Assembly (NCBI RefSeq): GCF_013201935.1
Contig: NZ_CP053833.1
Coordinates: 1,054,001 to 1,118,000 of the forward strand
Reading direction: 5' to 3'
DNA: 64,000 bases
Source: Arcobacter cloacae
Lineage (GTDB): Bacteria > Campylobacterota > Campylobacteria > Campylobacterales > Arcobacteraceae
Shown: piece after piece, positions 1 through 64,000 of the stretch
How positions within the stretch are numbered: the first letter of the stretch is position 1
Layout: the number at the start of each line of letters is the position of its first letter
Notes under the pieces: generated by a model
The model's database searches: none
What the model was told of the DNA's origin: nothing
What the model saw: only the letters and a program-made list of their open reading frames with translations
Program-made: the position numbers and the translations under genes

Positions 1-327
1 AAAAGACTTATAAAAGTTTTAGATAAAAATAGACTTATATTTCCTGATTTTAATGGAAATGGAATTTTACACTCGGTTGGAGATATATTATCAAATCCTA
101 ATGTTGGTTTATTGGTTATTGATTTTTCAAAAGATATAAGAATTAAAATAAATGGTAAAGCAAAAATCATAGATGATAAAGAGATAATTTCAAGTTATTT
201 GGATTATTTTGACTCTTTTAATTTTTCAAGATTGATAGAAGTAGAGATAGATTATGTTATACCAAATTGTTCAGCAAATTTAAGTGTAGTAAGAGACTCT
301 ATCTTGGATAAAGGAAATAAAGTCTAA
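1..327 (+). CDS. Pyridoxamine 5'-phosphate oxidase (PNPOx)-like FMN-binding protein, 3' part
   Basis: The frame is open from base 1 to a TAA at 325-327, so only the C-terminal ~108 residues are inside the window. The visible part contains VLDKNRLIFPDFNGNG followed by ILSNPNVGLLVIDF and RIKINGKAKI. This is the typical strand order of the split-barrel flavoproteins of the PNPOx-like family, often called general stress or pyridoxamine oxidase-like proteins. They bind FMN or a related cofactor in the cytoplasm, and most have no known substrate. It is the first of three split-barrel proteins in the window. The family call is fairly safe; the reaction is unknown. Confidence 0.75.
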   Translation, partial: KRLIKVLDKNRLIFPDFNGNGILHSVGDILSNPNVGLLVIDFSKDIRIKINGKAKIIDDKEIISSYLDYFDSFNFSRLIEVEIDYVIPNCSANLSVVRDSILDKGNKV

Positions 328-359
328 AATACACTTTCAAATAATCAAAAGGAAAGTTT

Positions 360-1604
360 ATGCCATTTTCTAACTTAGGTCTTAATCAAAGAATAAATAA
401 AGCACTTAAAGAAAATGCTTATAAAAATCCAACTTCAATTCAAGAAAAAGTAATTCCTTTAATCTTAGAAAAAAAAGATATTATGGCAAAAGCACAAACT
501 GGTAGTGGAAAAACTGCTAGTTTTGTTTTGCCTATATTAGAACTTTTTTTTAATAAACATGAAGAAACAAAAGAAAAAACAAAAGCAAAAATTTCTACTT
601 TGGTACTTACACCAACAAGAGAACTAGCTCTTCAAGTATCAAAAGCTTTTACTGATTTTTCCATAAATTTTGAAAATAAACCAAAAGTTGTGACTGTTAT
701 TGGTGGAGAAAGCCTTACTCAACAGCTTTTAGATATTCAAAAAGGTTGTGATATAGTTGTTGCAACCACGGGAAGATTACTTGATATTTTAGATAAAAAG
801 CAAATAAATTTGTCAAATATTGAATTTTTTGTTTTAGATGAAGCAGATAAAATGCTTGATTTAGGATTTGAAGCAGAACTTGAAGAACTTTTAAAATCTC
901 TTCCAAAAAATAGACAAAATCTTCTTTTTTCTGCAACTTATCCACAAAAGATGCTAAATATTGCTTCAAAAATTACTACAAAAGCTTTAGAAGTTTTTAT
1001 AGAAGATGAAACGCAAACAGTTCAAACTATAAATCAACGAGTAATAACTGTAAATAAAGAGAATAGAAGTGCACTTTTAAGATATCTAATACAAAACAAT
1101 GATTGGGAACAAATACTTGTTTTTATGGCTAATAAACGCTCTTGTGACAATATAGCTTTTAAATTTAGAAAATATGGCTTAAATGCTGAATCTTTTCATG
1201 GAGATTTACTTCAAGATGAAAGAAATGATACTTTAGAGGATTTTAAAAATAAGAAAATTAATATTTTATTTAGTACAGATATTGCTGCACGTGGACTTCA
1301 CATAGATGATATTTCTTGTGTTATAAATTTTGATTTACCACGCTCACTTGCTGATTATGTTCATAGAATTGGAAGAACAGGACGAGCTGGAAAAAGTGGA
1401 GATGCTATCTCTTTTATAGGATTAGAGGATTTTGAACATTTTGCTTTGATAGAAAAACGATGTGAAATAAAACTTGAAAAAGAGCAAATAAAAGGCTTTG
1501 AACTAATAGGTGAAGTAATTAAAAAACAAAAAGGAAATGAACCTATAAAAGGCAAAAGAAAAAGTAAAAAAGATAAGTTAAGAGAACAAGCTTTAAAAGA
1601 CTAA
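360..1604 (+). CDS. DEAD-box ATP-dependent RNA helicase (RhlE-like)
   Basis: This 414-residue protein carries the DEAD-box core in order: Q-motif region at 21-28, Walker A AQTGSGKT at 45-52, PTREL at 85-89, TTGR at 136-139, DEAD at 160-163, SAT at 191-193, ARGLHIDD near 309-317 and HRIGRTGR at 335-342. The tail from ~390 is lysine-rich, as in RhlE-type helicases that unwind structured RNA during ribosome assembly or cold adaptation. Motif Ib reads TTGR rather than the usual TPGR. An AAAGGAAAG ribosome site precedes the ATG. Its 3' end overlaps the convergent gene by 4 bases. Which paralogue (RhlE, CsdA or SrmB) cannot be decided here. Confidence 0.95.
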   Translation: MPFSNLGLNQRINKALKENAYKNPTSIQEKVIPLILEKKDIMAKAQTGSGKTASFVLPILELFFNKHEETKEKTKAKISTLVLTPTRELALQVSKAFTDFSINFENKPKVVTVIGGESLTQQLLDIQKGCDIVVATTGRLLDILDKKQINLSNIEFFVLDEADKMLDLGFEAELEELLKSLPKNRQNLLFSATYPQKMLNIASKITTKALEVFIEDETQTVQTINQRVITVNKENRSALLRYLIQNNDWEQILVFMANKRSCDNIAFKFRKYGLNAESFHGDLLQDERNDTLEDFKNKKINILFSTDIAARGLHIDDISCVINFDLPRSLADYVHRIGRTGRAGKSGDAISFIGLEDFEHFALIEKRCEIKLEKEQIKGFELIGEVIKKQKGNEPIKGKRKSKKDKLREQALKD

Positions 1605-2329
1605 ATAGTCTTATAAAGCATAGCTATTAGAATAACAATATTCAAAAGAAGAATAAATTTTTTATAAGAGGTAGCTTTAGTAAGATTTTTTGCTTTTATT
1701 CCAAAATAGACTCCAATAAGTGAAGCAATACCAACAATAGCACCTTCTTGATATAACATCAATCCTTGTAAAGATTGAGAAATAAATCCTGCAATTGATG
1801 AGAATATTACAAAAAATAGTCCTAATGCTGTTGCCATTTTTAAGTCATATTTTAAAAATCCAACTAAAATAGGAGTTAATAAAATAGAACCTCCAACTCC
1901 AATACTCATAGCTACTATTCCTATGAAAAAACCAATTATTAAAAGAATAAATCTATTTTGAGATTTTGGTTGGGCTTCTTGAGAAGCTGGTGAATAAAAA
2001 ATTCTAACTATAGAAAATACTAAAATTAGTATAAAAAGATATTGTAAAAATTCATTTGAAACATTTGAAACAATAAATCCACTTTGAAGTCCACCAATAA
2101 AGCCACCAATTCCTATAATTGTTCCATCTTTTAAAACTTCTTTGGCTTTTTTTGCATTTAAAAAAGAGCCATAAATAGATGAAAAAACCATTTGCATTAC
2201 TGAGATTGCAACAGCTTCTTTCATGACAAAACCGCTCATTAAAAGAAGAGGTACTAAAATCATACCTCCTCCGACTCCAAAAAAACCAGAGATAAATCCT
2301 GTTATTATTCCAAATATTGCTAATTCCAA
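1601..2329 (-). CDS. Sulfite exporter TauE/SafE family membrane protein
   Basis: This 242-residue polytopic protein has the family's internal duplication. Each half carries a glycine-rich motif: GFISGFFGVGGGMILVPLLL near residue 11 and GIVAMSIGVGGSILLTPIL near residue 136. TauE/SafE proteins move small anions, including sulfite, sulfoacetate and other organosulfur compounds, across the inner membrane. About seven to eight hydrophobic segments are visible. The gene is the last of a minus-strand operon, two bases after cysE, which fits a role in sulfur handling. The transported substrate cannot be read from sequence. Confidence 0.88.
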   Translation of the reverse strand: MELAIFGIITGFISGFFGVGGGMILVPLLLMSGFVMKEAVAISVMQMVFSSIYGSFLNAKKAKEVLKDGTIIGIGGFIGGLQSGFIVSNVSNEFLQYLFILILVFSIVRIFYSPASQEAQPKSQNRFILLIIGFFIGIVAMSIGVGGSILLTPILVGFLKYDLKMATALGLFFVIFSSIAGFISQSLQGLMLYQEGAIVGIASLIGVYFGIKAKNLTKATSYKKFILLLNIVILIAMLYKTI

Positions 2330-2331
2330 AA

Positions 2332-3090
2332 TTATGCTTCTTTTTTCTTAATAGAGTTCATAGCTTCTATAAAATTGTTATATTCAGCTTCAAGTTTTTT
2401 ATCTTTTTCACTAACATCTATTCCATCTTCTTCTTTTAGTGCAACTTCAACAACATGAATTCTTTCAAGAAGATATTTAAACATCTCTTTATTAATATCA
2501 GGTAAGTCTCCATGTGCCATTTTACAGTTTTTGTTATCTCTTCTAATTATTTTAGCAGGAACTCCAACAGCAGTTGAATTATCAGGAACATCACAAACTA
2601 CAACTGAGTTAGCTCCAATTTTACAATTAGCTCCAATTGTAATATTCCCTAAAACTTTTGCACCACTTCCTATAACAACATTTGATTTAATAGTAGGATG
2701 TCGTTTCCCTTTATCAAGGCTCACTCCACCTAAAGTTACACCTTGATAGATTAAAACATCATCTTCAACAATAGCAGTTGCTCCAATAACAACTCCAATA
2801 GCATGGTCTATAAAAACTCTTCTGCCAATAGTTGCTGCTGGATGAATATCAGTTTTTGTGAAAATTGAGGTAATTCCTACTAATGCCCTTGCTAATTTTT
2901 TCCAACCTTTATTATAAAGTCTATTTGCAACTCTATGGTTTATAATTGCCCAAACACCTGGATAGTTAAAAAATAGTTCAAAACTAGAATCCAAAGCAGG
3001 GTCATTTAATTTTGGAACAGAAAAATCCTCTTTTATTTGTTGCCATAATGAGATTTTTTCACTACTTTGATTTATTTCATCACTCGTCAT
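2332..3090 (-). CDS. cysE: Serine O-acetyltransferase
   Basis: CysE acetylates L-serine with acetyl-CoA, the first step of cysteine synthesis. The 252-residue protein has the N-terminal helical domain (residues ~10-90) and then a left-handed beta-helix of hexapeptide repeats. It includes DIHPAATIGRRVFIDHA, GVVIGATAIVEDDVLIYQGVTLGG and KRHPTIKSNVVIGSGAKVLG, with the catalytic Asp/His region intact. A C-terminal helical extension of ~50 residues follows the hexapeptide domain. Its start lies 11 bases inside the end of speA, so it is translationally coupled in the operon. The cysE-speA order is conserved in Campylobacter. Confidence 0.95.
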   Translation of the reverse strand: MTSDEINQSSEKISLWQQIKEDFSVPKLNDPALDSSFELFFNYPGVWAIINHRVANRLYNKGWKKLARALVGITSIFTKTDIHPAATIGRRVFIDHAIGVVIGATAIVEDDVLIYQGVTLGGVSLDKGKRHPTIKSNVVIGSGAKVLGNITIGANCKIGANSVVVCDVPDNSTAVGVPAKIIRRDNKNCKMAHGDLPDINKEMFKYLLERIHVVEVALKEEDGIDVSEKDKKLEAEYNNFIEAMNSIKKKEA

Positions 3091-4891
3091 AATAACTCCA
3101 TATAGTTTTTAAATAACTATTCTCATTTAAATATTTTTCTAAAACTTCATAAATCTCTTTTGATAAATTTTTATTTAAAATAGTTTTTATTTCATCTGTA
3201 TCATAATCTATATCTTCAAGAATATCCATGATTTTTTGAGACTCTAAAATTTTTTCTAAAACAACTTTTCCATCTTTAAAAACAATATTAACTTCAGTTG
3301 GATGAGAGAAAAGATTGTGTTTCATTCCTAGTGTATCTTGATAAGCTCCCACATTGAAAAAACCTAAGAAATAATCCTCTTTATTTAGATTTACATCATG
3401 TAAATATAGAGGTTTTTTTAAATCAAAAGGTAATTCTCCATCACTATCACAAGTAATATCCCATAAAGAAGCACTCCTTGTAGGTTTTTTATCAAGATGT
3501 GTTATTGGCATAATTGGAAACTCTTGGTCAATTCCCCAATAATCAGGAAGCGATTGAAATAAAGAGAAATTTAAAAGATATTTTTCTTGAATATTTTCAT
3601 CTAATTTTTTAAGTTCCTCATAATCATCAATTTCAAGTAATGAAATAGCTTTTTTGATAATTTGATGAGTTAAAATTTCAGCATTTGATCTATCTTGTAA
3701 ATCAATATATCCTAAATCAAATAGCGTTAATAATGATTCCATATGGTCAATACTATCATGCATAAACTCATATGCATTTCTTTTTGTCATATCGTTAAAT
3801 AGGTCATTTAACTCTTGAATTAAAGGAGGATTATTCTCTTTTAGATTTAAATGGTCAAGTTCATATTCAGCAGAAAATAGTTCTAATACAGGAGTGATTA
3901 AAACAGTTGAAGCAGCACTTATAAATCTTCCTGATTCAGTGAAAATATTTGGCTCATCAACACCTTTTTGTTTTGCAATCTCTTTTAATGTAAATACAAC
4001 ATCATTTGCAAATTCAGATAAAGAGTAGAATCTTGTTCTTTCATAGGCACTATATTCAACAGCTAAACCACCACCAATATTAATTGATTTTAAATTTATT
4101 GCTCCTAAATTTTTAAGTTCAGCATAAATATGTCCTGATTCTCTTAATGCTTTTTTCAAAGGTTTAATAGAGTTCATAGCAGAACCAATATGAAAGTGAA
4201 TCATAGTTAAATATTTAACTAAATCTGTATCTTCCATAAGTTCATAAGCTTCTAAAATTTCAGTTGAAGTAAGACCAAATTTAGAGTTTATTCCTCCACT
4301 TTTTGCCCATAAACCACTTCCTCCGCTATGAAGTCTAACTCTTAATCCAATATTTGGACAAGCAAGCTTTGTTTCATTTAATACTTCTACAATCATTTCA
4401 AGCTCATTTAAACCTTCAATGATAATAGTTATGTTATGTCCCATACTTTTAGCAATAAAACATAAATGAATCATCTCTTTATCTTTAAATCCATTTATAG
4501 TTATTGGTGAACCCATATTATTGTAAGTCATTGCTATAATTAATTCGGCTTTACTTCCAGCTTCTAATCCATAGTTATATTTTTTACCCATTGCAACTAA
4601 AGGATGAATAAAGTTTGGTAGTTGATTAACTTTTAAAGGAAAAACAGCATTAAAATTCCCTTTATAATCATACTCTTTTATACTTGCATTAAACGTATCA
4701 TAAAGAGTTGTGATTTGTTTATTTGTAATATGTGGAAATCTAAGAAGTAAAGGTCCTTTAAAATCCTGTTTCCTTATATCTTTAACAATTGAAATTAATG
4801 AAGGTTTACAATCATAATTAACCTTTGCTAATCCATCTTCAATAATAAAATTACCATCACTCCAGATGTCTATTCCATAGTTGTTGTTCAC
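3080..4891 (-). CDS. speA: Biosynthetic arginine decarboxylase
   Basis: The 603-residue protein matches the long PLP-dependent (fold III) arginine decarboxylase that makes agmatine for polyamine synthesis. Diagnostic stretches are YGIDIWSDG at the N terminus, VFPLKVNQ with the PLP-lysine candidate at ~residue 88, GLEAGSKAEL, LRVRLHSGGSGLWAKSGG, HFHIGSAM, INIGGGLAVEY, ESGRFI, and GAYQDTLGMKHNLFSHPTEV near the C terminus. The length is a little under the ~630-660 residues of enterobacterial SpeA. It sits two bases from hisS and overlaps cysE. Confidence 0.96.
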   Translation of the reverse strand: MNNNYGIDIWSDGNFIIEDGLAKVNYDCKPSLISIVKDIRKQDFKGPLLLRFPHITNKQITTLYDTFNASIKEYDYKGNFNAVFPLKVNQLPNFIHPLVAMGKKYNYGLEAGSKAELIIAMTYNNMGSPITINGFKDKEMIHLCFIAKSMGHNITIIIEGLNELEMIVEVLNETKLACPNIGLRVRLHSGGSGLWAKSGGINSKFGLTSTEILEAYELMEDTDLVKYLTMIHFHIGSAMNSIKPLKKALRESGHIYAELKNLGAINLKSINIGGGLAVEYSAYERTRFYSLSEFANDVVFTLKEIAKQKGVDEPNIFTESGRFISAASTVLITPVLELFSAEYELDHLNLKENNPPLIQELNDLFNDMTKRNAYEFMHDSIDHMESLLTLFDLGYIDLQDRSNAEILTHQIIKKAISLLEIDDYEELKKLDENIQEKYLLNFSLFQSLPDYWGIDQEFPIMPITHLDKKPTRSASLWDITCDSDGELPFDLKKPLYLHDVNLNKEDYFLGFFNVGAYQDTLGMKHNLFSHPTEVNIVFKDGKVVLEKILESQKIMDILEDIDYDTDEIKTILNKNLSKEIYEVLEKYLNENSYLKTIWSYYDE

Positions 4892-4893
4892 TG

Positions 4894-6135
4894 CTAAAAT
4901 TCCTCTAAATTTAAATTTTTTATCTCTTGTGTATTAATATTTTTTACATAAATAGTATTTGTTTTTAACTCATTTTCACCAATTAAAGCAACAATATTTG
5001 CCCCAAGCTTTTGGGCAATCCCAAAATGTTTACCAAAACTTCGTGGCGCGTATTCTACTAAAGTTTTTGTTGTTTTTCTCTTTTTATTTGCAACTTTTAT
5101 TACTGTATTAACTGAAATCTCATCTAACGCACCAATATATATCACATCTTGGTTACATTCGGGCATCTTTACAAGCTCTAATAATCTTTCAATTCCAATT
5201 GCAAATCCAACACCAGCAGTTGATTTCCCACCTAAAAACTCTACAAGTCTATCATATCTTCCACCACCTGCTATTGCACTTTGAGCTCCGATTTCATTAC
5301 TTACAAATTCAAATGCAGTTTTATTATAATAATCTAAACCTCTAACTAAATTCGAATCTACTTCATAAGAGATATTATTAAAATCCAAAATCTCTTTTAA
5401 TTTTTCAAAATCACTATCACAAGAATTACATAAATTATCAGTAATTTTTGGAGCATTGTTTAATAATAATTGACAGTTTTCATTTTTACAATCTAAAACT
5501 CTAATAGGATTTGTCAAAATCCTTCTATTACAGTCTTCACATAGCTGTTCTTTAAAAGTTGTTAAATGCTTAATAAGATTTTCTTTGTACGGAGGCATAC
5601 ACTCAGTACATCCTAAAGAGTTTAGTTTTAGAGTAAATCCTATACCAAAAAACTCAAGAATCTCTTTTATCATGATAATAATATTTGCATCCTCATAAAC
5701 AGAATTAATTCCAAATACTTCACATCCAAATTGATGGAATTCTCTAAGTCTTCCTTTTTGTGGTCTTTCATATCTAAACATTGGACCATAATAATACCAT
5801 TTATAGTTTCCACCAGCTCTATCAAGTTTCTTTTCTACAAAATATCTTACAACACCAGCTGTTCCTTCTGGTCTTAAACATACGTCATTTTCACCTTTAT
5901 CAATAAATTGATACATCTCTTTATTTACAATATCACTACTTTCTCCAACACTTCTTTTAAATAATGCTGTTTCTTCTAATAGGGGGGTTTCAATATACGA
6001 AAAACCATAATTTTTAGCAATTCTAGACGCATTTTCTATAAAATATGTAAATAAAGCACTCTCTTCATTTACAATATCTTTCATTCCTCTTAGGCTTTGA
6101 ATAGTTTTTGTATTTTTTATTTCATTACTTGCCAT
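4894..6135 (-). CDS. hisS: Histidine--tRNA ligase
   Basis: The 413-residue class II aminoacyl-tRNA synthetase charges tRNA-His. Class II motif 1 lies around the first 90 residues. Motif 2 is GPMFRYERPQKGRLREFHQFG. The histidine-specific loops are LVRGLDYYNKTAFEFV and AIAGGGRYDRLVEFLGG, and motif 3 is GVGFAIGIERLLEL. A cysteine-rich insertion (residues ~180-245, several CxxC pairs) is normal for this bacterial type. The C-terminal anticodon-binding domain is present. It overlaps tmk by 11 bases, so it is co-translated with the upstream gene. Confidence 0.97.
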   Translation of the reverse strand: MASNEIKNTKTIQSLRGMKDIVNEESALFTYFIENASRIAKNYGFSYIETPLLEETALFKRSVGESSDIVNKEMYQFIDKGENDVCLRPEGTAGVVRYFVEKKLDRAGGNYKWYYYGPMFRYERPQKGRLREFHQFGCEVFGINSVYEDANIIIMIKEILEFFGIGFTLKLNSLGCTECMPPYKENLIKHLTTFKEQLCEDCNRRILTNPIRVLDCKNENCQLLLNNAPKITDNLCNSCDSDFEKLKEILDFNNISYEVDSNLVRGLDYYNKTAFEFVSNEIGAQSAIAGGGRYDRLVEFLGGKSTAGVGFAIGIERLLELVKMPECNQDVIYIGALDEISVNTVIKVANKKRKTTKTLVEYAPRSFGKHFGIAQKLGANIVALIGENELKTNTIYVKNINTQEIKNLNLEEF

Positions 6136-6694
6136 TTATAAAATCCTCAATCTTTTTTTCTATCTCTTCAATTTTTAAACTAGCGTCTATAAAAATATGA
6201 TTAATACCTATTTTTTGGATAGTTTCTTTCATTCTATTTTGAATATTAATTAAATATTCGATTCCTCTTAATTCAATAGAGTCATTCTGTTTTTGTGATA
6301 ATCTAAATTTCAACTCAGAAGGTGTTAATTCAAGTAAAATTACATAATCTGGTAAAATATTTTGAGTTGCAATAAGATTTAATTCTATTAATTTATCAAG
6401 ATTTAATTGGTTTGCATAAGCAATTCCTGAAATCATTGATCTATCTGAAATAATTATTTTATCTTTATTGTTTTTTATAATCTCTTCTATATGTTCAGCT
6501 CTATCAGCTAAAAATAAAAACATCTCTGCAAGTTGAGATTTTGCTTCACCACCTAATGCCATGACTCTTAGTTTTGTTCCTAAAAGAGTTCCACCTGGCT
6601 CTTTTGTAAAAACTGCATTTGGAAAATTTTTTTTCAAAAGTTCTAATTGAGTAGATTTTCCAGCTGTATCAATACCTTCAATTACTACATACAT
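6125..6694 (-). CDS. tmk: Thymidylate kinase
   Basis: This 189-residue P-loop kinase phosphorylates dTMP to dTDP. The P-loop reads EGIDTAGKSTQ at residues 6-16, with Thr in place of the more common Gly. The DR(Y) motif reads ISDRSMISGIAYA, a variant I recall from other Campylobacterota. The LID region is short. It overlaps hisS by 11 and coaD by 10 bases. The family is secure; the variant P-loop and DRS motif are lineage features and not signs of decay. Confidence 0.94.
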   Translation of the reverse strand: MYVVIEGIDTAGKSTQLELLKKNFPNAVFTKEPGGTLLGTKLRVMALGGEAKSQLAEMFLFLADRAEHIEEIIKNNKDKIIISDRSMISGIAYANQLNLDKLIELNLIATQNILPDYVILLELTPSELKFRLSQKQNDSIELRGIEYLINIQNRMKETIQKIGINHIFIDASLKIEEIEKKIEDFINGK

Positions 6695-7170
6695 TCTAAT
6701 ACTTTTTTCGGAACTAAATGTTCAAATTTACCATTGAATCTGATAATTTCTCTTACAATTGTAGAACTAACAAAAGCATTTTCTAAAGTAGGCATAAGAT
6801 ATAAAGTCTCTATTTTTTTGTTTATTGATGAGTTTGCATATCCCATTTGTAGTTCAAATTCAAAATCAGAAACAGCTCTTAATCCTCTAATAATAGTATT
6901 TACTTTAAGTTCCGTAGCTAAATCAACAAGTAATGTGTCAAATCCTAAAACTCTAACACCTTCTATATCTTGCGTTGCAGCTTTAGCAAATAAAACTCTT
7001 TGTTCATGACTAAACATAGGTTTTTTTAGTTCACTTTTTGCAACAGCAATAATCACTTCATCAAAAATATTTGCAGCACGTTTTATAATATCTAAATGAC
7101 CATTTGTAATCGGGTCAAAAGTACCACTGTATATAGCTTTTCTATATGAATTAATATCACAATTTGACAT
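6685..7170 (-). CDS. coaD: Pantetheine-phosphate adenylyltransferase
   Basis: CoaD transfers AMP to 4'-phosphopantetheine, the penultimate CoA step. The 161 residues match the normal length. The nucleotidyltransferase motif is AIYSGTFDPITNGHLDII (T/HxGH form). The protein also has IIRGLRAVSDFEFELQMGYANSSI and the ISSTxxRE-like signature FVSSTIVREI. It lies three bases downstream of ubiX and overlaps tmk, in the middle of the minus-strand housekeeping operon. Confidence 0.97.
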   Translation of the reverse strand: MSNCDINSYRKAIYSGTFDPITNGHLDIIKRAANIFDEVIIAVAKSELKKPMFSHEQRVLFAKAATQDIEGVRVLGFDTLLVDLATELKVNTIIRGLRAVSDFEFELQMGYANSSINKKIETLYLMPTLENAFVSSTIVREIIRFNGKFEHLVPKKVLECM

Positions 7171-7173
7171 TTT

Positions 7174-7728
7174 TTATTCCCATCTTTTGTATAAATTATT
7201 CTCTATTTTTAATAAATCAAACCATTTTCCAATCAAAAACTTTTCCATATCTTCTAAGCTTTGTTGATTACTGTAATAACCCAATATAGGAGGTGCAATA
7301 GTAACACCTAATTTAGATAAAGTTAGCATATTTTTTAAAGCTATGGTACTAAAAGGCATCTCTCTTGGTGCTATTATTATTTCTCTTTTTTCTTTTAACA
7401 TCACACTAAAAGCTCTAGTGATTAGGGAATCAGATATTCCAACAGCACATTTTGCTAAAGTATTTTGTGAGCAAGGAAGAATAATCATTTTATCAACTTT
7501 GAATGAACCTGATGCAATACTAGCTCCAATATTTGAATCTTTAAAAATTGTTACATTTTTAAACTCTTTAAATATTTCATCTGTTGAAATATTATTTTCA
7601 AGTTTTAGTGCTTTTTTTGCACTTTTTGAAAAAACAGCAAACACTTCTATATTTTTAGGTATTTGTTTAATAAAATTTATACCCAAAATTGAGCCACTAG
7701 CACCTGAAATCGCAACAGTTATTTTCAA
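7174..7728 (-). CDS. ubiX: Flavin prenyltransferase
   Basis: UbiX attaches a dimethylallyl group to FMN to make prenyl-FMN, the cofactor of UbiD-type decarboxylases. The 184-residue Rossmann-like flavoprotein shows the N-terminal VAISGASGSILGINFI motif and the conserved PCSQNTLAKCAVGISDSLITRA and PREMPFSTIALKNMLTLSKLG segments. Translation starts at TTG (7728-7726), with an AAAGG site six bases upstream. It is the first gene of the operon running to tauE. The promoter must lie in the 7729-7929 interval shared with the divergent recombinase-like gene. Confidence 0.94.
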   Translation of the reverse strand: MKITVAISGASGSILGINFIKQIPKNIEVFAVFSKSAKKALKLENNISTDEIFKEFKNVTIFKDSNIGASIASGSFKVDKMIILPCSQNTLAKCAVGISDSLITRAFSVMLKEKREIIIAPREMPFSTIALKNMLTLSKLGVTIAPPILGYYSNQQSLEDMEKFLIGKWFDLLKIENNLYKRWE

Positions 7729-7929
7729 GAAAAACCTTTGATTTTAATATATGAAGAACGATAATATCAAAAAAAAACTTTCAATAATTTTAACTCTATT
7801 TTTATAGTTCTTTTAAGTTGTTGTTAATATTTCAAGTGATAACATATTGTATAAATATTATATATAAATATTAAACATAATGTTTAATAAAAAATATTTT
7901 AATATTACTTAATGTAAAAGGATTTATTT
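7729..7929. other. Divergent intergenic region between ubiX and the recombinase-like gene
   Basis: This ~200-base, extremely AT-rich gap should hold the promoters of the ubiX operon (leftward) and of the 7930 gene (rightward). Several TATA-like hexamers occur around 7848-7870, but I cannot fix the start points. The clear structural element is a perfect palindrome at 7869-7889. An AAAAGGA ribosome site at 7916-7922 lies seven bases before the ATG at 7930. I see no ORF or structural RNA. Confidence 0.6.
7869..7889. promoter_or_regulatory. Perfect 21-bp palindrome, candidate operator
   Basis: Arms TATTAAACAT and ATGTTTAATA are exact inverse complements around a single central A. The site lies 40 bases upstream of the start codon of the resolvase-fold gene at 7930, in the position of a promoter or operator. 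In AT-rich DNA short dyads are common, but two perfect 10-base arms containing a C and a G are less so. It may bind the adjacent protein, whose C terminus looks like a helix-turn-helix. That link is inference. Confidence 0.5.
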
Positions 7930-8565
7930 ATGTCAAAAATTTTTACTTATATTAGAAAAAATCAAAATAATGAAAAATATACTCAAATACAAGAAGAGTC
8001 TATAGAAAAATATATAAATAAACATAATCTTAAAATTGATAAAAAAATTGAAATTAATATTAGTACTCCTAATGAAGAGAAAAATATTTTACAACTTTTA
8101 GAAAATTGTGAAAAAAATTCCACTTTAATAGTTTCGAATTTAAATGTTTTTGGAAGATCAATAGAAACAATTTTAGAAATAGTAAAATTTTTATTATCAA
8201 ACAAAATTAGAATAATTGTAGCAGAACAAAATCTTGATTTATTAGATGACAAAGATATGTTAACTCAAATGATTTTAGGAGTTATAACAATGACTTTGAC
8301 TCTTGAAAAAGAATTAATGAGTTTAAGAACAAAAGAGGCTTTAACAGCTAAAAAGTTAAATGGTATAGCTTTAGGAAAACCAAAAGGAACTATTCAAAAA
8401 TCAAAATTTGATATGCAAAGAGATAAAATAGAAGAGCTTCTTTCTGTTGGATTAAGTGTTAGAAAAATATCAAAATTACTAGGTTACAATAATCATATAG
8501 GATTAAACAACTATGTAAAAAAAAGGGATATAAAAATTAATCTAAATAAGCTAAAAGATAATTAA
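7930..8565 (+). CDS. Serine recombinase-fold protein lacking the catalytic serine
   Basis: The 211-residue protein has the resolvase/invertase layout: an N-terminal catalytic-like domain, a long helix E with EKELMSLRTKEAL (~126-138), the hinge GIALGKPKGT (~145-154) and a C-terminal resolvase-type helix-turn-helix (~165-200, GLSVRKISKLLGY). The active site is altered. YIR keeps the first arginine (R9), but the usual YxRVS serine position is N11. The DRLGR motif reads NVFGR at 72-76, so Asp and the second Arg are lost while R76 remains. It is therefore unlikely to cut DNA and may act as a DNA-binding regulator. No flanking repeats or invertible segment are seen. Confidence 0.8.
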   Translation: MSKIFTYIRKNQNNEKYTQIQEESIEKYINKHNLKIDKKIEINISTPNEEKNILQLLENCEKNSTLIVSNLNVFGRSIETILEIVKFLLSNKIRIIVAEQNLDLLDDKDMLTQMILGVITMTLTLEKELMSLRTKEALTAKKLNGIALGKPKGTIQKSKFDMQRDKIEELLSVGLSVRKISKLLGYNNHIGLNNYVKKRDIKINLNKLKDN

Positions 8566-8627
8566 AAAAGCCTTTTTATAATGGTTTAAAAAAAATATAG
8601 TAAAATAAAAATTAATTAAAATTGAAT

Positions 8628-8631
8628 GGAG
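8628..8631 (+). promoter_or_regulatory. Ribosome-binding site that fixes the rplI start at GTG 8638
   Basis: GGAG at 8628-8631 lies six bases before GTG at 8638. Starting there gives a protein beginning [13 protein letters not shown], the canonical L9 N terminus. The in-frame ATG at 8626 overlaps this site and would add four foreign residues, so it is rejected as the start. Confidence 0.85.
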
Positions 8632-8637
8632 TTTATA

Positions 8638-9084
8638 GTGAAAGTATTATTAACAAAAGATGTAAAAACTTTAGGAAAAGCAGGTGAAATAAAAGAAGTT
8701 GCTGATGGATATGGAAAAAATTTTTTAATTGGTAAAGGTTTAGCTTTACACGCAACTACTGAAGTATTAAATAGATGGAAAGCTGAACAAAAAAGAGCAG
8801 CAGAAAATGAAGCTAAAGAGATTGCTGCGGCTAAAGATTTAGCTGAAAAATTAAATGCAACAAAACTTACAATAAAACACAAAGTTGGAGCAAATGGACA
8901 TCTAATAGGTTCTGTTACAAATAAAGAAATTGCAGAATCATTAGAACAACAATTCTCTATAGTTGTAGATAAAAAAAATATATCTTTAGACAAAAAGATT
9001 AAATCAATTGGTATTTATGAGGTTGATTGTAAATTAGGGCACGCAATTCATGCAACTTTAAAAGTTGACATAATTGGAGAATAA
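8638..9084 (+). CDS. rplI: 50S ribosomal protein L9
   Basis: From the GTG at 8638 the protein is 148 residues, the standard L9 length. The N-terminal RNA-binding domain reads [30 protein letters not shown] in two overlapping conserved parts, followed by the long connecting helix (alanine/lysine/glutamate-rich, ~40-75) and the C-terminal domain. L9 sits at the base of the L1 stalk. Its stop is three bases from hslV. The rplI-hslV-hslU order matches Campylobacter. Confidence 0.95.
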
Positions 9085-9087
9085 TTT

Positions 9088-9624
9088 ATGTTTGATGCTA
9101 CAACGATACTTGCATATAAAGGCAAAGATAAAGCAGTAATTGGTGGAGATGGTCAAGTTACTTTTGGAAATACAGTTTTAAAAGGTAATGCTACAAAAAT
9201 TAGAACTTTATATAAAGACCAAATTCTTGCGGGATTTGCTGGAAGTACAGCTGATGCTTTTAATTTATTTGATATGTTTGAAGGTCATTTGGAAGCTTGT
9301 AAAGGTGATTTATTAAAATCTGTAATCGCTTTTTCAAAAGAGTGGAGAAAAGACAAAGTTCTTAGACGTCTTGAAGCTATGATGATAGTTTTAAATAAAG
9401 AAAAAATATTTATCTTAAGTGGAAATGGAGATGTGGTTGAACCTGAAGATGGAGCAATTGCAAGTATAGGAAGTGGTGGAAATTTTGCTATTAGTGCTGC
9501 ACGTGCACTAGCTAAACACTCTAATTTAGATGAGGAAGCAGTTGTACGTGAATCTTTAATGATTGCAGGTGAATTATGTATTTACACAAATCAAAATATA
9601 AAAATATTAAAGTTAGAGGATTAA
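9088..9624 (+). CDS. hslV: ATP-dependent protease proteolytic subunit HslV
   Basis: HslV is the threonine protease of the HslUV (ClpQY) two-component proteasome-like complex. The N terminus is [12 protein letters not shown]. The TT pair at residues 5-6 aligns with the mature N-terminal Thr nucleophile, implying removal of a four-residue leader. [21 protein letters not shown] and [14 protein letters not shown] are family signatures. Length (178) is normal. The ribosome site GGAGA lies in the end of rplI. hslU follows after six bases. Confidence 0.96.
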
Positions 9625-9630
9625 TAAATT

Positions 9631-10959
9631 ATGGATATGACACCAAAACAAATAGTTGCATATTTAGATGATTATATAATTGGTCAAAATAATGCGAAGA
9701 AAACAATAGCATTAGCTTTAAGAAATAGATATAGAAGAATGAGAGTTGATCCAAATCTTCAAGAAGAGATAATGCCTAAAAATATTTTGATGATTGGAAA
9801 TACAGGAGTTGGTAAAACAGAAATAGCAAGAAGACTTGCAAAAATGATGGGATTACCTTTTATAAAAGTAGAGGCTAGTAAATATACTGAAGTTGGATTT
9901 GTTGGTCGTGATGTTGAGTCAATGATTAGAGATTTAGTATATGAAGGAATAAACTTAGTTACAAGAGAATTTGAAGAAAAAATCAAAGATAAAATAGATG
10001 ATGAAGTAAATAGAAAAATTATTGAAAAATTAGTTCCTCCACTTCCTGAAACTGCAAGTGAGAGTGCAAAAGAGTCGTTTATTAAAACATATAATACTAT
10101 GGAGAAAAAACTTCTTGATGGTTCTTTAGATGATAAAAAAATAGAGATTGAAATTCCTAAAAAAGCACATATTGAAATATTAGATTCATCAATGCCTTTT
10201 GACATGAGTTCTATGCAAGAAAGCCTAAATAAAATGTTAGGTGGATTAAATAAAGATGTTATTAAAAAAGAAGTAACTATTAAAGATGCAAAAGTTTTAT
10301 TAAGAGGTGTTGCAAGTGAAAATTTACTTGATACGGAAGCTATAAAAGTTGAAGCTTTAAAAAGATGTGAAAATGGTGGAATAATTTTTTTAGATGAGAT
10401 AGATAAAATTGCTTCTGGAAAGAAAAACAATGGTCAAGACCCATCAAAAGAGGGTGTTCAAAGAGATTTACTTCCAATAGTTGAGGGAAGTAGCGTTCAA
10501 ACAAAATTTGGACAAATAAAAACAGATCATATTTTATTTATAGCAGCTGGTGCTTTTCATGTTTCAAAACCAAGTGATTTAATACCTGAACTTCAAGGAA
10601 GATTTCCTTTAAGAGTTGAATTAGAATCACTTGATGAAGAGGCTTTATATAAAATCTTAACAAATACTAAAAATTCACTTTTAAGACAATATCAAGCTCT
10701 TTTAGCTGTTGAAGATGTGGAGTTAGAGTTTGATGATGAAGCAATTAGAGCATTTGCTAAATATTCAGTTACAGCAAATGAAAAAACAGAAGATATAGGT
10801 GCAAGAAGACTTCATACTGTTATTGAAAAAGTAATAGAAGATATCTCTTTTGATGCAGATGAAAAAAAAGGTACTAAAGTAATAGTTACAAAAGAGCTAG
10901 TTGCTGAAAAATTAGATGATATTGTTGAAAATGTAGATACTGCAAGATATATATTGTAA
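9631..10959 (+). CDS. hslU: HslU ATPase/unfoldase subunit
   Basis: This 442-residue AAA+ unfoldase feeds substrates to HslV. It begins MDMTPKQIVAYLDDYIIGQ. Walker A is GNTGVGKT at 56-63, and GFVGRDVESMIRDL is the pore-loop region. The inserted I domain spans ~110-230, with Walker B IIFLDEIDKI near 250. GRFPLRVEL and DIGARRLHTVIE mark sensor regions. The C terminus ARYIL is the conserved tail that docks into HslV. The sequence is complete. Confidence 0.97.
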   Translation: MDMTPKQIVAYLDDYIIGQNNAKKTIALALRNRYRRMRVDPNLQEEIMPKNILMIGNTGVGKTEIARRLAKMMGLPFIKVEASKYTEVGFVGRDVESMIRDLVYEGINLVTREFEEKIKDKIDDEVNRKIIEKLVPPLPETASESAKESFIKTYNTMEKKLLDGSLDDKKIEIEIPKKAHIEILDSSMPFDMSSMQESLNKMLGGLNKDVIKKEVTIKDAKVLLRGVASENLLDTEAIKVEALKRCENGGIIFLDEIDKIASGKKNNGQDPSKEGVQRDLLPIVEGSSVQTKFGQIKTDHILFIAAGAFHVSKPSDLIPELQGRFPLRVELESLDEEALYKILTNTKNSLLRQYQALLAVEDVELEFDDEAIRAFAKYSVTANEKTEDIGARRLHTVIEKVIEDISFDADEKKGTKVIVTKELVAEKLDDIVENVDTARYIL

Positions 10960-11018
10960 TTTAGAAATTAATAATTTTTTAGATAGAATAATTTTTATCA
11001 AAATAGGGGAGAAAAGAT

Positions 11019-11324
11019 ATGAATATTGTTACTTTTTGTGAGATAGATGAGTCTTTATTTAATCCAGAGTTTAAAGTTGAATATTTTCACACAGGCTCAG
11101 CGAGTAATGCAGATATTGCAATTATAGATATAAACTCTATATTTGAATTTGAAGAAAATAAAACAAAAGTTTGTAAAGAGAAATTTGTTTCAATAGCTAT
11201 AATTGAAGATGAGAGTGATTATGATGCTTTTAAAAATTTTGGAATTGATGCTTGGATAAAATCATCTGATATTTCTCAAATAAACAATATTATAAACCTA
11301 GTTAATAAAAGATTTTTATCATAA
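11019..11324 (+). CDS. Uncharacterised 101-residue protein, receiver-like fold suspected
   Basis: I do not recognise a named family. The order of short hydrophobic strands and charged loops (NIVTFCEID, ADIAIIDINSI, FVSIAIIEDESDYDAF, GIDAWIKSSDI) resembles a small alpha/beta receiver or pseudo-receiver domain. The classic acidic pocket and phospho-Asp context are not convincing. An AGGGGAG ribosome site supports the ATG start. It lies between hslU and tatD on the same strand, so it is probably co-transcribed. Confidence 0.75.
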   Translation: MNIVTFCEIDESLFNPEFKVEYFHTGSASNADIAIIDINSIFEFEENKTKVCKEKFVSIAIIEDESDYDAFKNFGIDAWIKSSDISQINNIINLVNKRFLS

Positions 11325-11331
11325 TTAAGGA

Positions 11332-12126
11332 TTGAAAATAATTATAGATACTCATTGTCACTTAGACAACAAACAATATTATGAAGACATACATAATGTT
11401 ATTTCAAATGCATTAAGTCATGGTGTAAAGGGATTTTTAATCCCTGGAGCTGATTTTAATGATTTACCAAGAGCAGTTGAATTAGCTGAAAAATATGATG
11501 AAGTTTTTTTTGCAGTGGGAATTCATCCTTATGATATGGATATGTATAATGAAGAGATGATGGAAAAATATGTAAATCATCCAAAATGTATTGCTATTGG
11601 TGAGTGCGGATTGGATTATTATAGACTTCCTGAAGACGAAGAAGAAAAACTTGCAAATATAAAAAAACAAAAAGAGGTTTTTATATCTCAAATAGAGTTT
11701 GCAAAAAAAGTAAAAAAGCCTTTGATTGTTCATATTCGAGATGCTTCAAATGATTCAAGACAAATTTTGATGGATTACAATGCAAAAGAAGTTGGGGGAG
11801 TTTTACATTGTTATAATGCAAGTGAACACTTATTACCTTTAGCTGAACACAACTTTTATTTTGGAATAGGAGGAGTTCTCACTTTTAAGAATGCAAAAAA
11901 ATTAGTAGAAGTTCTTCCTAAAATTCCAAAAGATAAATTTTTGATTGAAACAGATGCTCCTTATCTTACTCCTCATCCTCACCGAGGCGAAAGAAATGAG
12001 CCTTATTATACAGTTTTTGTATCAAAGAAAATATCTGAATTACTTCAAATAAGTGAAGAAGAAGTAGAACAAATAACTACAGATAATGCAAAAAAATTAT
12101 TTAAAGAGTTTTCTAGTCTATCTTAG
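11332..12126 (+). CDS. tatD: TatD family metal-dependent hydrolase/DNase
   Basis: The ~264-residue TIM-barrel hydrolase carries the metal ligands DTHCHLD, FAVGIHPYD, AIGECGLDYYR, VHIRDAS and LIETDAPYLTPHPHRG, all characteristic of TatD 3'-5' exonucleases. Start choice is uncertain. The TTG at 11332 directly abuts the AAGGA ribosome site (11327-11331) with no spacer. AUA at 11338 or AUU at 11341 would be optimally spaced, and an AUA start would give MIIDTHCHLD. The feature start is the conventional TTG. Family assignment is secure. Confidence 0.93.
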   Translation: MKIIIDTHCHLDNKQYYEDIHNVISNALSHGVKGFLIPGADFNDLPRAVELAEKYDEVFFAVGIHPYDMDMYNEEMMEKYVNHPKCIAIGECGLDYYRLPEDEEEKLANIKKQKEVFISQIEFAKKVKKPLIVHIRDASNDSRQILMDYNAKEVGGVLHCYNASEHLLPLAEHNFYFGIGGVLTFKNAKKLVEVLPKIPKDKFLIETDAPYLTPHPHRGERNEPYYTVFVSKKISELLQISEEEVEQITTDNAKKLFKEFSSLS

Positions 12127-12148
12127 GTATAATAAAAGCTATACCTAA
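12123..12148. promoter_or_regulatory. Inverted repeat overlapping the tatD stop, with embedded TATAAT
   Basis: Arms TTAGGTATA (12123-12131) and TATACCTAA (12140-12148) are perfect complements around eight bases. The left arm includes the tatD stop codon and the start of a TATAAT hexamer at 12128-12133. No T-run follows, so it is not a standard terminator. It may be a weak attenuator or an operator for mltD. Confidence 0.35.
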
Positions 12149-12162
12149 ATAGAGAGGATTTT

Positions 12163-13380
12163 TTGATTAGAATTTTTTTTTCACTTCTACTAATTATCAA
12201 CACACTTTTCGCAATTGATGAAATTGGAATAAGAGTTTTAAAAGATTTAGATATTGATCCTTCTTTTATAAATGAAAAATCTTTAGAAAAAATTTATGAA
12301 GAGTATTCATCTTCAAGTAATCTAAGCTATTACAATAATCTGATAAAAAAATCTTCTTTAAATGCCCAAATAGTAAGAACAGAAATAGAAAAAGAGAACC
12401 TTCCTGAAGCTTTCTTTTTTATTCCTTTACTTGAATCAAGTTTTGTAAACCAAACTAAAGGTAAAAATTCTCCTGGTGGATTATGGCAGATTATGCCACA
12501 AACTGCAAAGACCTTAAAATTAAGAAATGACGAATTTGTTGATGAAAGATTAGACCTTATTAAATCAACTGATGCTGCAAGTTCATATTTAAAAAGATAT
12601 TATAAAAAATTTAACAAATGGTACTTAGCTCTTTTATCTTACAATAGTGGAGAAGGAAGAGTTATACATGGTGTTGCTAGAGCATCTTTAGATAAATATT
12701 TAGAATTAAATCCACATATGGAAAATGACTCAAATATTAAAATCTATAAATCTTACATTGATGAATATGCAAGAACTAAAAAAGGATTAAGTAATTTATA
12801 TATTATATACAATAGAATTGGTAAGCAAGAAAAAGCCTATGATTTTGCTTATTTAGTAAGAAATAATAAACATAAAGACTATTTAGCAGAATCTAGTATA
12901 ACTTATATTCAAAAAATTATTGCCTTTACAATTATTTCAAAAAAAGATTTATTTAAAAGCATAAATAATAAAGCAAAATATAAATTAGAAAAAGTAAAAG
13001 CACCAAAAGGTTTACAACTTAAATCCTTAGCAAATATAGTTGGAATGAATTATAATGAATTTAAAACTTTAAATAAACATATTAAAAAAGAGGCTCTTCC
13101 TATTGATTCAAAACTTTATAATATTTATATTCCACAGGAAAAATTAGAACTTTATAATAAAAAAATAGTTAATATAAATACAAATAAACAAGAGAAGAAA
13201 GTTGTAGAAACTAAAAATAATAATTTATCTAAAAAACCAATTATTTATGAAGTGAAAAAAGGAGATTCTTTAGAGTCAATTGCCAAAAAATTTAAGGTTA
13301 ATTTAGCAAAATTAAAAAAAGATAATAAAAAAAGTTCAAATTTAATAAAAATAGGAGAGAAAATTGAGATTTATAAATAA
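12163..13380 (+). CDS. MltD-like membrane-bound lytic murein transglycosylase with LysM
   Basis: The 405-residue secreted protein begins with a signal-like hydrophobic stretch (residues 1-18). The SLT domain follows, with the catalytic glutamate in PLLESSF (~residue 90), then [14 protein letters not shown] and [11 protein letters not shown]. These enzymes cleave glycan strands to form 1,6-anhydro muropeptides. A degenerate LysM-like stretch (~284-325) and a clear LysM ([16 protein letters not shown], ~361-405) bind peptidoglycan. It starts at TTG behind AGAGGA. Its end overlaps rlpA by 17 bases. The tatD-mltD-rlpA order matches Campylobacter. Confidence 0.9.
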
Positions 13381-14314
13381 TATACGAACCAGTTTATTTG
13401 TAGGAGTTTGCACTCTATTTTTATTTACAGGATGTTCACAAAAAAATGTTAGTGATGATTATACAAAATTTTATAAAGATACTAAAAATTCTAAAATAAA
13501 TAATTCTCCTCAAATGCATAAATATACGATGAGACCTTATAGTGTATTTGGAATAAAATATTATCCATTTATAGCAAATATTGGAGATACTTTTGAAGGT
13601 ATTGCTTCTTGGTATGGTCCAGATTTTCACTCTAAAAAGACTTCTAATGGAGAAATTTATAATATGCATGCAATGACAGCTGCTCATAAAACATTACCAA
13701 TGAATACAGTTGTTAGAGTTGATAATTTAGAAAATGGTAAATCAGTAATTGTAAGAATCAATGATAGGGGACCATTTGTAAAAGGAAGAATAATAGACTT
13801 ATCAAACAAAGCTGCACATGAAATTGATATGGTAAGACGTGGAACTGCTAAAGTAAAAGTGACAGTTTTAGGATATAATGGTGAAATTCAAAATAAAAAT
13901 GCACCATTTGATCAAGTTTCAAAAGAGAATATACCTCCTCAATCTGAAAGTATTGTAGAGCTTGAGCCATTGGATATAAAAGAAGATAAAATAGTTAGTA
14001 CAAGTGTAACTGCTCCAACAATAGGGGCAACTGTTACAAAACCTTTGCCTGTTATAAACAATAAACCAAAGGCTAATGTAGTTTCAAGTGGTAATTATAA
14101 GATTCAAGTTGGGGCTTTCAGTAAAATTGATGGTGCAACAAAAACAAAAAATGATTATCAAAGAAAATTTGGTAATAATTTAGTTGAATATGAAAAATCT
14201 TTTGTTAATGGAAATGTTTTTTATAAAGTGTTCATAAAAGGTTTTAAAAGTTATGATGAAGCATTAAGATTTAAAAATAATAATGGCTTAAATAATTCAA
14301 TGATTCTAAAATAG
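13364..14314 (+). CDS. rlpA: RlpA-like septal lytic transglycosylase lipoprotein with SPOR domain
   Basis: The N terminus is a lipoprotein signal ending LFTGC (Cys ~24). Residues ~75-170 form the double-psi beta-barrel RlpA domain: [49 protein letters not shown] linker leads to a C-terminal SPOR domain ([13 protein letters not shown], ~243-316), which binds denuded glycans at the septum. Translation starts at TTG 13364 behind AGGAG with six-base spacing, inside the end of mltD. It probably acts with MltD in the periplasm and outer membrane. Confidence 0.92.
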
Positions 14315-14323
14315 GATGATAAA

Positions 14324-14896
14324 ATGGTAGAAGTAAATCGAAAAACAAAAGAGACTGATATTAGATGTAGAATAGACATAAATGGTTGTGGAAAATCAGA
14401 TATTAAAACAGGTGTTGGGTTTTTTGACCATATGTTAGAAGCTTTATCAAAACACAGTGGAATAGATATAGAGTTAGCTTGTGATGGAGATTTACATATT
14501 GATGCTCACCATACAGTTGAAGATTGTGGAATTGTTTTGGGACAAGCTTTAAAAAAAGCTATTTTTCCAATACAAGCAGTTGAAAGATATGGAAATGCAA
14601 CAGTTGTTATGGATGAAGCAGCAACTACATGTGCTTTAGATTTATCAAATAGACCTTTTTTGGTTTATGAAGTAAATGTAAGTGGAAAAGTTGGGGATTT
14701 TGATGTGGAATTAGTTGAAGAATTTTTCCATGCACTTGCAGGAAATGCTGGTTTAACAGTTCATATTATTCAAGATAGAGGAAGAAATAAACATCATATA
14801 TTAGAAGCTAGTTTTAAAGCATTTGCTGTAGCACTAAGACGTGCTCTAGCTAAAAATGAAAGATTAGGAATCCCAAGTACAAAAGGTGTTTTATGA
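14324..14896 (+). CDS. hisB: Imidazoleglycerol-phosphate dehydratase
   Basis: This 190-residue monofunctional HisB dehydrates imidazole glycerol phosphate in histidine synthesis. It has the two manganese-binding His clusters GFFDHMLEALSKHSG with DIDAHHTVEDCGI-like spacing, and EEFFHALAGNAGLTVHI with NKHHILEASFKAFAVALRRA. It lacks the fused phosphatase of enterobacterial HisB. It sits alone among envelope genes, away from other his genes, and overlaps kdsC by 4 bases. Confidence 0.96.
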   Translation: MVEVNRKTKETDIRCRIDINGCGKSDIKTGVGFFDHMLEALSKHSGIDIELACDGDLHIDAHHTVEDCGIVLGQALKKAIFPIQAVERYGNATVVMDEAATTCALDLSNRPFLVYEVNVSGKVGDFDVELVEEFFHALAGNAGLTVHIIQDRGRNKHHILEASFKAFAVALRRALAKNERLGIPSTKGVL

Positions 14897-15390
14897 TAGA
14901 ACTTATTGTTTTAGATGTTGATGGTACTTTAACAGATGGTAAAATCACATACTCTTCAACTGGAGATGAAACAAAATCTTTTGATGTTTCAGATGGTTTA
15001 GCTATTGCTGTTTGGACAAAAAATCTTGGCAAAAAAGCAGCAATTATAACAGGTAGAAATTCTTCAATCGTTGAAAGAAGAGCAAAAGAGTTAAATATAA
15101 CACATCTTCATCAAGGTGTAAAAAACAAACAAGAAGTTTTAGAAGATATTTTAAAACAAGAGGGATTGTCTTGGAATCAAGTAGCTGCAATTGGTGATGA
15201 TTTAAATGATTATAATATGCTAAAAAAAGCAGGTTTATCTTTTACTCCTTCAAATGGAACTCATTATTTAAAAGAGTTTGTTCATGTAATTTGTAAAAAT
15301 AAAGGTGGAGAAGGTGCAGTTAGGGAAATGCTAGAATATATTTTTAAAGAAGATAATTTAGAAGAGGAATTTTTAAACGCATGGGTATGA
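14893..15390 (+). CDS. kdsC: 3-deoxy-D-manno-octulosonate 8-phosphate phosphatase (HAD family)
   Basis: This 165-residue HAD-IIIA phosphatase releases phosphate from Kdo-8-phosphate to make Kdo for lipid A core. HAD motif I is LDVDGTLTDG, motif II is ITGRNSS, and motif IV is IGDDLNDYNML. SFDVSDGLAIAVW is KdsC-type. It is coupled to hisB by a four-base overlap and to lptC by a ten-base overlap, which fits an LPS synthesis/export unit. Confidence 0.92.
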   Translation: MIELIVLDVDGTLTDGKITYSSTGDETKSFDVSDGLAIAVWTKNLGKKAAIITGRNSSIVERRAKELNITHLHQGVKNKQEVLEDILKQEGLSWNQVAAIGDDLNDYNMLKKAGLSFTPSNGTHYLKEFVHVICKNKGGEGAVREMLEYIFKEDNLEEEFLNAWV

Positions 15391-15911
15391 AATCTTTTAT
15401 AGCATTACTTTTATTTATATCTATTATTGCTTATTTTATACCTATAAAAAAATTAGAAAAAGTTCAGATAGAACAAGATTTACCTCAAGTAATTTTTGAA
15501 AAACCTATAATGTATACATTAAATGATAAAAATATTCATAGGGTTGTTATTGCAGAACACGCAGTAAAGTATCAAAATAGAGATGAAATGTTTAATGCTG
15601 ATATTACACTAAAAAATCAAGATCAAACAAAAGAATTTGATAGTGAAAACTTAAAAGCAGATAAAATAATTAAAAAAGGTGATGTTTATACTTTAACAAA
15701 TAATGTAAAATATAAACGAGATAACTTTATTAAGTTAAATACACATCATTTAATCTATGATGATATAAATAAAATAGCAAAAAACAATAAACCTTTTGAA
15801 GGTGTTTATAATGAACATATTTTTAAAGGTACAAATTTATATTTAGATATAAATAACGATAATATAAAAGCCAAAAATGCACATTTTGAAATAGATATGA
15901 AAAAAAATTAA
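15381..15911 (+). CDS. lptC: LptC-like LPS export periplasmic protein
   Basis: The 176-residue bitopic protein has one N-terminal membrane helix (residues ~4-19) and a periplasmic beta-jellyroll-type domain with DITLKNQDQTKEFDSENLKADK and VKYKRDNFIKLNTHHLIYD. LptC links the LptBFG transporter to LptA in the LPS bridge. Sequence similarity in this family is low, but position directly between kdsC and lptA supports the call. Two in-frame ATGs (15381, 15387) are both possible starts. Confidence 0.85.
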   Translation: MGMKSFIALLLFISIIAYFIPIKKLEKVQIEQDLPQVIFEKPIMYTLNDKNIHRVVIAEHAVKYQNRDEMFNADITLKNQDQTKEFDSENLKADKIIKKGDVYTLTNNVKYKRDNFIKLNTHHLIYDDINKIAKNNKPFEGVYNEHIFKGTNLYLDINNDNIKAKNAHFEIDMKKN

Positions 15912-15923
15912 AAAAGGGAAAAA

Positions 15924-16415
15924 ATGAGATATTTAATAGGTTCTATAATCTGTTCTACACTTTTGTTTGCACAAAGTGAAACTTTAGTTATTGATGCACA
16001 GGATTTTCAAGCAGATGATAAAAAAGGAGTTTCTATTTTTACAGGGAATGTAAAAATAAAAATGGGACAAGATAAATTAAATGCAAATAGGGTAGATGTA
16101 TATTTTACAACTAATAAAGAGAATAAAAAAACACCTCTAAGATATGAAGCAATTGGAAATGCAGATTTTGAAATAGTTACAGAAGATAAACACTATATTG
16201 GAAATGGTGATAAAATTATTTATTCTCCTCAAAAAGAAGAATATACAATTATTGGAAATGGATTTTTACAAGAAAAAAATGATGACAGAAAAGTTTACGG
16301 AGATACTATTTTTGTAAATCAATTAACGGGTGAAGCTAAAGTAAAAGGTAGTGAAAATAAACCTGTTAGATTTATAATAAATGTAGATCGTGGCGATGAA
16401 AAAGGAAAAAATTAA
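15924..16415 (+). CDS. lptA: LptA-like LPS transport bridge protein
   Basis: This 163-residue periplasmic protein has a signal peptide ending near LLFAQS (residue ~17). It has the OstA/LptA repeat fold: LVIDAQDFQADDKKGVSIFT, GNVKIKMGQDKLNANRVDVYF, and later strands with YEAIGNADFEIVTED. LptA polymerises to carry LPS from LptC to LptD. It lies 12 bases after lptC behind AAAGGGAAA. Its stop overlaps the engB start by one base. Confidence 0.9.
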   Translation: MRYLIGSIICSTLLFAQSETLVIDAQDFQADDKKGVSIFTGNVKIKMGQDKLNANRVDVYFTTNKENKKTPLRYEAIGNADFEIVTEDKHYIGNGDKIIYSPQKEEYTIIGNGFLQEKNDDRKVYGDTIFVNQLTGEAKVKGSENKPVRFIINVDRGDEKGKN

Positions 16416-17026
16416 TGAGAATTATTGATGCAAAATTTTTGCAATCAGCACAAAGTGTAGAAGATTCACCTCCACCAAATGTAGCAGAAGTTGCATTTTT
16501 AGGACGTTCAAATGTTGGTAAATCTTCACTCTTGAATACTTTAACAAATAGAAACGGTTTAGCTAAATCATCTTCAACTCCTGGAAAAACTCAACTTATA
16601 AACTATTTTGAGATTAAATTTAAAACTGAAAATGAAGAAACACCTCATTTATTTGCAAGATTTGTAGATTTACCTGGTTTTGGTTATGCTAAGGTTGCAA
16701 AGAGTTTAAAAGCCCAATGGAATAGAAATCTTACGGGATATTTAGAATTAAGACCAAATTTACAAATATTTGTGCATTTAATTGATGCAAGACATCCTGA
16801 ACTTGAAATAGATAAAAATGTTGATGAGTTTTTAAAAGATATAAAAAGAGGCGATCAGATTATTGTTCATGCTTTTACGAAAACTGATAAATTAAAACAG
16901 AATGAATTAGCTCAATTAAGAAGAGTTTACCCTGAAGGAATTTTTATTTCTAATTTGAAAAAAAGAGGTATAATTGACCTTCAAAATAAAATAACAGGAT
17001 ATTTATTTGGAAATCAGATTTTATAA
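16415..17026 (+). CDS. engB: Ribosome biogenesis GTPase EngB (YihA/YsxC)
   Basis: The 203-residue TRAFAC GTPase aids 50S assembly. G1 is GRSNVGKSSLLN, the G2 region is SSTPGKTQLINYF, G3 is DLPGFGYAKV, G4 is TKTDK, and G5 lies near FISNLKKRG. The protein is of normal length. It overlaps the next gene by 20 bases. engB following lptA is a conserved Campylobacterota arrangement. Confidence 0.95.
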   Translation: MRIIDAKFLQSAQSVEDSPPPNVAEVAFLGRSNVGKSSLLNTLTNRNGLAKSSSTPGKTQLINYFEIKFKTENEETPHLFARFVDLPGFGYAKVAKSLKAQWNRNLTGYLELRPNLQIFVHLIDARHPELEIDKNVDEFLKDIKRGDQIIVHAFTKTDKLKQNELAQLRRVYPEGIFISNLKKRGIIDLQNKITGYLFGNQIL

Positions 17027-17468
17027 ACCAACGGTTGTAGACATTCCTAAAATGCAGGATTTAGTAAAAGAAGAGGTTGAAAAAGGAAAGATTCTTTTAA
17101 GAACAGCTGATGAAATGGCAACAACAATTCGTTCATATACAGTTGTTGAAGTTGATGGAAAAATGGCTGGCTTTACAGCAACTCATATTCATTCTCCAAG
17201 ACTTGCAGAAGTAAGAAGTTTAGTTGTAGGAAAAGAGTTTCGTGGTTTAAAACTTGGAAAAAAACTTGTTGAAGCTTGTATAAATGAAGCAAAACAATAT
17301 GGAATAGAACAAGTTTTATCTTTAACTTATGAAAAAGGTTTTTTTGAAAGTTGTGGTTTTAGAGAAATCGCAAAAGAAGATATTCCTGAACATAAAATTT
17401 GGGCTGATTGTATTAGATGTAAACATTTTCCTATTTGTGATGAAATTGCAATGGTGATTGATTTATAA
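17007..17468 (+). CDS. GNAT N-acetyltransferase, ArgA-like
   Basis: This 153-residue single-domain GNAT protein has the acetyl-CoA loop EVRSLVVGKEFRGLKLGKKLVE and GFFESCGFREI. The C-terminal Cys-rich tail (DCIRCKHFPICDEIAMV) resembles the short N-acetylglutamate synthases of bacteria lacking a full-length ArgA. A role in arginine synthesis is likely but inferred. It starts at TTG 17007, seven bases after AGGA, inside the end of engB. It is the last gene of the long plus-strand run. Confidence 0.82.
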   Translation: MEIRFYKPTVVDIPKMQDLVKEEVEKGKILLRTADEMATTIRSYTVVEVDGKMAGFTATHIHSPRLAEVRSLVVGKEFRGLKLGKKLVEACINEAKQYGIEQVLSLTYEKGFFESCGFREIAKEDIPEHKIWADCIRCKHFPICDEIAMVIDL

Positions 17469-17474
17469 AATCAG

Positions 17475-17508
17475 ATAAAAATTAAAAGTTTTAACTTTTA
17501 ATTTTTAT
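17475..17508. terminator. Bidirectional hairpin between convergent genes
   Basis: Sixteen-base perfect arms (17475-17490 and 17493-17508) with a two-base centre lie between the stop codons of the acetyltransferase and the convergent MocR gene. A T-rich stretch (GGATTTTTTT) follows on the plus strand. The stem is AT-rich but very long, and is a plausible terminator for both strands. Confidence 0.6.
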
Positions 17509-18875
17509 TGGATTTTTTTAACTTCAAACCAAATTTCACTAAAAGTTTTGATTGCATTTTCTATTTCAAACTCTTCGAAACCACCAAATCCTAAAGCTAT
17601 TACTTTTTCAAGATTGAAAAACTCTTTAAAGTAGATTTTTACATCTTTTTGTTGGGCTGTTTTTTCAAGCTTTTCTAAATTAATATTTACAAGTGGTTTT
17701 ATCAAAAAGTTTAATCCACTTCCTTCTCTTAAGATTTTTATTTCGTTTTTTAAATAGATTTTTAAACACTCTTTCATTAAATTATGTTTTTTTCTATTTG
17801 AATTTCTGATTTTTCTAAGATGTTTTTCCCAATAACCTTCTTTTAAAAAAAGTGTCAATGTTTTTTGAATATCTATTGGAACTTGTGAAAATACAAAATC
17901 AAAAATATCATGATAAATATCCAATAAACAGTTTGGCAAAACAATATAAGATACTCTTAACGCAGGAGAAAGAGCTTTTGAAAAAGTACCTAAATATATA
18001 ACTCTATCACTATTTTCTAAACTTTGCATAGAAGGAATAGGGCGATTATAATAGCTTAATTCACTATCATAATCATCTTCAATGATAAATCCATCATTTT
18101 TTTTTGCCCAGTTTATAAGTTTTATTCTGTTTGCAATAGGCATTGTTATTCCAGTTGGAAATTGATGTGAAGGAGTTGTGTATAAAATCTTTGAATCATT
18201 TTTTTCTAAAAAATTTAAATCTAAACCATCTTTATTCACAAGAATGTCATTTATTTCAAAAGAAGATAACTCAAATATTTTTCTAGCGACTCTATATCCA
18301 GGAGATTCAATAGCAACTTTATTTGAAATTTTTTTTAAAATATTTGCTAGAAGAAGCATAGAATTAGAAAATCCATTTGTGATGATAATTTGTTCTGTAT
18401 TACATATAACTGCTCTTGAGTTTAGAAGATATTTTTTTATCTCTTTTCTTAGCTCATAATCACCTTGAAAATTCGAATAAACTCCATAATGAACATCTTC
18501 TTTTACAACTTTATTATAAAGTTTTAACCACGTTTTCTTTGGAAAAGAGTTTTTATCAAGACTTGCAGGGAAAAAGTTTATTTTATAATTTTTCTCTTCT
18601 TTTATTTCTTCTTTTTTATTTTCAATTTGAGAGTTGAATTTCTGGTAAATCTCTTCACAAACATAATAGCCACTCTTTTCAAAACTTTGTATATATCCTT
18701 CACAACAAAGTTGATTATACGAAGTTTGAACAGTTGTTTTACTAAGCTTATAGTCATTTGCTATTTTTCTTATTGAAGGAAGTTTTACTCCAGCTTTTAG
18801 CTCATTTTTTATTTCATTTTTCATTTGTTCATAAAGTTGAATATAAAGAGGTGAATTGTTATCAAATTTATACAT
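17505..18875 (-). CDS. MocR/PdxR-type GntR regulator with aminotransferase domain
   Basis: From the ATG at 18875 (AGGA five bases upstream) the protein is ~456 residues. A longer frame to 18923 adds 16 residues with no support. Residues ~1-70 form a GntR winged helix (PLYIQLYEQMKNEIK, LPSIRKIANDYKLSKTTVQTSYNQL). The rest is a fold-I PLP aminotransferase domain with VIYLGTFSKALSPALRVSY, where the SK lysine binds PLP. Members such as PdxR sense PLP and control vitamin B6 genes. The divergent neighbours are two PNPOx-fold proteins, so local regulation of those is likely. Confidence 0.9.
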   Translation of the reverse strand: MYKFDNNSPLYIQLYEQMKNEIKNELKAGVKLPSIRKIANDYKLSKTTVQTSYNQLCCEGYIQSFEKSGYYVCEEIYQKFNSQIENKKEEIKEEKNYKINFFPASLDKNSFPKKTWLKLYNKVVKEDVHYGVYSNFQGDYELRKEIKKYLLNSRAVICNTEQIIITNGFSNSMLLLANILKKISNKVAIESPGYRVARKIFELSSFEINDILVNKDGLDLNFLEKNDSKILYTTPSHQFPTGITMPIANRIKLINWAKKNDGFIIEDDYDSELSYYNRPIPSMQSLENSDRVIYLGTFSKALSPALRVSYIVLPNCLLDIYHDIFDFVFSQVPIDIQKTLTLFLKEGYWEKHLRKIRNSNRKKHNLMKECLKIYLKNEIKILREGSGLNFLIKPLVNINLEKLEKTAQQKDVKIYFKEFFNLEKVIALGFGGFEEFEIENAIKTFSEIWFEVKKIQ

Positions 18876-18964
18876 AACTGTCCTTATTAAAAAACTAAAA
18901 AGTGTATCTTTTATTAGGTACAAAATATTGATATTATACGAACAATTACTTAAAAAGGAAAAAA
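18876..18964. promoter_or_regulatory. Divergent control region of the MocR gene and flavoprotein pair
   Basis: This 89-base region must contain both promoters. Visible elements are an imperfect dyad TGTATC...GGTACA around 18903-18922 and an ATTATA at 18933-18938 that reads TATAAT on the minus strand. An AAAAAGGAAAAA ribosome site lies before the ATG at 18965. MocR proteins usually bind repeats in such divergent regions, but I cannot assign the repeat firmly. Confidence 0.45.
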
Positions 18965-19330
18965 ATGAATGAAAAAATAGAAAATATTTTGAATTATGAA
19001 GGAGTTTTTAGTGTAGTTGCTAAAGGAGAAAATTTTCCTCATATTGTAAATACATGGAATTCTTTTGTTAGTTTTAAAGATAATAATCTTTTTATTCCAG
19101 TTGGAGGAATGAAAATAATGGAAGATATACTAAAAAATGAAAACAGAGTAATTGTTGTTATTGGGACAAAAGAGCTTGAAGGTTTACATGGAATGGGTAT
19201 TGGAGTTAAAATAATAGGAAAGGCAGAAATATTTCAAGATATAGAAGAATATGAAGCAATGAAAACTAAATTTGAGTGGGTAAGAGCAGTTATGAAAATA
19301 GAAATAATTGAAGTTTATCAAACAACTTAA
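18965..19330 (+). CDS. Pyridoxamine 5'-phosphate oxidase-like split-barrel protein
   Basis: This 121-residue protein contains the compact FMN-binding split-barrel pattern: IVNTWNSFVSFKDNNLFIPVGG, MEDILKNENRVIVVIGTKEL and GVKIIGKAEIFQDIEEYEAM. Small members of this family bind FMN and often reduce or sequester unknown substrates. It lies 11 bases upstream of a second split-barrel gene and is divergent from a PLP-dependent regulator, suggesting a shared flavin or B6-related role. The substrate is unknown. Confidence 0.78.
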   Translation: MNEKIENILNYEGVFSVVAKGENFPHIVNTWNSFVSFKDNNLFIPVGGMKIMEDILKNENRVIVVIGTKELEGLHGMGIGVKIIGKAEIFQDIEEYEAMKTKFEWVRAVMKIEIIEVYQTT

Positions 19331-19341
19331 AAGGGAAAAAG

Positions 19342-19941
19342 ATGAGAAGAGAAGAGTTTGATGTAAAAGATGAAAATAGTATAAATGAGATATTAAAAGT
19401 TTGTGAATATGGCACTTTAAGTTTAATAAGTCAGGGGAAACCATATTGTGTTGCTTTGAATTTTGTATTTTTTGAAAATTCTATTTTTTTTCATGGTGCA
19501 AAAGAAGGAAGAAAAATAGAAGCTATAAATTCAAATCCAAACGCAGCTTTTTTAGTAGTAAAACCATACTCTTTTATACCTTCATATTTTAGTGATACGA
19601 TGGCTGCTTGTCCAGCAACACAATTTTTTGCTTCAGTTTTATTTGAAGGAAAGTTGGAATTTATAAATGATGGAAATAAAAAGGCTGATGTTTTAAATGC
19701 TTTGATGAAAAAGTTTCAAAAAGAAGATAGTTTTGAATTAATTGCATATAATAAAGCGATGTACACAAAAATGCTTGATAAAACTGCAATTATTGAGTTA
19801 AAAATTAAAACTCAAAGTTGTAAGATAAAAGTAGGGCAAAACTTAAATGAAGAGAGAAAAACTAAAGTTATGGATAGGCTAAAAAATAGAAATTTAAAAA
19901 TAGATGATGAAACTATAAAACAGATGAAATTGTTTAGTTAA
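19342..19941 (+). CDS. NimA-like pyridoxamine 5'-phosphate oxidase family protein
   Basis: The 199-residue split-barrel flavoprotein resembles the NimA/nitroreductase-like group. Its N terminus reads MRREEFDVKDENSINEIL, followed by YGTLSLISQGKPYCVALNF, IFFHGAKEGRKIEAI and FASVLFEGKLEFI. The helical C-terminal extension (~150-199) is rich in Lys/Asp. NimA proteins reduce nitroimidazoles; whether this one does is not shown by sequence. Its end overlaps a terminator hairpin shared with the efflux operon. Confidence 0.8.
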   Translation: MRREEFDVKDENSINEILKVCEYGTLSLISQGKPYCVALNFVFFENSIFFHGAKEGRKIEAINSNPNAAFLVVKPYSFIPSYFSDTMAACPATQFFASVLFEGKLEFINDGNKKADVLNALMKKFQKEDSFELIAYNKAMYTKMLDKTAIIELKIKTQSCKIKVGQNLNEERKTKVMDRLKNRNLKIDDETIKQMKLFS

Positions 19942-19967
19942 AAAAGATTATAAAATCTTTTTTAACT
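19936..19967. terminator. Bidirectional terminator-like hairpin
   Basis: Perfect 14-base arms AGTTAAAAAAGATT and AATCTTTTTTAACT with an ATAA loop overlap the stop codons of the convergent nimA-like and RND C-half genes. The A6/T6 tracts inside the arms supply U-rich RNA in both directions. Confidence 0.65.
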
Positions 19968-21603
19968 GATTTTTTATAATAACCGGCACAAAAAACATAG
20001 AAACTACATAAGAGATTAAAGTTCCTCCAATAAGTGCAACTCCAAGTCCTCCAAATACAGCATCATTTGCTATTAAAGCACTTGCAAATACCATTGTTAA
20101 AACTGTTAAAATAATAGGTTTAGACCTTGTTGCTGTGGCTTTTGCTATTGCTTCATTTATACTTAGATTTTTTTCAACTACAAGTTGTTTTGAAAAATCT
20201 ATAATCAAAGTAGAGTTTCTTGAGTTTATTCCAATAAGTCCGATAAATCCAATAAGTGAAGTGGCTGTTAAATAAAAAGTATCAGCTGTGAATAAATCCA
20301 TTATTATATGTGCAAAGATAACTCCAATAATAGAGATAAAACTAGATAATACGATTCCTCCTGAAATCGCAAAACTTTTATAATACATAACCATCAAAAA
20401 GAAGATTAATACAAGTGCGATTATAAATGCGCCACCTAAATCAATAAATGTATCAATAGTTACTTTTAATTCTCCATCAAATACCAAATCAAATCTTTCG
20501 TTTGTTTTTTTATCAATAAATGCAAGATTTAAAAGATTTGTTTTTATAACTTCATAATCATTTGATAAAGAATTTAACATCTCATTTCTTGAATCAAGTA
20601 GTGGATATATTTGGCTATCTTTGTTTGTTTCTGCGATTACATTTATCATAGGATTTAGATTTTTTGAGGTAATTGTTGGCTCTTTTATAATCTCTTTTAT
20701 AAAAACTAATTCAGAAATATTTATCATATTACCTTTATTATTCATGATTTTTAAAGTCTGAAGTTTTGTTTGTAATGATTGTTTTGAACTATCTTTTAGA
20801 TTTCTTGAATCATTTAATCTTAAAAAAATTGGTATTTGACTTTGAACGTTTTTATTATTTACAATAGAAATATTCATACCTTCAAAAGCCAAATAAAGAG
20901 TATTTTTAAGTTGTTCTAAATCAACATTACTAATTAAAGTTTTATTGTTATCAATTTCTAATTCATACATCATAAAATCATCATCAGCTAATATATCAAT
21001 ATCAACTAAAGTTGCTTGATTTTTTAATATTTGAGCTATTTTTAATGCAAAATCTCTTCTCGTTTCAAAACTATTTCCACCATAAATTTCAGTAACAATA
21101 GAAGCAAGTACAGGTGGACCTGCTGGAAGTTCTATAAATTTAATATTCGCATCATATAAAGTACAATTTTTTTGAACTTCTTCTCTTATATTACTAACTA
21201 AATTATAAGAGGTTATATCCCTATCTTTTGCTTTTTTTATATTTACCATAAGTTCAGCTTGTGACTCTTTATCTTTTAATGCACTTTGTTTAACTAAAGC
21301 TGCAAAATCAAGAGGTTGTCCTTCGCCTATAAAAGCTGAAATATTAATGATGTTTTTTTCTTTTTGAAGATTTTTAACAATACATTGAATTACTTCTTTT
21401 GTTTGATTAACACTTGAACCATCTTTTAAATCCACATAAATTGAAAAAGTATCAGAATCTTTACTTGGAAGCATTTTTGCTTTTGTAATTTGTGTTGGAA
21501 AGGTTAAAACGCTTAAAATAAACAAAACAAGAGTAATCAAATAGACTAAAAAAGATTTTGTTTTGCTTTCTAAAATACTATATATAAATTTTTCTAATTT
21601 CAT
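19948..21603 (-). CDS. RND efflux permease, C-terminal half (separated by an in-frame TAG)
   Basis: This 551-residue piece corresponds to the second repeat of an RND pump. It has a membrane helix at ~17-36, a periplasmic porter segment with LPSKDSDTFSIYVDLKDGSS and LPAGPPVLASIVTEIYGG, then a membrane bundle with GFIGLIGINSRNSTLIIDF (R at the proton-relay Lys position) and RSKPIILTVLTMVFA. It begins at ATG 21603, nine bases after the stop of the N-half gene and in the same frame. AGGATAG upstream could serve as a ribosome site. The halves may be made separately or the gene may be a recent nonsense mutant. Confidence 0.88.
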   Translation of the reverse strand: MKLEKFIYSILESKTKSFLVYLITLVLFILSVLTFPTQITKAKMLPSKDSDTFSIYVDLKDGSSVNQTKEVIQCIVKNLQKEKNIINISAFIGEGQPLDFAALVKQSALKDKESQAELMVNIKKAKDRDITSYNLVSNIREEVQKNCTLYDANIKFIELPAGPPVLASIVTEIYGGNSFETRRDFALKIAQILKNQATLVDIDILADDDFMMYELEIDNNKTLISNVDLEQLKNTLYLAFEGMNISIVNNKNVQSQIPIFLRLNDSRNLKDSSKQSLQTKLQTLKIMNNKGNMINISELVFIKEIIKEPTITSKNLNPMINVIAETNKDSQIYPLLDSRNEMLNSLSNDYEVIKTNLLNLAFIDKKTNERFDLVFDGELKVTIDTFIDLGGAFIIALVLIFFLMVMYYKSFAISGGIVLSSFISIIGVIFAHIIMDLFTADTFYLTATSLIGFIGLIGINSRNSTLIIDFSKQLVVEKNLSINEAIAKATATRSKPIILTVLTMVFASALIANDAVFGGLGVALIGGTLISYVVSMFFVPVIIKNQLKKIL

Positions 21604-21612
21604 TAAACTATC

Positions 21613-23172
21613 CTACAAAATTTTTTTTACTAAATAAGGTGTAAATGCATAAGCTATAAATAATGACATAGCTAATGAAATAGGCACAAAAACAGGTAAT
21701 GGATACATAAATTGACCCATCATTCCACCAACAAAAAACATAGGAATAAATGTCATAATAATTGCAATAGTTGCTATATTTGTAGCATTTCCTATTTCAT
21801 TCGTTGCATTTATTGAAAGGATATTTATGTCTATATTAGGAGATTCTGTTTTGTGTCTATGAATATTTTCAATAACAATAATAGCTGCATCAACTAGCAT
21901 TCCTAAAGATACTATTAGGGCAAAAAGAGTAATTCTATTTATAGTCTCTCCCAAAATAAAACCTATAAATAAAGTTAAAGATAAAATCATAGGAACCATT
22001 AAAGAAACAATCATAGCCTCTTTTCGTCCTAGTGTAAAAATAAGTAAAATAGCAATTATTACAATTGAAATTAAAAGATCTTTCACAAGTGAATTAACAG
22101 CATTATTTGCTGTGTAACCATCATCTCTAGTTATAACATATTTTATATTTTTTGCTAATAACTCATCTTTTATTGATTCCATATATGCAAAAATCTCTTT
22201 ATTAATAGTTACAGAATTAGAACCTTTTAATTTAGAAGCAGTTAGAGTTAATTGATTTATCTCTTCAAAATCTTCAATTACGTTTCTCTCATAAATTAAA
22301 GCATCTTTTTTATTCTGAATATCAAAAGATTTTTCAACTGTTGCAATATCTTTTAGATAAATTGGTGTTTGAAAATTATAAGAAATGATTAGATTTTTTA
22401 AATCATTTTCATTTTCAATTGCTTGTTTTATACCAAATACTACAATATTAGAATCGTTTGTATTTGTTGTAATATTTGGAGTTTTATAAGATAGTGCTTG
22501 AATTTGTTGCATAACTTGACCTAAAGATAAGTTATAGCTTGAAAGTTTGTTTGCATCAACTAAAACATTAAATTGGTCTTTTTTTTCACCTTTTAAATCA
22601 ACTAAAGCTACATTTTTTATTTTATTTATCTCTTTTGTGATTTTACTTACTGTATTGTATAACTCAGTTTGTGAAACTAAATCTTTCCCTTTTTCTTTTT
22701 GGCTATAAAATGCAATTGTTGCAATTGGTATATCTGTATCTATATCCATAGTTTTGATTATTGGTTGCATTGCATTTTGTGGCATTAAATCCATATTTCT
22801 CATAACTTGGTCATATAGTTTTAGATTTGATTTCTCTTTATCTTCCCCTATATAGTATTGAACTTGAACAATTCCAACAGAATCTTTTGCATAAGAGTAA
22901 ATGTGCTCAACTCCTTTTATCTCTTTTATTTTCTTTTCAAGAGGTTCTATTATTACTTTTTGAATTTCACTAGGAAGTGCACCAGGAAGCGCAACAATTA
23001 CTACTCCACCACTTACTTTTATTTGAGGATTTTCTTCTCTTGGCATAAAAACTAAAGAGATATAACCTAAAGCTAAAATAAAAAAACCAAAAATAAAAGT
23101 CAAAGGATGATTTATAAAAGCTAAAGACAATCTTCCAGCAATATTTAGATTTTTATCAATATTTCCATTCAT
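21613..23172 (-). CDS. RND efflux permease, N-terminal half (ends at TAG in frame with the C half)
   Basis: This 519-residue piece contains the first RND repeat: TM1 at ~22-42, the porter domain with ALPGALPSEIQKVIIEPLEKK, and a membrane bundle with LIVSLGMLVDAAIIVIENIHRHK. One of the two AcrB-type relay aspartates is Ala here, as in CusA-like pumps. It ends in a membrane segment followed by YAFTPYLVKKIL and then TAG at 21615-21613. Three further sense codons lead straight into the ATG of the C half. With the stop read through, the protein would be ~1074 residues, the normal RND length. Confidence 0.88.
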   Translation of the reverse strand: MNGNIDKNLNIAGRLSLAFINHPLTFIFGFFILALGYISLVFMPREENPQIKVSGGVVIVALPGALPSEIQKVIIEPLEKKIKEIKGVEHIYSYAKDSVGIVQVQYYIGEDKEKSNLKLYDQVMRNMDLMPQNAMQPIIKTMDIDTDIPIATIAFYSQKEKGKDLVSQTELYNTVSKITKEINKIKNVALVDLKGEKKDQFNVLVDANKLSSYNLSLGQVMQQIQALSYKTPNITTNTNDSNIVVFGIKQAIENENDLKNLIISYNFQTPIYLKDIATVEKSFDIQNKKDALIYERNVIEDFEEINQLTLTASKLKGSNSVTINKEIFAYMESIKDELLAKNIKYVITRDDGYTANNAVNSLVKDLLISIVIIAILLIFTLGRKEAMIVSLMVPMILSLTLFIGFILGETINRITLFALIVSLGMLVDAAIIVIENIHRHKTESPNIDINILSINATNEIGNATNIATIAIIMTFIPMFFVGGMMGQFMYPLPVFVPISLAMSLFIAYAFTPYLVKKIL

Positions 23173-23181
23173 TTAAATTTC

Positions 23182-23937
23182 CTATTTCTTCAAATCTATT
23201 AAAACTTTTGAGTACATTCCTGGATAAACATTAAAATCTTTTTTATCAAAACTTATTTTAATCACAAAAGAGTGTGTCATTCCATTTGTATTTGGAATGA
23301 TTGAACTAATTTTACCTTTATCTTTGAAGTTTATAGAGCTTATTTCAATATCAACTTCTTGACCTATTTTTATATCATTTAAATTTGCTTCTGAGATATC
23401 TGATTTGATTAATAAACTTGATAAATCAGTTAGAATAAAAGCAGGCATAGCAGGCATAGATAATTCTCCTGCTTTTACTGATTTTTTAATTATTAAACCA
23501 TCATTTGGAGCTTTTATTTTTAGATAATCATATTGAGTTTTTATCTCATCTAGTTTTGCTTTAGTAATATTTATCATATTTTTTGTGTTTGTTAAATTTA
23601 GTTCCATTTGTTCAACTTCATAAAGTGAAACTAAATCTTGGGCTAATAAATTTTTGTATCTTTTAAGATTTAACTCTATGTTATTTGCTTGATTTTGCAA
23701 AATTTGAAGATTTAGTTCTATCTCTTTTTTATTTGAATCAATATTTGAAGAGTCAATCTCGTATAAAATATCACCTTTTTTTACATTTGAGCCTTCATTT
23801 ACATAAACCTCTTTTATATATCCCATATTTCTACTTGTGATAATTTTTTCATTATCAGAAATAACTGTCCCTGAAAGTTCTATTTGATTTGCAAATAGAT
23901 TTATTGATAAAATTGTTGGTAATAATAGTTTTAACAT
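23182..23937 (-). CDS. Periplasmic adaptor (membrane fusion protein) of the RND pump, short form
   Basis: The 251-residue protein has a signal peptide (ending near LFANQ, ~17), a lipoyl half-motif SRNMGYIKEVYVNEGSNVKKGDILYEID, a coiled-coil hairpin (~55-135) and the second lipoyl half DYLKIKAPNDGLIIKKSVKAGE, followed by a beta-barrel domain ending at 251. Typical adaptors are ~350-400 residues, so the membrane-proximal domain appears minimal or absent. It lies nine bases upstream of the pump gene and one base overlaps the TolC-like gene. Confidence 0.9.
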   Translation of the reverse strand: MLKLLLPTILSINLFANQIELSGTVISDNEKIITSRNMGYIKEVYVNEGSNVKKGDILYEIDSSNIDSNKKEIELNLQILQNQANNIELNLKRYKNLLAQDLVSLYEVEQMELNLTNTKNMINITKAKLDEIKTQYDYLKIKAPNDGLIIKKSVKAGELSMPAMPAFILTDLSSLLIKSDISEANLNDIKIGQEVDIEISSINFKDKGKISSIIPNTNGMTHSFVIKISFDKKDFNVYPGMYSKVLIDLKK

Positions 23938-25286
23938 TAGTTTTTTTCCTCTTTGATATTTTTCCCTAAAATGAGATTTAAATTTGCTAAAGCAAGAGAT
24001 TTTTCATATCTTGCTAAAATAAGCATAGATTCGTTTTTTCTATAGTTTGCTTCTTGAGAAAGTAGTGTGGTCATTGAAATTAATCTATTTTTATATTGTA
24101 ATTTTGCTTGGTCTAAAACACTATTTGCTAAATTCTTTGCTTCTATTTTTTCTTCTAAAATTGCCTCTTTAGCTTCTAATTCTAAAATAGCTTTTTTAAG
24201 TTCAAGTTTTATTGCATCTTTTAATTTTTCTTGATTTAAGTTAGCTTTAGCATACTCTATTTTACTTTTTTGTTTTTCAATATCTCTTGTATCATCAAAT
24301 AAAGTAAGAGAAATTCCAATCAAAGCCATATAATAATCTTTATTCTTATCCAAAGTTAATCTATCATCATTAAATCCATACTCCAAATGTGAATAAATAG
24401 TAGGAAAATATGCACTTTTTGCTATTTCTATATTTTTTTTAGTGGCATTAACTTGAATATCTTGCATTTTTATTTCATCTCTATTTTCCAAAGCAATTTT
24501 ATAGAGTTCATCTTTATTTGGAAAATCAAAATAGATATTTTCAAGTTCTTGAACATCACTTATTTCATCGTTTGAGCTTAAAAATTTAAGATAAGCTAGG
24601 GCTAACTGAAAATTGTTTTTTGCTTCAATTAGTGATGAATTTATATTAAGAGCATAAACTTTTGCTTCATTTACATCAATTTTTGTTACAAATCCCTCTT
24701 TATGAAAAGCATTTGCACTCTCAACTATTTTTAAAACAGCTTCTTTTGCTTTTTCTAAAGCAGTTACAAAATCTTTGGCAACAACAGCACTATTGTAAGC
24801 TTTTAAAACTTCTAATTCTAAACTTTTTTTATCAAGATTATATTTTAGTTCATTTGCTTTTTCTTGAAGCTTTAGAATATCTTTTTGATTAGAGAGTTTA
24901 AATCCTGTAAATAAAGGAATATCATAGGTTATTTTTGTGTTAAAGTTGTTTCTATCATCAGGATAGTTTAGATTTTTTGGTTCTGTAAAATCAGGTGCAG
25001 GCATTTCATTAAATCCAAAATCCCTAAAACTAGCCTCTCTTGAAGAGAGTTTAGAATTAAAAACATATCCTGCGTGATTTGTTCTATTAAACTCTTCAGT
25101 TATGGCTAATTTTCCATAATTTATAGAGTCAATCATTTTTGTATCAAGTTTTGCTGAGTCGATATTTAGCTTTTGTTGTTGTAAATCTTTACTGTTATTT
25201 AAAGTTTGTGTTAAAATATCATCAAAATTTACACTTTGAGCATAACTTAGGGTTGTAAGTAATAAAGATAAATAAATCTTATTCAT
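23937..25286 (-). CDS. TolC family outer membrane efflux protein
   Basis: From ATG 25286 (AGGA nine bases upstream) the protein is 449 residues with a clean signal peptide MNKIYLSLLLTTLSYAQS. A longer frame to 25331 adds a non-signal leader and is rejected. Two repeats of the TolC family are visible, with KAYNSAVVAKDFVTALEKAKEAV in two parts and a C-terminal LTLFDDTRDIEKQK plus coiled-coil stretches. It forms the outer-membrane duct for the adaptor and RND pump encoded downstream. Confidence 0.92.
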   Translation of the reverse strand: MNKIYLSLLLTTLSYAQSVNFDDILTQTLNNSKDLQQQKLNIDSAKLDTKMIDSINYGKLAITEEFNRTNHAGYVFNSKLSSREASFRDFGFNEMPAPDFTEPKNLNYPDDRNNFNTKITYDIPLFTGFKLSNQKDILKLQEKANELKYNLDKKSLELEVLKAYNSAVVAKDFVTALEKAKEAVLKIVESANAFHKEGFVTKIDVNEAKVYALNINSSLIEAKNNFQLALAYLKFLSSNDEISDVQELENIYFDFPNKDELYKIALENRDEIKMQDIQVNATKKNIEIAKSAYFPTIYSHLEYGFNDDRLTLDKNKDYYMALIGISLTLFDDTRDIEKQKSKIEYAKANLNQEKLKDAIKLELKKAILELEAKEAILEEKIEAKNLANSVLDQAKLQYKNRLISMTTLLSQEANYRKNESMLILARYEKSLALANLNLILGKNIKEEKN

Positions 25287-25354
25287 AAAGTAAGTTCCTA
25301 TTATAGCTATAAAATGGTGATTATTATACACTAAAAAAAGGTTAAATTTTATTA

Positions 25355-25416
25355 ATAATTATAAATAAAAATTATAATATAACTTGCTATTTATATAATT
25401 ATAAATAAAAGTTATA
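25355..25416. repeat. Two 22-bp direct repeats at 40-bp spacing, candidate operator
   Basis: Copies at 25355-25376 and 25395-25416 agree at 21 of 22 bases (A to G at position 17). Each copy contains a TTATAA block, with a second TTATAA (first copy) or TTATAT (second copy) seven bases further on. The 40-base period puts both copies on the same helical face. They lie ~70-130 bases upstream of the TolC-gene start, as expected for a regulator of the efflux operon. No regulator gene is adjacent. Confidence 0.45.
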
Positions 25417-25510
25417 TTATAAAAGATAATAGTATTAATTTTTTTTATGTTTCATATAAGAAAAACGTTACTTTATAGAATTTTTAAAGATAACTTTATA
25501 ACTTTTCATC

Positions 25511-25516
25511 TATAAT
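25511..25516 (+). promoter_or_regulatory. Probable -10 element (TATAAT) for the rhodanese gene
   Basis: A consensus TATAAT lies 36 bases upstream of the ATG at 25553. There is no good -35 match, which is usual for housekeeping promoters in Campylobacterota, where AT-rich periodicity replaces the -35 box. Confidence 0.5.
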
Positions 25517-25552
25517 GCAAACTCTGTTTAAAGTTAGTTAAAAAGGCTCTTT

Positions 25553-26425
25553 ATGGGAAAAATCTTTAAAATAATTGTTCTACTTTTCAGCTTTAGTTTA
25601 TACTTGTATTCTAATCCACAAAAAGAACAAATACCAGCAATTACTCCTTTATCTTGGTTAAAACAAAATTATGACAATTCAAATATTGTAATTATTGATT
25701 TAAGACCTTATGAAGAGTATAAAAAAGGGCATTTAAAAAATGCAATCAATATTCCAGGATTACAATCTTTATTTGATGATAAGTTTTTTATGCCAAAACT
25801 TGATATTTTAAAAGAACTATTTAGTAATGCTGGAATTGATTCGAATAAATTGGTTGTTGCTTATGATAATGGTGATTTTATTTGGGCTGCAAGATTATAT
25901 TGGATATTACAAACATTAGGACATTCAAATGTTGGTATTTTAGAAGTTGCATATGGAAAAGAGTTAATAGATAGTTTTGAAATCTCTACAGATGATTATG
26001 TTGCACAAAAAAGTGAATTTGTTCCTAGAATTGATAACTCTAAAATTGAGACTAAACTAAGTACTTTAATATCTATTGGAGATAAAACAATAATAGATGG
26101 ACGACAAGAAGAACATTATGTTGGACAAAAGTCAATAGCAAAAAGGTTTGGACATATTCCAACTGCTCAAAATTATGCTTGTACGAGAAATTTTCAGGTA
26201 AATACAACTGGAAATAAAATGAGAGAATTATCAGATTTAGAAGAATTATATAAAGATATCCCAAAAGATAAAGAGATTATTTTATATTGTGATGGTGGTG
26301 CTGATGCTGCATTGAATTATGTTGTTTTACAAAAGTTAGGATATAAAGTTTCTGTTTATGATGGCTCTTGGGCAGAGTGGGGAAATGATGAAGCTGTTCC
26401 TATAGAGAATCCATCAAAAGAGTAA
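25553..26425 (+). CDS. Periplasmic thiosulfate sulfurtransferase (tandem rhodanese)
   Basis: The 290-residue protein has a signal peptide (1-~20) and two rhodanese domains. The first (~30-145) has IDLRPYEEYKKGHLKNAINIPG but Asp in place of the catalytic Cys (VAYDNGD). The second (~165-285) keeps the active-site loop LYCDGGADAA and YDGSWAEWGND. This inactive-plus-active layout is that of TST-type enzymes that move sulfane sulfur from thiosulfate to cyanide or thiols. Export suggests periplasmic sulfur chemistry, in line with the thiosulfate-type transporter at 43393. Confidence 0.9.
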   Translation: MGKIFKIIVLLFSFSLYLYSNPQKEQIPAITPLSWLKQNYDNSNIVIIDLRPYEEYKKGHLKNAINIPGLQSLFDDKFFMPKLDILKELFSNAGIDSNKLVVAYDNGDFIWAARLYWILQTLGHSNVGILEVAYGKELIDSFEISTDDYVAQKSEFVPRIDNSKIETKLSTLISIGDKTIIDGRQEEHYVGQKSIAKRFGHIPTAQNYACTRNFQVNTTGNKMRELSDLEELYKDIPKDKEIILYCDGGADAALNYVVLQKLGYKVSVYDGSWAEWGNDEAVPIENPSKE

Positions 26426-26434
26426 AATTATAAA

Positions 26435-28237
26435 ATGGAATATTTCAAAGGCTCAATAAAGAGTAAATTAACTTTAATTATTCTTAGTGTAACAACCATT
26501 ACAAGTGCTTTAGGATATATAGGATTTGTTTTTTGGTACATGAATGAGCAGTATAAAAAAACTTTAGAATTATCAAATACAATAGGTATTGTTATTTCTC
26601 AAGATGTTGGGAAATTAATACTTTTAGATGATGTATCAGCGGCAGCTGATATTTCTACTCAATTAAAATCATTTAAAAATCTTCAAAAATTAGTTTTATA
26701 TAAAAAAGATGGAAATGCAATTCTTCAATATAATATAGAAGATAAGGGTTTTGAAGCAGAAAAAATTGATTTTACTAAAATAGATAAAATTTTTAAATAT
26801 GACAATATAATCAAAGTTTATCATAAAGCTATGTATCAAAATAAGTATTTAGGAGTAGTTCATTTTGAATTTAAAATAGACTCTTTAAGTGAGATTATCA
26901 AAAAAGATTTATTGATGATTCTTTTAATTTTTATGTATGTGTTTGGAATTTCATTTTTTTTAGCTAAATTTTTTGCAGCTAGATTTACAAAACCAATTTT
27001 GAAGTTAGTTAATTTTCTTGAACGAATAGATAAAACAGAATCACTAAAAAAAAGAGTAGTAACAAATGAACAAAATGAATTTGGGAAACTTTATAATGAA
27101 GTAAATAGAATGCTTCAAAGAATTGAAAATTCATATTATGCACTAAAGTTAGCCTCTGTTGCTTTTGAAACACAAAGTGGAATGATAATAACAAATAAAG
27201 AAAAGAAGATTTTACAAGTAAATAGTGCTTTTACTAAATTAACAGGTTTTACACTAGAAGATGTAAAAGGTAAAACACCATCTATTTTAAAATCAGGTTT
27301 ACAAAATAAAGAGTTTTATGAAAATATGTACGATTCTTTAAATAAATATAATTTTTGGATGGGTGAAATAACAAATTTAAGAAAAGATGGCACTATCATA
27401 AATGAACATTTGTTAATTCAATCTATTTTAAATGAAAATAATGAGGTTATGTACTATATAGCATCTTTTTTAGATAATACAAAACAAAAAGAGATGGAAC
27501 AGCAATTACAGATAAATCAACAGCTTCTATTACAACAATCAAAATTAGCAGCAATGGGTGAAATGTTGGAAAATATTGCCCATCAATGGAAACAACCTTT
27601 ATCGACCATTACTACTTTAACTTCAGGGATTCTTTTAAATAAAGAGTACAATATTTTAGATGATAATTTTTTAAAAGAGGGATTAAATAATATTACTAAT
27701 TCAGCTAAATATATGTCAAAAACAATAGATGATTTTAGAGATTTTTATAGTAATAAAGTTGAAAAAAAAGAGTTTGATATTGAAGATTCTATCGAAAAAG
27801 CTTTGGTATTATTATCTACAAAATTAGTAAAAAAAGATATTGTTATAATAAAAAATTTAGATAATTTAAAAATACTTGGATATAAAAATGAACTAATACA
27901 AGTTTATATGAATATTTTAAGTAATGCTATAGATTCTTTAGATGATTTAGAAGATGAAATAAAAATTATTCAAATAAATTCTAAAGTAGAAAATAATAAG
28001 TTGATTTTAGAGTTTTTAGATAATGCAGGTGGAATAAATGAGGAGATAATTGATAAAATTTTCGATAGTCATTTTACTACTAAAAGTGAAAAACAAGGCT
28101 CAGGAATAGGGCTTTATATGTCAAAAATTATTATAGATAAATCACATGGTGAATTAAAAGTTTCAAATAAAACTTTTGAATATAATAGTAAAACGTATAA
28201 AGGTGCTAATTTTATGATTATTTTACCAATAGCTTAG
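26435..28237 (+). CDS. Membrane sensor histidine kinase (HAMP-PAS-HisKA-HATPase), orphan
   Basis: The 600-residue kinase has TM1 at ~12-35, a periplasmic sensor region (~36-155, CHASE8-like in position), TM2 at ~158-181, HAMP at ~183-232 and PAS at ~237-350. The H box is MLENIAHQWKQPLSTITT with His383. The C-terminal ATPase domain has an N box (YMNILSNAIDSL), G1 (DNAGGI) and G2 (GSGIGLYMSK). The QWKQPL H box is common in Campylobacterota kinases. No response regulator is nearby, so its partner is encoded elsewhere. It follows the rhodanese gene by nine bases and may be co-transcribed with it. Confidence 0.93.
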   Translation: MEYFKGSIKSKLTLIILSVTTITSALGYIGFVFWYMNEQYKKTLELSNTIGIVISQDVGKLILLDDVSAAADISTQLKSFKNLQKLVLYKKDGNAILQYNIEDKGFEAEKIDFTKIDKIFKYDNIIKVYHKAMYQNKYLGVVHFEFKIDSLSEIIKKDLLMILLIFMYVFGISFFLAKFFAARFTKPILKLVNFLERIDKTESLKKRVVTNEQNEFGKLYNEVNRMLQRIENSYYALKLASVAFETQSGMIITNKEKKILQVNSAFTKLTGFTLEDVKGKTPSILKSGLQNKEFYENMYDSLNKYNFWMGEITNLRKDGTIINEHLLIQSILNENNEVMYYIASFLDNTKQKEMEQQLQINQQLLLQQSKLAAMGEMLENIAHQWKQPLSTITTLTSGILLNKEYNILDDNFLKEGLNNITNSAKYMSKTIDDFRDFYSNKVEKKEFDIEDSIEKALVLLSTKLVKKDIVIIKNLDNLKILGYKNELIQVYMNILSNAIDSLDDLEDEIKIIQINSKVENNKLILEFLDNAGGINEEIIDKIFDSHFTTKSEKQGSGIGLYMSKIIIDKSHGELKVSNKTFEYNSKTYKGANFMIILPIA

Positions 28238-28251
28238 TTTTTTAAGCTATT
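28228..28251. terminator. Hairpin at the convergent kinase/fliP junction
   Basis: Nine-base arms AATAGCTTA and TAAGCTATT flank a six-base loop GTTTTT, spanning the stop of the kinase gene and the end of fliP. No T-run follows on either strand, so termination would be weak. Confidence 0.35.
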
Positions 28252-28975
28252 TAAAGGATTGTGCTAAATTTCCAATTATAAGTTGCCATCCGTCAATGAC
28301 TATAAAAAAGATGATTTTAATAGGTAAGGAAATCATAACAGGTGGTAACATCATCATACCTAAACTCATTAAAATAGATGCAACAATAATATCAATAACT
28401 AAAAATGGTAAAAAGATTAAAAAACCAATTTCAAAAGCAGTTCTTAATTCACTTACGATAAACGCAGGCATTAAAAGTGTCAAAGGAACATCGTCTATAT
28501 TTTTTGGATTTGGTTCTTTTTTGATTCTATAAAATAGAGCTAAATCTGATTCTCTTGTATTTTTTATCATAAACTCTTTGAAGGGTTTTATTCCTTTTTC
28601 AAAGGCTTCTTCATATCCTATTTTTTCTTCCATATAAGGAACAACACCATCTTCCCATGATTTTTTTGCATAAGGTTCCATAATAAAAATAGTTAAAATA
28701 AGTGCTAAAGAGATAACAACTTGAGTAGGAGGAGTTTGTTGTAAACCCATTGCTTGTCTTAAAAGAGAAAACACTATTACAATTCTTGTAAATGAAGTAA
28801 CCATAAGTATAAGCGTTGGTGCTAATACCATTAAAGTTAAAATAATTGCTATATTTATTGTTTTTACAAATTGAGCTGGTTCATTTAATGCTGCAACTGA
28901 AAGATTAACTATAGGTGCTGTATCTTCAGCAAATGCTAAAATAGAAAAAAGAAATAGAGAAATAATAATTTTCAA
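28247..28975 (-). CDS. fliP: Flagellar type III export gate protein FliP
   Basis: The 242-residue protein has a cleavable signal-like N terminus (MKIIISLFLFSILAFAED). The conserved FliP/YscR segments are LMVTSFTRIVIVFSLLRQAMGLQQTPP, seen in two parts, and LMPAFIVSELRTAFEIGFLIFLPFLVID. The end is MSLGMMMLPPVMISLPIKI. FliP pentamers form the core of the flagellar export gate. It starts at TTG behind AGGA. No other gate genes are adjacent; only the FlhB-C/FliK-like pair lies further upstream on the same strand. Confidence 0.96.
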   Translation of the reverse strand: MKIIISLFLFSILAFAEDTAPIVNLSVAALNEPAQFVKTINIAIILTLMVLAPTLILMVTSFTRIVIVFSLLRQAMGLQQTPPTQVVISLALILTIFIMEPYAKKSWEDGVVPYMEEKIGYEEAFEKGIKPFKEFMIKNTRESDLALFYRIKKEPNPKNIDDVPLTLLMPAFIVSELRTAFEIGFLIFLPFLVIDIIVASILMSLGMMMLPPVMISLPIKIIFFIVIDGWQLIIGNLAQSFK

Positions 28976-29043
28976 GAAAAATCCTATTTAAAAAATGAAG
29001 CCAATAGTATCTAAAAAACCTTAAAAAATGGGATAAATAACTA

Positions 29044-30822
29044 CTATTCAGTTGAAGTTATATATCCTAACTCATACAATTTATCATAAATATTACTTGC
29101 AATCTCACCAGTTGCTTCTCCTCCACTTCCACCGTGTTCAACTAATACAGTTACAGCATATTGAGGGTTTTTAAATGGTCCGTATGTTGTAATCCAAGCA
29201 TGAGATCTTTGATAATATTTTAATTCACTCTCTTTCATTCTCACTTTTTCAGATTGAGGAATAGAAATAACTTGAGCTGTTCCAGTTTTCGATGCAATGG
29301 TTACTTTTGAATTAATGTATCTTCTAGCTGTTCCTCTTTGTGCATAAGAAACATCATACATTCCTTTTCTCATAAGGTCTAAATATTCAAAAGGAGTATT
29401 TAAATCTTTTGGTTCTTCATAATTTGCTTTATAAAAGTGTGGTTTTGGAAGTTTTCCTGTTGATATGTATGCTGTATATCTTGCGATTTGCAGAGGAGTT
29501 GTTAGCATATTTCCTTGACCAATTGAAGTAATTACAGTTTCCCCAACATACCAAGGTTGATTATGTTTTTTCTCTTTCCATTCTTTATTTGGATTAATTC
29601 CTACAAATTCATTTATTTGATCAACTCCTGTTTGTTGACCAAAACCAAATTTATCTAAAGTTTGAGATATTTTATTAATACCAATTTTTAAACTTCCTTT
29701 ATAAAAAAAGTCATCACAACTTTCACTAATAGCTTTCCTAAAATTAACCGTTCCATGTCCAGTTGTTTTCCAACATCTAAAATTTCTATTTCCAATTGGC
29801 AAAGAACCAGAGCAATTAACTGTGTAGTTATCTTTAATTCCATTTTCTAAAAATGATATGGCAACACCCATTTTAATAACAGAACCAGGAGGATATAAAC
29901 CATTTATTATTTTATTTGTAAAAGGATGATTAAAATCATTTCTCATTTCATTCCACTCTTTTACTGAAATACCTCTTGCAAAGATATTATTATCAAATTC
30001 AGGAAAAGATGCTGCTGCTAATAATTCTCCATTATTTACATCCATTACTATTACAGCACCACTTTTTGCTGTAAATATTTGTTGAATATATTTTTGAAGA
30101 TTTATATCTAAACTTATTTTTATATTATTATCCGTTGAAGGTTCTTTTTCAGCTAGGACTTCAATCTCTTGATTTAGAGCATTTACTTTTACATCCTTAT
30201 AACCCATTTCTCCTTGAAGTTTAGAGTTATAGTATTTTTCTAATCCATTTTTACCAATAATTCCGTTATATGAAGATAATTCGTTATTTAAAATATCTAA
30301 TTTTGAAGCTTTACCTACATAACCAATAACATGAGAAGCTACCTCTTTTTGTGGATAAAATCTTTTTGTTGATGATTCTATTTTTATATCTTCTTGCGAA
30401 GCTAAAACTGTATATTTTGGAAAAAAGGTTTCATAAGGAATATAATCTATTATTTTAATAAATTCGTGATTATATGAAGAGTCATTTCTTTTATACTCTT
30501 TTATTAATTTATCTTTTTCATATTCAGGAAAATGCTTTATTATTAAATCTACTATCTCTTCTAATTGTTCTTTGTGTTTAAACGAACTTAAATGAGGTTT
30601 TATCAAAATAGCAAATCCCATTTCATTGATAGCCAATTTTTCACCATTTCGGTCTTCAATAATTCCTCTAATAGGAATTTTATTTATTCTATTTATATAA
30701 TTATTTTTAGATAATTCTTCATAATAGGTATTTGATTTAATACTTAAAAAGTAAACTCTTGAAAGTAAAGTTATGGTAATAACTGTTATTAGAATAAAAA
30801 TTAGATTTAGTCTTAAATTCAC
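29044..30822 (-). CDS. mrdA: Penicillin-binding protein 2 (elongasome transpeptidase)
   Basis: This 592-residue class B PBP has an N-terminal membrane anchor (~5-24), a pedestal domain with RGIIEDRNGEKLAINEMGF, and the transpeptidase triad: PGSVIKMG (SxxK), SESCDDFF (SxN position) and SKTGTAQ (KTG). Together with RodA it crosslinks lateral-wall peptidoglycan. It starts at GTG 30822, overlapping the stop of the upstream membrane gene by four bases, with GGAG seven bases before. No rodA is adjacent. Confidence 0.94.
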   Translation of the reverse strand: MNLRLNLIFILITVITITLLSRVYFLSIKSNTYYEELSKNNYINRINKIPIRGIIEDRNGEKLAINEMGFAILIKPHLSSFKHKEQLEEIVDLIIKHFPEYEKDKLIKEYKRNDSSYNHEFIKIIDYIPYETFFPKYTVLASQEDIKIESSTKRFYPQKEVASHVIGYVGKASKLDILNNELSSYNGIIGKNGLEKYYNSKLQGEMGYKDVKVNALNQEIEVLAEKEPSTDNNIKISLDINLQKYIQQIFTAKSGAVIVMDVNNGELLAAASFPEFDNNIFARGISVKEWNEMRNDFNHPFTNKIINGLYPPGSVIKMGVAISFLENGIKDNYTVNCSGSLPIGNRNFRCWKTTGHGTVNFRKAISESCDDFFYKGSLKIGINKISQTLDKFGFGQQTGVDQINEFVGINPNKEWKEKKHNQPWYVGETVITSIGQGNMLTTPLQIARYTAYISTGKLPKPHFYKANYEEPKDLNTPFEYLDLMRKGMYDVSYAQRGTARRYINSKVTIASKTGTAQVISIPQSEKVRMKESELKYYQRSHAWITTYGPFKNPQYAVTVLVEHGGSGGEATGEIASNIYDKLYELGYITSTE

Positions 30823-31259
30823 AAAAATGCTCCAAAAAATAGTAAATCTATAATCAAATTAGCAACTAAAGCAAGAAATATTCTTTCATCTATACCAAAA
30901 GAAATAGCCCATAAAATTATCAATCCAATGTAAAAAAATAGGATATAAATATAGCTATGAATTAAGTTATAAGAATCAAAATTATCAACTTTAGGTAAGA
31001 TAAAAACATAGATAAATAAAGATAATAAAGTTAAAGAAAAGGGTTTTAATCCACTATTTATTTCAATAAATAAAAAAGCAATAATTACAAAAATTAGTGA
31101 ATATAGGTATCTTTTTTTTAAACTTCTATAAAATGCTGTAAATAAAATACCACTTAAAGTAACAAGTAAAAAATGAATAGACGCAATACTATTTATAGTT
31201 ATAGCAATTAGTAAAACAATAATTAAAAAGATTGGATTATCAAGGTTATTTCTGGTCAT
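30819..31259 (-). CDS. Polytopic membrane protein, MreD-like
   Basis: The 146-residue protein has about five hydrophobic segments and few conserved polar residues. Its size, topology (C-terminal FLALVANLIIDLLFFGAFL resembles the MreD end) and position immediately before the PBP2 gene, with a four-base overlap, match MreD, the elongasome membrane subunit. Sequence alone is weak evidence, as MreD diverges quickly. MreB and MreC are not in the window. Confidence 0.6.
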   Translation of the reverse strand: MTRNNLDNPIFLIIVLLIAITINSIASIHFLLVTLSGILFTAFYRSLKKRYLYSLIFVIIAFLFIEINSGLKPFSLTLLSLFIYVFILPKVDNFDSYNLIHSYIYILFFYIGLIILWAISFGIDERIFLALVANLIIDLLFFGAFL

Positions 31260-31327
31260 ATAAATTTTATGCTTTTGTATTTTAATTAAGTAAAAATCAT
31301 TATATTATAAATACTCTTATATCAATC

Positions 31328-31651
31328 TCAAAGTTTATTTAAACTTTTTTCTTTTAGTTTTTCATCAATATTTTTTTTGTTATTTGATAAGTCATATATA
31401 AAAGAAAATATTTCAGCAACAGCCTTATACATGGAGCTTGGAATCTCTTTGTCTATATCTATTTGCGATAAAAGTTCTATTAAATCTTCATCTTTTTTTA
31501 TAGGAATATTATTTTCTTTTGCAATTTTTATAATATTTGAAGCAGTTTCTCCTTTTCCTTTTGCAGTAATTTTTGGAGCATTATCTTTTTCAATGTCATA
31601 TTTTAATGCAACAGCTTTTTGAACAATATCTTTATTTAATTTTTCTTGCAT
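31328..31651 (-). CDS. FlhB C-terminal-domain homologue (FhlX/YlqH-like)
   Basis: This 107-residue protein aligns with the cytoplasmic C-terminal part of the export switch FlhB, beginning just after the NPTH cleavage motif. VALKYDIEKDNAPKITAKGKG is followed by IIKIAKENNIPIKKDEDLIELL and IPSSMYKAVAEIFSFIYDL. It has no membrane part. In other bacteria such stand-alone proteins can substitute for the cleaved FlhB C fragment. It lies one base after the FliK-like gene, a pairing also known from Bacillus ylqG-ylqH. Confidence 0.88.
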   Translation of the reverse strand: MQEKLNKDIVQKAVALKYDIEKDNAPKITAKGKGETASNIIKIAKENNIPIKKDEDLIELLSQIDIDKEIPSSMYKAVAEIFSFIYDLSNNKKNIDEKLKEKSLNKL

Positions 31652-31652
31652 T

Positions 31653-33296
31653 TTAAACTCTTATATCAATTGATGAATTTATAACTTGATTATAAGCATT
31701 ATTCATATAGATTTGTGTTGGTTGTTCTTGTTTCTCTTCATCTTTCATATCAAGAAGTTTTATATTAACAGGAATTAAATCTACATTGTTTAATGCTATT
31801 TTTAGTTTTTGTAAATTATCCCTTAACTCTATTTTAAAGTGTTCCCTTTGAGCATAAATAGTTAAATCAAGTTTATTTTTATCATATAAACCCAACATTA
31901 AATCAACTTTCCCAAAATCTTTTAGTGTAAGATTAATTTGACAATAAAACTTTTCTTCATCATTTTTTTTCATTTCAATTGTACCATCTTCAAGCATTTC
32001 CCAAAAAAAAGGAAGATAAACATAATTTGAATTAGAAGTTAAAGAGGTTAATTGATGATAATCTATTTGAGTTAATAATTTATCTATTTGTTTAGCTAAA
32101 TCAGCTGATTTAGGGTCACTTTTTGAAGCTAATTCATCTTGCATTTGTAATAAAATAGATTTCATATCATCATTTAATTTTGTTTCATTTTTAGGATTGT
32201 TAATCATATCTTGAATCAAATGTTCAACTTTATCAACTAATTTTGATAGGTGATTTTGTAGATTCGAGTTATTTGGGTTTAAACTTTGTAAGTTTTCTTT
32301 TAAAGTCTCTAATAATGGAGTTAAATTAGAAGCAAAATTATTTGAAAAAGTGCTTAGATTATTTGATGAAATAATATTTTGTAGATTTTCTGCTTTTATG
32401 AATAAATCAGGCATTTTTAAAAGATTATCAATCATTGGTAAAATATTTTTATTTTGTAAAATAGGAGATTGTAAAATATCACTTTTTATCATAGTTAATA
32501 ACTCTTTAGTTTGAAAATTCATCAACTCTTTAATTTGTGGATTATTCACATCTTTTAATTGATTTGTCTGTATATTTTGTAATGAAGAATTATTTTCTAT
32601 TTTTGATTCAATTAAAGTTGCATTATTTACTAAACTATTTAGTTGAGTTGTAAGATTTGATAAATTTTGTGTTTGATTTGAATTTAATGAGTTGTTTAAA
32701 TTTTGTAAAGAAGTTGTAAGGGATTTCAAATTATTTGTAAGTTCTGCTTGATTTTGAATATTTGGATTTTGAACAGTTTGTAAAAGTTTATTTATTAGTT
32801 CATTTACTTGTTTTGCTTGAGGTGTGTTTATATCTTTTATTAAATTTTGTATTTGTGTTAAAACATTTTCAAGTTTTGTATTTGGATTCAAAGATAGTTT
32901 TGATTCTAAAAAAACACCTGAATTTTTAAGTTGTTCCTTTAAACTATTTGCATCTAAATCTTTGATGTTTTTTAAAAAGTTTTCAATTAAAGGTTTGAAT
33001 TTTTGAAGATTTTCATCTGTTGAAATATTTTCAAGTAAATTTGATAAATTTGAAGAGACATTTCCTAAATCTTTAAAAATATTTGAATTTTTTAAAATAT
33101 TTTCAATAGTTGTGTTTGATTTAGTTCCATCTTTTATATTATTAAATAACTCTTTTAATACATCATTTACTGATGTTGAATTGTTTTTAAGCATCTGCTC
33201 TAAACTTTTCGTATCCGCTTGTTTTAGAACATCTTTTAAAACTTTATTATCATTTGGTAAAAGTATATTTAATAAACCATTATTTGAAACTAACAT
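31653..33296 (-). CDS. FliK-like hook-length control domain protein
   Basis: This 547-residue protein is dominated by Asn/Leu/Lys/Gln-rich, helix-prone sequence (~1-420) with many LxxNxxNL patterns. The C-terminal ~100 residues look like the FliK C-terminal hook domain: CQINLTLKDFGKVDLMLGLYDKNKLDLTIYAQ in two parts, followed by LRDNLQKLKIALNNVDLIPVNIKLLD. FliK measures hook length and signals through FlhB. The downstream partner is a FlhB C-domain homologue, supporting a functional pair. It lacks a ribosome site and may be leaderless. Confidence 0.72.
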   Translation of the reverse strand: MLVSNNGLLNILLPNDNKVLKDVLKQADTKSLEQMLKNNSTSVNDVLKELFNNIKDGTKSNTTIENILKNSNIFKDLGNVSSNLSNLLENISTDENLQKFKPLIENFLKNIKDLDANSLKEQLKNSGVFLESKLSLNPNTKLENVLTQIQNLIKDINTPQAKQVNELINKLLQTVQNPNIQNQAELTNNLKSLTTSLQNLNNSLNSNQTQNLSNLTTQLNSLVNNATLIESKIENNSSLQNIQTNQLKDVNNPQIKELMNFQTKELLTMIKSDILQSPILQNKNILPMIDNLLKMPDLFIKAENLQNIISSNNLSTFSNNFASNLTPLLETLKENLQSLNPNNSNLQNHLSKLVDKVEHLIQDMINNPKNETKLNDDMKSILLQMQDELASKSDPKSADLAKQIDKLLTQIDYHQLTSLTSNSNYVYLPFFWEMLEDGTIEMKKNDEEKFYCQINLTLKDFGKVDLMLGLYDKNKLDLTIYAQREHFKIELRDNLQKLKIALNNVDLIPVNIKLLDMKDEEKQEQPTQIYMNNAYNQVINSSIDIRV

Positions 33297-33357
33297 GATA
33301 AAAGTATAACATATCTAAATATTAACTAAACACTTTTTAGGTTATACTTTTTTCATG
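33294..33357. promoter_or_regulatory. Mirror-symmetric divergent start region
   Basis: CATGATAAAAGTATAAC (33294-33310) and GTTATACTTTTTTCATG (33341-33357) are inverse complements at 16 of 17 positions, and each includes the ATG of the gene it faces. In both directions a TATACT -10-like hexamer lies six bases before the ATG, and no ribosome site is present. This predicts leaderless or near-leaderless divergent transcripts, or one dyad operator controlling both genes. Confidence 0.5.
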
Positions 33358-33849
33358 AAAAGAAGAAACTTTATAAAATTTACTACTATTTTAGGAATTC
33401 TGTCATCTACAAATTTTGTAGTTGCAAGAACTATTTCAAATGAAAATTTGATAATTTTAGATGAATTATTAAATATAATTTTTCCTAAAACTCAAAATAT
33501 GCCAAGTGCAAAAGAGTTTAAAGCTTTGGAATATTTAGTAAAAAATATTTCACATAAAACCTTTGATGATGAAGATAAAGCTTTGATTATTGATGGAACA
33601 AATGATTTTAATAGCAGTTTCCCTGAATTTTTAACTTTGAATAAAAATGAGAAAAAAGAGTTGATTTTTCAAATTATTCAAAACAGTTTTTATGCAAAAT
33701 CTTGGGTATCAAAAATTAGTTATTATGGAATAGAAGCTATGTTTAGTGACCCAATTTATGGAGGTAATTTTGAGCAAATAGCTTGGAAAAGCGTAAATCA
33801 TAATATTGGATATCCTCAACCTTTAAAAACTTATGGACAAAAAGTATGA
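33355..33849 (+). CDS. Tat-exported gluconate 2-dehydrogenase subunit 3-like protein
   Basis: The 164-residue protein starts with MKRRNFIKFTTILGILSSTNFVVA, here read as a twin-arginine signal (RRNFIK) followed by a hydrophobic core. The mature part matches the small gamma-like subunit of membrane sugar dehydrogenases: LDELLNIIFPKTQNMPSAKEF, ELIFQIIQNSFYAKSW, and EAMFSDPIYGGNFEQIAWKSV. Its stop overlaps the GMC oxidoreductase start by four bases. The small subunit probably carries the flavoprotein through the Tat pore. Confidence 0.88.
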   Translation: MKRRNFIKFTTILGILSSTNFVVARTISNENLIILDELLNIIFPKTQNMPSAKEFKALEYLVKNISHKTFDDEDKALIIDGTNDFNSSFPEFLTLNKNEKKELIFQIIQNSFYAKSWVSKISYYGIEAMFSDPIYGGNFEQIAWKSVNHNIGYPQPLKTYGQKV

Positions 33850-35501
33850 TATATGATATTTGCGTGATTGGAAGTGGAGCAGGAGCAGGTCCTATTATTT
33901 ACGAATTAAGCAAGGCTGGTTTAAAAGTTTGCGTTTTAGAAAAAGGTGATATTTACGATGAAAAAGATTTTTCAAAAGATGAATTAGTTGTAAGACGTTC
34001 TATTTATACACCAAATTTAAAAGATGAATACCATACAATTGAAGAGTTTATTGATGATTCTTGGCATAAATTTCCTACTTATGAAACAGGTTGGAGTTTT
34101 TGGAATGGTACACTTTTGGGTGGCTCTTCGAATTTTATGAGTGGATATTTTCATAGATTAAAACCAAATGATTTTAAATTAGCTTCAACTTATGGTGTTC
34201 CTAAAGATTCAAATATTGTTGATTGGCCTATAAATTATGATGAATTAGAGCCATATTATACAAAAGTTGAAGAGTTAGTTGGGGTTTCTGGAGTTGTTGA
34301 AGAGTATGAATTTTTAGAGCCAAGAAGTACAAAAGATTTTATATATCCGCCTTTAAAAGAGAATAAAATTGTAGATTTGATTGATAAAGCTTGTAAGGAG
34401 TTAAACTACACAAGTATAAAAACTTCTAGAGCTATAATTACAAAACAAAAAGATGGTAGAAATCCATGTTATTATTCAAATTATTGTGGCTCATACGCTT
34501 GTTCTAGTGGTGCAAAAGGAAGTTCAAGAGCAAGTTTGATAAAAGACGCACTTACAACAAATAATCTACAAATAATAGCAAATGCAAATGTTATAAAACT
34601 AAATACTGATAAAAATAAAAAAATAAAAAGTGCTACATATTTAACAAAAAGTGGAACTAAAAAAGATGTTTTTGCAAAGCTTTTTGTAATTGCTGCTCAA
34701 GCTGTTGAAACTTCAAGATTATTACTTAATTCAAAAGATGAAAACTTCGTAAATGGTGTTGCAAATAATAGTGGAAATGTAGGAAAAAATTTTCTTTCAA
34801 CAAGTGGAGGAATAATAAGTGCAACTTTTGATGAATCACATTTGGCACTTGAAGATTTACACGCATCAGGACTTTTTGTAAATAGGTCGATTATGGATTG
34901 GTATTATACAAACGAGTTTAAAGGTGGCTGTATTGATATACTTTTTGAACATCAAAATCCAATAAGAAGAGCTTCAAGTTTAAGATGGAAAGATAATGGA
35001 GATTTAAAAATAGGTGAAGAGTTACAAAACTCTATTTTTGAAACTTTTACAAAAACAAGAACACTAAATATGGAAATTTTTCTTGATTGGACACCAAATG
35101 ATAACTCATTTATAAGTGTTGATGAAAAGTATAAAGATAAATATGGAATTCCTGTTGCAAATATACGAATTGGAACCCATAAAAGGGATTTAGAAATTGC
35201 AAATTTTATTGAAAAAAAAGCTATAAAAGTTTTTGAAAAAATGGGTGGTAAAAATATAGTTTCAGATATTTCACCGTTACCTTCAGCAAATTTACAAGCA
35301 GGTGGTTGTAGATTTGGAGATAATCCTAATACTTCAGTTTTAAATAAATATTGTCAAGCTCATGAAGTTTCAAATCTTTTTGTAAGTGATGGAAGTTTTA
35401 TGCCAACAGGTGGAAGTGTTCCTTATACTTTTACTATTTATGCAAACTCTTTTAGAATTGCAGATTATATTAAAAATAATTATAATAAGATAATAGCTTA
35501 A
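33846..35501 (+). CDS. GMC family FAD-dependent oxidoreductase (large subunit)
   Basis: This 551-residue flavoprotein begins with the dinucleotide motif CVIGSGAGAGPIIYELSKAG. It has the GMC signature region SFWNGTLLGGSSNFMSGYFHR, a cysteine-containing loop NPCYYSNYCGSYACSSGAKG, and the C-terminal FVSDGSFMPTGGSVPYTFT. It lacks its own export signal and follows the Tat-dependent subunit gene, so co-export is likely. Members oxidise gluconate, 2-ketogluconate or other polyols in the periplasm and pass electrons to a cytochrome. No cytochrome subunit gene follows. The substrate is unknown. Confidence 0.9.
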   Translation: MIYDICVIGSGAGAGPIIYELSKAGLKVCVLEKGDIYDEKDFSKDELVVRRSIYTPNLKDEYHTIEEFIDDSWHKFPTYETGWSFWNGTLLGGSSNFMSGYFHRLKPNDFKLASTYGVPKDSNIVDWPINYDELEPYYTKVEELVGVSGVVEEYEFLEPRSTKDFIYPPLKENKIVDLIDKACKELNYTSIKTSRAIITKQKDGRNPCYYSNYCGSYACSSGAKGSSRASLIKDALTTNNLQIIANANVIKLNTDKNKKIKSATYLTKSGTKKDVFAKLFVIAAQAVETSRLLLNSKDENFVNGVANNSGNVGKNFLSTSGGIISATFDESHLALEDLHASGLFVNRSIMDWYYTNEFKGGCIDILFEHQNPIRRASSLRWKDNGDLKIGEELQNSIFETFTKTRTLNMEIFLDWTPNDNSFISVDEKYKDKYGIPVANIRIGTHKRDLEIANFIEKKAIKVFEKMGGKNIVSDISPLPSANLQAGGCRFGDNPNTSVLNKYCQAHEVSNLFVSDGSFMPTGGSVPYTFTIYANSFRIADYIKNNYNKIIA

Positions 35502-35558
35502 ATAATTTTTTAAATAAAAATAGGCTATTATCAGATGTTTTTTAAATAGGAGAATTTT

Positions 35559-36464
35559 TTGAAGAAAATAATAATAGTTTCAAGTTTAACTTTGACTCTT
35601 TTTGCAAGTGATGGTTATGTACCTTTGAGTAATTTATCTAACGAGCAAAAACAAGAGTATAATTTCATAAATAAAAATAGTGTAATTAATTTAGAGAAGA
35701 ATAATACTTATGAAAAAGTAGAAAATATTCAAAAAGAAGAGGAAATCCAAACTTTTGAAGAAGAGATAGAAGAGGTTAAAAAAGAGCCAATAACAACTGA
35801 CAAAGAGTTTGTAAAAGAGTATAAAAAACAAAATATTTTAAAAGATGAAAAAAAAGAGAATTCAACTTTTTTTGCTAAAGATTTTTCTGTTACTCCTAAG
35901 ATTTCATATATGCATGTTACTACAAATGTTGATGATACAAATGTAGAAAAAACTCATGAAGTTGTTCCTGAAATTTTATTTACGTATAAAAATCATAATT
36001 TAAAATTTGATTATTTAGATTCAAATGTTAAAAAAAGTGATTTATCAAACATAAATGTTCAAGATTTTAAATTAGACACAAAATGGTATAGATTTGCATA
36101 TTTATATAGTTTATATAATGCAGATATTGGAATGGCATATAATTATTTGAAATTGGATGGTTATTTTGTTGATTTAATAGACGATGAAGAATACGAAATA
36201 AAGTTAAATCAAAAATTTGCAACAATTGAGGCTCATTTAAAAAATAGTGAAGATAACTTTTTAGTTGAATATGGTGGATTTTATGGAAAAAATGATAGCC
36301 GTATAAAAAATGCTTATGAATATTATCTAACTTTAGGATACAGATTTTTTAATAATGATAATCTGATTATTAATGCAGGATACAAAAATAGAACTGTGGA
36401 TTTTGATGATGATACAAAAATAGAGTATAAAGGTCCAGTTATAGGAATTAGTTCTACCTTTTAA
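35559..36464 (+). CDS. Predicted exported envelope protein, possible beta-barrel
   Basis: This 301-residue protein is of unknown family. A signal peptide (1-~16, ending LFASD) is followed by a charged, Glu/Lys-rich segment (~45-105) and then alternating strands with aromatic ends (ISYMHVTTNV, KFDYLDSNV, WYRFAYLYSLYNADIGMAY, YYLTLGYRFF, LIINAGYKN) ending in ...VIGISSTF. A terminal Phe is typical of outer-membrane barrels. It starts at TTG 35559, six bases after AGGAG. The link to the upstream dehydrogenase is positional only. Confidence 0.75.
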   Translation: MKKIIIVSSLTLTLFASDGYVPLSNLSNEQKQEYNFINKNSVINLEKNNTYEKVENIQKEEEIQTFEEEIEEVKKEPITTDKEFVKEYKKQNILKDEKKENSTFFAKDFSVTPKISYMHVTTNVDDTNVEKTHEVVPEILFTYKNHNLKFDYLDSNVKKSDLSNINVQDFKLDTKWYRFAYLYSLYNADIGMAYNYLKLDGYFVDLIDDEEYEIKLNQKFATIEAHLKNSEDNFLVEYGGFYGKNDSRIKNAYEYYLTLGYRFFNNDNLIINAGYKNRTVDFDDDTKIEYKGPVIGISSTF

Positions 36465-36467
36465 TTG

Positions 36468-36499
36468 GTAAAATATTACATTTTGTAATATTTTACTTT
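36468..36499 (+). terminator. Rho-independent-like hairpin after the envelope protein gene
   Basis: Thirteen-base perfect arms GTAAAATATTACA and TGTAATATTTTAC around a TTT loop begin four bases after the stop and are followed by TTTC. The stem is AT-rich, so strength is uncertain. Confidence 0.55.
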
Positions 36500-36517
36500 C
36501 TATCAAAAACTTTTAGA

Positions 36518-36523
36518 TATAAT
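36518..36523 (+). promoter_or_regulatory. Probable -10 element for the 36556-39251 gene pair
   Basis: TATAAT lies 32 bases before the ATG at 36556, directly after the hairpin that closes the previous gene, marking a new transcription unit. Confidence 0.5.
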
Positions 36524-36555
36524 GAATCAACAAATAACTTAAAAGAATAACTTAA

Positions 36556-36921
36556 ATGATTTATGAAATAAATGAAAAACAACAAAGAATAAAATATATA
36601 AGAGTTTTAGAAAAATTCTTCACAAGAACTGTATCTTTGCTAAAATTAGAAAATTTTGATAAAGATTTATTTATTGCAAGAACTAGAAAAAACTATGAAG
36701 ATTTAATAAAAACAAAAGAAGTTGAACTCTATTCTGAATATTATACTAATCTAAAGAACTTTATAAACAGAACTTTATTTTATTTAGAAGAGCATTCAAA
36801 ATCTTTTGAAGGAGAGAGAGCTAATCTTTTAAAAGATGCAAATTTATTGCAAAAAGAGAAAAATGGCAGTAATTATAAAAAAGATAAGCATAAAAAACAG
36901 ACTTTCAATGATGGATATTAA
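36556..36921 (+). CDS. Uncharacterised 121-residue protein upstream of recD2
   Basis: No family is recognised. The protein is highly charged and predicted helical (EKQQRIKYIRVLEKFFTRTV, TRKNYEDLIKTKEVELYSEY), with a lysine-rich tail (~100-121) that could contact nucleic acid. Its TAA shares one base with the recD2 ATG (TAATG), so it is translationally coupled to the helicase. No signal peptide or membrane segment is present. A helper role for RecD2 is speculative. Confidence 0.78.
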   Translation: MIYEINEKQQRIKYIRVLEKFFTRTVSLLKLENFDKDLFIARTRKNYEDLIKTKEVELYSEYYTNLKNFINRTLFYLEEHSKSFEGERANLLKDANLLQKEKNGSNYKKDKHKKQTFNDGY

Positions 36922-39251
36922 TGAGCCAAGAAGAGTATAAAAGTTTTAAATTATCAGGAGTAATAAAAAAAGTTTTATATAAAAACGATGAAACAAAATA
37001 CATAATTGCTGTTTTAGAAAATAATCAAAAAGTTTGTGGTGTCTATTTTGATACTGATATAGAAAAAATAGTAGGTGAAGAAGTTATTTTAAAAGGAAAT
37101 TGGACAACCCATAAAAAATATGGAGTTCAATTTGAATTTGATACTTTAGAACTTAAAGAAGCTGAAATGTTCTTTTTTCTTACAAAAATTGTAAAAGGCG
37201 TAGGTAAAAAATTTGCTCATGAACTTTTGGAGAAATACTCTGAAGAAGAGTTGGTTGAGATTTTAAATGAAAGACCAAGTGAACTTTTGGATTTCAAAGG
37301 AATAAAAGACAAAAAACTTGAAACTATTGTTTCTTCTTGGCAAAAATTTAAACATTTAAGAGAACTAGGCTCTTTTTTGGCAAAATTTGGTGTTACTTCA
37401 AATCTTATTACAAAAATATATTCAAGTTTAGGAGAAGTGGATAATCTAATTGATAAAATAAAAGAAAATCCATATATTTTGATAAATATAAAAGGAATAG
37501 GTTTTAAAAGAGCTGATGAAATAGCAAAATCACTTGGAATTGACCCTAAATCAGAGTTTAGAATCATGGCATGTATAAATTATACTTTAAGAGAGTATTG
37601 TGATAATAATGGTAATTCTTCAATAGATAAATTTCATTTATATAAACTTTTAGATGAAAGTTTACGATTTTTTAACGAAGAGCTTTTATATGAAGAAGCT
37701 ATATCTAAAATGCTTGTTGAAGAAAATATTTTTGTAACAAGTGAGAATAGAATAGCTTTATCAATGCTCTATTTTGCAGAAAAAAGAATATTAGATTTTT
37801 TTGCAAGAAGAAAAAATGAAAAAAATAGAAAAATAATTGCAACTTTTGATGAGTATTTAGTAAAAAAACAAGAAACTTTAGGATTTGAGTTAAGTGTTGA
37901 GCAAAAAAAAGCAGTTGAACTTATAAATAGTGGAGAAAAGACTCTATTTTTGATAGGTTATGCAGGAACTGGAAAATCAACTTCAAGTAGGGCAATATTG
38001 GAACTTCTTGAAGAGATTATGAGTTATGATGATATTATGACTATTGCTTTAAGTGGGATTGCTTCTCAAAGAATTTCTGATACAACAGGATATAACTCTT
38101 CTACTATTCAATCACTTTTGATGAAACATAAAGAGAAAGATTTTTTTCCTTATAAAGCTATTTTACTTGATGAAGCTTCAATGGTAAATTCTGTAACTTT
38201 TTATCAAATTATTTCAAAAATTTCTGATGATACAGTTTTTATAATAGTTGGAGATGATGGACAACTTCCTGCTATTGGTGCTGGAAATGTATTAGCAGAT
38301 GCTATAAAATATGAATTAGCACCAATTTGTAAGCTTACAAAAATTTACAGACAAAATGAGAATCAGGCAATTGCCGTAATTGCAAATGATATTAGAAAAG
38401 GTGAAATACCAGCTTATAAAGAGGAATATGAAGATTTTAAATTTATTGATGTCTCAATTTCAAATTATTATGCTAAAAAAAACTCTATTTCTTCAAATGA
38501 TTTTGCAGATTTAAGAGGTGAAAATAGTGAGTATATTTTAAATAATATTTTAAATATTTCAGCAAGTTATATAGAACAATATTATGATTTTATAAAGAAA
38601 AAAAAGATTTCAAAAGCATTAACACTTTTTCAAGTAATTACTCCTATGAAAGCTGGAATTTTAGGAGTAGATAATCTAAATATTCAACTTCAAAAACTTT
38701 TTAATCACACAAAAGGAAAAGCTTTTGTTTCAAAAGTTTATGAGTATAAACTAACTGATAAGGTAATTCATATAAAAAATGAGAACATGAGAGCCCAAAC
38801 TATGAGTATGTACAAAAGTGGCTCATCTGATTTTTTAGAAAGAAGAGTTTATAATGGTCAATTAGGACTTATAATAAAACTTGATTTTGAAGAAGAAAAA
38901 TGTATAGTTTTATATCCAAATGATGATATGGTAGTATTTTATGATTTTGAAAATGTTCACTCTTTATTATCACTAGCTTATTGTTTAACTATTCATAAAA
39001 CACAAGGAATGGAGTATGAAAATGCATTAATTCCTATGAGCTTTTCCCATTATATTATGCATAATACTAAACTTTTATATACAGCAATTACAAGAGCTAA
39101 GAAAATGTGTTTTATTGTAGGAGAAGAAGAAGCTTTTAAAAGTGCTTGTAAAAAACTTGAAATTACTATTAGAGAATCTGTAATAAATGACTTGTTAAAT
39201 AAAAAACAAGAGAATTTAAAAACTCAAAACCTAGAAATGATAACAATTTAA
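36921..39251 (+). CDS. recD2: RecD2-type ATP-dependent DNA helicase
   Basis: The 776-residue SF1B helicase has the N-terminal RecD2 extension with helix-hairpin-helix repeats (VKGVGKKFAHELLEKY, DFKGIKDKK, NIKGIGFKRADEIAKSLGI) and then the motor. Walker A is GYAGTGKST (~346-354), motif II is LLDEASMVN, and then come GDDGQLPAIGAGNVL and LTKIYRQNE. Motif V/VI is LTIHKTQGMEYENALIP and YTAITRAKK. RecD2 is the RecBC-independent form and unwinds 5'-3' at stalled forks. It is coupled to the upstream small gene. Confidence 0.93.
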   Translation: MSQEEYKSFKLSGVIKKVLYKNDETKYIIAVLENNQKVCGVYFDTDIEKIVGEEVILKGNWTTHKKYGVQFEFDTLELKEAEMFFFLTKIVKGVGKKFAHELLEKYSEEELVEILNERPSELLDFKGIKDKKLETIVSSWQKFKHLRELGSFLAKFGVTSNLITKIYSSLGEVDNLIDKIKENPYILINIKGIGFKRADEIAKSLGIDPKSEFRIMACINYTLREYCDNNGNSSIDKFHLYKLLDESLRFFNEELLYEEAISKMLVEENIFVTSENRIALSMLYFAEKRILDFFARRKNEKNRKIIATFDEYLVKKQETLGFELSVEQKKAVELINSGEKTLFLIGYAGTGKSTSSRAILELLEEIMSYDDIMTIALSGIASQRISDTTGYNSSTIQSLLMKHKEKDFFPYKAILLDEASMVNSVTFYQIISKISDDTVFIIVGDDGQLPAIGAGNVLADAIKYELAPICKLTKIYRQNENQAIAVIANDIRKGEIPAYKEEYEDFKFIDVSISNYYAKKNSISSNDFADLRGENSEYILNNILNISASYIEQYYDFIKKKKISKALTLFQVITPMKAGILGVDNLNIQLQKLFNHTKGKAFVSKVYEYKLTDKVIHIKNENMRAQTMSMYKSGSSDFLERRVYNGQLGLIIKLDFEEEKCIVLYPNDDMVVFYDFENVHSLLSLAYCLTIHKTQGMEYENALIPMSFSHYIMHNTKLLYTAITRAKKMCFIVGEEEAFKSACKKLEITIRESVINDLLNKKQENLKTQNLEMITI

Positions 39252-39309
39252 CAAACATAAAAGCAACTTTTTTGTATTATCTCTAAAATTTTTAAGAGGA
39301 ATATGTTTA

Positions 39310-40773
39310 ATGATAACGTGGATGCAAAGACATAAGAAGTGGTTAGTAATTACTATTTGGATAAGTACAATTGCATTCGTTGGAGCTGGTTTTGTTGGAT
39401 GGGGTTCTTACGAGTATGGTAAACAAGGTGGAGTAGTAGCAGTTGTTGGTGATAGAGAAGTTTCAGTTGAAGAGTATCAACAAGAGTATTCAAACCTTTA
39501 TGAACAATATTCAAGAATGTTTGGACCAATGTTTAATAATGAACTTGCTGAACAATTAAGATTAAAAGATATAGCTTATAAACAAGTTTTACAAAAAAAT
39601 CTAATTATGTCTTATGCAGACTCTTTAGGTCTTGATGTGACAAATGAAGAGATAGCAAAAGAATTGGTAAAATATGATGCTTTCATAAAAGATGGGAAAT
39701 TTGATAAAGATACTTATGTAAAAGTATTAAATCAAAATAGAATGACTCCAAAAGATTTTGAAGCATCTTTAAAAAGAGGTATTCTATTACAAAAAGTTCA
39801 AGGATTATTTGAAATAGATCCAACACAAAATGAGATTGAGAATATCAGTAAATTACTATTTTTAGAAGATGATATTACAATTAAAATTTTATCTCTTGAT
39901 GAAATTAGTGTTCAATTAAATGATGAAGAAATAAAAAAATACTGGGAAGAGAATAAAAACTCTTATATGTCAGAGGTTTCTTATGATTTAGAAATTAAAG
40001 AGATACCTTTGATTAGTGCAAATTCTACAGAAGATGATATAAAATCACATTATGAAAAATTTAAAATTGATTACAAACATGAAGATGGGAAGATTAAAAC
40101 TCTTGAAGAGGCTAGAGATTTAATAATCAAAGATTTAGATGAAAAATTTACAAAAACAGAAGCATTAAAAATATATTTACAACTTAAAAAAGATGAAGAT
40201 AAATTTGATGGTGCAAAAAGATTTTTAGAATCACAACTTCCTTATTCTTCAGAGAATAATTCAAAAATATTAGAAACAAAAGATTCTGAAATAGTAAAAC
40301 CATTCTTTGATAATAATAAATACTTTATTGTGAAAGTTGTAAAAAAGAATTTATCTCAACCTTTATCTTATGAAGAAGCATCTACTCAAGTAAAAGCAGA
40401 TTTTGAAAAAGTTCAAAAAGTTCAAAAGTTACAACAAGTTGCTAATGAGCAACTAAAAGATTTTAAAGGTGAAGATATTTTAGGAGTTACAAGAGAATCT
40501 ATTACTAAAATTCCAGGTTTAGAGCAACAGCAAGCAGCTAAATTTTTAAATCAACTATTTTCAACTACAACAAAAGAAGGTATAGTAAATTTAGATAATA
40601 AAGTTGTGTTATACAGAATTAATAATTCAAAAATGGCTGAATATAATAAAACAAAAGATGAAGTAGTAAAAGGAACTATAATACAACTTCAAGATGAAGA
40701 GATTATGTTAAATTTATTGAAAAAATTAGAGAATACTTTTACAGTTCATTCTTCAATCCAAGAAAAGGAGTAA
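39310..40773 (+). CDS. PpiD-like membrane-anchored periplasmic chaperone (SurA_N domain)
   Basis: This 487-residue protein starts with a membrane anchor (MITWMQRHKKWLVITIWIST, helix ~11-30), then a SurA N-terminal-like region (VVAVVGDREVSVEEYQQEY, LADQL-type helices to ~170) and a weak parvulin-like region (~225-330). The layout is that of PpiD, which helps fold secreted proteins at the Sec exit. Parvulin active-site residues are not clear, so it may be chaperone only. It lies four bases before ftsA, an order I recall from Campylobacter. Confidence 0.85.
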   Translation: MITWMQRHKKWLVITIWISTIAFVGAGFVGWGSYEYGKQGGVVAVVGDREVSVEEYQQEYSNLYEQYSRMFGPMFNNELAEQLRLKDIAYKQVLQKNLIMSYADSLGLDVTNEEIAKELVKYDAFIKDGKFDKDTYVKVLNQNRMTPKDFEASLKRGILLQKVQGLFEIDPTQNEIENISKLLFLEDDITIKILSLDEISVQLNDEEIKKYWEENKNSYMSEVSYDLEIKEIPLISANSTEDDIKSHYEKFKIDYKHEDGKIKTLEEARDLIIKDLDEKFTKTEALKIYLQLKKDEDKFDGAKRFLESQLPYSSENNSKILETKDSEIVKPFFDNNKYFIVKVVKKNLSQPLSYEEASTQVKADFEKVQKVQKLQQVANEQLKDFKGEDILGVTRESITKIPGLEQQQAAKFLNQLFSTTTKEGIVNLDNKVVLYRINNSKMAEYNKTKDEVVKGTIIQLQDEEIMLNLLKKLENTFTVHSSIQEKE

Positions 40774-40776
40774 TAA

Positions 40777-42186
40777 TTGAATAACACTTTTTTAGCAATA
40801 GATATAGGTTCATCAGTTGTAACAGCTGTTATTGCAAAACATGATTTAGAAAATAATATAAATATTTTAGGTACGGGAATACAAAAAAGTAATGGAGTTA
40901 ATAAAGGTATTATAATTAATATCGAAGAGGCATCAAAAGCTATAAAAGATGCTGTTTCTGTTGCAAAAAGATCAACAACTGAATTAATAGATACAACTGT
41001 AGTGTCGATTTCTGGTAGTTATTCAAAAAGTATAAGAAGTAGTGGTTCTGTGAACGTTCCAAATGGACTTATAACAGAAACTGAAATTAATCAAGTAATG
41101 CAAATGGCTTTATATAATGCAACAATTGTTCCAGAATATGAAGTTGTACATGTTGTACCATTATTTTTTAAAGTAGATGATTCTGTCGAAGTAGATAATC
41201 CTTTAAATATGAATGGAAGTAGATTGGAAGTTTCTGTTTACATAGTTACAGCTAAAAGAACAGCATTAACAAATATAAAATCAGCTTTAAAAACTTCAGG
41301 AATAGAAGTAGTAAAATTTGTTTTAGACTCTTATGCATCTGCACTTGCTGTTTTAGATGAGCAACAAAAAAAGTTTGGAGCAATAGTTATAAACTTAGGT
41401 TCAACAACAACAGAGTTTGTATATTTTAAAGGAAATTCTATTATTTTTAATGGATTTATACCTGTTGGTTCAAACCACATAACAAATGATTTATCAGTTA
41501 TGTTACATACTCCTCCTACAGCTGCTGAAAAGATAAAATTAGAATATGGTTCATTAATTAGAAATTATTCTCCAAATAATGAACTAGGCGTTACTAAAGT
41601 AAAAATCCCAAGAATTGGTGATGAAGAGAGTGTTTCTGAAGTTGCTTTAGATTATATTCAAACGATTATTCATGCAAGAGTTGAAGAAGTTTTAGTATTA
41701 GTTAAAAATAAATTGAAAAAAAGTGGTTTATTAGATAATACAGGTTCTGGTATTGTAATAACAGGTGGAATGAGTTATTTAGATGGAATAAAAAAATTAA
41801 CAGAGAGAATTTTTGAAGGTATTCCTATTAGTGTTTCTAATCCTAAAAACATAAAAAATGGTTTTATGAGTTTTGATGAAGCAAACATGGCAACAGTTGT
41901 TGGATTGTTGTTTTACTCTTTAGGTACAAATAGAAGCTATCAGTTAGATTCAAGTAAAAAGTTAATTAAACCTATTAAAAAAGATAGAGTAAATGAGCCT
42001 AAAATTTCATCTTTATCTAGTTCTAATGAAAGACCTATGACAGAACAAAACAATAGTGTTCCTAATTTGAATATGAATCAAGAACATATTCAAATAAAGG
42101 ATAATAGAACAATATTAACACCTTTAATAAAAGATAAGAAAAAAGGTGTTTCTAAGTTCTGGAGTAAAGTATCGGAGTGGTTTTAA
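40777..42186 (+). CDS. ftsA: Cell division protein FtsA
   Basis: The 469-residue actin-like protein anchors FtsZ to the membrane. It has the phosphate-1 motif LAIDIGSSVVTAVIAK, the 1C domain with VPEYEVVHVVPLFFKVDD, phosphate-2 (INLGSTTTEF) and VITGGMSYLDGI. The C terminus SKFWSKVSEWF is the amphipathic membrane-targeting helix. It starts at TTG 40777 behind AAGGAG. Its stop overlaps the ftsZ ATG by one base. Confidence 0.95.
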   Translation: MNNTFLAIDIGSSVVTAVIAKHDLENNINILGTGIQKSNGVNKGIIINIEEASKAIKDAVSVAKRSTTELIDTTVVSISGSYSKSIRSSGSVNVPNGLITETEINQVMQMALYNATIVPEYEVVHVVPLFFKVDDSVEVDNPLNMNGSRLEVSVYIVTAKRTALTNIKSALKTSGIEVVKFVLDSYASALAVLDEQQKKFGAIVINLGSTTTEFVYFKGNSIIFNGFIPVGSNHITNDLSVMLHTPPTAAEKIKLEYGSLIRNYSPNNELGVTKVKIPRIGDEESVSEVALDYIQTIIHARVEEVLVLVKNKLKKSGLLDNTGSGIVITGGMSYLDGIKKLTERIFEGIPISVSNPKNIKNGFMSFDEANMATVVGLLFYSLGTNRSYQLDSSKKLIKPIKKDRVNEPKISSLSSSNERPMTEQNNSVPNLNMNQEHIQIKDNRTILTPLIKDKKKGVSKFWSKVSEWF

Positions 42187-43331
42187 TGGAAAAAATGGAA
42201 AATTTATTTAGAGTGGATGACATAAAAGTTGATATGCCAAGTAAAGTTTTATCTGATAACGTAGCAAAAATTGCAGTTATTGGAGTTGGTGGTGGTGGTT
42301 GTAATATGATAAACCACATGATAAATGAAGGTTCTCATAAAATCGATTTAATTGCTGCGAATACTGATTTACAAGTACTTCATATTTCTAAAGCTCCAAA
42401 AAAGATTCAATTAGGACTTAAACTTACTAAAGGTTTAGGTGCTGGAATGAAACCAGAAATTGGTAGAGATTCAGCTGTTGAAAGTTATGAAGAGATTAAA
42501 GGTTCTTTAAAAGGTGCTGATATTGTTTTTATAGCTGCTGGTTTAGGTGGAGGAACTGGAACTGGAGCTGCTGCTATTATTGCAAAAGCTGCAAAAGAAA
42601 TAGGTGCTTTAACTGTTTCAGTTGTAACAAAACCATTTGCTTGGGAAGGTAAAAAAAGAGCAGGGTTAGCAAATCTTGGGCTTGAAGAACTTAAAAAAGT
42701 AAGTGATTCAATAATTGTTATTCCAAATGATAGATTATTAGAAATAATTGATGAAAATGTTGGAATGAAAGATGCTTTTAAAATAATCGATAATATTTTA
42801 TATCAAGCTGTAAATGGTATGTCTGAAGTTATTTTAAATCCAGGAAATTCTGATATTAATACTGACTTCGCTGATGTTAAAACTATCATGCAACACAAAG
42901 GTATGGCATTGATGGGAATAGGGCGAGCAAAAGGTGAAAATGCAGCTCAAAGAGCATTGGAAGATGCTATTGATTCTCCATTACTTGATAAAGTTTCATT
43001 AAATGGTGCAAAAGGTATTTTAATTCACTTTAATATTCATCCACAAGTTTCATTATTTGCTATTAATGATGTAATGGGAACTATCAATGATAGAATGGAT
43101 TCTAATGCTGAAATTATTTTTGGTACAACTTCTGATAGTACATTAGAAAAAGATGAAGTTAAAATTACTATTGTTGCGACAGGTTTTGAAACAAAAAATG
43201 AAGAGATAGAAGAACCTTCTGAAAATATAGAAGAGAATGAAAATAAAAGTAGTGTAGCTTCTGATAGTGAAAATTATTTAGATATCCCACCTTTAATGAG
43301 AGATTATATAGTTCAATATCCATTAAATTAA
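42186..43331 (+). CDS. ftsZ: Cell division protein FtsZ
   Basis: The likely start is ATG 42186 (MEKMENLFRVDD), eight bases after GGAG and overlapping the ftsA stop as TAATG. A GTG nine bases earlier lies inside that ribosome site. The 381-residue tubulin homologue has VIGVGGGGCNMINHM, the signature GGGTGTGAA, the T7 loop NTDFADVKTIM and a C-terminal peptide LDIPPLMRDY that binds FtsA. It is closed by a strong terminator. Confidence 0.97.
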   Translation: MEKMENLFRVDDIKVDMPSKVLSDNVAKIAVIGVGGGGCNMINHMINEGSHKIDLIAANTDLQVLHISKAPKKIQLGLKLTKGLGAGMKPEIGRDSAVESYEEIKGSLKGADIVFIAAGLGGGTGTGAAAIIAKAAKEIGALTVSVVTKPFAWEGKKRAGLANLGLEELKKVSDSIIVIPNDRLLEIIDENVGMKDAFKIIDNILYQAVNGMSEVILNPGNSDINTDFADVKTIMQHKGMALMGIGRAKGENAAQRALEDAIDSPLLDKVSLNGAKGILIHFNIHPQVSLFAINDVMGTINDRMDSNAEIIFGTTSDSTLEKDEVKITIVATGFETKNEEIEEPSENIEENENKSSVASDSENYLDIPPLMRDYIVQYPLN

Positions 43332-43350
43332 TAAGATATATTACTAAATA

Positions 43351-43388
43351 AAAAAGGGGCTTAAACGAAAGTTTAAGCCCCTTTTTTT
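43351..43388. terminator. Strong bidirectional rho-independent terminator after ftsZ
   Basis: GGGGCTTAAAC (43356-43366), loop GAAA, and GTTTAAGCCCC (43371-43381) are perfect arms flanked by A5 upstream and T7 downstream. It can terminate ftsZ and the convergent yeeE gene. It is the most GC-rich hairpin in the window. Confidence 0.93.
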
Positions 43389-43392
43389 ATCT

Positions 43393-44493
43393 TTAGATTT
43401 GGAAATCTAAAGGTTTGTTTTTATCTTTCTTATTCTCATCATCCCATTCAAAAATAAAACACATAGGTAACTTTTCATATTTATTTAGTATTCTAGCTGT
43501 TATTACACCTGAAATAAATATTGAAACAATAGCTAAAGCTGAAGAAAAAGCAAGAGTTGAAAGACCCGTTAATCCTTGTCCAACTGTACAACCAATAGCC
43601 ATAATTCCACCTGTACCCATTAAAGCTCCACCAATCATATTGTATTTTACTTTATTGATATTTTTATTTGCAGTACAACCAAAACTATATTTTTTGTTCA
43701 TTGATGACATAATAAAAGTTCCTATTAAAACTCCTACTATCATACTAACTCCAAAAGATAACTCATTTACTTCATAATATGTAAATAATTCTAATGTTTT
43801 AGCAGTTGGGTAAACAAAACTAATTCCACTTAATGCGATATCTCTTTCCATACTATCTTGACCAATAACACCTGTTACAAACCAAGCAATAGCTACTAAT
43901 AATCCAACTAATACTCCATCAAACAGAGTGAAAATTCTTTTTATTTTTTTTGTCAAAATGAATAAAATTATTGTCAATATAACTAAAATCACAAAAATAT
44001 TAATTCTAAAATTCTCAAGATTTGATGAAAGTTCAATTAAAAAGCTATTATTAATAAATGGATCGAAAATGCCGTATAAAAAACCTTTTGTAGTTGCATA
44101 TGCAAAAATAGCTATAAATAATAGTGTAATTAAAGCATTTGAATCACCTTGTGCGTATTTTACTAAACTTCTACTACTACAACCATCGGCAATCATCATT
44201 CCAGCACCAAACATAAGTCCACCAAAAATAATTGCAAGATAGTTTATATTATTTTTAAAATAAGCAGATTGTGTTAGATCTATTTCAAAATGATTAGCCA
44301 TTAAATTTGTAGAGATAATTGCAACAATCATTGCCATAATAACTGATGCACCTCTTTTTGTTGATTTTATTAAAACATAATCTTTTATTGAACCACTAAA
44401 ACAAAATTGATTTTTTTGTGCAATCATTCCAAATGCAAGTCCAATAATCAATCCTAAAATATTGACTATTTCGTAAGTTTCCAATTCAAACAT
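43393..44493 (-). CDS. YeeE/YedE family thiosulfate-type transporter
   Basis: This 366-residue membrane protein has ~9-10 hydrophobic segments and two family motifs, GAGMIIADGCSSRSLVKYAQG and GTGGIMAIGCTVGQGLTGLSTLA. Their cysteines line the sulfur-relay path in thiosulfate transporters of this family (TsuA/YeeE). A third conserved stretch is FCFSGSIKDYVLIK, and another is YSFGCTAN. It probably imports thiosulfate or a related sulfane compound. It lies two bases after a small acidic gene and downstream of the HemF-like gene. Confidence 0.88.
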   Translation of the reverse strand: MFELETYEIVNILGLIIGLAFGMIAQKNQFCFSGSIKDYVLIKSTKRGASVIMAMIVAIISTNLMANHFEIDLTQSAYFKNNINYLAIIFGGLMFGAGMMIADGCSSRSLVKYAQGDSNALITLLFIAIFAYATTKGFLYGIFDPFINNSFLIELSSNLENFRINIFVILVILTIILFILTKKIKRIFTLFDGVLVGLLVAIAWFVTGVIGQDSMERDIALSGISFVYPTAKTLELFTYYEVNELSFGVSMIVGVLIGTFIMSSMNKKYSFGCTANKNINKVKYNMIGGALMGTGGIMAIGCTVGQGLTGLSTLAFSSALAIVSIFISGVITARILNKYEKLPMCFIFEWDDENKKDKNKPLDFQI

Positions 44494-44495
44494 CT

Positions 44496-44759
44496 TTATA
44501 CCTCTTCATCATCAGCTCTCATATCTTCTAAATCTTCTAAGATATTAATAGCTTCTTGTTCTGATAATTTATTTTTATCAATATGAAGTAAAACTTCATC
44601 ATAAAATTTTTTTACATCTAACATATAATCTAATTCAATTTTTAAATCTTCATTATTTTTATCTTTTGAAATTAGTTTATCTAAAGCCTTTATTTCAGCG
44701 TTTACTTCAACTAAAACATCAGTTTTTAATAAATCTTCAAGTTCTTTTATTTTTGACAT
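44496..44759 (-). CDS. Small acidic helical protein of unknown function
   Basis: This 87-residue cytoplasmic protein is rich in Glu, Asp, Lys and Leu, with heptad-like patterns (KIKELEDLLKTDVLVEV, AINILEDLEDMRADDEEV). No family is recognised. It lies between the hemF-like gene (10 bases) and the YeeE/YedE gene (2 bases), so the three are probably one transcript. It could be an accessory of the transporter; that is conjecture. Confidence 0.72.
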   Translation of the reverse strand: MSKIKELEDLLKTDVLVEVNAEIKALDKLISKDKNNEDLKIELDYMLDVKKFYDEVLLHIDKNKLSEQEAINILEDLEDMRADDEEV

Positions 44760-44769
44760 TAATTTTTCC

Positions 44770-45804
44770 TTATTTAATATGATTATTTACAGTATTTGGA
44801 ATACTATTACCACTTGCTTGATATTTTAGCGAATCAGGGTATTTTTTATAGTGACTTCTTACTATTGAAGCTAATTTTTCTTTTGTAGGTGTATCAATTA
44901 GTCCCTTTTCATCTATTACATTAATTATCTCTTCAAGAAGAATATTTTGAGGGGAAGGAAGTTTATCAATCCAAGATTTTAATAAACTTTTATTTACATA
45001 TTTTGGTAAAGAACCCATTATTCCAACATCATTTTGATTATGTACTAAAAGTCCTGACGTTGTTCCCCTATCTAAAGTTAAAACTTGGAAAAGATATAAA
45101 GTATGATAATCTAACTGTTTTTTTATATCTTGAACACTAAAACTTTTTTTGTTTAAAAAAGCATTAGTTATTATTTCTATATAAGTATCAATGATTTTTT
45201 CACCAAAACTTTGTGCAAATATAAAATCTCTTTTTTTATCATCTGTTTTATAATTTTCTAAATAGAAGTGACTAACTCCTCTGTGTCTATTTAAAGCTGG
45301 AATAAAAAAGTATTTTTCACCTTGTTTTATACCCTCTTCAAAATCATTTTTAGATATGCTTTTTAAAGCATTATCAAATATCTTCTTATCTTCTTCATTT
45401 TCTAAACTAGGATTTAAATCAGCCATTATACGCCAATAGAAATCCTCATTTTTAAAAGTTGTTAAGCTTATATGGATATGTATAGAAGGAACATTTGGAT
45501 TATTTGGATGAATAATAGTTGAAATTGCTGTTGCACTTTGTAAAGTTTTGTTTTCATCTAAATCATAATGAACTTGTGAAACATTCACACTTGCACGATT
45601 AAATAAAACTTCATCCTTTGCTTCAAATCTATTTCCACCACCACACGTTCCATTTTCTCTTAGCCAAATAACTTCTTCAAATTTTTTATTTTCTCCTAGT
45701 TTTAAACTTAAATCATCAAGTTTATCAACAAATCTTTTTTGAAGATTTTTTACTAAATCATAAGCGTTTATAGAATCTATTGATTTTGACATAATCATAT
45801 TCAT
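44770..45804 (-). CDS. hemF: Divergent oxygen-dependent coproporphyrinogen III oxidase (HemF-like)
   Basis: The 344-residue protein matches HemF in outline: WLRENGTCGGGNRF, NRASVNVSQVHYD, TIIHPNNPNVPSIHIHISL, and a C-terminal RGTTSGLLVHNQNDVGIMGSLP. Classic motifs are eroded. GGGFDLTPYY reads IMADLNPSLEN, and the RGxGGIFFDD signature reads NRHRGVSHFYLEN. HemF oxidises coproporphyrinogen III to protoporphyrinogen IX with O2 in haem synthesis. The variant may be a lineage form or a changed function. The ATG has AGGA ten bases upstream; two more in-frame ATGs follow within 12 bases. Confidence 0.75.
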   Translation of the reverse strand: MNMIMSKSIDSINAYDLVKNLQKRFVDKLDDLSLKLGENKKFEEVIWLRENGTCGGGNRFEAKDEVLFNRASVNVSQVHYDLDENKTLQSATAISTIIHPNNPNVPSIHIHISLTTFKNEDFYWRIMADLNPSLENEEDKKIFDNALKSISKNDFEEGIKQGEKYFFIPALNRHRGVSHFYLENYKTDDKKRDFIFAQSFGEKIIDTYIEIITNAFLNKKSFSVQDIKKQLDYHTLYLFQVLTLDRGTTSGLLVHNQNDVGIMGSLPKYVNKSLLKSWIDKLPSPQNILLEEIINVIDEKGLIDTPTKEKLASIVRSHYKKYPDSLKYQASGNSIPNTVNNHIK

Positions 45805-45948
45805 TTATAAAAATTCCTTTAAATAATAAACAAAGTTAAAAAATATAAAAATTACTTATATGTATCTTTTGTTTGGCTAATTATATATAAATTTACTTAT
45901 GAATAAGAAAGAAAATCATACAATAGATTAAATGCACAAGGATAAAAA

Positions 45949-46398
45949 ATGGAAAATATTCTAAATTACATCAAAATAAATGAGCTTATTTCAACTTCAG
46001 GGCAACCAAAAATTGAGCAGTTTGAACAAATCAAAAATGAGGATTTTGAAGTAGTAATAAATCTTGCTTTATGTAGCTCTTCTAATGCTATTTCAAATGA
46101 AGATGAAATAGTTACAAGTTTAGGAATGATATATTTACATATTCCAGTTGATTTTATAAATCCAAAAATAAGTGATTTAAAGCTTTTTTTAAATGCAATG
46201 CAAGCCTTTGGAGGAAATAAAGTTTGGGTTCATTGTGCAAAAAATTATAGGGTTAGTGCTTTTATGTATGTTTTTCACAAATATATATTAAAAACACCCT
46301 TTGAACAAATTGATTTATCTATTTTTAACAAGTGGCAACCAGAACAAAACTGGCAAGAACTCATGAAAATAAGTTTGGATGAATTATATACATATTAA
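45949..46398 (+). CDS. Atypical protein tyrosine phosphatase-like protein
   Basis: This 149-residue protein resembles the small DSP-like phosphatase family: LISTSGQPKIEQFEQIKNEDFEVVINLAL, in two parts, then YLHIPVDFINP and the P-loop VHCAKNYRVSAFMYVFHKY. The loop has Cys-X4-Arg, one residue shorter than the canonical Cys-X5-Arg, though I recall HCxxNxRVS as typical for this bacterial subgroup. It has a TACAAT -10-like box at 45919-45924 and AAGGA before the ATG. Substrate is unknown. Confidence 0.75.
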   Translation: MENILNYIKINELISTSGQPKIEQFEQIKNEDFEVVINLALCSSSNAISNEDEIVTSLGMIYLHIPVDFINPKISDLKLFLNAMQAFGGNKVWVHCAKNYRVSAFMYVFHKYILKTPFEQIDLSIFNKWQPEQNWQELMKISLDELYTY

Positions 46399-46460
46399 AT
46401 AATTACTAAATAGCTTTCTTATCATAGTTTAGATAGACTATTGGGCTTAAAACTTTACAG

Positions 46461-47579
46461 TTGGGATTAATTTTGAAAATAGAGACAAAAGTAGAAAAAT
46501 TTAACGAACCTTTATATTTAGAAAGTGGAAGACTTTTAGAATCTTTTGAAATCATTTATGAAACTTATGGTGAACTTAATGAAGATAAATCAAATGTGAT
46601 TATTGTTTGCCATGCACTTTCAGGAAGTCATCACGCAGCAGGAAGATATGCTTCTGAAGCAAAAGCTGGTTGGTGGGATAAATTTATAGGTGATGGTAAA
46701 GCAATAGATACAACAAAATATTTTGTTATTTGTTCAAATAATATTGGTTCTTCTTATGGTTCAACTTGTCCTATGAGTATTGATCCTAGTACAAAAAAAG
46801 AGTATAGATTAAAGTTTCCTGTTTTAGCAATTTCAGATATTGTAAAAGCACAAATGAAACTTTATAAAAGATTAGGGATTTCAAATGCAGTTGCAGTTGT
46901 TGGTGGAAGTATGGGAGGAATGCAGGCTTTATGTTATGCAATTGAACATCCAACTTTTGCAAAACATATTATTGCTCTTGCAACAACTGCATACACAAGA
47001 CCTTGGGCAATAGCATTTAATAAAATAGCAATTGAAGCAATCAGACATGACCCTATATTTAAAAATGGTAATTATAAAAAAGATGACCCAAAAGCTTTAG
47101 GATTGCCAGGACTTGCAATAGGTAGAATGGCTGGGCTTATTTGTTATTTAAGTCCAAATTTGTTTAATAATAAATTTGGAAGAGATTATGCTTCAACAGA
47201 TGGTTTATATGAGTTATTTGGAAGATTTGAAGTTGAGAAATATTTAGAGTACAACGCTTATAGTTTTCCTAAATTTTTTGATCCTTTATCATATTTGTAT
47301 ATTTGTAAAACAATGAACATTTTTGATGCGGGAAGAAATAAAGATAAGTTAGAAGATTCATTTGACAAGGTACAATCAAATCTTCATTTAATTGCATTTA
47401 GTGATGATATGCTATTTTTCCCACAAGAGATGGAAGAAATTAGAGATATTATGATAAAACTAGGACGAGAAAATCAAGTAACATATAAATTAGTTGAAAG
47501 CCAATCTGGACATGACTCTTTTTTAGTTGAAGTTGAGAAATTTGAAGATCATGTAAGAGAAATTTTAAAGGATAGTTAA
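46461..47579 (+). CDS. metX: Homoserine O-acetyltransferase
   Basis: The ~370-residue alpha/beta-hydrolase makes O-acetylhomoserine for methionine synthesis. The active site is in VVGGSMGGMQALCYAIEHP (Ser nucleophile in GGSMGG). Other marks are VCHALSGSHHAAGRY, GWWDKFIGDGKAIDT, SNNIGSSYGSTCP and the C-terminal SQSGHDSFLVE (catalytic His). The open frame starts at TTG 46461, but TTG 46473 lies six bases after GGGA and gives LKIETKVEKF, a better N terminus. Confidence 0.95.
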   Translation: MGLILKIETKVEKFNEPLYLESGRLLESFEIIYETYGELNEDKSNVIIVCHALSGSHHAAGRYASEAKAGWWDKFIGDGKAIDTTKYFVICSNNIGSSYGSTCPMSIDPSTKKEYRLKFPVLAISDIVKAQMKLYKRLGISNAVAVVGGSMGGMQALCYAIEHPTFAKHIIALATTAYTRPWAIAFNKIAIEAIRHDPIFKNGNYKKDDPKALGLPGLAIGRMAGLICYLSPNLFNNKFGRDYASTDGLYELFGRFEVEKYLEYNAYSFPKFFDPLSYLYICKTMNIFDAGRNKDKLEDSFDKVQSNLHLIAFSDDMLFFPQEMEEIRDIMIKLGRENQVTYKLVESQSGHDSFLVEVEKFEDHVREILKDS

Positions 47580-47580
47580 A

Positions 47581-47784
47581 ATGATAGATAATAAAGAGTT
47601 AGAACAGGTTAATTTTGAAGAGAAAATATTAAAAGCAAAAGAGCTTTTAGAAAAACTTTCTAATCCACAAATCACACTTAGTGATTCAATAAAGCTTTAT
47701 AAAACAGGAGTAAATGAGTTGGAAGAGGCTCAAAAATTACTTGATGAAGCAAAACTTATTTTTTCTGTTGAAAATAAAAACTAA
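47581..47784 (+). CDS. xseB: Exodeoxyribonuclease VII small subunit
   Basis: This 67-residue protein has the XseB pattern NFEEKILKAKELLEKLSNPQ followed by LSDSIKLYKTGVNELEEAQKLLDEAKLIF. Exo VII degrades single-stranded DNA with the large subunit XseA, which is not in the window. The gene begins one base after metX ends and is probably coupled to it. Confidence 0.9.
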   Translation: MIDNKELEQVNFEEKILKAKELLEKLSNPQITLSDSIKLYKTGVNELEEAQKLLDEAKLIFSVENKN

Positions 47785-47806
47785 ACTTAGGTAATCATAA
47801 TTTACA

Positions 47807-50008
47807 ATGCAAGATATATTAAAAAAATTAGACTTAGTTGATTATATAGATAGTTTTTCAAAACTATTAGCAAGAGAAAAATCAATAATTTTAGAAGGTG
47901 ATATAAACCTTCATCATAAACATATAAATGAATTATCAAAATTTGATTTTAAAGCTCCTTCTAAAGTGGAAAATCTTGATTCAGCACTGATGCATATACA
48001 AAAACAAGGGATTTTAAAAATTTATGAAATTTTTGAATTTATTAAAATCATAAATTATTTTAGATATTTAAAAAGATTTAATTTTGATGGAAAAATGCTT
48101 GAGTGGCTTGATAAAATTATAATTCCAAATGAAATAATAAAAATATCAGACTATTTTGATGAAAAATCAAATTTAAAAGATGGTGTAAATGAAGATTTTG
48201 ACAATATCAAATATGCTATTTCAAAAAACAAAGAGATGATAAAACAAAGTCTTTATAAGATAATAAACTCTACAAAAATAAGAACTTATTTAGTTGATTC
48301 TCAAGTTCATTATATAAATGGTGAAGAAGCATTACTTGTTCGAGGTGGTTTTAATCATGTATTAAGTGGTAGTGTAATTGATAGGTCAAATTCTGGATTT
48401 TTTTATGTTGTTCCTCATAGTATTTCTGAGCTAAAACAAAAACAGAGTGATTTAAAAAATAAACAAGAAGAGATTTTATTTAAAATCTGTAAAGAGATTT
48501 CCTCTTTATTTGAAAAAAATCTTCTATTTCTAAAGTTTTTAAACAAAGAGTTTGATAGGTTTGACCACTACCAAGCAAGGCTATTTTTTGCAAAAGCAGG
48601 GGATAAGAATTTTATTTTACCTTCAAAAAATGAGACAAATAGGCTTGTAGATTTTTGCCATCCAGCTTTACATAATGCTAAACCAATAAGCATAGATTTT
48701 ACAAAATCAGTGGTTATGATAACAGGGGTAAATGCAGGGGGAAAAACAATGATGTTAAAATCTATTTTATCAGCTGTTTTTCTTTCAAAATATCTACTTC
48801 CATATAAAGCTCATCATGATACTGTTGTAAGTAATTTTAAATCAATAAATGCAGTTTTAGATGACCCCCAAAGTGTAAAAAATGATATTTCAACATTTGC
48901 AGGGCGAATGGTTGAGTTTTCAAAACTTTTTGCTTCAAAAAATGCGATTGTTGGAGTTGATGAGATAGAACTTGGAACTGATTCAGATGAAGCTGCAAGT
49001 TTGTTTAAAGTAATAATTGAAGATTTAATTCAAAGGGATATAAAAGTAATTATCACAACTCACCACAAAAGACTTGCAGCTTTAATGGCTTCAAATGAGA
49101 ATGTTGAGTTAATAGCAGCTCTTTATGATGAAGAGAATCAAAAACCAACCTATGAGTTTTTACAAGGAACGATTGGAAGGTCTTACGCTTTTGAAACAGC
49201 TTCAAGATATGGAATACCTTATAGTGTTGTAAAAAGAGCAAAAGAGGTTTATGGAGATGATAAAGATAAATTAAATGAATTGATTGAAAGAAGTAGTTCT
49301 TTAGAGAGAGAATATAAACAAAAAATCGCAAAACTTGATGATGAGATTGCAAATATGCAAAGAATCACAAATAATCTAAAAGAGCAAAAAGAGAAACTAG
49401 ATGAGCATATCTACTCTGAAAAATCAAAACTTCATAAAGAGTATAGTGAAGCAAGAGATGAGGCAAAAAAAGCAATAAAAGCAAAACTTGTACAAGAATC
49501 TCATCAACATTTAAATATAGCACACAAAAAAGCAAAAGAGATAAAAATTGAAAAAGTTCAAGAAATCGTAGAGTTTGCTATAGGCGATAGGGTAAAATAT
49601 AGAAATACAAAAGGAACAATTGTTTCAATTAAAGGCTCAAAAGCTTATATTGAAAATGATATGGGAATGAAAGTTCAAGTAAACCTAAGTGATTTAAGTA
49701 GAAGTGGAAACCCACCTCCAAAAATTCCTACAAAAAAAGCAACTGTAACTATTCAAAAACCAGAAACTGGAAGTATAAAACTTGATTTACATGGACAAAG
49801 AGCCGATGAAGCTATTGAAAATCTTGATAAGTTTTTAAGTGATGCACTTCTTGCAGGTTTTGAAGAAGTTTTAGTTTATCATGGAATTGGAACAGGAAAA
49901 TTAGCATTTGCTGTTAAAGAGTATTTGAAAAAACATCCAAAAGTAAGAGGTTTTGAAGATGCTCATCCAAGTAGTGGAGGATTTGGTGCTAAAGTTATAA
50001 AACTTTAG
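47807..50008 (+). CDS. mutS2: Endonuclease MutS2
   Basis: The 733-residue protein has the MutS2 layout: a helical core, ATPase domain with Walker A VMITGVNAGGKTMMLKS (~residues 303-319), Walker B VGVDEIELGTDSDEAAS, and ITTHHKRLAALMA. A long coiled coil (~485-580), a KOW-like segment GDRVKYRNTKGTIVSIKGSKAYI, and a C-terminal Smr nuclease domain (KLDLHGQRADEAIENLDKFL, VLVYHGIGTGKL) follow. It lacks the mismatch-recognition domain of MutS and acts on recombination intermediates or stalled ribosomes. Confidence 0.95.
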   Translation: MQDILKKLDLVDYIDSFSKLLAREKSIILEGDINLHHKHINELSKFDFKAPSKVENLDSALMHIQKQGILKIYEIFEFIKIINYFRYLKRFNFDGKMLEWLDKIIIPNEIIKISDYFDEKSNLKDGVNEDFDNIKYAISKNKEMIKQSLYKIINSTKIRTYLVDSQVHYINGEEALLVRGGFNHVLSGSVIDRSNSGFFYVVPHSISELKQKQSDLKNKQEEILFKICKEISSLFEKNLLFLKFLNKEFDRFDHYQARLFFAKAGDKNFILPSKNETNRLVDFCHPALHNAKPISIDFTKSVVMITGVNAGGKTMMLKSILSAVFLSKYLLPYKAHHDTVVSNFKSINAVLDDPQSVKNDISTFAGRMVEFSKLFASKNAIVGVDEIELGTDSDEAASLFKVIIEDLIQRDIKVIITTHHKRLAALMASNENVELIAALYDEENQKPTYEFLQGTIGRSYAFETASRYGIPYSVVKRAKEVYGDDKDKLNELIERSSSLEREYKQKIAKLDDEIANMQRITNNLKEQKEKLDEHIYSEKSKLHKEYSEARDEAKKAIKAKLVQESHQHLNIAHKKAKEIKIEKVQEIVEFAIGDRVKYRNTKGTIVSIKGSKAYIENDMGMKVQVNLSDLSRSGNPPPKIPTKKATVTIQKPETGSIKLDLHGQRADEAIENLDKFLSDALLAGFEEVLVYHGIGTGKLAFAVKEYLKKHPKVRGFEDAHPSSGGFGAKVIKL

Positions 50009-50022
50009 TCACCAAACAGTCT

Positions 50023-50433
50023 TTAATATCCCATAAGATTTTTTTGTGATTTTAAAGATTTTACAAACTCTTCCATAGTTTTATTAGCAGCTTCATTTGG
50101 AGCTTCTAAAAAGTTTAAAATAAATGAGTCTTGTGTTTCACAAACTCCTATGCTTCGTGGACGTACTGCTAAAACTTCAGGAGTTGGTAACTCTTTTCCA
50201 AAACAGAAAACTATATTTTTTGCAGCTTTTATATTAGGATTGATCTCTCCACCTTCAAGGGAACTTGTATGTTTGTATTGGTCAAAAATAGCAATAAATG
50301 CTAAAACTGGATGAGCATCAATTTTTACTTGTAATGCAGAGATAATCTCATCTACACTTTTAAAATTTAATTCACTTTTTTTATACTCTATTTCAAAAAT
50401 ATGGTATTTTTCTTTAAAAATTTTTTGTTTCAT
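50023..50433 (-). CDS. Conserved uncharacterised cytoplasmic protein (possibly DUF6858)
   Basis: This 136-residue protein is probably a Campylobacterota-specific family (DUF6858 by memory, not verified). Visible features are FEIEYKKSELNFKSVDEII, VKIDAHPVLAFIAIFDQY, KAAKNIVFCFGKELPTPEVL and AVRPRSIGVCETQDSFILNF. It has no signal or membrane segment. It is convergent with mutS2 and follows a membrane-anchored gene by 18 bases. Confidence 0.75.
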   Translation of the reverse strand: MKQKIFKEKYHIFEIEYKKSELNFKSVDEIISALQVKIDAHPVLAFIAIFDQYKHTSSLEGGEINPNIKAAKNIVFCFGKELPTPEVLAVRPRSIGVCETQDSFILNFLEAPNEAANKTMEEFVKSLKSQKNLMGY

Positions 50434-50451
50434 TTTTTTCCTTTATTTAAA

Positions 50452-50997
50452 TTAGTTGATTGAAATAAATGAATTTACAGCACAATCCATTCTATCATCT
50501 ATATCGTTTCCATCAAGATTCATATAATCAGTTTGTATTTTATAAACTAATTTATTGTCATATTTAAATTCAAATACTAAATATCCTGCATAACTTTTTG
50601 CATCGTTATTTTTCTTACCACTATCCTCTTTATCATTTTCATAAATATAGTAATTTATCAAAACTTTTTTACCAGAAGTTATTTCACTATTTGAAGATAT
50701 ATATTTTTCTAAAACTTTTTTTAATTTTTCATCACTTTGTTCTTTTGATAGAATATTTATTAAGTTACTTTTCATATATTTTGAATATTCAATATCAGAT
50801 ATTATTTCATATTTACCATTTTTTAAAGAAGTTATAGCTTCTTTGATTGGTTCGTCAATATTTATTTTTTCAAAAGTTATAGTTTTAGTTTGACATTCAA
50901 CTCTTTTGCTTTTTATACTTTTTGTAGCTTGTGTAAATACTCCATAAAAAACAAAGCCAAGAATTGCAATACCAATAATTGGTAGTATTTTATTCAT
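50452..50997 (-). CDS. Membrane-anchored uncharacterised protein
   Basis: This 181-residue protein has an N-terminal membrane helix (KILPIIGIAILGFVFYGVFT, ~3-22) and a soluble domain predicted to lie outside the cytoplasm. The domain includes KISNG-free charged helices and strands such as KKVLINYYIYENDK and AGYLVFEFKYDNKLVYKIQ. No family is recognised. The start has AGGGA upstream. Confidence 0.75.
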   Translation of the reverse strand: MNKILPIIGIAILGFVFYGVFTQATKSIKSKRVECQTKTITFEKINIDEPIKEAITSLKNGKYEIISDIEYSKYMKSNLINILSKEQSDEKLKKVLEKYISSNSEITSGKKVLINYYIYENDKEDSGKKNNDAKSYAGYLVFEFKYDNKLVYKIQTDYMNLDGNDIDDRMDCAVNSFISIN

Positions 50998-51062
50998 TTG
51001 TTATATCCCTTTTTTTAGTTTGAGGGATAATAACAAATAAAAAATGATAAGTCAATATTATT

Positions 51063-51093
51063 TAAGTATTATAATTAAAAATTATAATACTTA
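51063..51093. terminator. AT-rich hairpin at the 3' end of the DUF748 gene
   Basis: Fourteen-base perfect arms TAAGTATTATAATT and AATTATAATACTTA around AAA overlap the stop codon of the minus-strand gene ending at 51091. There is no clear U-run after the stem, so terminator function is uncertain; it could also protect the 3' end. Confidence 0.45.
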
Positions 51094-54087
51094 TTTCAAA
51101 GGCTCTATTTCTAAATCTATAGATGAGTTTGATGTTTTTATTTCATCTTTTAAAATAATCTGTTTTTCATCTACAGCTTTCTCTTTTACTAAATACTCTT
51201 TTATATTCAAAGCTCTATTTTTACCAATTGCTTCAAGCTCTTTATTATCAATTTTTATTTTTGAAACTAAGGCTTCTAATTCCTCTTTTTTTAGTTTTTT
51301 ATTTTCACTTTCTTTTTCAAAATATCTTTTTTTCTTCAATTCAAAACTCTCTTTTTCTTGATTATATGAAGAGTTTACTTTTATAGCAATATCTTTTTTT
51401 TGTGTTAGAATCAAAGCTATTTTGTCTAAAGTCTCTTTTTGAATAGGTGTGATTTCATCTTCTAATAGATTGAATTTTACACTTTTTATTTCATCTTCAC
51501 TAAAATTAAATAAAGCTCCAAGTAGAGAAAAAGGTGCTGTTACAGCCTTAGTTATAAGATTTACAAAAGCTTTCCAAACGATTGAGCCAATTGAAAATTG
51601 TGGTTCATCCACATTTCCTGAAACTGGTAAATTTATATCTATAACTCCATTTTTATCTTCAAGTAAAGCAATAGCAATTCCCAAAGGTAAAGATATAGCA
51701 TCAGGACTCTCTACTTTTTCTCCTAATTCTAATTTTGTAATTACGATATTATTTTTAGCATCTAAATTTGATTGGTCTATGTTATATTTTAAATCTAAAT
51801 CTAATTTCCCACTTTTTAACTCTCTGCCTATAAATTTTCCTGTATAAGGTGTGAAATTTTGCATTGCAATATTTTCAAATTTCATATTTATATCAGTTAA
51901 AAACTTTATGTTATTTGGATTTACAATACCTGTTATTTTTGCAACTCCATATTTATCAACTACCCCTTTTAGTTCAAGATTTGTTTTGCTTGATTTTGTA
52001 TTTTTTACTTCAGAAACTTTTCCTTCAAGTTTTGTAACAGTAGTTTTAAAAGCAATAGGAAGGTTTTTATCTTCAAAATCAAATGTTCCATTATTTATAT
52101 TAATTGGTCCAATATCTAATTTTGTTTGATTCGAAGAGTTATTAGTCTCTTTTTTTGTTGCTAAGTTAGTTTGTGAGATAACTTCTTCTTTTGCTATTTG
52201 ATTTTCATTTTTAGGCAAAATTATAGAAATATGAGGATTGTTTAAATCTGTTTTTTCTATTTTAAATCTATTTTTTTGATTTGATAATTTTTTTATTCTT
52301 AAGTCTAAATTTTTAGCTTCAATTTTTGTCTTATTTTCTAAATTTATAAAATTAAGTTGTGGATTTAGTAATCTTATGGAATCAACAGCTAAATCACTTC
52401 CTTTATTTGAAAGATTTTTTATATCTAGTTGTATATTTTTTGTTTTTACATCTATTTTATTTATTAAATCTACAAAGTCTATATTTGGTTTTGAAAGTTT
52501 GATTTCGTTTATAGTTACTCTTTGATTATCAAATAAAAAATCATTTAAAGCTAAATTTATATTTGTATTTTTAACTTTTATTTTAGATTTTTTATCTTCA
52601 AAATCTAAATTGGGAGTTTTTAAAGAAGTAGATTTTAAAGATATTTTATCTTTATCAATTTTTAGATTATTTAAAGCTAAAGATATATTTTTTGAGTTTA
52701 TATTTAAATTTGCTTTTTTCTCATCTAAATTTAAACTATCTTTTGAAAGATTTATATTATTTATATCAATAATTGAATTTTCAATATTTAGATTATCTAA
52801 AGTAATTTTTATATTTTTTGATTTAATAAAGAGTTTGTTTTTATTGTCATTAAAACTTAAATTTGAGTTGTTTACTGATAAATCATTTAAAGCAATTTTT
52901 GAATCTATAATATCTATATTTTTTAGATTTAGAAAGATTGTATCACTAGATATTTGATTATTGTTGATTTTATCTTCAAATTTAAAATTAGTGTTTGCTT
53001 TTATATTTGCAAGATTGATTATCCAGGGCTTTGACTCTTCTTTATTAGTAGTTTTTTCATCATTTATAACTTCTTTTTGTGAAGATGAATTTTTGATAAG
53101 ATTAGAAAAATTTATTCCATTTTTATCTGAAATTACATTTGTATTTAAACCATCAATATTTATTCCATCAAGTTTAATATTTTGAGTAATTAAATCAAAA
53201 TCAAATTTTTTAATATCAAGCTTTTTTAAAGAAGCAATAGAGATATTTTTTTGTTTTAAATCAATATTATTAATCTCTAATTTTTCACTTTTTAGTTTTA
53301 AATCAAACTCTTTTGTTGTGTCAATATTGTAATTTAAAACAAGATTTATATTTGCTTCATTATTTAATTCAAAATTAAAAAGAGTTTCTTTAAAATCTAA
53401 AAACTCTTTGATTTTTAGGTTTGAAATATCTATTTTCCCATACATTTTAAATGGTTCAAGATTAAATGCTCCACCAATTGAAACATTTGTATCTTCATTT
53501 ATTCTAAAAGAAAGATTGTTTGAAGACAAAGAGTTTTTGTATGTTCCTAAATCATAAATAACATAATTTATATCTTTTAGGTTTAGATTATAAGGTTTTT
53601 CATTTATTAGGCTTTCGAAATTTATATCTGCATTTTTTAAATCTATTTTTGAAATTAAAAACTTAATATCAAATGAACTTGAATCCTCTTTTTTATTCTC
53701 TTCTTTTGATGGTTTTAATAAATTTGTAAGATTATAAGAACCATCTTTTTCCTCTTTTATATTTAAAAAAAGTTCATCCAAAAAAAGATTTTGAAAACTA
53801 ATATGTCTTTTTTCAATAGAACGCAACAATGCAAAATCGATATTTAACTCTTTAAAAGATATATCTGAATTATTATTTTCATCTAGAAGTTTAAAATTTG
53901 AAATTTTTACACTGATTGTAAATGGGTTAAATTCTACTTTATCTATTGATGTTTTCGTGGTTAAGTTTTCATCTAAATTTTTTATTAATTGCTCTTTTAA
54001 AATTATAGGTACAAGCTTAAATCCAACAGTTATATAAATAGCTAGAAATAAACAGAACCAGTAAAATGATTTTTCTAATTTCCCCAT
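51091..54087 (-). CDS. DUF748/AsmA-like giant envelope protein with 42-residue tandem repeats
   Basis: The 998-residue protein has an N-terminal membrane helix (~8-28), an AsmA/DUF748-type start (DKVEFNPFTISVKISNFKLL, LNIDFALLRSIEKR), and a long beta-rich middle. The C-terminal DUF748 region has INNGTFDFEDKNLPIAFKTTV, LDLKYNIDQSNLD, GVIDINLPVSGNVDEPQFSIG and SSYNQEKESFELKKKRY. Residues 383-~625 are six consecutive units with exact 42-residue spacing. AsmA-like proteins span the periplasm as lipid-conducting grooves. It is divergent from dapE. Confidence 0.9.
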   Translation of the reverse strand: MGKLEKSFYWFCLFLAIYITVGFKLVPIILKEQLIKNLDENLTTKTSIDKVEFNPFTISVKISNFKLLDENNNSDISFKELNIDFALLRSIEKRHISFQNLFLDELFLNIKEEKDGSYNLTNLLKPSKEENKKEDSSSFDIKFLISKIDLKNADINFESLINEKPYNLNLKDINYVIYDLGTYKNSLSSNNLSFRINEDTNVSIGGAFNLEPFKMYGKIDISNLKIKEFLDFKETLFNFELNNEANINLVLNYNIDTTKEFDLKLKSEKLEINNIDLKQKNISIASLKKLDIKKFDFDLITQNIKLDGINIDGLNTNVISDKNGINFSNLIKNSSSQKEVINDEKTTNKEESKPWIINLANIKANTNFKFEDKINNNQISSDTIFLNLKNIDIIDSKIALNDLSVNNSNLSFNDNKNKLFIKSKNIKITLDNLNIENSIIDINNINLSKDSLNLDEKKANLNINSKNISLALNNLKIDKDKISLKSTSLKTPNLDFEDKKSKIKVKNTNINLALNDFLFDNQRVTINEIKLSKPNIDFVDLINKIDVKTKNIQLDIKNLSNKGSDLAVDSIRLLNPQLNFINLENKTKIEAKNLDLRIKKLSNQKNRFKIEKTDLNNPHISIILPKNENQIAKEEVISQTNLATKKETNNSSNQTKLDIGPININNGTFDFEDKNLPIAFKTTVTKLEGKVSEVKNTKSSKTNLELKGVVDKYGVAKITGIVNPNNIKFLTDINMKFENIAMQNFTPYTGKFIGRELKSGKLDLDLKYNIDQSNLDAKNNIVITKLELGEKVESPDAISLPLGIAIALLEDKNGVIDINLPVSGNVDEPQFSIGSIVWKAFVNLITKAVTAPFSLLGALFNFSEDEIKSVKFNLLEDEITPIQKETLDKIALILTQKKDIAIKVNSSYNQEKESFELKKKRYFEKESENKKLKKEELEALVSKIKIDNKELEAIGKNRALNIKEYLVKEKAVDEKQIILKDEIKTSNSSIDLEIEPLK
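52207..52941 (-). repeat. Protein-level tandem repeat, 126-bp period, inside the DUF748 gene
   Basis: Units begin at residues 383, 425, 467, 509, 551 and 593, each exactly 42 residues apart with no insertions. The shared pattern is N-I-x-L-x-L-x-N-L early, a strand near position 15-19, Ile/Leu-x-L near 21-23, P/S-x-L-x-F at 26-30 and a Lys-rich strand ending S/T/A-K. An earlier half unit is in phase from ~358. DNA identity between units is low, so the repeat is old and selected as protein structure. Confidence 0.8.
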
Positions 54088-54189
54088 GTTTATAGCCTTT
54101 TTAAAATAAATAATAAAAAATAAAATTTTTTTTATTATAACAAAATAAAGTTAAGTTAGCTAAAATTCACCCAATTAAAAGGATATTAA

Positions 54190-55290
54190 ATGACTGTTAT
54201 AGAATTATTTCAAAAATTATTAAGATTTCAATCAATCACTCCAAATGATGATGGAGCATTTGATTTTATAGAAGAGTATTTAGGAAGTGACTGGACTTGT
54301 ATCAAAGTAGATATGGAAGGGGTAAAAAATAGATTTTATTATAAAAAATTCAACGAAAATCCTCAACACCTTTGTTTTGCAGGTCATATAGATGTTGTTC
54401 CTACAGGTAAAAACTGGGAAGTTGACCCATTTGTAGCTGATGTGGTTGATGGAGTTATTACTGCACGTGGTGCTCAGGATATGAAAAGTGGTGATGCTGC
54501 TTTTTTATATGCTTGTAAACACGCTACAAATTTTGATGGAACACTTTCTATTCTTCTTACAAGTGATGAAGAGGGTGAGGGAACTTATGGAACTATCAAA
54601 ATGCTTGAGCATTTAAAGCAGATAAATTTTATTCCAAATTACGCAGTTGTAGCAGAACCAACTTGTGAAGAGGTATTTGGAGATGCTATAAAAGTAGGGC
54701 GAAGAGGAAGTATAAATGGATATATCACAATAAAAGGAAAACAAGGACACGCAGCATATCCTGAAAAGTGTATAAATCCTGTGCATAATTTTGCCGAGAT
54801 TCTACCAAAAATCGCTGGAATAAATCTTGATAATGGAGATGAATATTTTGCTCCAAGTAAACTTGTAATAACTGATATTAGAGGTGGTATGGAAGTTACA
54901 AATGTAACTCCAAATGAATTAAAAATCATGTTTAATGTAAGAAACTCTACAAACACTACAAAAGAATCTGTGGAAAGCTTTATAAATGAAAATTTAAAAG
55001 GTTTGGAGTATGATTTTAGAACAACGCAAGGTTCATTTCCATTTGTTACAAATAAAGAATCAAAAGTAGTAAAAGCTATGGAAACTTCAATAAAAGAAGT
55101 TTTAGGAGTAACAACAAAACACTCAACACATGGTGGAACAAGTGACGCTAGATATTTTGGTAGTTTTGGGATAGAAGCTATAGAATTTGGTGTTATAAAT
55201 GATACGATTCATAGTGTTGGTGAGAGAACAACTGTGAAAGAAGTTGAGGGATTGACTGCTGTTTTTGAGGATTTGATAAAAAAATTCTAA
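54190..55290 (+). CDS. dapE: Succinyl-diaminopimelate desuccinylase
   Basis: This 366-residue M20 metallopeptidase produces LL-diaminopimelate for lysine and peptidoglycan. It has the zinc ligand motifs CFAGHIDVVPTG, ARGAQDMKSGDAAF, LTSDEEGEGTYGT (catalytic Glu pair) and STHGGTSDARYF. The lid domain RGSINGYITIKGKQGHAAYPE is intact. RGAQDMKSG varies from the usual RGAADMKGG. A hairpin terminator follows the stop. Confidence 0.95.
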   Translation: MTVIELFQKLLRFQSITPNDDGAFDFIEEYLGSDWTCIKVDMEGVKNRFYYKKFNENPQHLCFAGHIDVVPTGKNWEVDPFVADVVDGVITARGAQDMKSGDAAFLYACKHATNFDGTLSILLTSDEEGEGTYGTIKMLEHLKQINFIPNYAVVAEPTCEEVFGDAIKVGRRGSINGYITIKGKQGHAAYPEKCINPVHNFAEILPKIAGINLDNGDEYFAPSKLVITDIRGGMEVTNVTPNELKIMFNVRNSTNTTKESVESFINENLKGLEYDFRTTQGSFPFVTNKESKVVKAMETSIKEVLGVTTKHSTHGGTSDARYFGSFGIEAIEFGVINDTIHSVGERTTVKEVEGLTAVFEDLIKKF

Positions 55291-55301
55291 TTTCTACTAA
55301 A

Positions 55302-55331
55302 AAAGCTTTGGAATTTTCCAAGGCTTTCTTT
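55302..55331 (+). terminator. Rho-independent terminator after dapE
   Basis: AAAGCTTTGGAA (55302-55313) pairs with TTCCAAGGCTTT (55316-55327) with one G-U pair, followed by CTTTC and further T-rich sequence. The preceding A-run makes it usable on the other strand too. Confidence 0.75.
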
Positions 55332-55362
55332 CAATTTGTAATTTTTTAAATCTTAAAATAGT

Positions 55363-55396
55363 TTGACTTCAAAATGTTATTACAATATAATTACAT
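55363..55396 (+). promoter_or_regulatory. mazEF promoter with overlapping dyad
   Basis: TTGACT at 55363-55368 and TATAAT at 55386-55391 are 17 bases apart, the best sigma70-type promoter in the window. A dyad ATGTTATTA (55374-55382), CAATA, TAATTACAT (55388-55396) overlaps the -10 box with one mismatch. That is where a MazE-MazF complex would repress its own transcription. Confidence 0.65.
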
Positions 55397-55424
55397 AATA
55401 AAATAAAAATTGTAGGATTTTAAA

Positions 55425-55685
55425 ATGACGATGCTTACAAAAATAGGAAATTCACAAGGTATTAGAATACCAAAAGCACTTATAAAAGAGGCTCATCTTG
55501 AAAATGTAGAGATTGATTTAGAGGTAGTTGAAAATGGCTTACTTTTAAAACCAATTAAAAAAAATACAAGAGAAAATTGGGAAGAAAATATAAAACAAGT
55601 TTTAGAAAAAAACAAAAATAAAAAAGATGAAGCTATACTTGAAGATTTTTTAAATGATAGTGATTTGGAAGATTACGAATGGTAG
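55425..55685 (+). CDS. mazE: MazE-type antitoxin (AbrB/SpoVT fold)
   Basis: This 86-residue protein has an N-terminal swapped-hairpin DNA-binding domain, MTMLTKIGNSQGIRIPKALI followed by IDLEVVENGLLLKPI, and an acidic C-terminal tail (~50-86, DEAILEDFLNDSDLEDYEW) that would wrap around the toxin. It precedes and overlaps the MazF gene by seven bases, the usual module order. Ribosome site TAGGA lies upstream of the ATG. Confidence 0.92.
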   Translation: MTMLTKIGNSQGIRIPKALIKEAHLENVEIDLEVVENGLLLKPIKKNTRENWEENIKQVLEKNKNKKDEAILEDFLNDSDLEDYEW

Positions 55686-56008
55686 AAGAATTAATAAACA
55701 GATTTGATATATATTTAGTAAAGCTAAATCCAACTATGGGAAGTGAAATTCAAAAAACTAGACCTTGCATCATCATCTCTCCAAATGAAATGAATGTATT
55801 AAATACAGTTATCGTAGCTCCCATGACAAGTAAAGGTTTTGATTTTGTGTTTAGACCAAAAATAAGTTTTGAAAGTAAAAATGGTTTAGTTTTGCTTGAC
55901 CAAATTAGAACTGTTGATAAATCAAGATTTGTAAAAAAACTAGGAACAGTTGATATTGAAAAATCAAAAGAGATTTCTTCTATGTTAGTCGAGATTTTTA
56001 AATATTAG
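55679..56008 (+). CDS. mazF: MazF/PemK-type endoribonuclease toxin
   Basis: The 109-residue toxin has the PemK fold pattern: DIYLVKLNPTMGSEIQKTRP with the conserved RP, CIIISPNEMN, VIVAPMTSKG (Thr of the active site), and GLVLLDQIRTVDKSRFVKK with the catalytic Arg (QIRTVD). MazF cuts mRNA at short sequences, and the recognised sequence cannot be predicted. It is intact and paired with mazE upstream. Confidence 0.93.
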   Translation: MVEELINRFDIYLVKLNPTMGSEIQKTRPCIIISPNEMNVLNTVIVAPMTSKGFDFVFRPKISFESKNGLVLLDQIRTVDKSRFVKKLGTVDIEKSKEISSMLVEIFKY

Positions 56009-56018
56009 AAATAAAAAC

Positions 56019-56078
56019 ATGATAAATTTACTTTATATTTCTAAGTAAAAATCATATAATGATAAGTAAATTTATCAT
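56019..56078. promoter_or_regulatory. Candidate operator of the hipA-hipB module
   Basis: ATGATAAATTTACTT (56019-56033) and its exact inverse complement (56064-56078) are 30 bases apart. The second arm also forms a local palindrome ATGATAA-N6-TTATCAT (56059-56078). The pair ends 12 bases before the hipA ATG. HipB-type repressors bind such paired dyads, and binding here would block the hipA promoter. Confidence 0.6.
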
Positions 56079-56090
56079 TTAGAGTAAAAC

Positions 56091-57305
56091 ATGAAAGATA
56101 TAAAAGTAATCATAAACAATCATGAAGTAGGAAATCTTTTTTTTGAGAAAGAAAAAAATCAGTATGGATTCAACTATACACAGGATTTTAAACCTATTTC
56201 TTTAATCATGCCTTATAAAACTTCTTCGTATATTTGGCACTACAAACTTCATCCAATTTTTGATATGAATACGCCTGAGGGATATTTGTTTGAGATATTT
56301 AAAAAATATTTAACCAAAGAGTATGGATATATTGATGATTTTTTGGTTTTTTCTCATATTTGCTCAAATATTCAAAGTAGATTATCTTACAAAAGTTTTG
56401 TAAATCAAAAAGAGTTTTTATCTTTGGATATAGATGAAGTTTTACAAAATGATTCACAAGATACCTTTACAAAAATAGTTACAACTTTTTTAGGTAAAAA
56501 TGCCATTTCAGGTGTTCAGCCAAAATCTTTGGCTCTTTTAGAAGATAAAGAGAGTTTATCCACAAAAGAGTATATTATAAAAACTTGGGATGAAGAGTAT
56601 CCACAACTTGCACTTAATGAATATTTTTGTTTAAAAGCTATTGAAAAAATAGGTGTAAAGATTCCAAATATACAACTTTCAAAAAATAATAAGTTTTTAT
56701 TGGTTGAGCGATTTAATTATGATAAAGAATCAGATACTTTTTTAGGTTTTGAAGAGATTTTAACTTTGCTTGGAAAAAACAAAGATGAAAAATATAGTGG
56801 AAGTTATGAACAAGTTGCAAAGGTGATTTATAGTGTTACAACCAATAAATTAGAAGATATAAAAAGCTTTTATAAAGTAGTAATTATGAATTATTTGCTT
56901 AAAAATGGCGATGCTCATCTTAAAAACTTTGGAATACTTTATAATGATGATTTTTCAAAAATATGGTTTTCTCCTACTTATGATGTGGTAAATACTGTGG
57001 TTTATTTTCATAAAGATAAACCAGCTCTTACTATGTTTGGTAAAAAAGTTTGGTTAGGTAAAAAAGAGCTTGTGAAGTTTGGAGTACAAAATTGCTATTT
57101 AAGTGAATCTGATGCAATAAATATTTATGAAAATTGTATAGAAGTCTTAAAAGATAGTATAGAAGAATTAGAAAAATATATAAATACAAATAAAGAGTTT
57201 GAAGAAATAGGGCAAAAAATGATTGATTCTTGGAAATTATCATTAAGTCAAAAAACACAAAAGGAGATTCCACTTGAAACTATACGAAATTGGTCAACAA
57301 ATTAG
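56091..57305 (+). CDS. hipA: HipA-type serine/threonine kinase toxin
   Basis: The 404-residue protein has the HipA N-terminal subdomain (NLFFEKEKNQYGFNYTQDF) and kinase core: SGVQPKSLAL (~140-149), EYIIKTWDEEYPQLALNEYF, FLLVERFNYD, and the catalytic loop LLKNGDAHLKNFGIL (~268-282), then FSPTYDVVNTV (metal-binding Asp). E. coli HipA phosphorylates glutamyl-tRNA synthetase. Targets of this one are unknown. It precedes rather than follows its antitoxin gene, which it overlaps by 32 bases. Confidence 0.92.
   Translation: MKDIKVIINNHEVGNLFFEKEKNQYGFNYTQDFKPISLIMPYKTSSYIWHYKLHPIFDMNTPEGYLFEIFKKYLTKEYGYIDDFLVFSHICSNIQSRLSYKSFVNQKEFLSLDIDEVLQNDSQDTFTKIVTTFLGKNAISGVQPKSLALLEDKESLSTKEYIIKTWDEEYPQLALNEYFCLKAIEKIGVKIPNIQLSKNNKFLLVERFNYDKESDTFLGFEEILTLLGKNKDEKYSGSYEQVAKVIYSVTTNKLEDIKSFYKVVIMNYLLKNGDAHLKNFGILYNDDFSKIWFSPTYDVVNTVVYFHKDKPALTMFGKKVWLGKKELVKFGVQNCYLSESDAINIYENCIEVLKDSIEELEKYINTNKEFEEIGQKMIDSWKLSLSQKTQKEIPLETIRNWSTN
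57261..57266 (+). promoter_or_regulatory. Ribosome-binding site for hipB inside hipA
   Basis: A perfect AAGGAG lies seven bases before TTG 57274, inside the hipA coding region. It supports the TTG start and separate, efficient translation of the antitoxin. Confidence 0.8.
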
Positions 57306-57510
57306 AACTTTACGAGAAGCAAAAAAACTAACTCAAGAGCAATTAGCCACTAAATGTGGAATTAGTAGAGTCACTCTTGGGAAAATTGAACGAGGGGAGT
57401 TGGGAAATACTTCTGTTAAAACTTTGGATATTATCCTTGCTAGTTTAGGTTTGGAAATAGAGTTTAAAACTATTCGAGGTTTTGGATTGCCAAATCTTGA
57501 TGAATTGTAA
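57274..57510 (+). CDS. hipB: HipB-like XRE-family antitoxin
   Basis: This 78-residue helix-turn-helix protein reads LYEIGQQIRTLREAKKLTQEQLA followed by CGISRVTLGKIERGELGNTSVKTL, in overlapping parts, typical of HipB/XRE regulators. The C-terminal FKTIRGFGLPNLDEL tail can contact HipA. It starts at TTG behind a perfect ribosome site. It would neutralise HipA and repress the module. Order toxin-first is opposite to E. coli hipBA. Confidence 0.9.
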   Translation: MKLYEIGQQIRTLREAKKLTQEQLATKCGISRVTLGKIERGELGNTSVKTLDIILASLGLEIEFKTIRGFGLPNLDEL

Positions 57511-57539
57511 AATAAAAGAAGAGACTAAAAAATCTCTTC
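57509..57539 (-). terminator. Terminator hairpin for the ABC ATPase gene (minus strand)
   Basis: GAAGAGA (57518-57524) and TCTCTTC (57533-57539) form a seven-base stem with an eight-base loop; reading leftward, it is followed by TTTTATTTT. It overlaps the 3' end of the ATPase gene and lies between convergent genes. Confidence 0.5.
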
Positions 57540-58313
57540 CACAAAATACCTACCATTTTTTTCACCAATTGATAACTTAGTATCAAAAATCTCTGATAGA
57601 TTTTCATTTGTTAAAATCTCTTCTTTTTTTCCACTTTTATAAATAGTATTATTAAAAATCAAAGCTACATTTCCTATCTCTTCAAAAATCTCTTCCAAGT
57701 GGTGAGTTACCAAAATAATTGATGCTGTAGATGAAAGTTTTTTTAGCATTTTTATAAAATTTATCTGTGCTTTTATATCAAGTCCAACTGTTGGTTCATC
57801 TAAAATAAATGCTTTTGGTTCATGAATAAGCGCACGTCCAACTATACATTTTCTAAGCTGTCCTGTACTCATTTCAGCTACTTTTTTATCTTTTAAATCA
57901 ACAATATCTAAAAATTCTAAAACCTCTTTTGCTTTTATGATTTGTTCTTTTGTAAAATCTTGATGAGTGAATATTCCAACAGAACTATAATGTCCACTTA
58001 AAACAACCTCAAAACCATTTAGATATCCCGCTTCTCTTGCAAAATAGTTATGTAAATCATTTGTGATGATTCCTAACTCTTTTCTTAATTCAAAAATAGA
58101 GTAGGTTGATTTTCCTAAAATCTCTTTTTTATAAGTATTCGTTTTTCGTGGATGAATTTCTGATTGGATTAGTTTCATCAAAGTTGATTTTCCACTTCCG
58201 TTTGCTCCAAGTATCGCCCAATGTTCACCTTGTTTGATTTTTAATGTTACATCTTTTAAAATAATTTTTTCATCATATCCAACATTTATATTTTCAAAAT
58301 CAATAATATTCAT
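57525..58313 (-). CDS. ABC transporter ATP-binding protein, stand-alone
   Basis: This 262-residue ATPase has Walker A GANGSGKST (36-44), signature STGQLRK (149-155) with Thr-Gly in the usual S-G-G positions, Walker B AFILDEPTVGLD (~168-179) and the H loop VTHHLEE. The sequence resembles the ModF/YlmA-type single ATPases more than a typical importer subunit. No permease gene is adjacent. It may be a soluble regulatory ATPase or pair with a permease elsewhere. Confidence 0.88.
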   Translation of the reverse strand: MNIIDFENINVGYDEKIILKDVTLKIKQGEHWAILGANGSGKSTLMKLIQSEIHPRKTNTYKKEILGKSTYSIFELRKELGIITNDLHNYFAREAGYLNGFEVVLSGHYSSVGIFTHQDFTKEQIIKAKEVLEFLDIVDLKDKKVAEMSTGQLRKCIVGRALIHEPKAFILDEPTVGLDIKAQINFIKMLKKLSSTASIILVTHHLEEIFEEIGNVALIFNNTIYKSGKKEEILTNENLSEIFDTKLSIGEKNGRYFVEEIF

Positions 58314-58362
58314 AATATTCCCTAAAATAGTTCTTTTTAAGATACTACTAGCAAATGTTTAA

Positions 58363-58368
58363 TATAAT
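58363..58368 (+). promoter_or_regulatory. Probable -10 element for the 58398 operon
   Basis: TATAAT lies 29 bases upstream of the ATG at 58398, in the divergent gap between the ABC ATPase and the GyrI-like gene; an AAAGA ribosome site follows. Confidence 0.45.
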
Positions 58369-58397
58369 CCTTAAATAATAAAAAAGAAAGAGTAAAA

Positions 58398-58841
58398 ATG
58401 AAAGTTACAAGAATAAAAAAATTAATGATTTCAGGAATTAGTGTAGTTACAAATAATGAGTTTGAAATGAGTGAAGAAAATGGCAAAATAGCTGGACTTT
58501 GGGAAGAGTATTTTCAAAAAGATATTTATAAAAAGACCTTTGACAAAGCAAATAGTGATTTTATGTATGGAGTTTATAGCAATTATGAATCAGATGCAAG
58601 TGGAAACTATAAAGTAACTGTTGGTGTTGAAGTTACAAAACCAAAAAATGCCATTGTTATTGAAGACAAAAAATATTTAGTTTTTTCAAAACAAGGTGAA
58701 CTTCCGATGGTTGTAGTTGAATTATGGGAAGAGATTTGGGATTATTTTGAAAAAAATAGCGAATACGAAAGAGCTTTTGAAATTGATTTTGAAAAATATG
58801 CAAAAGAGGATGAAGTAGAGATTTATGTTTCTATAAAATAA
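58398..58841 (+). CDS. GyrI-like/AraC effector-binding domain protein
   Basis: This 147-residue stand-alone effector-binding (SOUL/GyrI-like) domain has IAGLWEEYFQKDIYKK, FMYGVYSNYESDASGNYKVTVGVEV and a conserved glutamate-containing VVELWEEIWDYFEKNS. Such domains bind small hydrophobic or cationic ligands, either as drug sensors or as hydrolases. No helix-turn-helix is attached. It is the first of three close genes (58398-59629). Confidence 0.85.
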   Translation: MKVTRIKKLMISGISVVTNNEFEMSEENGKIAGLWEEYFQKDIYKKTFDKANSDFMYGVYSNYESDASGNYKVTVGVEVTKPKNAIVIEDKKYLVFSKQGELPMVVVELWEEIWDYFEKNSEYERAFEIDFEKYAKEDEVEIYVSIK

Positions 58842-58849
58842 GGATTAGT

Positions 58850-59332
58850 GTGAATAATAAAGTAATAGTATCTTTTTTACCTAATTCTAGTAATGCGAAT
58901 AGTTTTATTTCTAAAATAGATTTTGCAGATTCTTATAAAATTGAGTTATTAAAAGATGAAGAAATAAAGGAAATATATTTAAAACTACTTTCAAATAATT
59001 CTACTTTGATAAAATCTTTGATGTCATTTCGGAATAAAATAATGTCTTTATTTGGCTTTAAAACAGAAATTAAACATTCAAATAATGTCAAAGATATTCA
59101 AGTTGGAAATAAAGTAGGTTTTTTTACTATTTATTATGTTGATGAGTATGAAATTATTGCTGGAGAAAAAGATAAACATTTGGATTTTTGTGTATCTTTT
59201 TATAAAAATGATACTATTTTAACTGTTACTACTTTAGTACAATATAATAATTTTTTTGGAAAAATTTATATGAATTTAGTAAAACCTTTTCACAAATTAG
59301 TAGTAAAAAATATGTTAAGAAATTTAAAATAA
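58850..59332 (+). CDS. DUF2867 family protein
   Basis: The 160-residue protein matches the DUF2867 pattern: FADSYKIELLKDEEI, LIKSLMSFRNKIMSLFGFKT, GNKVGFFTIYYVDEYEIIAGEKDKHLDF (in two parts), and KIYMNLVKPFHKLVVKNML. This fold is often linked to SRPBCC-like proteins, but no activity is known to me. Start is GTG 58850, five bases after AAGGA. It lies eight bases after the GyrI-like gene and before a chorismate mutase gene. Confidence 0.82.
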   Translation: MNNKVIVSFLPNSSNANSFISKIDFADSYKIELLKDEEIKEIYLKLLSNNSTLIKSLMSFRNKIMSLFGFKTEIKHSNNVKDIQVGNKVGFFTIYYVDEYEIIAGEKDKHLDFCVSFYKNDTILTVTTLVQYNNFFGKIYMNLVKPFHKLVVKNMLRNLK

Positions 59333-59341
59333 AGAAGTAAT

Positions 59342-59629
59342 ATGATTGAATGTAATTCAATAGATGAAGTAAGAAATAATATAAATAATATCGATGAACA
59401 AATAGTAAAACTAATCGCTTTAAGAGGTAGTTTTGTAAAACAAGCAGCAAAGTTCAAAAAAGATAGCGATGATGTAAAAGCACCAACAAGGGTGGAAGAG
59501 GTTATTTCTAAAGTAAAAAATTTAGCAAAAATAACTGGTGCAAATGAAGAAGTTGTTGAAAATGTTTATAGAACGATGATTGATAGTTTTATAAACCTTG
59601 AGATGAAAGAGTTTGAAAATCTGAAATGA
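59342..59629 (+). CDS. Chorismate mutase (AroQ type)
   Basis: This 95-residue all-helical protein has the AroQ pattern VRNNINNIDEQIVKLIALRG, FVKQAAKFKKD, APTRVEEVISKVKNLAKITG and a C-terminal helix VYRTMIDSFINLEM. It converts chorismate to prephenate or, in the PchB-like branch, cleaves isochorismate. Stand-alone small AroQ proteins of this kind are common in Campylobacterota. It is ten bases after the DUF2867 gene. Confidence 0.85.
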   Translation: MIECNSIDEVRNNINNIDEQIVKLIALRGSFVKQAAKFKKDSDDVKAPTRVEEVISKVKNLAKITGANEEVVENVYRTMIDSFINLEMKEFENLK

Positions 59630-59729
59630 AAGTTGATAAATTTTAGTATAAAAAAAGATTCTAAAATTATTCAAAAATATTGAAATAAAGCTCAAAATAT
59701 CCCTAAATCATAAAAAAGAATTATTATTG

Positions 59730-59735
59730 TATAAT
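59730..59735 (+). promoter_or_regulatory. Probable -10 element of the YjdM/PhnA-like gene
   Basis: TATAAT preceded by TTG lies 27 bases before the ATG at 59763. The 133-base gap before it holds no other gene or clear hairpin. Confidence 0.5.
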
Positions 59736-59762
59736 CGGGCATTTAATGTTTAAAGGAAAAAA

Positions 59763-60113
59763 ATGAGTCAATTACCAAACTGCCCAAAATGTGGGAGTGA
59801 ATATACTTACGAAGATGGAGATTTATATATCTGTCCTGAGTGTGCTAACGAGTGGTCACAAGATTCATCTTTGGAAAGTAGTAATAGTGATACGTTAGTT
59901 GTAAAAGATGCGAATGGTACTATTTTACAAGATGGTGACGATGTTACTGTTATAAAAGATTTAAAAGTAAAAGGTAGTTCATCTGGTATAAAAGTTGGTA
60001 CTAAAATCAAAGGTATTAGACTTGTTGATGGAAATGATGGTCATAATATCGACTGTAAAGTTCCAGGTGTTGGAGCTATAAAATTAAAACAAGAGTTTGT
60101 TAAAAAATCTTAA
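59763..60113 (+). CDS. Zinc ribbon protein YjdM (PhnA family)
   Basis: This 116-residue protein has a zinc ribbon with C7-x2-C10 and C24-x2-C27 ([23 protein letters not shown] in parts), then the YjdM/PhnA domain: [28 protein letters not shown] and [22 protein letters not shown], each split over strands. Despite the name PhnA, these are not phosphonoacetate hydrolases, and the function is poorly known. It is of normal length. Confidence 0.92.
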
Positions 60114-60122
60114 AACACTTTT

Positions 60123-60156
60123 TTATAAGAAGTTTTAAAATTAAAACTTCTTATAA
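60123..60156. terminator. Long AT-rich hairpin after the yjdM gene
   Basis: Perfect 16-base arms TTATAAGAAGTTTTAA and TTAAAACTTCTTATAA around two As follow the stop by nine bases. There is no T-run after the stem, so it may act as a weak terminator or mRNA 3' stabiliser. A TATAAT at 60166-60171 starts the next unit. Confidence 0.5.
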
Positions 60157-60185
60157 ATCTCAAGCTATAATCCAAAAGAGTTAAA

Positions 60186-60803
60186 ATGAATTTAGAAAAA
60201 TTAAAAGATATGGAAGAGGAGTTTTTGACTTTTTATCCAACTGGTTTTGAAGATGCAAAATTTTTTCCAACTATGAAAAAATTCAATCCTTCTAAACTTG
60301 AAGAGTTCACAAGAGAAAATCTGAAAAAAGATAATTTTTCTAATCCAAATTTGATTGTAGAAGCTTTTTTTAAAATCATTCAAAAATCTGTTTTAGTATC
60401 ACTATTTGATAAACTAAAATTTCGTGATATGTTGGCAAATTTAACTTCTTATGAAAAAGATATGTTAAGTATTGAAGTTTATGAATTATTACATGGAAAT
60501 CAAAAAGATGGATTTGATGGAATTGTAGAGTTCTTATCTCAATATAATCTTGCAAAATGGACGATAATATCTGTTGTTTTATATTATAACGATAGACAAA
60601 AAGAGTATTTTATCAAACCAACAACCACAAAAAATGTAATCAAATATTTTGAAATAAAAGATTTAGTTTATAAACCAACTCCTAATTTTGAGTTTTATGA
60701 TTCTTATAAAAAAGTATTAAATGAGATGAAAAAAAACGTTCATAAATCTCTTCATCCTGATAATGCTGCATTTACTGGTTTTTTGCGAATAGGAATGGAA
60801 TAA
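60186..60803 (+). CDS. Uncharacterised 205-residue protein
   Basis: I recognise no family. The protein is soluble, charged and mainly helical: MEEEFLTFYPTGFEDAKFFP, NLIVEAFFKIIQKSVLVSLF, KFRDMLANLTSYEKDMLSIEV, and KKNVHKSLHPDNAAFTGFLR at the C-terminus. A TATAAT lies 14 bases before the ATG, implying a very short leader. It precedes the DMT transporter gene by four bases. Confidence 0.75.
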   Translation: MNLEKLKDMEEEFLTFYPTGFEDAKFFPTMKKFNPSKLEEFTRENLKKDNFSNPNLIVEAFFKIIQKSVLVSLFDKLKFRDMLANLTSYEKDMLSIEVYELLHGNQKDGFDGIVEFLSQYNLAKWTIISVVLYYNDRQKEYFIKPTTTKNVIKYFEIKDLVYKPTPNFEFYDSYKKVLNEMKKNVHKSLHPDNAAFTGFLRIGME

Positions 60804-60807
60804 TATT

Positions 60808-61689
60808 TTGACACAAACTTTAAAAGCCCATATTATGGTATTCATAGCTACATTTTTAGTAGCTGGTTCTTTTATTGCTTCTTCTAAACTTTCAGGAGTA
60901 ATTGATTCTATCTCTTTAACTTTGTATAGATTTGTTCTAGCAGCTATTATTTTAGCTCCAATTATTTTAATAAAAAAAGAGTTTAGAGAAAAAATTGTTT
61001 CAACATTCCCAAGAGCTATGATTATAGGATTATTTTATGCTTTATATTTTATTGGAATGTTCAAAGCTTTGGAGACAACAACAGCTTTAAATACTGGAAC
61101 TTTATATACTTTAGTTCCTTTAATGACAGCGATTTTATGTATATTCTTTTTTAAAGAAAAAATGAATTTAAAACAACTTTTTATATATTTTATAGGAATT
61201 ATTGGAACTTGTATTGTTGTTTTTAAAGCAGATTTTGAACTCTTTTTAGGCTTTTCTTTAAGTGAAGGAGATATTATTTTTTTATTTGCTTCAACTTCTA
61301 TGGCTTTATATTCAATATTTTTAAAACTTTTACATAGAAAAGGAGATATTCTTTTAGTTTTAGTTTTTACCACACTAATTGGTGGATGCTTTTGGATGTT
61401 TATAACAATGCAGGTTTTAAATATACCTTTTGGATGGGGAAAAATCAAAGGTGATTTATTTTATTGGATGGCTTATTTAGTTATTGGAACAACAGTTATA
61501 ACTTTATATTTGTATCAAAAAAGTTCTATTATTTTAGGTCCTAAGAAATTGATGGCATATGTATATTTAAGTCCAGCGATGGTTGCAATTTTATCTTTTA
61601 TAATAGAAAAACAGACTATTAGTTTTAATGTTTTTATGGGAATTATAATCTCAACATTTGCTACAATAGTTTTATTAAAACAAAAATAA
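60808..61689 (+). CDS. DMT superfamily (EamA) transporter
   Basis: The 293-residue inner-membrane protein has ten hydrophobic segments in two EamA repeats, with FIASSKLSGVIDSISLTLYR near the start of the first and a short basic loop (LKLLHRKGD) before the second. DMT family members export amino acids, nucleobases or other metabolites. It starts at TTG 60808 behind GGAA. Substrate is not predictable. Confidence 0.88.
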   Translation: MTQTLKAHIMVFIATFLVAGSFIASSKLSGVIDSISLTLYRFVLAAIILAPIILIKKEFREKIVSTFPRAMIIGLFYALYFIGMFKALETTTALNTGTLYTLVPLMTAILCIFFFKEKMNLKQLFIYFIGIIGTCIVVFKADFELFLGFSLSEGDIIFLFASTSMALYSIFLKLLHRKGDILLVLVFTTLIGGCFWMFITMQVLNIPFGWGKIKGDLFYWMAYLVIGTTVITLYLYQKSSIILGPKKLMAYVYLSPAMVAILSFIIEKQTISFNVFMGIIISTFATIVLLKQK

Positions 61690-61698
61690 GAGAAGATT

Positions 61699-62511
61699 AT
61701 GAAAATACCAAATATGATTTATGGAACAGCTTGGAAAAAAGAAAATACTACAGCTTTAGTTTTTGAAGCTTTAAAGCAAGGATTTATTGGCATTGATACA
61801 GCGTGTCAACCAAAACATTATAGGGAAGATTTAGTAGGCTTTGGTTTACAAAAGGCTTATGAAATAGGAATTAAAAGAGAAGATTTATTTATTCAAACAA
61901 AATTTACTCCAATAGATGGGCAAGACAGAAATAATATGCCATATTTAGCAAGTGATGATATAGAAGTTCAAGTGGAAAAATCTTTTGAAACTTCAAAGAA
62001 AAATCTAAAAACAGATTTTATAGATTCATATATTTTACATTCTCCAATTTATGAAGCAAACAAATTTCAAAGAGTTTGGCAAAAAATGGAAGAATTTTAT
62101 GAGAAAAAAGAAGTTGGTTATCTTGGAATTAGTAACTGTTATGAATTGGATATTTTGAAATTTTTATTTTCAAATGCAAAAGTAAAACCTTCATTTGTTC
62201 AAAATAGATTTTATTCACAAAGTGGATATGATAAAGAAATAAGAGCTTTTTGTGAAGAAAATAATATAATTTATCAAAGTTTTTGGTCATTAACTGCAAA
62301 TCCACATATTTTAAATAGTGATATTTTGAGAAAAATATCGTTAAAATATAACAAATCAGAAGCATTGATTTTTTATAGATTTTTAAACTATATAAAGATT
62401 GTTCCTTTAAATGGAACAACTTCATTAAATCATATGATTGAAGATTTAAAAATTAGTGAGTTTGAGTTATCAAAAGAAGAGATAGAAGATATTTCAAGTT
62501 TATTAAAATAA
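61699..62511 (+). CDS. Aldo/keto reductase
   Basis: The 270-residue TIM-barrel NAD(P)H-dependent reductase has IYGTAWKKENT at the start, GIDTACQPKHYRED (catalytic Asp and Tyr), LFIQTKFTP (catalytic Lys) and SYILHSPIYE (catalytic His). YLGISNCYELDIL is the usual mid-barrel strand. The Tyr lies three residues later than in the classic DTAxxY motif, as in the CQPKHY subgroup. It follows the transporter by nine bases. Confidence 0.9.
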   Translation: MKIPNMIYGTAWKKENTTALVFEALKQGFIGIDTACQPKHYREDLVGFGLQKAYEIGIKREDLFIQTKFTPIDGQDRNNMPYLASDDIEVQVEKSFETSKKNLKTDFIDSYILHSPIYEANKFQRVWQKMEEFYEKKEVGYLGISNCYELDILKFLFSNAKVKPSFVQNRFYSQSGYDKEIRAFCEENNIIYQSFWSLTANPHILNSDILRKISLKYNKSEALIFYRFLNYIKIVPLNGTTSLNHMIEDLKISEFELSKEEIEDISSLLK

Positions 62512-62521
62512 GGGAGAGAAA

Positions 62522-63049
62522 ATGATTAAAAAAACAGTTTTAAGTTTGGTTTGTTGTGCTAGTTTTTTATTTGCTGATAATTTTACATTAAGTAGTTCTG
62601 ATTTAAAAGGACAACTTACAAAAAAGCAAGAGTTCAATGGTTTTGGATGTACTGGAGAAAATATCTCACCACAGTTATCTTGGGAAAATGCACCAAAAGA
62701 GACAAAATCATTTGCCGTAACTGTTTATGACCCAGATGCACCTACAGGTTCTGGATGGTGGCATTGGGTTGTTTTTGACATTTCTAAAGATAAAACAACA
62801 TTACCTTCAGGATTTGGAAATAGTGATTCAAAAGATGCTATTCAAAGCATAACTGATTATGGCAAAAGTGGTTTTGGAGGAGCTTGTCCACCCCTTGGAG
62901 ATAAAGCTCATAGATATATCTTTACAGTTCATGCACTTGATGTTGAAACTTTAGGGTTAGATAAGAATACAAATGCTGCAACGGTTGGTTATTACATAAA
63001 TTCACATACCATTTCTAAAGCTTCATTAATTTCATATTATAAAAGATAA
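62522..63049 (+). CDS. YbhB/YbcL family PEBP-like periplasmic protein
   Basis: This 175-residue phosphatidylethanolamine-binding-like protein has a signal peptide (ending near LFADN, ~20). The ligand pocket shows YDPDAPTGSGWWHWVVFDI and FGGACPPLGDKAHRYIFTVHAL, the two PEBP signature loops. Ligand and role in bacteria are unclear. It lies ten bases after the reductase gene, behind AGGGAG, and is convergent with a LysR gene. Confidence 0.92.
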   Translation: MIKKTVLSLVCCASFLFADNFTLSSSDLKGQLTKKQEFNGFGCTGENISPQLSWENAPKETKSFAVTVYDPDAPTGSGWWHWVVFDISKDKTTLPSGFGNSDSKDAIQSITDYGKSGFGGACPPLGDKAHRYIFTVHALDVETLGLDKNTNAATVGYYINSHTISKASLISYYKR

Positions 63050-63051
63050 AA

Positions 63052-63921
63052 CTATTTAAACTTACTTTTTAGAAACTCTATAAAGGTTTCAAAAAGTAGG
63101 TTTTTTGGTTTTTCTTTGTGATAAACTATATAAAATTCTCTTTTTAATTCTAAATTTTTTAGTTTTATTTCAAAAAGCTTTTTTTCATCTAACTCTTTTT
63201 TTACAGCCACTTTAGAAATAGCAGTTACAGTATTTGGATTATTTAAGATTATAGTTTTTATCTCTTCAAAATCTTGTAATTGCATAAAAATATCTAAATC
63301 ATTTGCTATTTTACCTATTTTATTTATGAAAATTTCCCTTGTTCCACTTCCTATTTCTCTTAAAATCCATCTTTTCTTAATACTATCAATAAAGGCATTT
63401 CTTTCTTGTTTTTCATCACTTGTAACAACTATTAATTCATCATCACACAGTTTCTCTTTTATTAAACTACTATTTTTTAAATCGACTTCAATAAGACCAA
63501 TATCTAGTTTAGAGTTTAAAATCATATCTACTATTTTTGTTGAATTTATAGTTAAAATATCTAGTTTTACATCTTCATATTTTGTTAAAAAATCAAAATA
63601 GATATTTGGCATTATGTAGTTTGATATGGTTTTACTTGCGGCTACTTTTATATTTCCAACAAGTTTATTTTCTAAAAAAATATTTTGAGCATCTATTAGT
63701 TTTAGATAATAAGGAAGAGTTTTTTCTTTGAAATATTTACCTTTTTCATTTAAGATTAGTTTTTTACCAATTCTATCAAAAAGCTGTTCATTTAGACTAT
63801 TTTCCAAAGATTTAATAGCCAATGAAATAGCAGATTGACTGATATTTAATTCATTTGCAACTTGTGTAACTTGAGGATTTTCGCTTAATTTATAAAAAAA
63901 GTTTAGTTCTTTTAGAGTCAT
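63052..63921 (-). CDS. LysR family transcriptional regulator
   Basis: The 289-residue regulator has the N-terminal winged helix LKELNFFYKLSENPQVTQVA followed by LNISQSAISLAIKSLENSL and the substrate-binding domain (~90-289) with KVAASKTISNYIMPNIYFDF and REIGSGTREIFI. The second is typical of CysB/CbbR-like LysR proteins. The regulated genes are probably beyond the right edge, as the gene is divergent from whatever follows 64000. Confidence 0.92.
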   Translation of the reverse strand: MTLKELNFFYKLSENPQVTQVANELNISQSAISLAIKSLENSLNEQLFDRIGKKLILNEKGKYFKEKTLPYYLKLIDAQNIFLENKLVGNIKVAASKTISNYIMPNIYFDFLTKYEDVKLDILTINSTKIVDMILNSKLDIGLIEVDLKNSSLIKEKLCDDELIVVTSDEKQERNAFIDSIKKRWILREIGSGTREIFINKIGKIANDLDIFMQLQDFEEIKTIILNNPNTVTAISKVAVKKELDEKKLFEIKLKNLELKREFYIVYHKEKPKNLLFETFIEFLKSKFK

Positions 63922-63931
63922 AAGTTTCCTT

Positions 63932-63966
63932 ATTAAAAATATTAATCATTATATTAAAAATAATAT
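63932..63966. promoter_or_regulatory. Candidate LysR-type binding sites
   Basis: ATTAA-N5-TTAAT at 63932-63946 fits the T-N11-A dyad of LysR regulators. A second related copy starts 21 bases later (TATTAAAAATA at 63952, compared with 63931). Two helical turns between copies fits adjacent recall and activation sites upstream of the LysR gene. AT-richness makes chance possible. Confidence 0.4.
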
Positions 63967-64000
63967 ATTTTACAAATTAAAAAATTAGAGTTATACTTAC

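Follow-up and report, generated by a model that had tools for sequence, protein, structure and literature searches.

The window (the whole 64 kb stretch of Arcobacter cloacae DNA that was analysed) contains an open reading frame on the forward strand at 7930-8565, which starts with ATG and encodes a protein of 211 amino acids. NCBIfam models identify the neighbours on the other strand as dTMP kinase, coaD and a UbiX-family flavin prenyltransferase, and those downstream as ribosomal protein L9, HslV and HslU. The features discussed below are as follows, with the support for each in brackets.

7174-7728, reverse strand: divergent ubiX, given for context only (NCBIfam UbiX family flavin prenyltransferase, 227 bits)
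7812-7828, forward strand: TTTAAG-N5-GTTAAT, a conserved block upstream of site 1 (position conserved in the family alignment)
7840-7854, forward strand: site 1, TAACATATTGTATAA, the most conserved array site, upstream of the palindrome
7869-7889, no strand assigned: site 2, perfect palindrome with its core at 7875-7883 (palindrome test, PWM)
7907-7915, forward strand: site 3, ACTTAATGT, directly followed by AAAAGGA (7916-7922), the ribosome-binding sequence (sequence, PWM)
7930-8565, forward strand: disarmed small serine recombinase (PF00239, NF009949, AlphaFold2 model, Foldseek)
7960-7962, forward strand: AAT codon of Asn11, which replaces the nucleophilic serine (alignment of 82 orthologues)
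8143-8157, forward strand: NVFGR (residues 72-76) replacing D/S-R-L-G-R, with the R68 equivalent lost and the R71 equivalent kept (alignment)
8404-8529, forward strand: C-terminal helix-turn-helix, residues 159-200 (conservation; helices in the AlphaFold2 model; HTH_38 below cut-off)

A preliminary description of this DNA had reported Asn at the serine position (N11), the motif NVFGR and a perfect 10+1+10 palindrome 40 bases upstream of the gene, and all three were confirmed at the positions listed above.

The protein matches the Pfam Resolvase domain (PF00239) with 63.4 bits against a cut-off of 23.3, and its best NCBIfam match is the model for the Mpi master DNA invertase (NF009949), with 92.5 bits and residues 4-203 aligned i.e. 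nearly full-length. Mpi-type invertases are thus the best named family model, but the 272-bit cut-off was not reached and the window protein is not a member by that measure; no other NCBIfam model matched with any strength, and the HTH_38 match (18.3 bits) lies under the Pfam cut-off of 27. We built an AlphaFold2 model from 17 sequences (mean pLDDT 76, with an average below 60 over residues 131-160). The order of its elements is that of a small serine recombinase, and the best Foldseek matches to it were mostly gamma-delta, Tn3 and Sin resolvase structures. TM-scores by query length were 0.37-0.50 among the top eleven matches, and these low values probably arise because the two domains are placed differently. 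The Resolvase domain and the resolvase fold match identify the protein as a member, by descent, of the small serine recombinase superfamily, with the same fold as the Tn3/gamma-delta resolvases that head the Foldseek matches.

We compared 82 distinct orthologues with 32 relatives from outside the orthologue clade, having dropped L033, L037-L045, L047, L052 and L131-L139 (repeats or a fragment) and then one identical sequence (83 to 82) before residues were counted; the catalytic arginine positions R8, R45, R68 and R71 are given in resolvase numbering. At the nucleophile position the orthologues have N in 73 cases, S in 7 and I in 2, i.e. serine has been lost in 75/82, whereas 31 of the relatives have S and one a gap. 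The R68 equivalent has been lost in all 82 orthologues (V in 77, S in 3, A in 2) and is R in 31 relatives and K in one, while the R125 equivalent is K in 82/82 orthologues and R in 30/32 relatives. Other positions have been retained, with R71 conserved in 82/82, R8 in 78/82 and E124 in 79/82; R is found at the R45 equivalent in 8/82, a column that is less certain because of alignment gaps nearby. By this alignment the window protein has neither the nucleophilic serine expected of an active enzyme (it has Asn11) nor the full catalytic arginine set, and it differs from the Tn3/gamma-delta resolvases in having no usable nucleophile and no R68 or R125 equivalent.

The preliminary description had proposed the conservation of N11 as a check on its reading. 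Asn is present in most of the orthologues, but not in the seven with Ser, although these also have no R68 equivalent. Three of the seven apparently form one clade (L067, L069 and L119), of which L067 and L069 were placed by the tree described below inside an Asn clade (L119 was not in the tree). The other four (L091-L093 and L112) come from one genus with small genomes, referred to here as g8; these copies sit on a long branch and combine Ser at the nucleophile position with Lys for the R8 equivalent.

Mean column identity among the orthologues rises along the protein, from 0.61 (residues 1-60) through 0.75 (61-105) and 0.84 (106-143) to 0.90 (144-200), as against 0.55-0.60 throughout in the relatives outside the clade. 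The helix-turn-helix is the best-conserved part of the orthologues, and the dimer helix and hinge are strongly conserved too, which, with the resolvase structures matched by Foldseek, bears out the earlier statement that fold, hinge and helix-turn-helix had all been kept. This rise toward the C-terminus means that selection seems to hold the dimer helix and the DNA-binding part rather than the active site.

Matches at orthologue level (E below 1e-38) were found in 96 of the 101 sampled Arcobacteraceae genomes, and mostly have an open frame across their full length. A match of any kind was found in 97 genomes, but the best match in one of these, G098, is an intact relative, hence the count of 96. 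Among the genomes with no orthologue match, G098 and G065 have ubiX followed by three and one array sites respectively and then the contig end, G021 has a partial match to ubiX, and the search of G020 and G039 found neither the orthologue nor ubiX. The named records among the relatives are from Aliarcobacter, Poseidonibacter, Halarcobacter and Arcobacter. When 298 genomes of the order (part of the family included) were searched, 41 had a match at E 1e-20 or better, 30 of them in the family and 11 outside it. All 11 of the latter keep Ser and a SRLGR- or DRLGR-type motif i.e. are intact recombinases, and no orthologue was found outside the family at this threshold, which strongly diverged ones would escape. 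A quick tree of 65 proteins (41 orthologues and 24 relatives) placed the orthologues on one side of a branch with an SH-aLRT value of 100 and a stem length of 1.28 changes per column, and comes with a warning that long branches meet, including those of the g8 copies.

With the catalytic residues gone yet the gene kept family-wide, this looks like a recombinase turned plain DNA-binding factor. The loss of the catalytic residues would also be expected of a decaying recombinase relic that is still awaiting loss. However, matches in 96/101 genomes, mostly with a full-length open frame, and the strong conservation of dimer helix, hinge and helix-turn-helix disfavour a relic, and we consider this explanation extremely improbable.

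The perfect palindrome upstream of the gene consists of TATTAAACAT and ATGTTTAATA on either side of a single A (10+1+10 = 21 bp, 7869-7889) and ends 40 bases before the ATG. One palindrome of this size is present in the 64 kb window, compared with an average of 0.73 in 30 first-order Markov draws; for the 201-bp intergenic region, such a palindrome turned up in 222 of 20000 draws. Since 0.73 are expected per 64 kb and the perfect form is present in just 2 of 71 distinct upstream regions (that of the window and one other), the palindrome alone is weak evidence. It is, however, the middle one of three ACA-WWW-TGT sites, which lie ~32 bp apart and in the window have their centres at -84, -51 and -19. 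The pattern AC[AT]WWWTGT is found here at 7842, 7875 and 7907, where 0.067 matches were expected and at least three occurred in 0 of 5000 draws; it was written after the sites had been seen, and has 10 further matches elsewhere in the 64 kb. Independent support for the array comes from its recurrence in relatives. The proposed check on conservation of the palindrome went against the perfect form, but the ACA-WWW-TGT core and its sister sites do recur.

To score this recurrence we used a PWM derived from the symmetric start AACAWWWTGTT, which favours palindromes. Of 81 upstream regions, 71 remained once identical and short ones had been removed; L033, L052, L075, L084 and the g8 copies had been excluded beforehand, and the g8 regions were scored separately, later. 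Sites with a score of at least 12 occurred 1.34 times per 150-bp upstream region (71 regions) as opposed to 0.005 times in mononucleotide-shuffled sequence, the PWM having been trained on the same regions. At a score of at least 8, sites fell in three zones at around -83, -49 and -18, with all three zones occupied in 28/71 regions and at least one in 70/71; in the remaining regions the first zone was paired with the second in 14 and with the third in 6, and stood alone in 13, the second stood alone in 7 and the third in 1, one region had the second and third together, and one had no site. In the PWM, the core C and G are the strongest positions. In L029, L032, L061, L062, L064, L067 and L069, the only strong site is site 1, which lies near -47 and is flanked by half-sites in most of them; L029 has a second site (score 10.7) further upstream. 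The g8 copies (L091-L093 and L112) have no site with a score of at least 8 in the 250 bases upstream.

The right arm of site 1, TGTATAA, contains TATAA and could double as a -10 box. Further upstream, the block at 7812-7828 resembles the HP1043/HsrA box of Helicobacter pylori, the motif given for HP1043 being two TTTAAG repeats with a 5-bp spacer (PMC5253667), and this likeness would put the gene in the network of such a regulator. Rfam gave no match in 7600-8700, a promoter scan was uninformative (13 found, 9.8 expected), and no terminator was found.

Along the array the half-sites alternate, and can be read either as ACA-N3-TGT palindromes or as TGT..ACA spans of 28-32 bp. ACA is present at the 28-32 bp span in 52/71 regions compared with 0-3 of 70 at six other five-base windows, and 19/71 have none. 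Eleven of the 52 regions with a TGT..ACA pair have no second palindrome; as six of these 11 apparently belong to a single clade and most of the others to a second one, they reflect few events. Putative dimers could therefore be arranged in two ways: each palindrome may be one dimer site (model A), or dimers may span the TGT..ACA between neighbouring palindromes (model B). The constant spacing of 3 bp, towards which the matrix is biased, speaks for model A, as does the fact that site 1 is conserved in both its arms. Model B is favoured by the 11 regions with no second palindrome and because the DNA-binding domains of resolvases recognise motifs at site ends (PMC9943657). The upstream half-site that model B requires overlaps the HsrA-like block.

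We also looked for the motif elsewhere. The genome search for the palindrome that the preliminary description had called for produced no excess of note: with up to three mismatches there were 7+7 matches (7 places, both strands) in the window's own genome against 5+5 for the reversed control, and the palindrome was rejected as a genome-wide recognition site on these counts. In the same genome, the array pattern gave 8 match rows (3 of them the gene's locus) against 4 control matches, and TAACATNTTGTATAA with up to one mismatch gave 10 matches against 16, so that these related patterns were not enriched there. Across the 101 genomes, TAACATTNTGTATAA, the sister form of site 1, had 37 exact matches in 35 genomes, of which 28 were at the gene's locus and 9 away from it, the latter compared with 19 for the reversed control; the window's own genome has no exact match because its site reads TAACATATTGTATAA, one base different. 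A looser pair pattern found the gene's locus in 28 of the 101 genomes (counted by hand, and including L203 (G079:C18), where a contig end truncates the locus) and gave 35 match rows at 30 other places, somewhat more than the 20 control matches. Six of these 30 places were viewed, and proved to be coding (L204), at gene ends (L199 and L205) or intergenic (L200, L201 and L202). A large regulon with the same motif is therefore unlikely, although small or degenerate target sets remain compatible with these results. Conservation of the helix-turn-helix exceeds what one drifting self-target would seem to require, which hints that the protein may have further targets, invisible to motif searches.

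Some of the places viewed contained repeats of their own. In G012 (L200:1503-1541) there is a similar intergenic palindrome pair, TAACATAATGTTA and ATACATTATGTTATA, upstream of a gene that we take to be rhodanese-like. In G055 (L201:1464-1509) a repeated AACAATATGTATAATATT lies between genes, the downstream one resembling bioA, and is possibly a biotin repressor site. The sequence CTGTCTCTTATACACATCT or its complement is present at contig ends, at the start of G079:C18 (L203) and in the L099 upstream region; we take it to be a sequencing adapter, which at a contig end would explain the split gene in G079.

The conservation of the helix-turn-helix above that of the rest of the protein could also be explained by a nucleoid-associated function, in which a basic resolvase-derived dimer would bind AT-rich DNA widely and with weak specificity, and the array would be its autoregulatory high-affinity site. 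The predicted pI of the window protein is 9.5 (orthologue median 9.4) and the gene is a core gene of the sampled family, both of which fit this explanation. However, such a pI is ordinary for DNA-binding proteins and the motif is not spread over the genomes searched, and we consider a nucleoid role rather unlikely.

The position of the array between two divergent genes raises the alternative, also put forward in the preliminary description, that the protein regulates its neighbours, i.e. that it acts on ubiX-coaD-tmk through the shared intergenic array. In 77 of the 83 fetched orthologue loci (those with at least 700 bases of upstream flank; some repeat one genome) ubiX does lie upstream of the gene. 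The six other loci are L077 and L078, from two genomes of one genus (g4), and four g8 loci. In the g4 genomes ubiX is no longer next to the gene; array sites remain at the gene (two in L077, one in L078), while the ubiX upstream regions (L189 and L190) have none. The g8 gene is not beside ubiX either, and there are no sites at the four ubiX upstream regions, though none are present at the g8 gene. The sites therefore stay with the gene in the two g4 genomes, which speaks against control of ubiX; we regard this alternative as quite improbable.

A further possibility is that the protein guards against mobile elements, either by occupying the res-like sites of invaders or by forming dead mixed oligomers with active recombinases. 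Intact relatives (L094-L111 and L113), which are 27-38% identical to the window protein, are indeed scattered through genomes of the same family. The window's own genome contains two further serine recombinases with RVS and DRLGR intact, L002 (G000:C1:208703-209101) and L003 (G000:C1:234799-235290). The L003 match contains one in-frame TGA, and genes near another intact relative (L096, seen in the longer stretch L138) appear to us to resemble an IS3-type transposase. A few intact-relative upstream regions have half-sites, TTGTAAAGTTTA or TTGTCAAGCTT, akin by eye to TGTATAAGCTT, but this likeness was judged on few rows and several intact groups have other inverted repeats. We consider a guard function very improbable.

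The same upstream regions bear on where the array came from. Resolvases can repress their own genes from res. Several intact relatives have a GC-containing core such as AACGACCGTT upstream, read by eye, and this reading of some of their upstream regions suggests that the array may descend from a res site. Tn3 res has three dimer-binding sites, two of which (II and III) play an architectural, non-catalytic part (PMC9943657); in the array, by comparison, no crossover-like site was recognised by eye and the spacing is near-even at ~32 bp. The window gene also differs from those of Tn3 and gamma-delta in occupying a fixed place in the core genome and not a transposon. At its regulatory site II the Sin dimer is catalytically inactive and architectural on DNA (PMC2428073), but Sin is an active enzyme at site I, whereas the window protein is itself disarmed. 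Tentatively, and at somewhat less than even odds, a recombinase with the remains of its res site may have been captured once by the family ancestor and have become a core non-catalytic regulator or architectural factor, with the accessory half kept and the cutting half discarded.

The best explanation of these results, to which we assign a probability of about 0.62 as a joint reading, is that cleavage was lost before Arcobacteraceae diversified, the gene having since been kept as a core gene of the family, and that the resolvase-derived, non-catalytic dimer binds its own promoter and probably represses itself. The protein probably still forms a resolvase-type dimer, the helix-turn-helix of which would bind the ACA and TGT half-sites that alternate along the promoter region of its gene, in a mode like that of a resolvase dimer at the non-catalytic accessory sites of res. 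Bound in this way it would lie over the -10 box, leader and ribosome-binding region and thereby repress its own transcription, negative autoregulation being the most economical reading. The presence of the full triad in just 28/71 regions, and of the first zone alone in 13, are points against it, as are the lack of sites at the g8 copies, the seven orthologues with Ser, the palindrome-favouring start of the PWM, the high conservation of the helix-turn-helix and the somewhat raised count of the pair pattern away from the locus. Of the conversion into a dimeric DNA-binding factor proposed in the preliminary description, the catalytic loss, the conservation of the helix-turn-helix and the operator-like promoter sites speak in favour, while the part concerning control of ubiX was not supported.

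Among the matches listed, the open-access literature gave no description of a disarmed serine-recombinase family like this one. Resolvases acting on their own promoters are already known, and the interest here lies in the family-wide fixation, the dead form and the private array. The transcription factors recruited by hosts from mobile elements that are treated in the relevant section of PMC8987985, some of them autoregulating, are Xre or RHH proteins, and no serine recombinase is named there as one. If true, our reading would provide a clean case in which an entire bacterial family has exapted a site-specific recombinase as a DNA-binding factor, with its operator array preserved, and would offer a testable route from transposon resolvase to host regulator. 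It would also mean that the architectural and catalytic functions of serine recombinases have been separated in nature.
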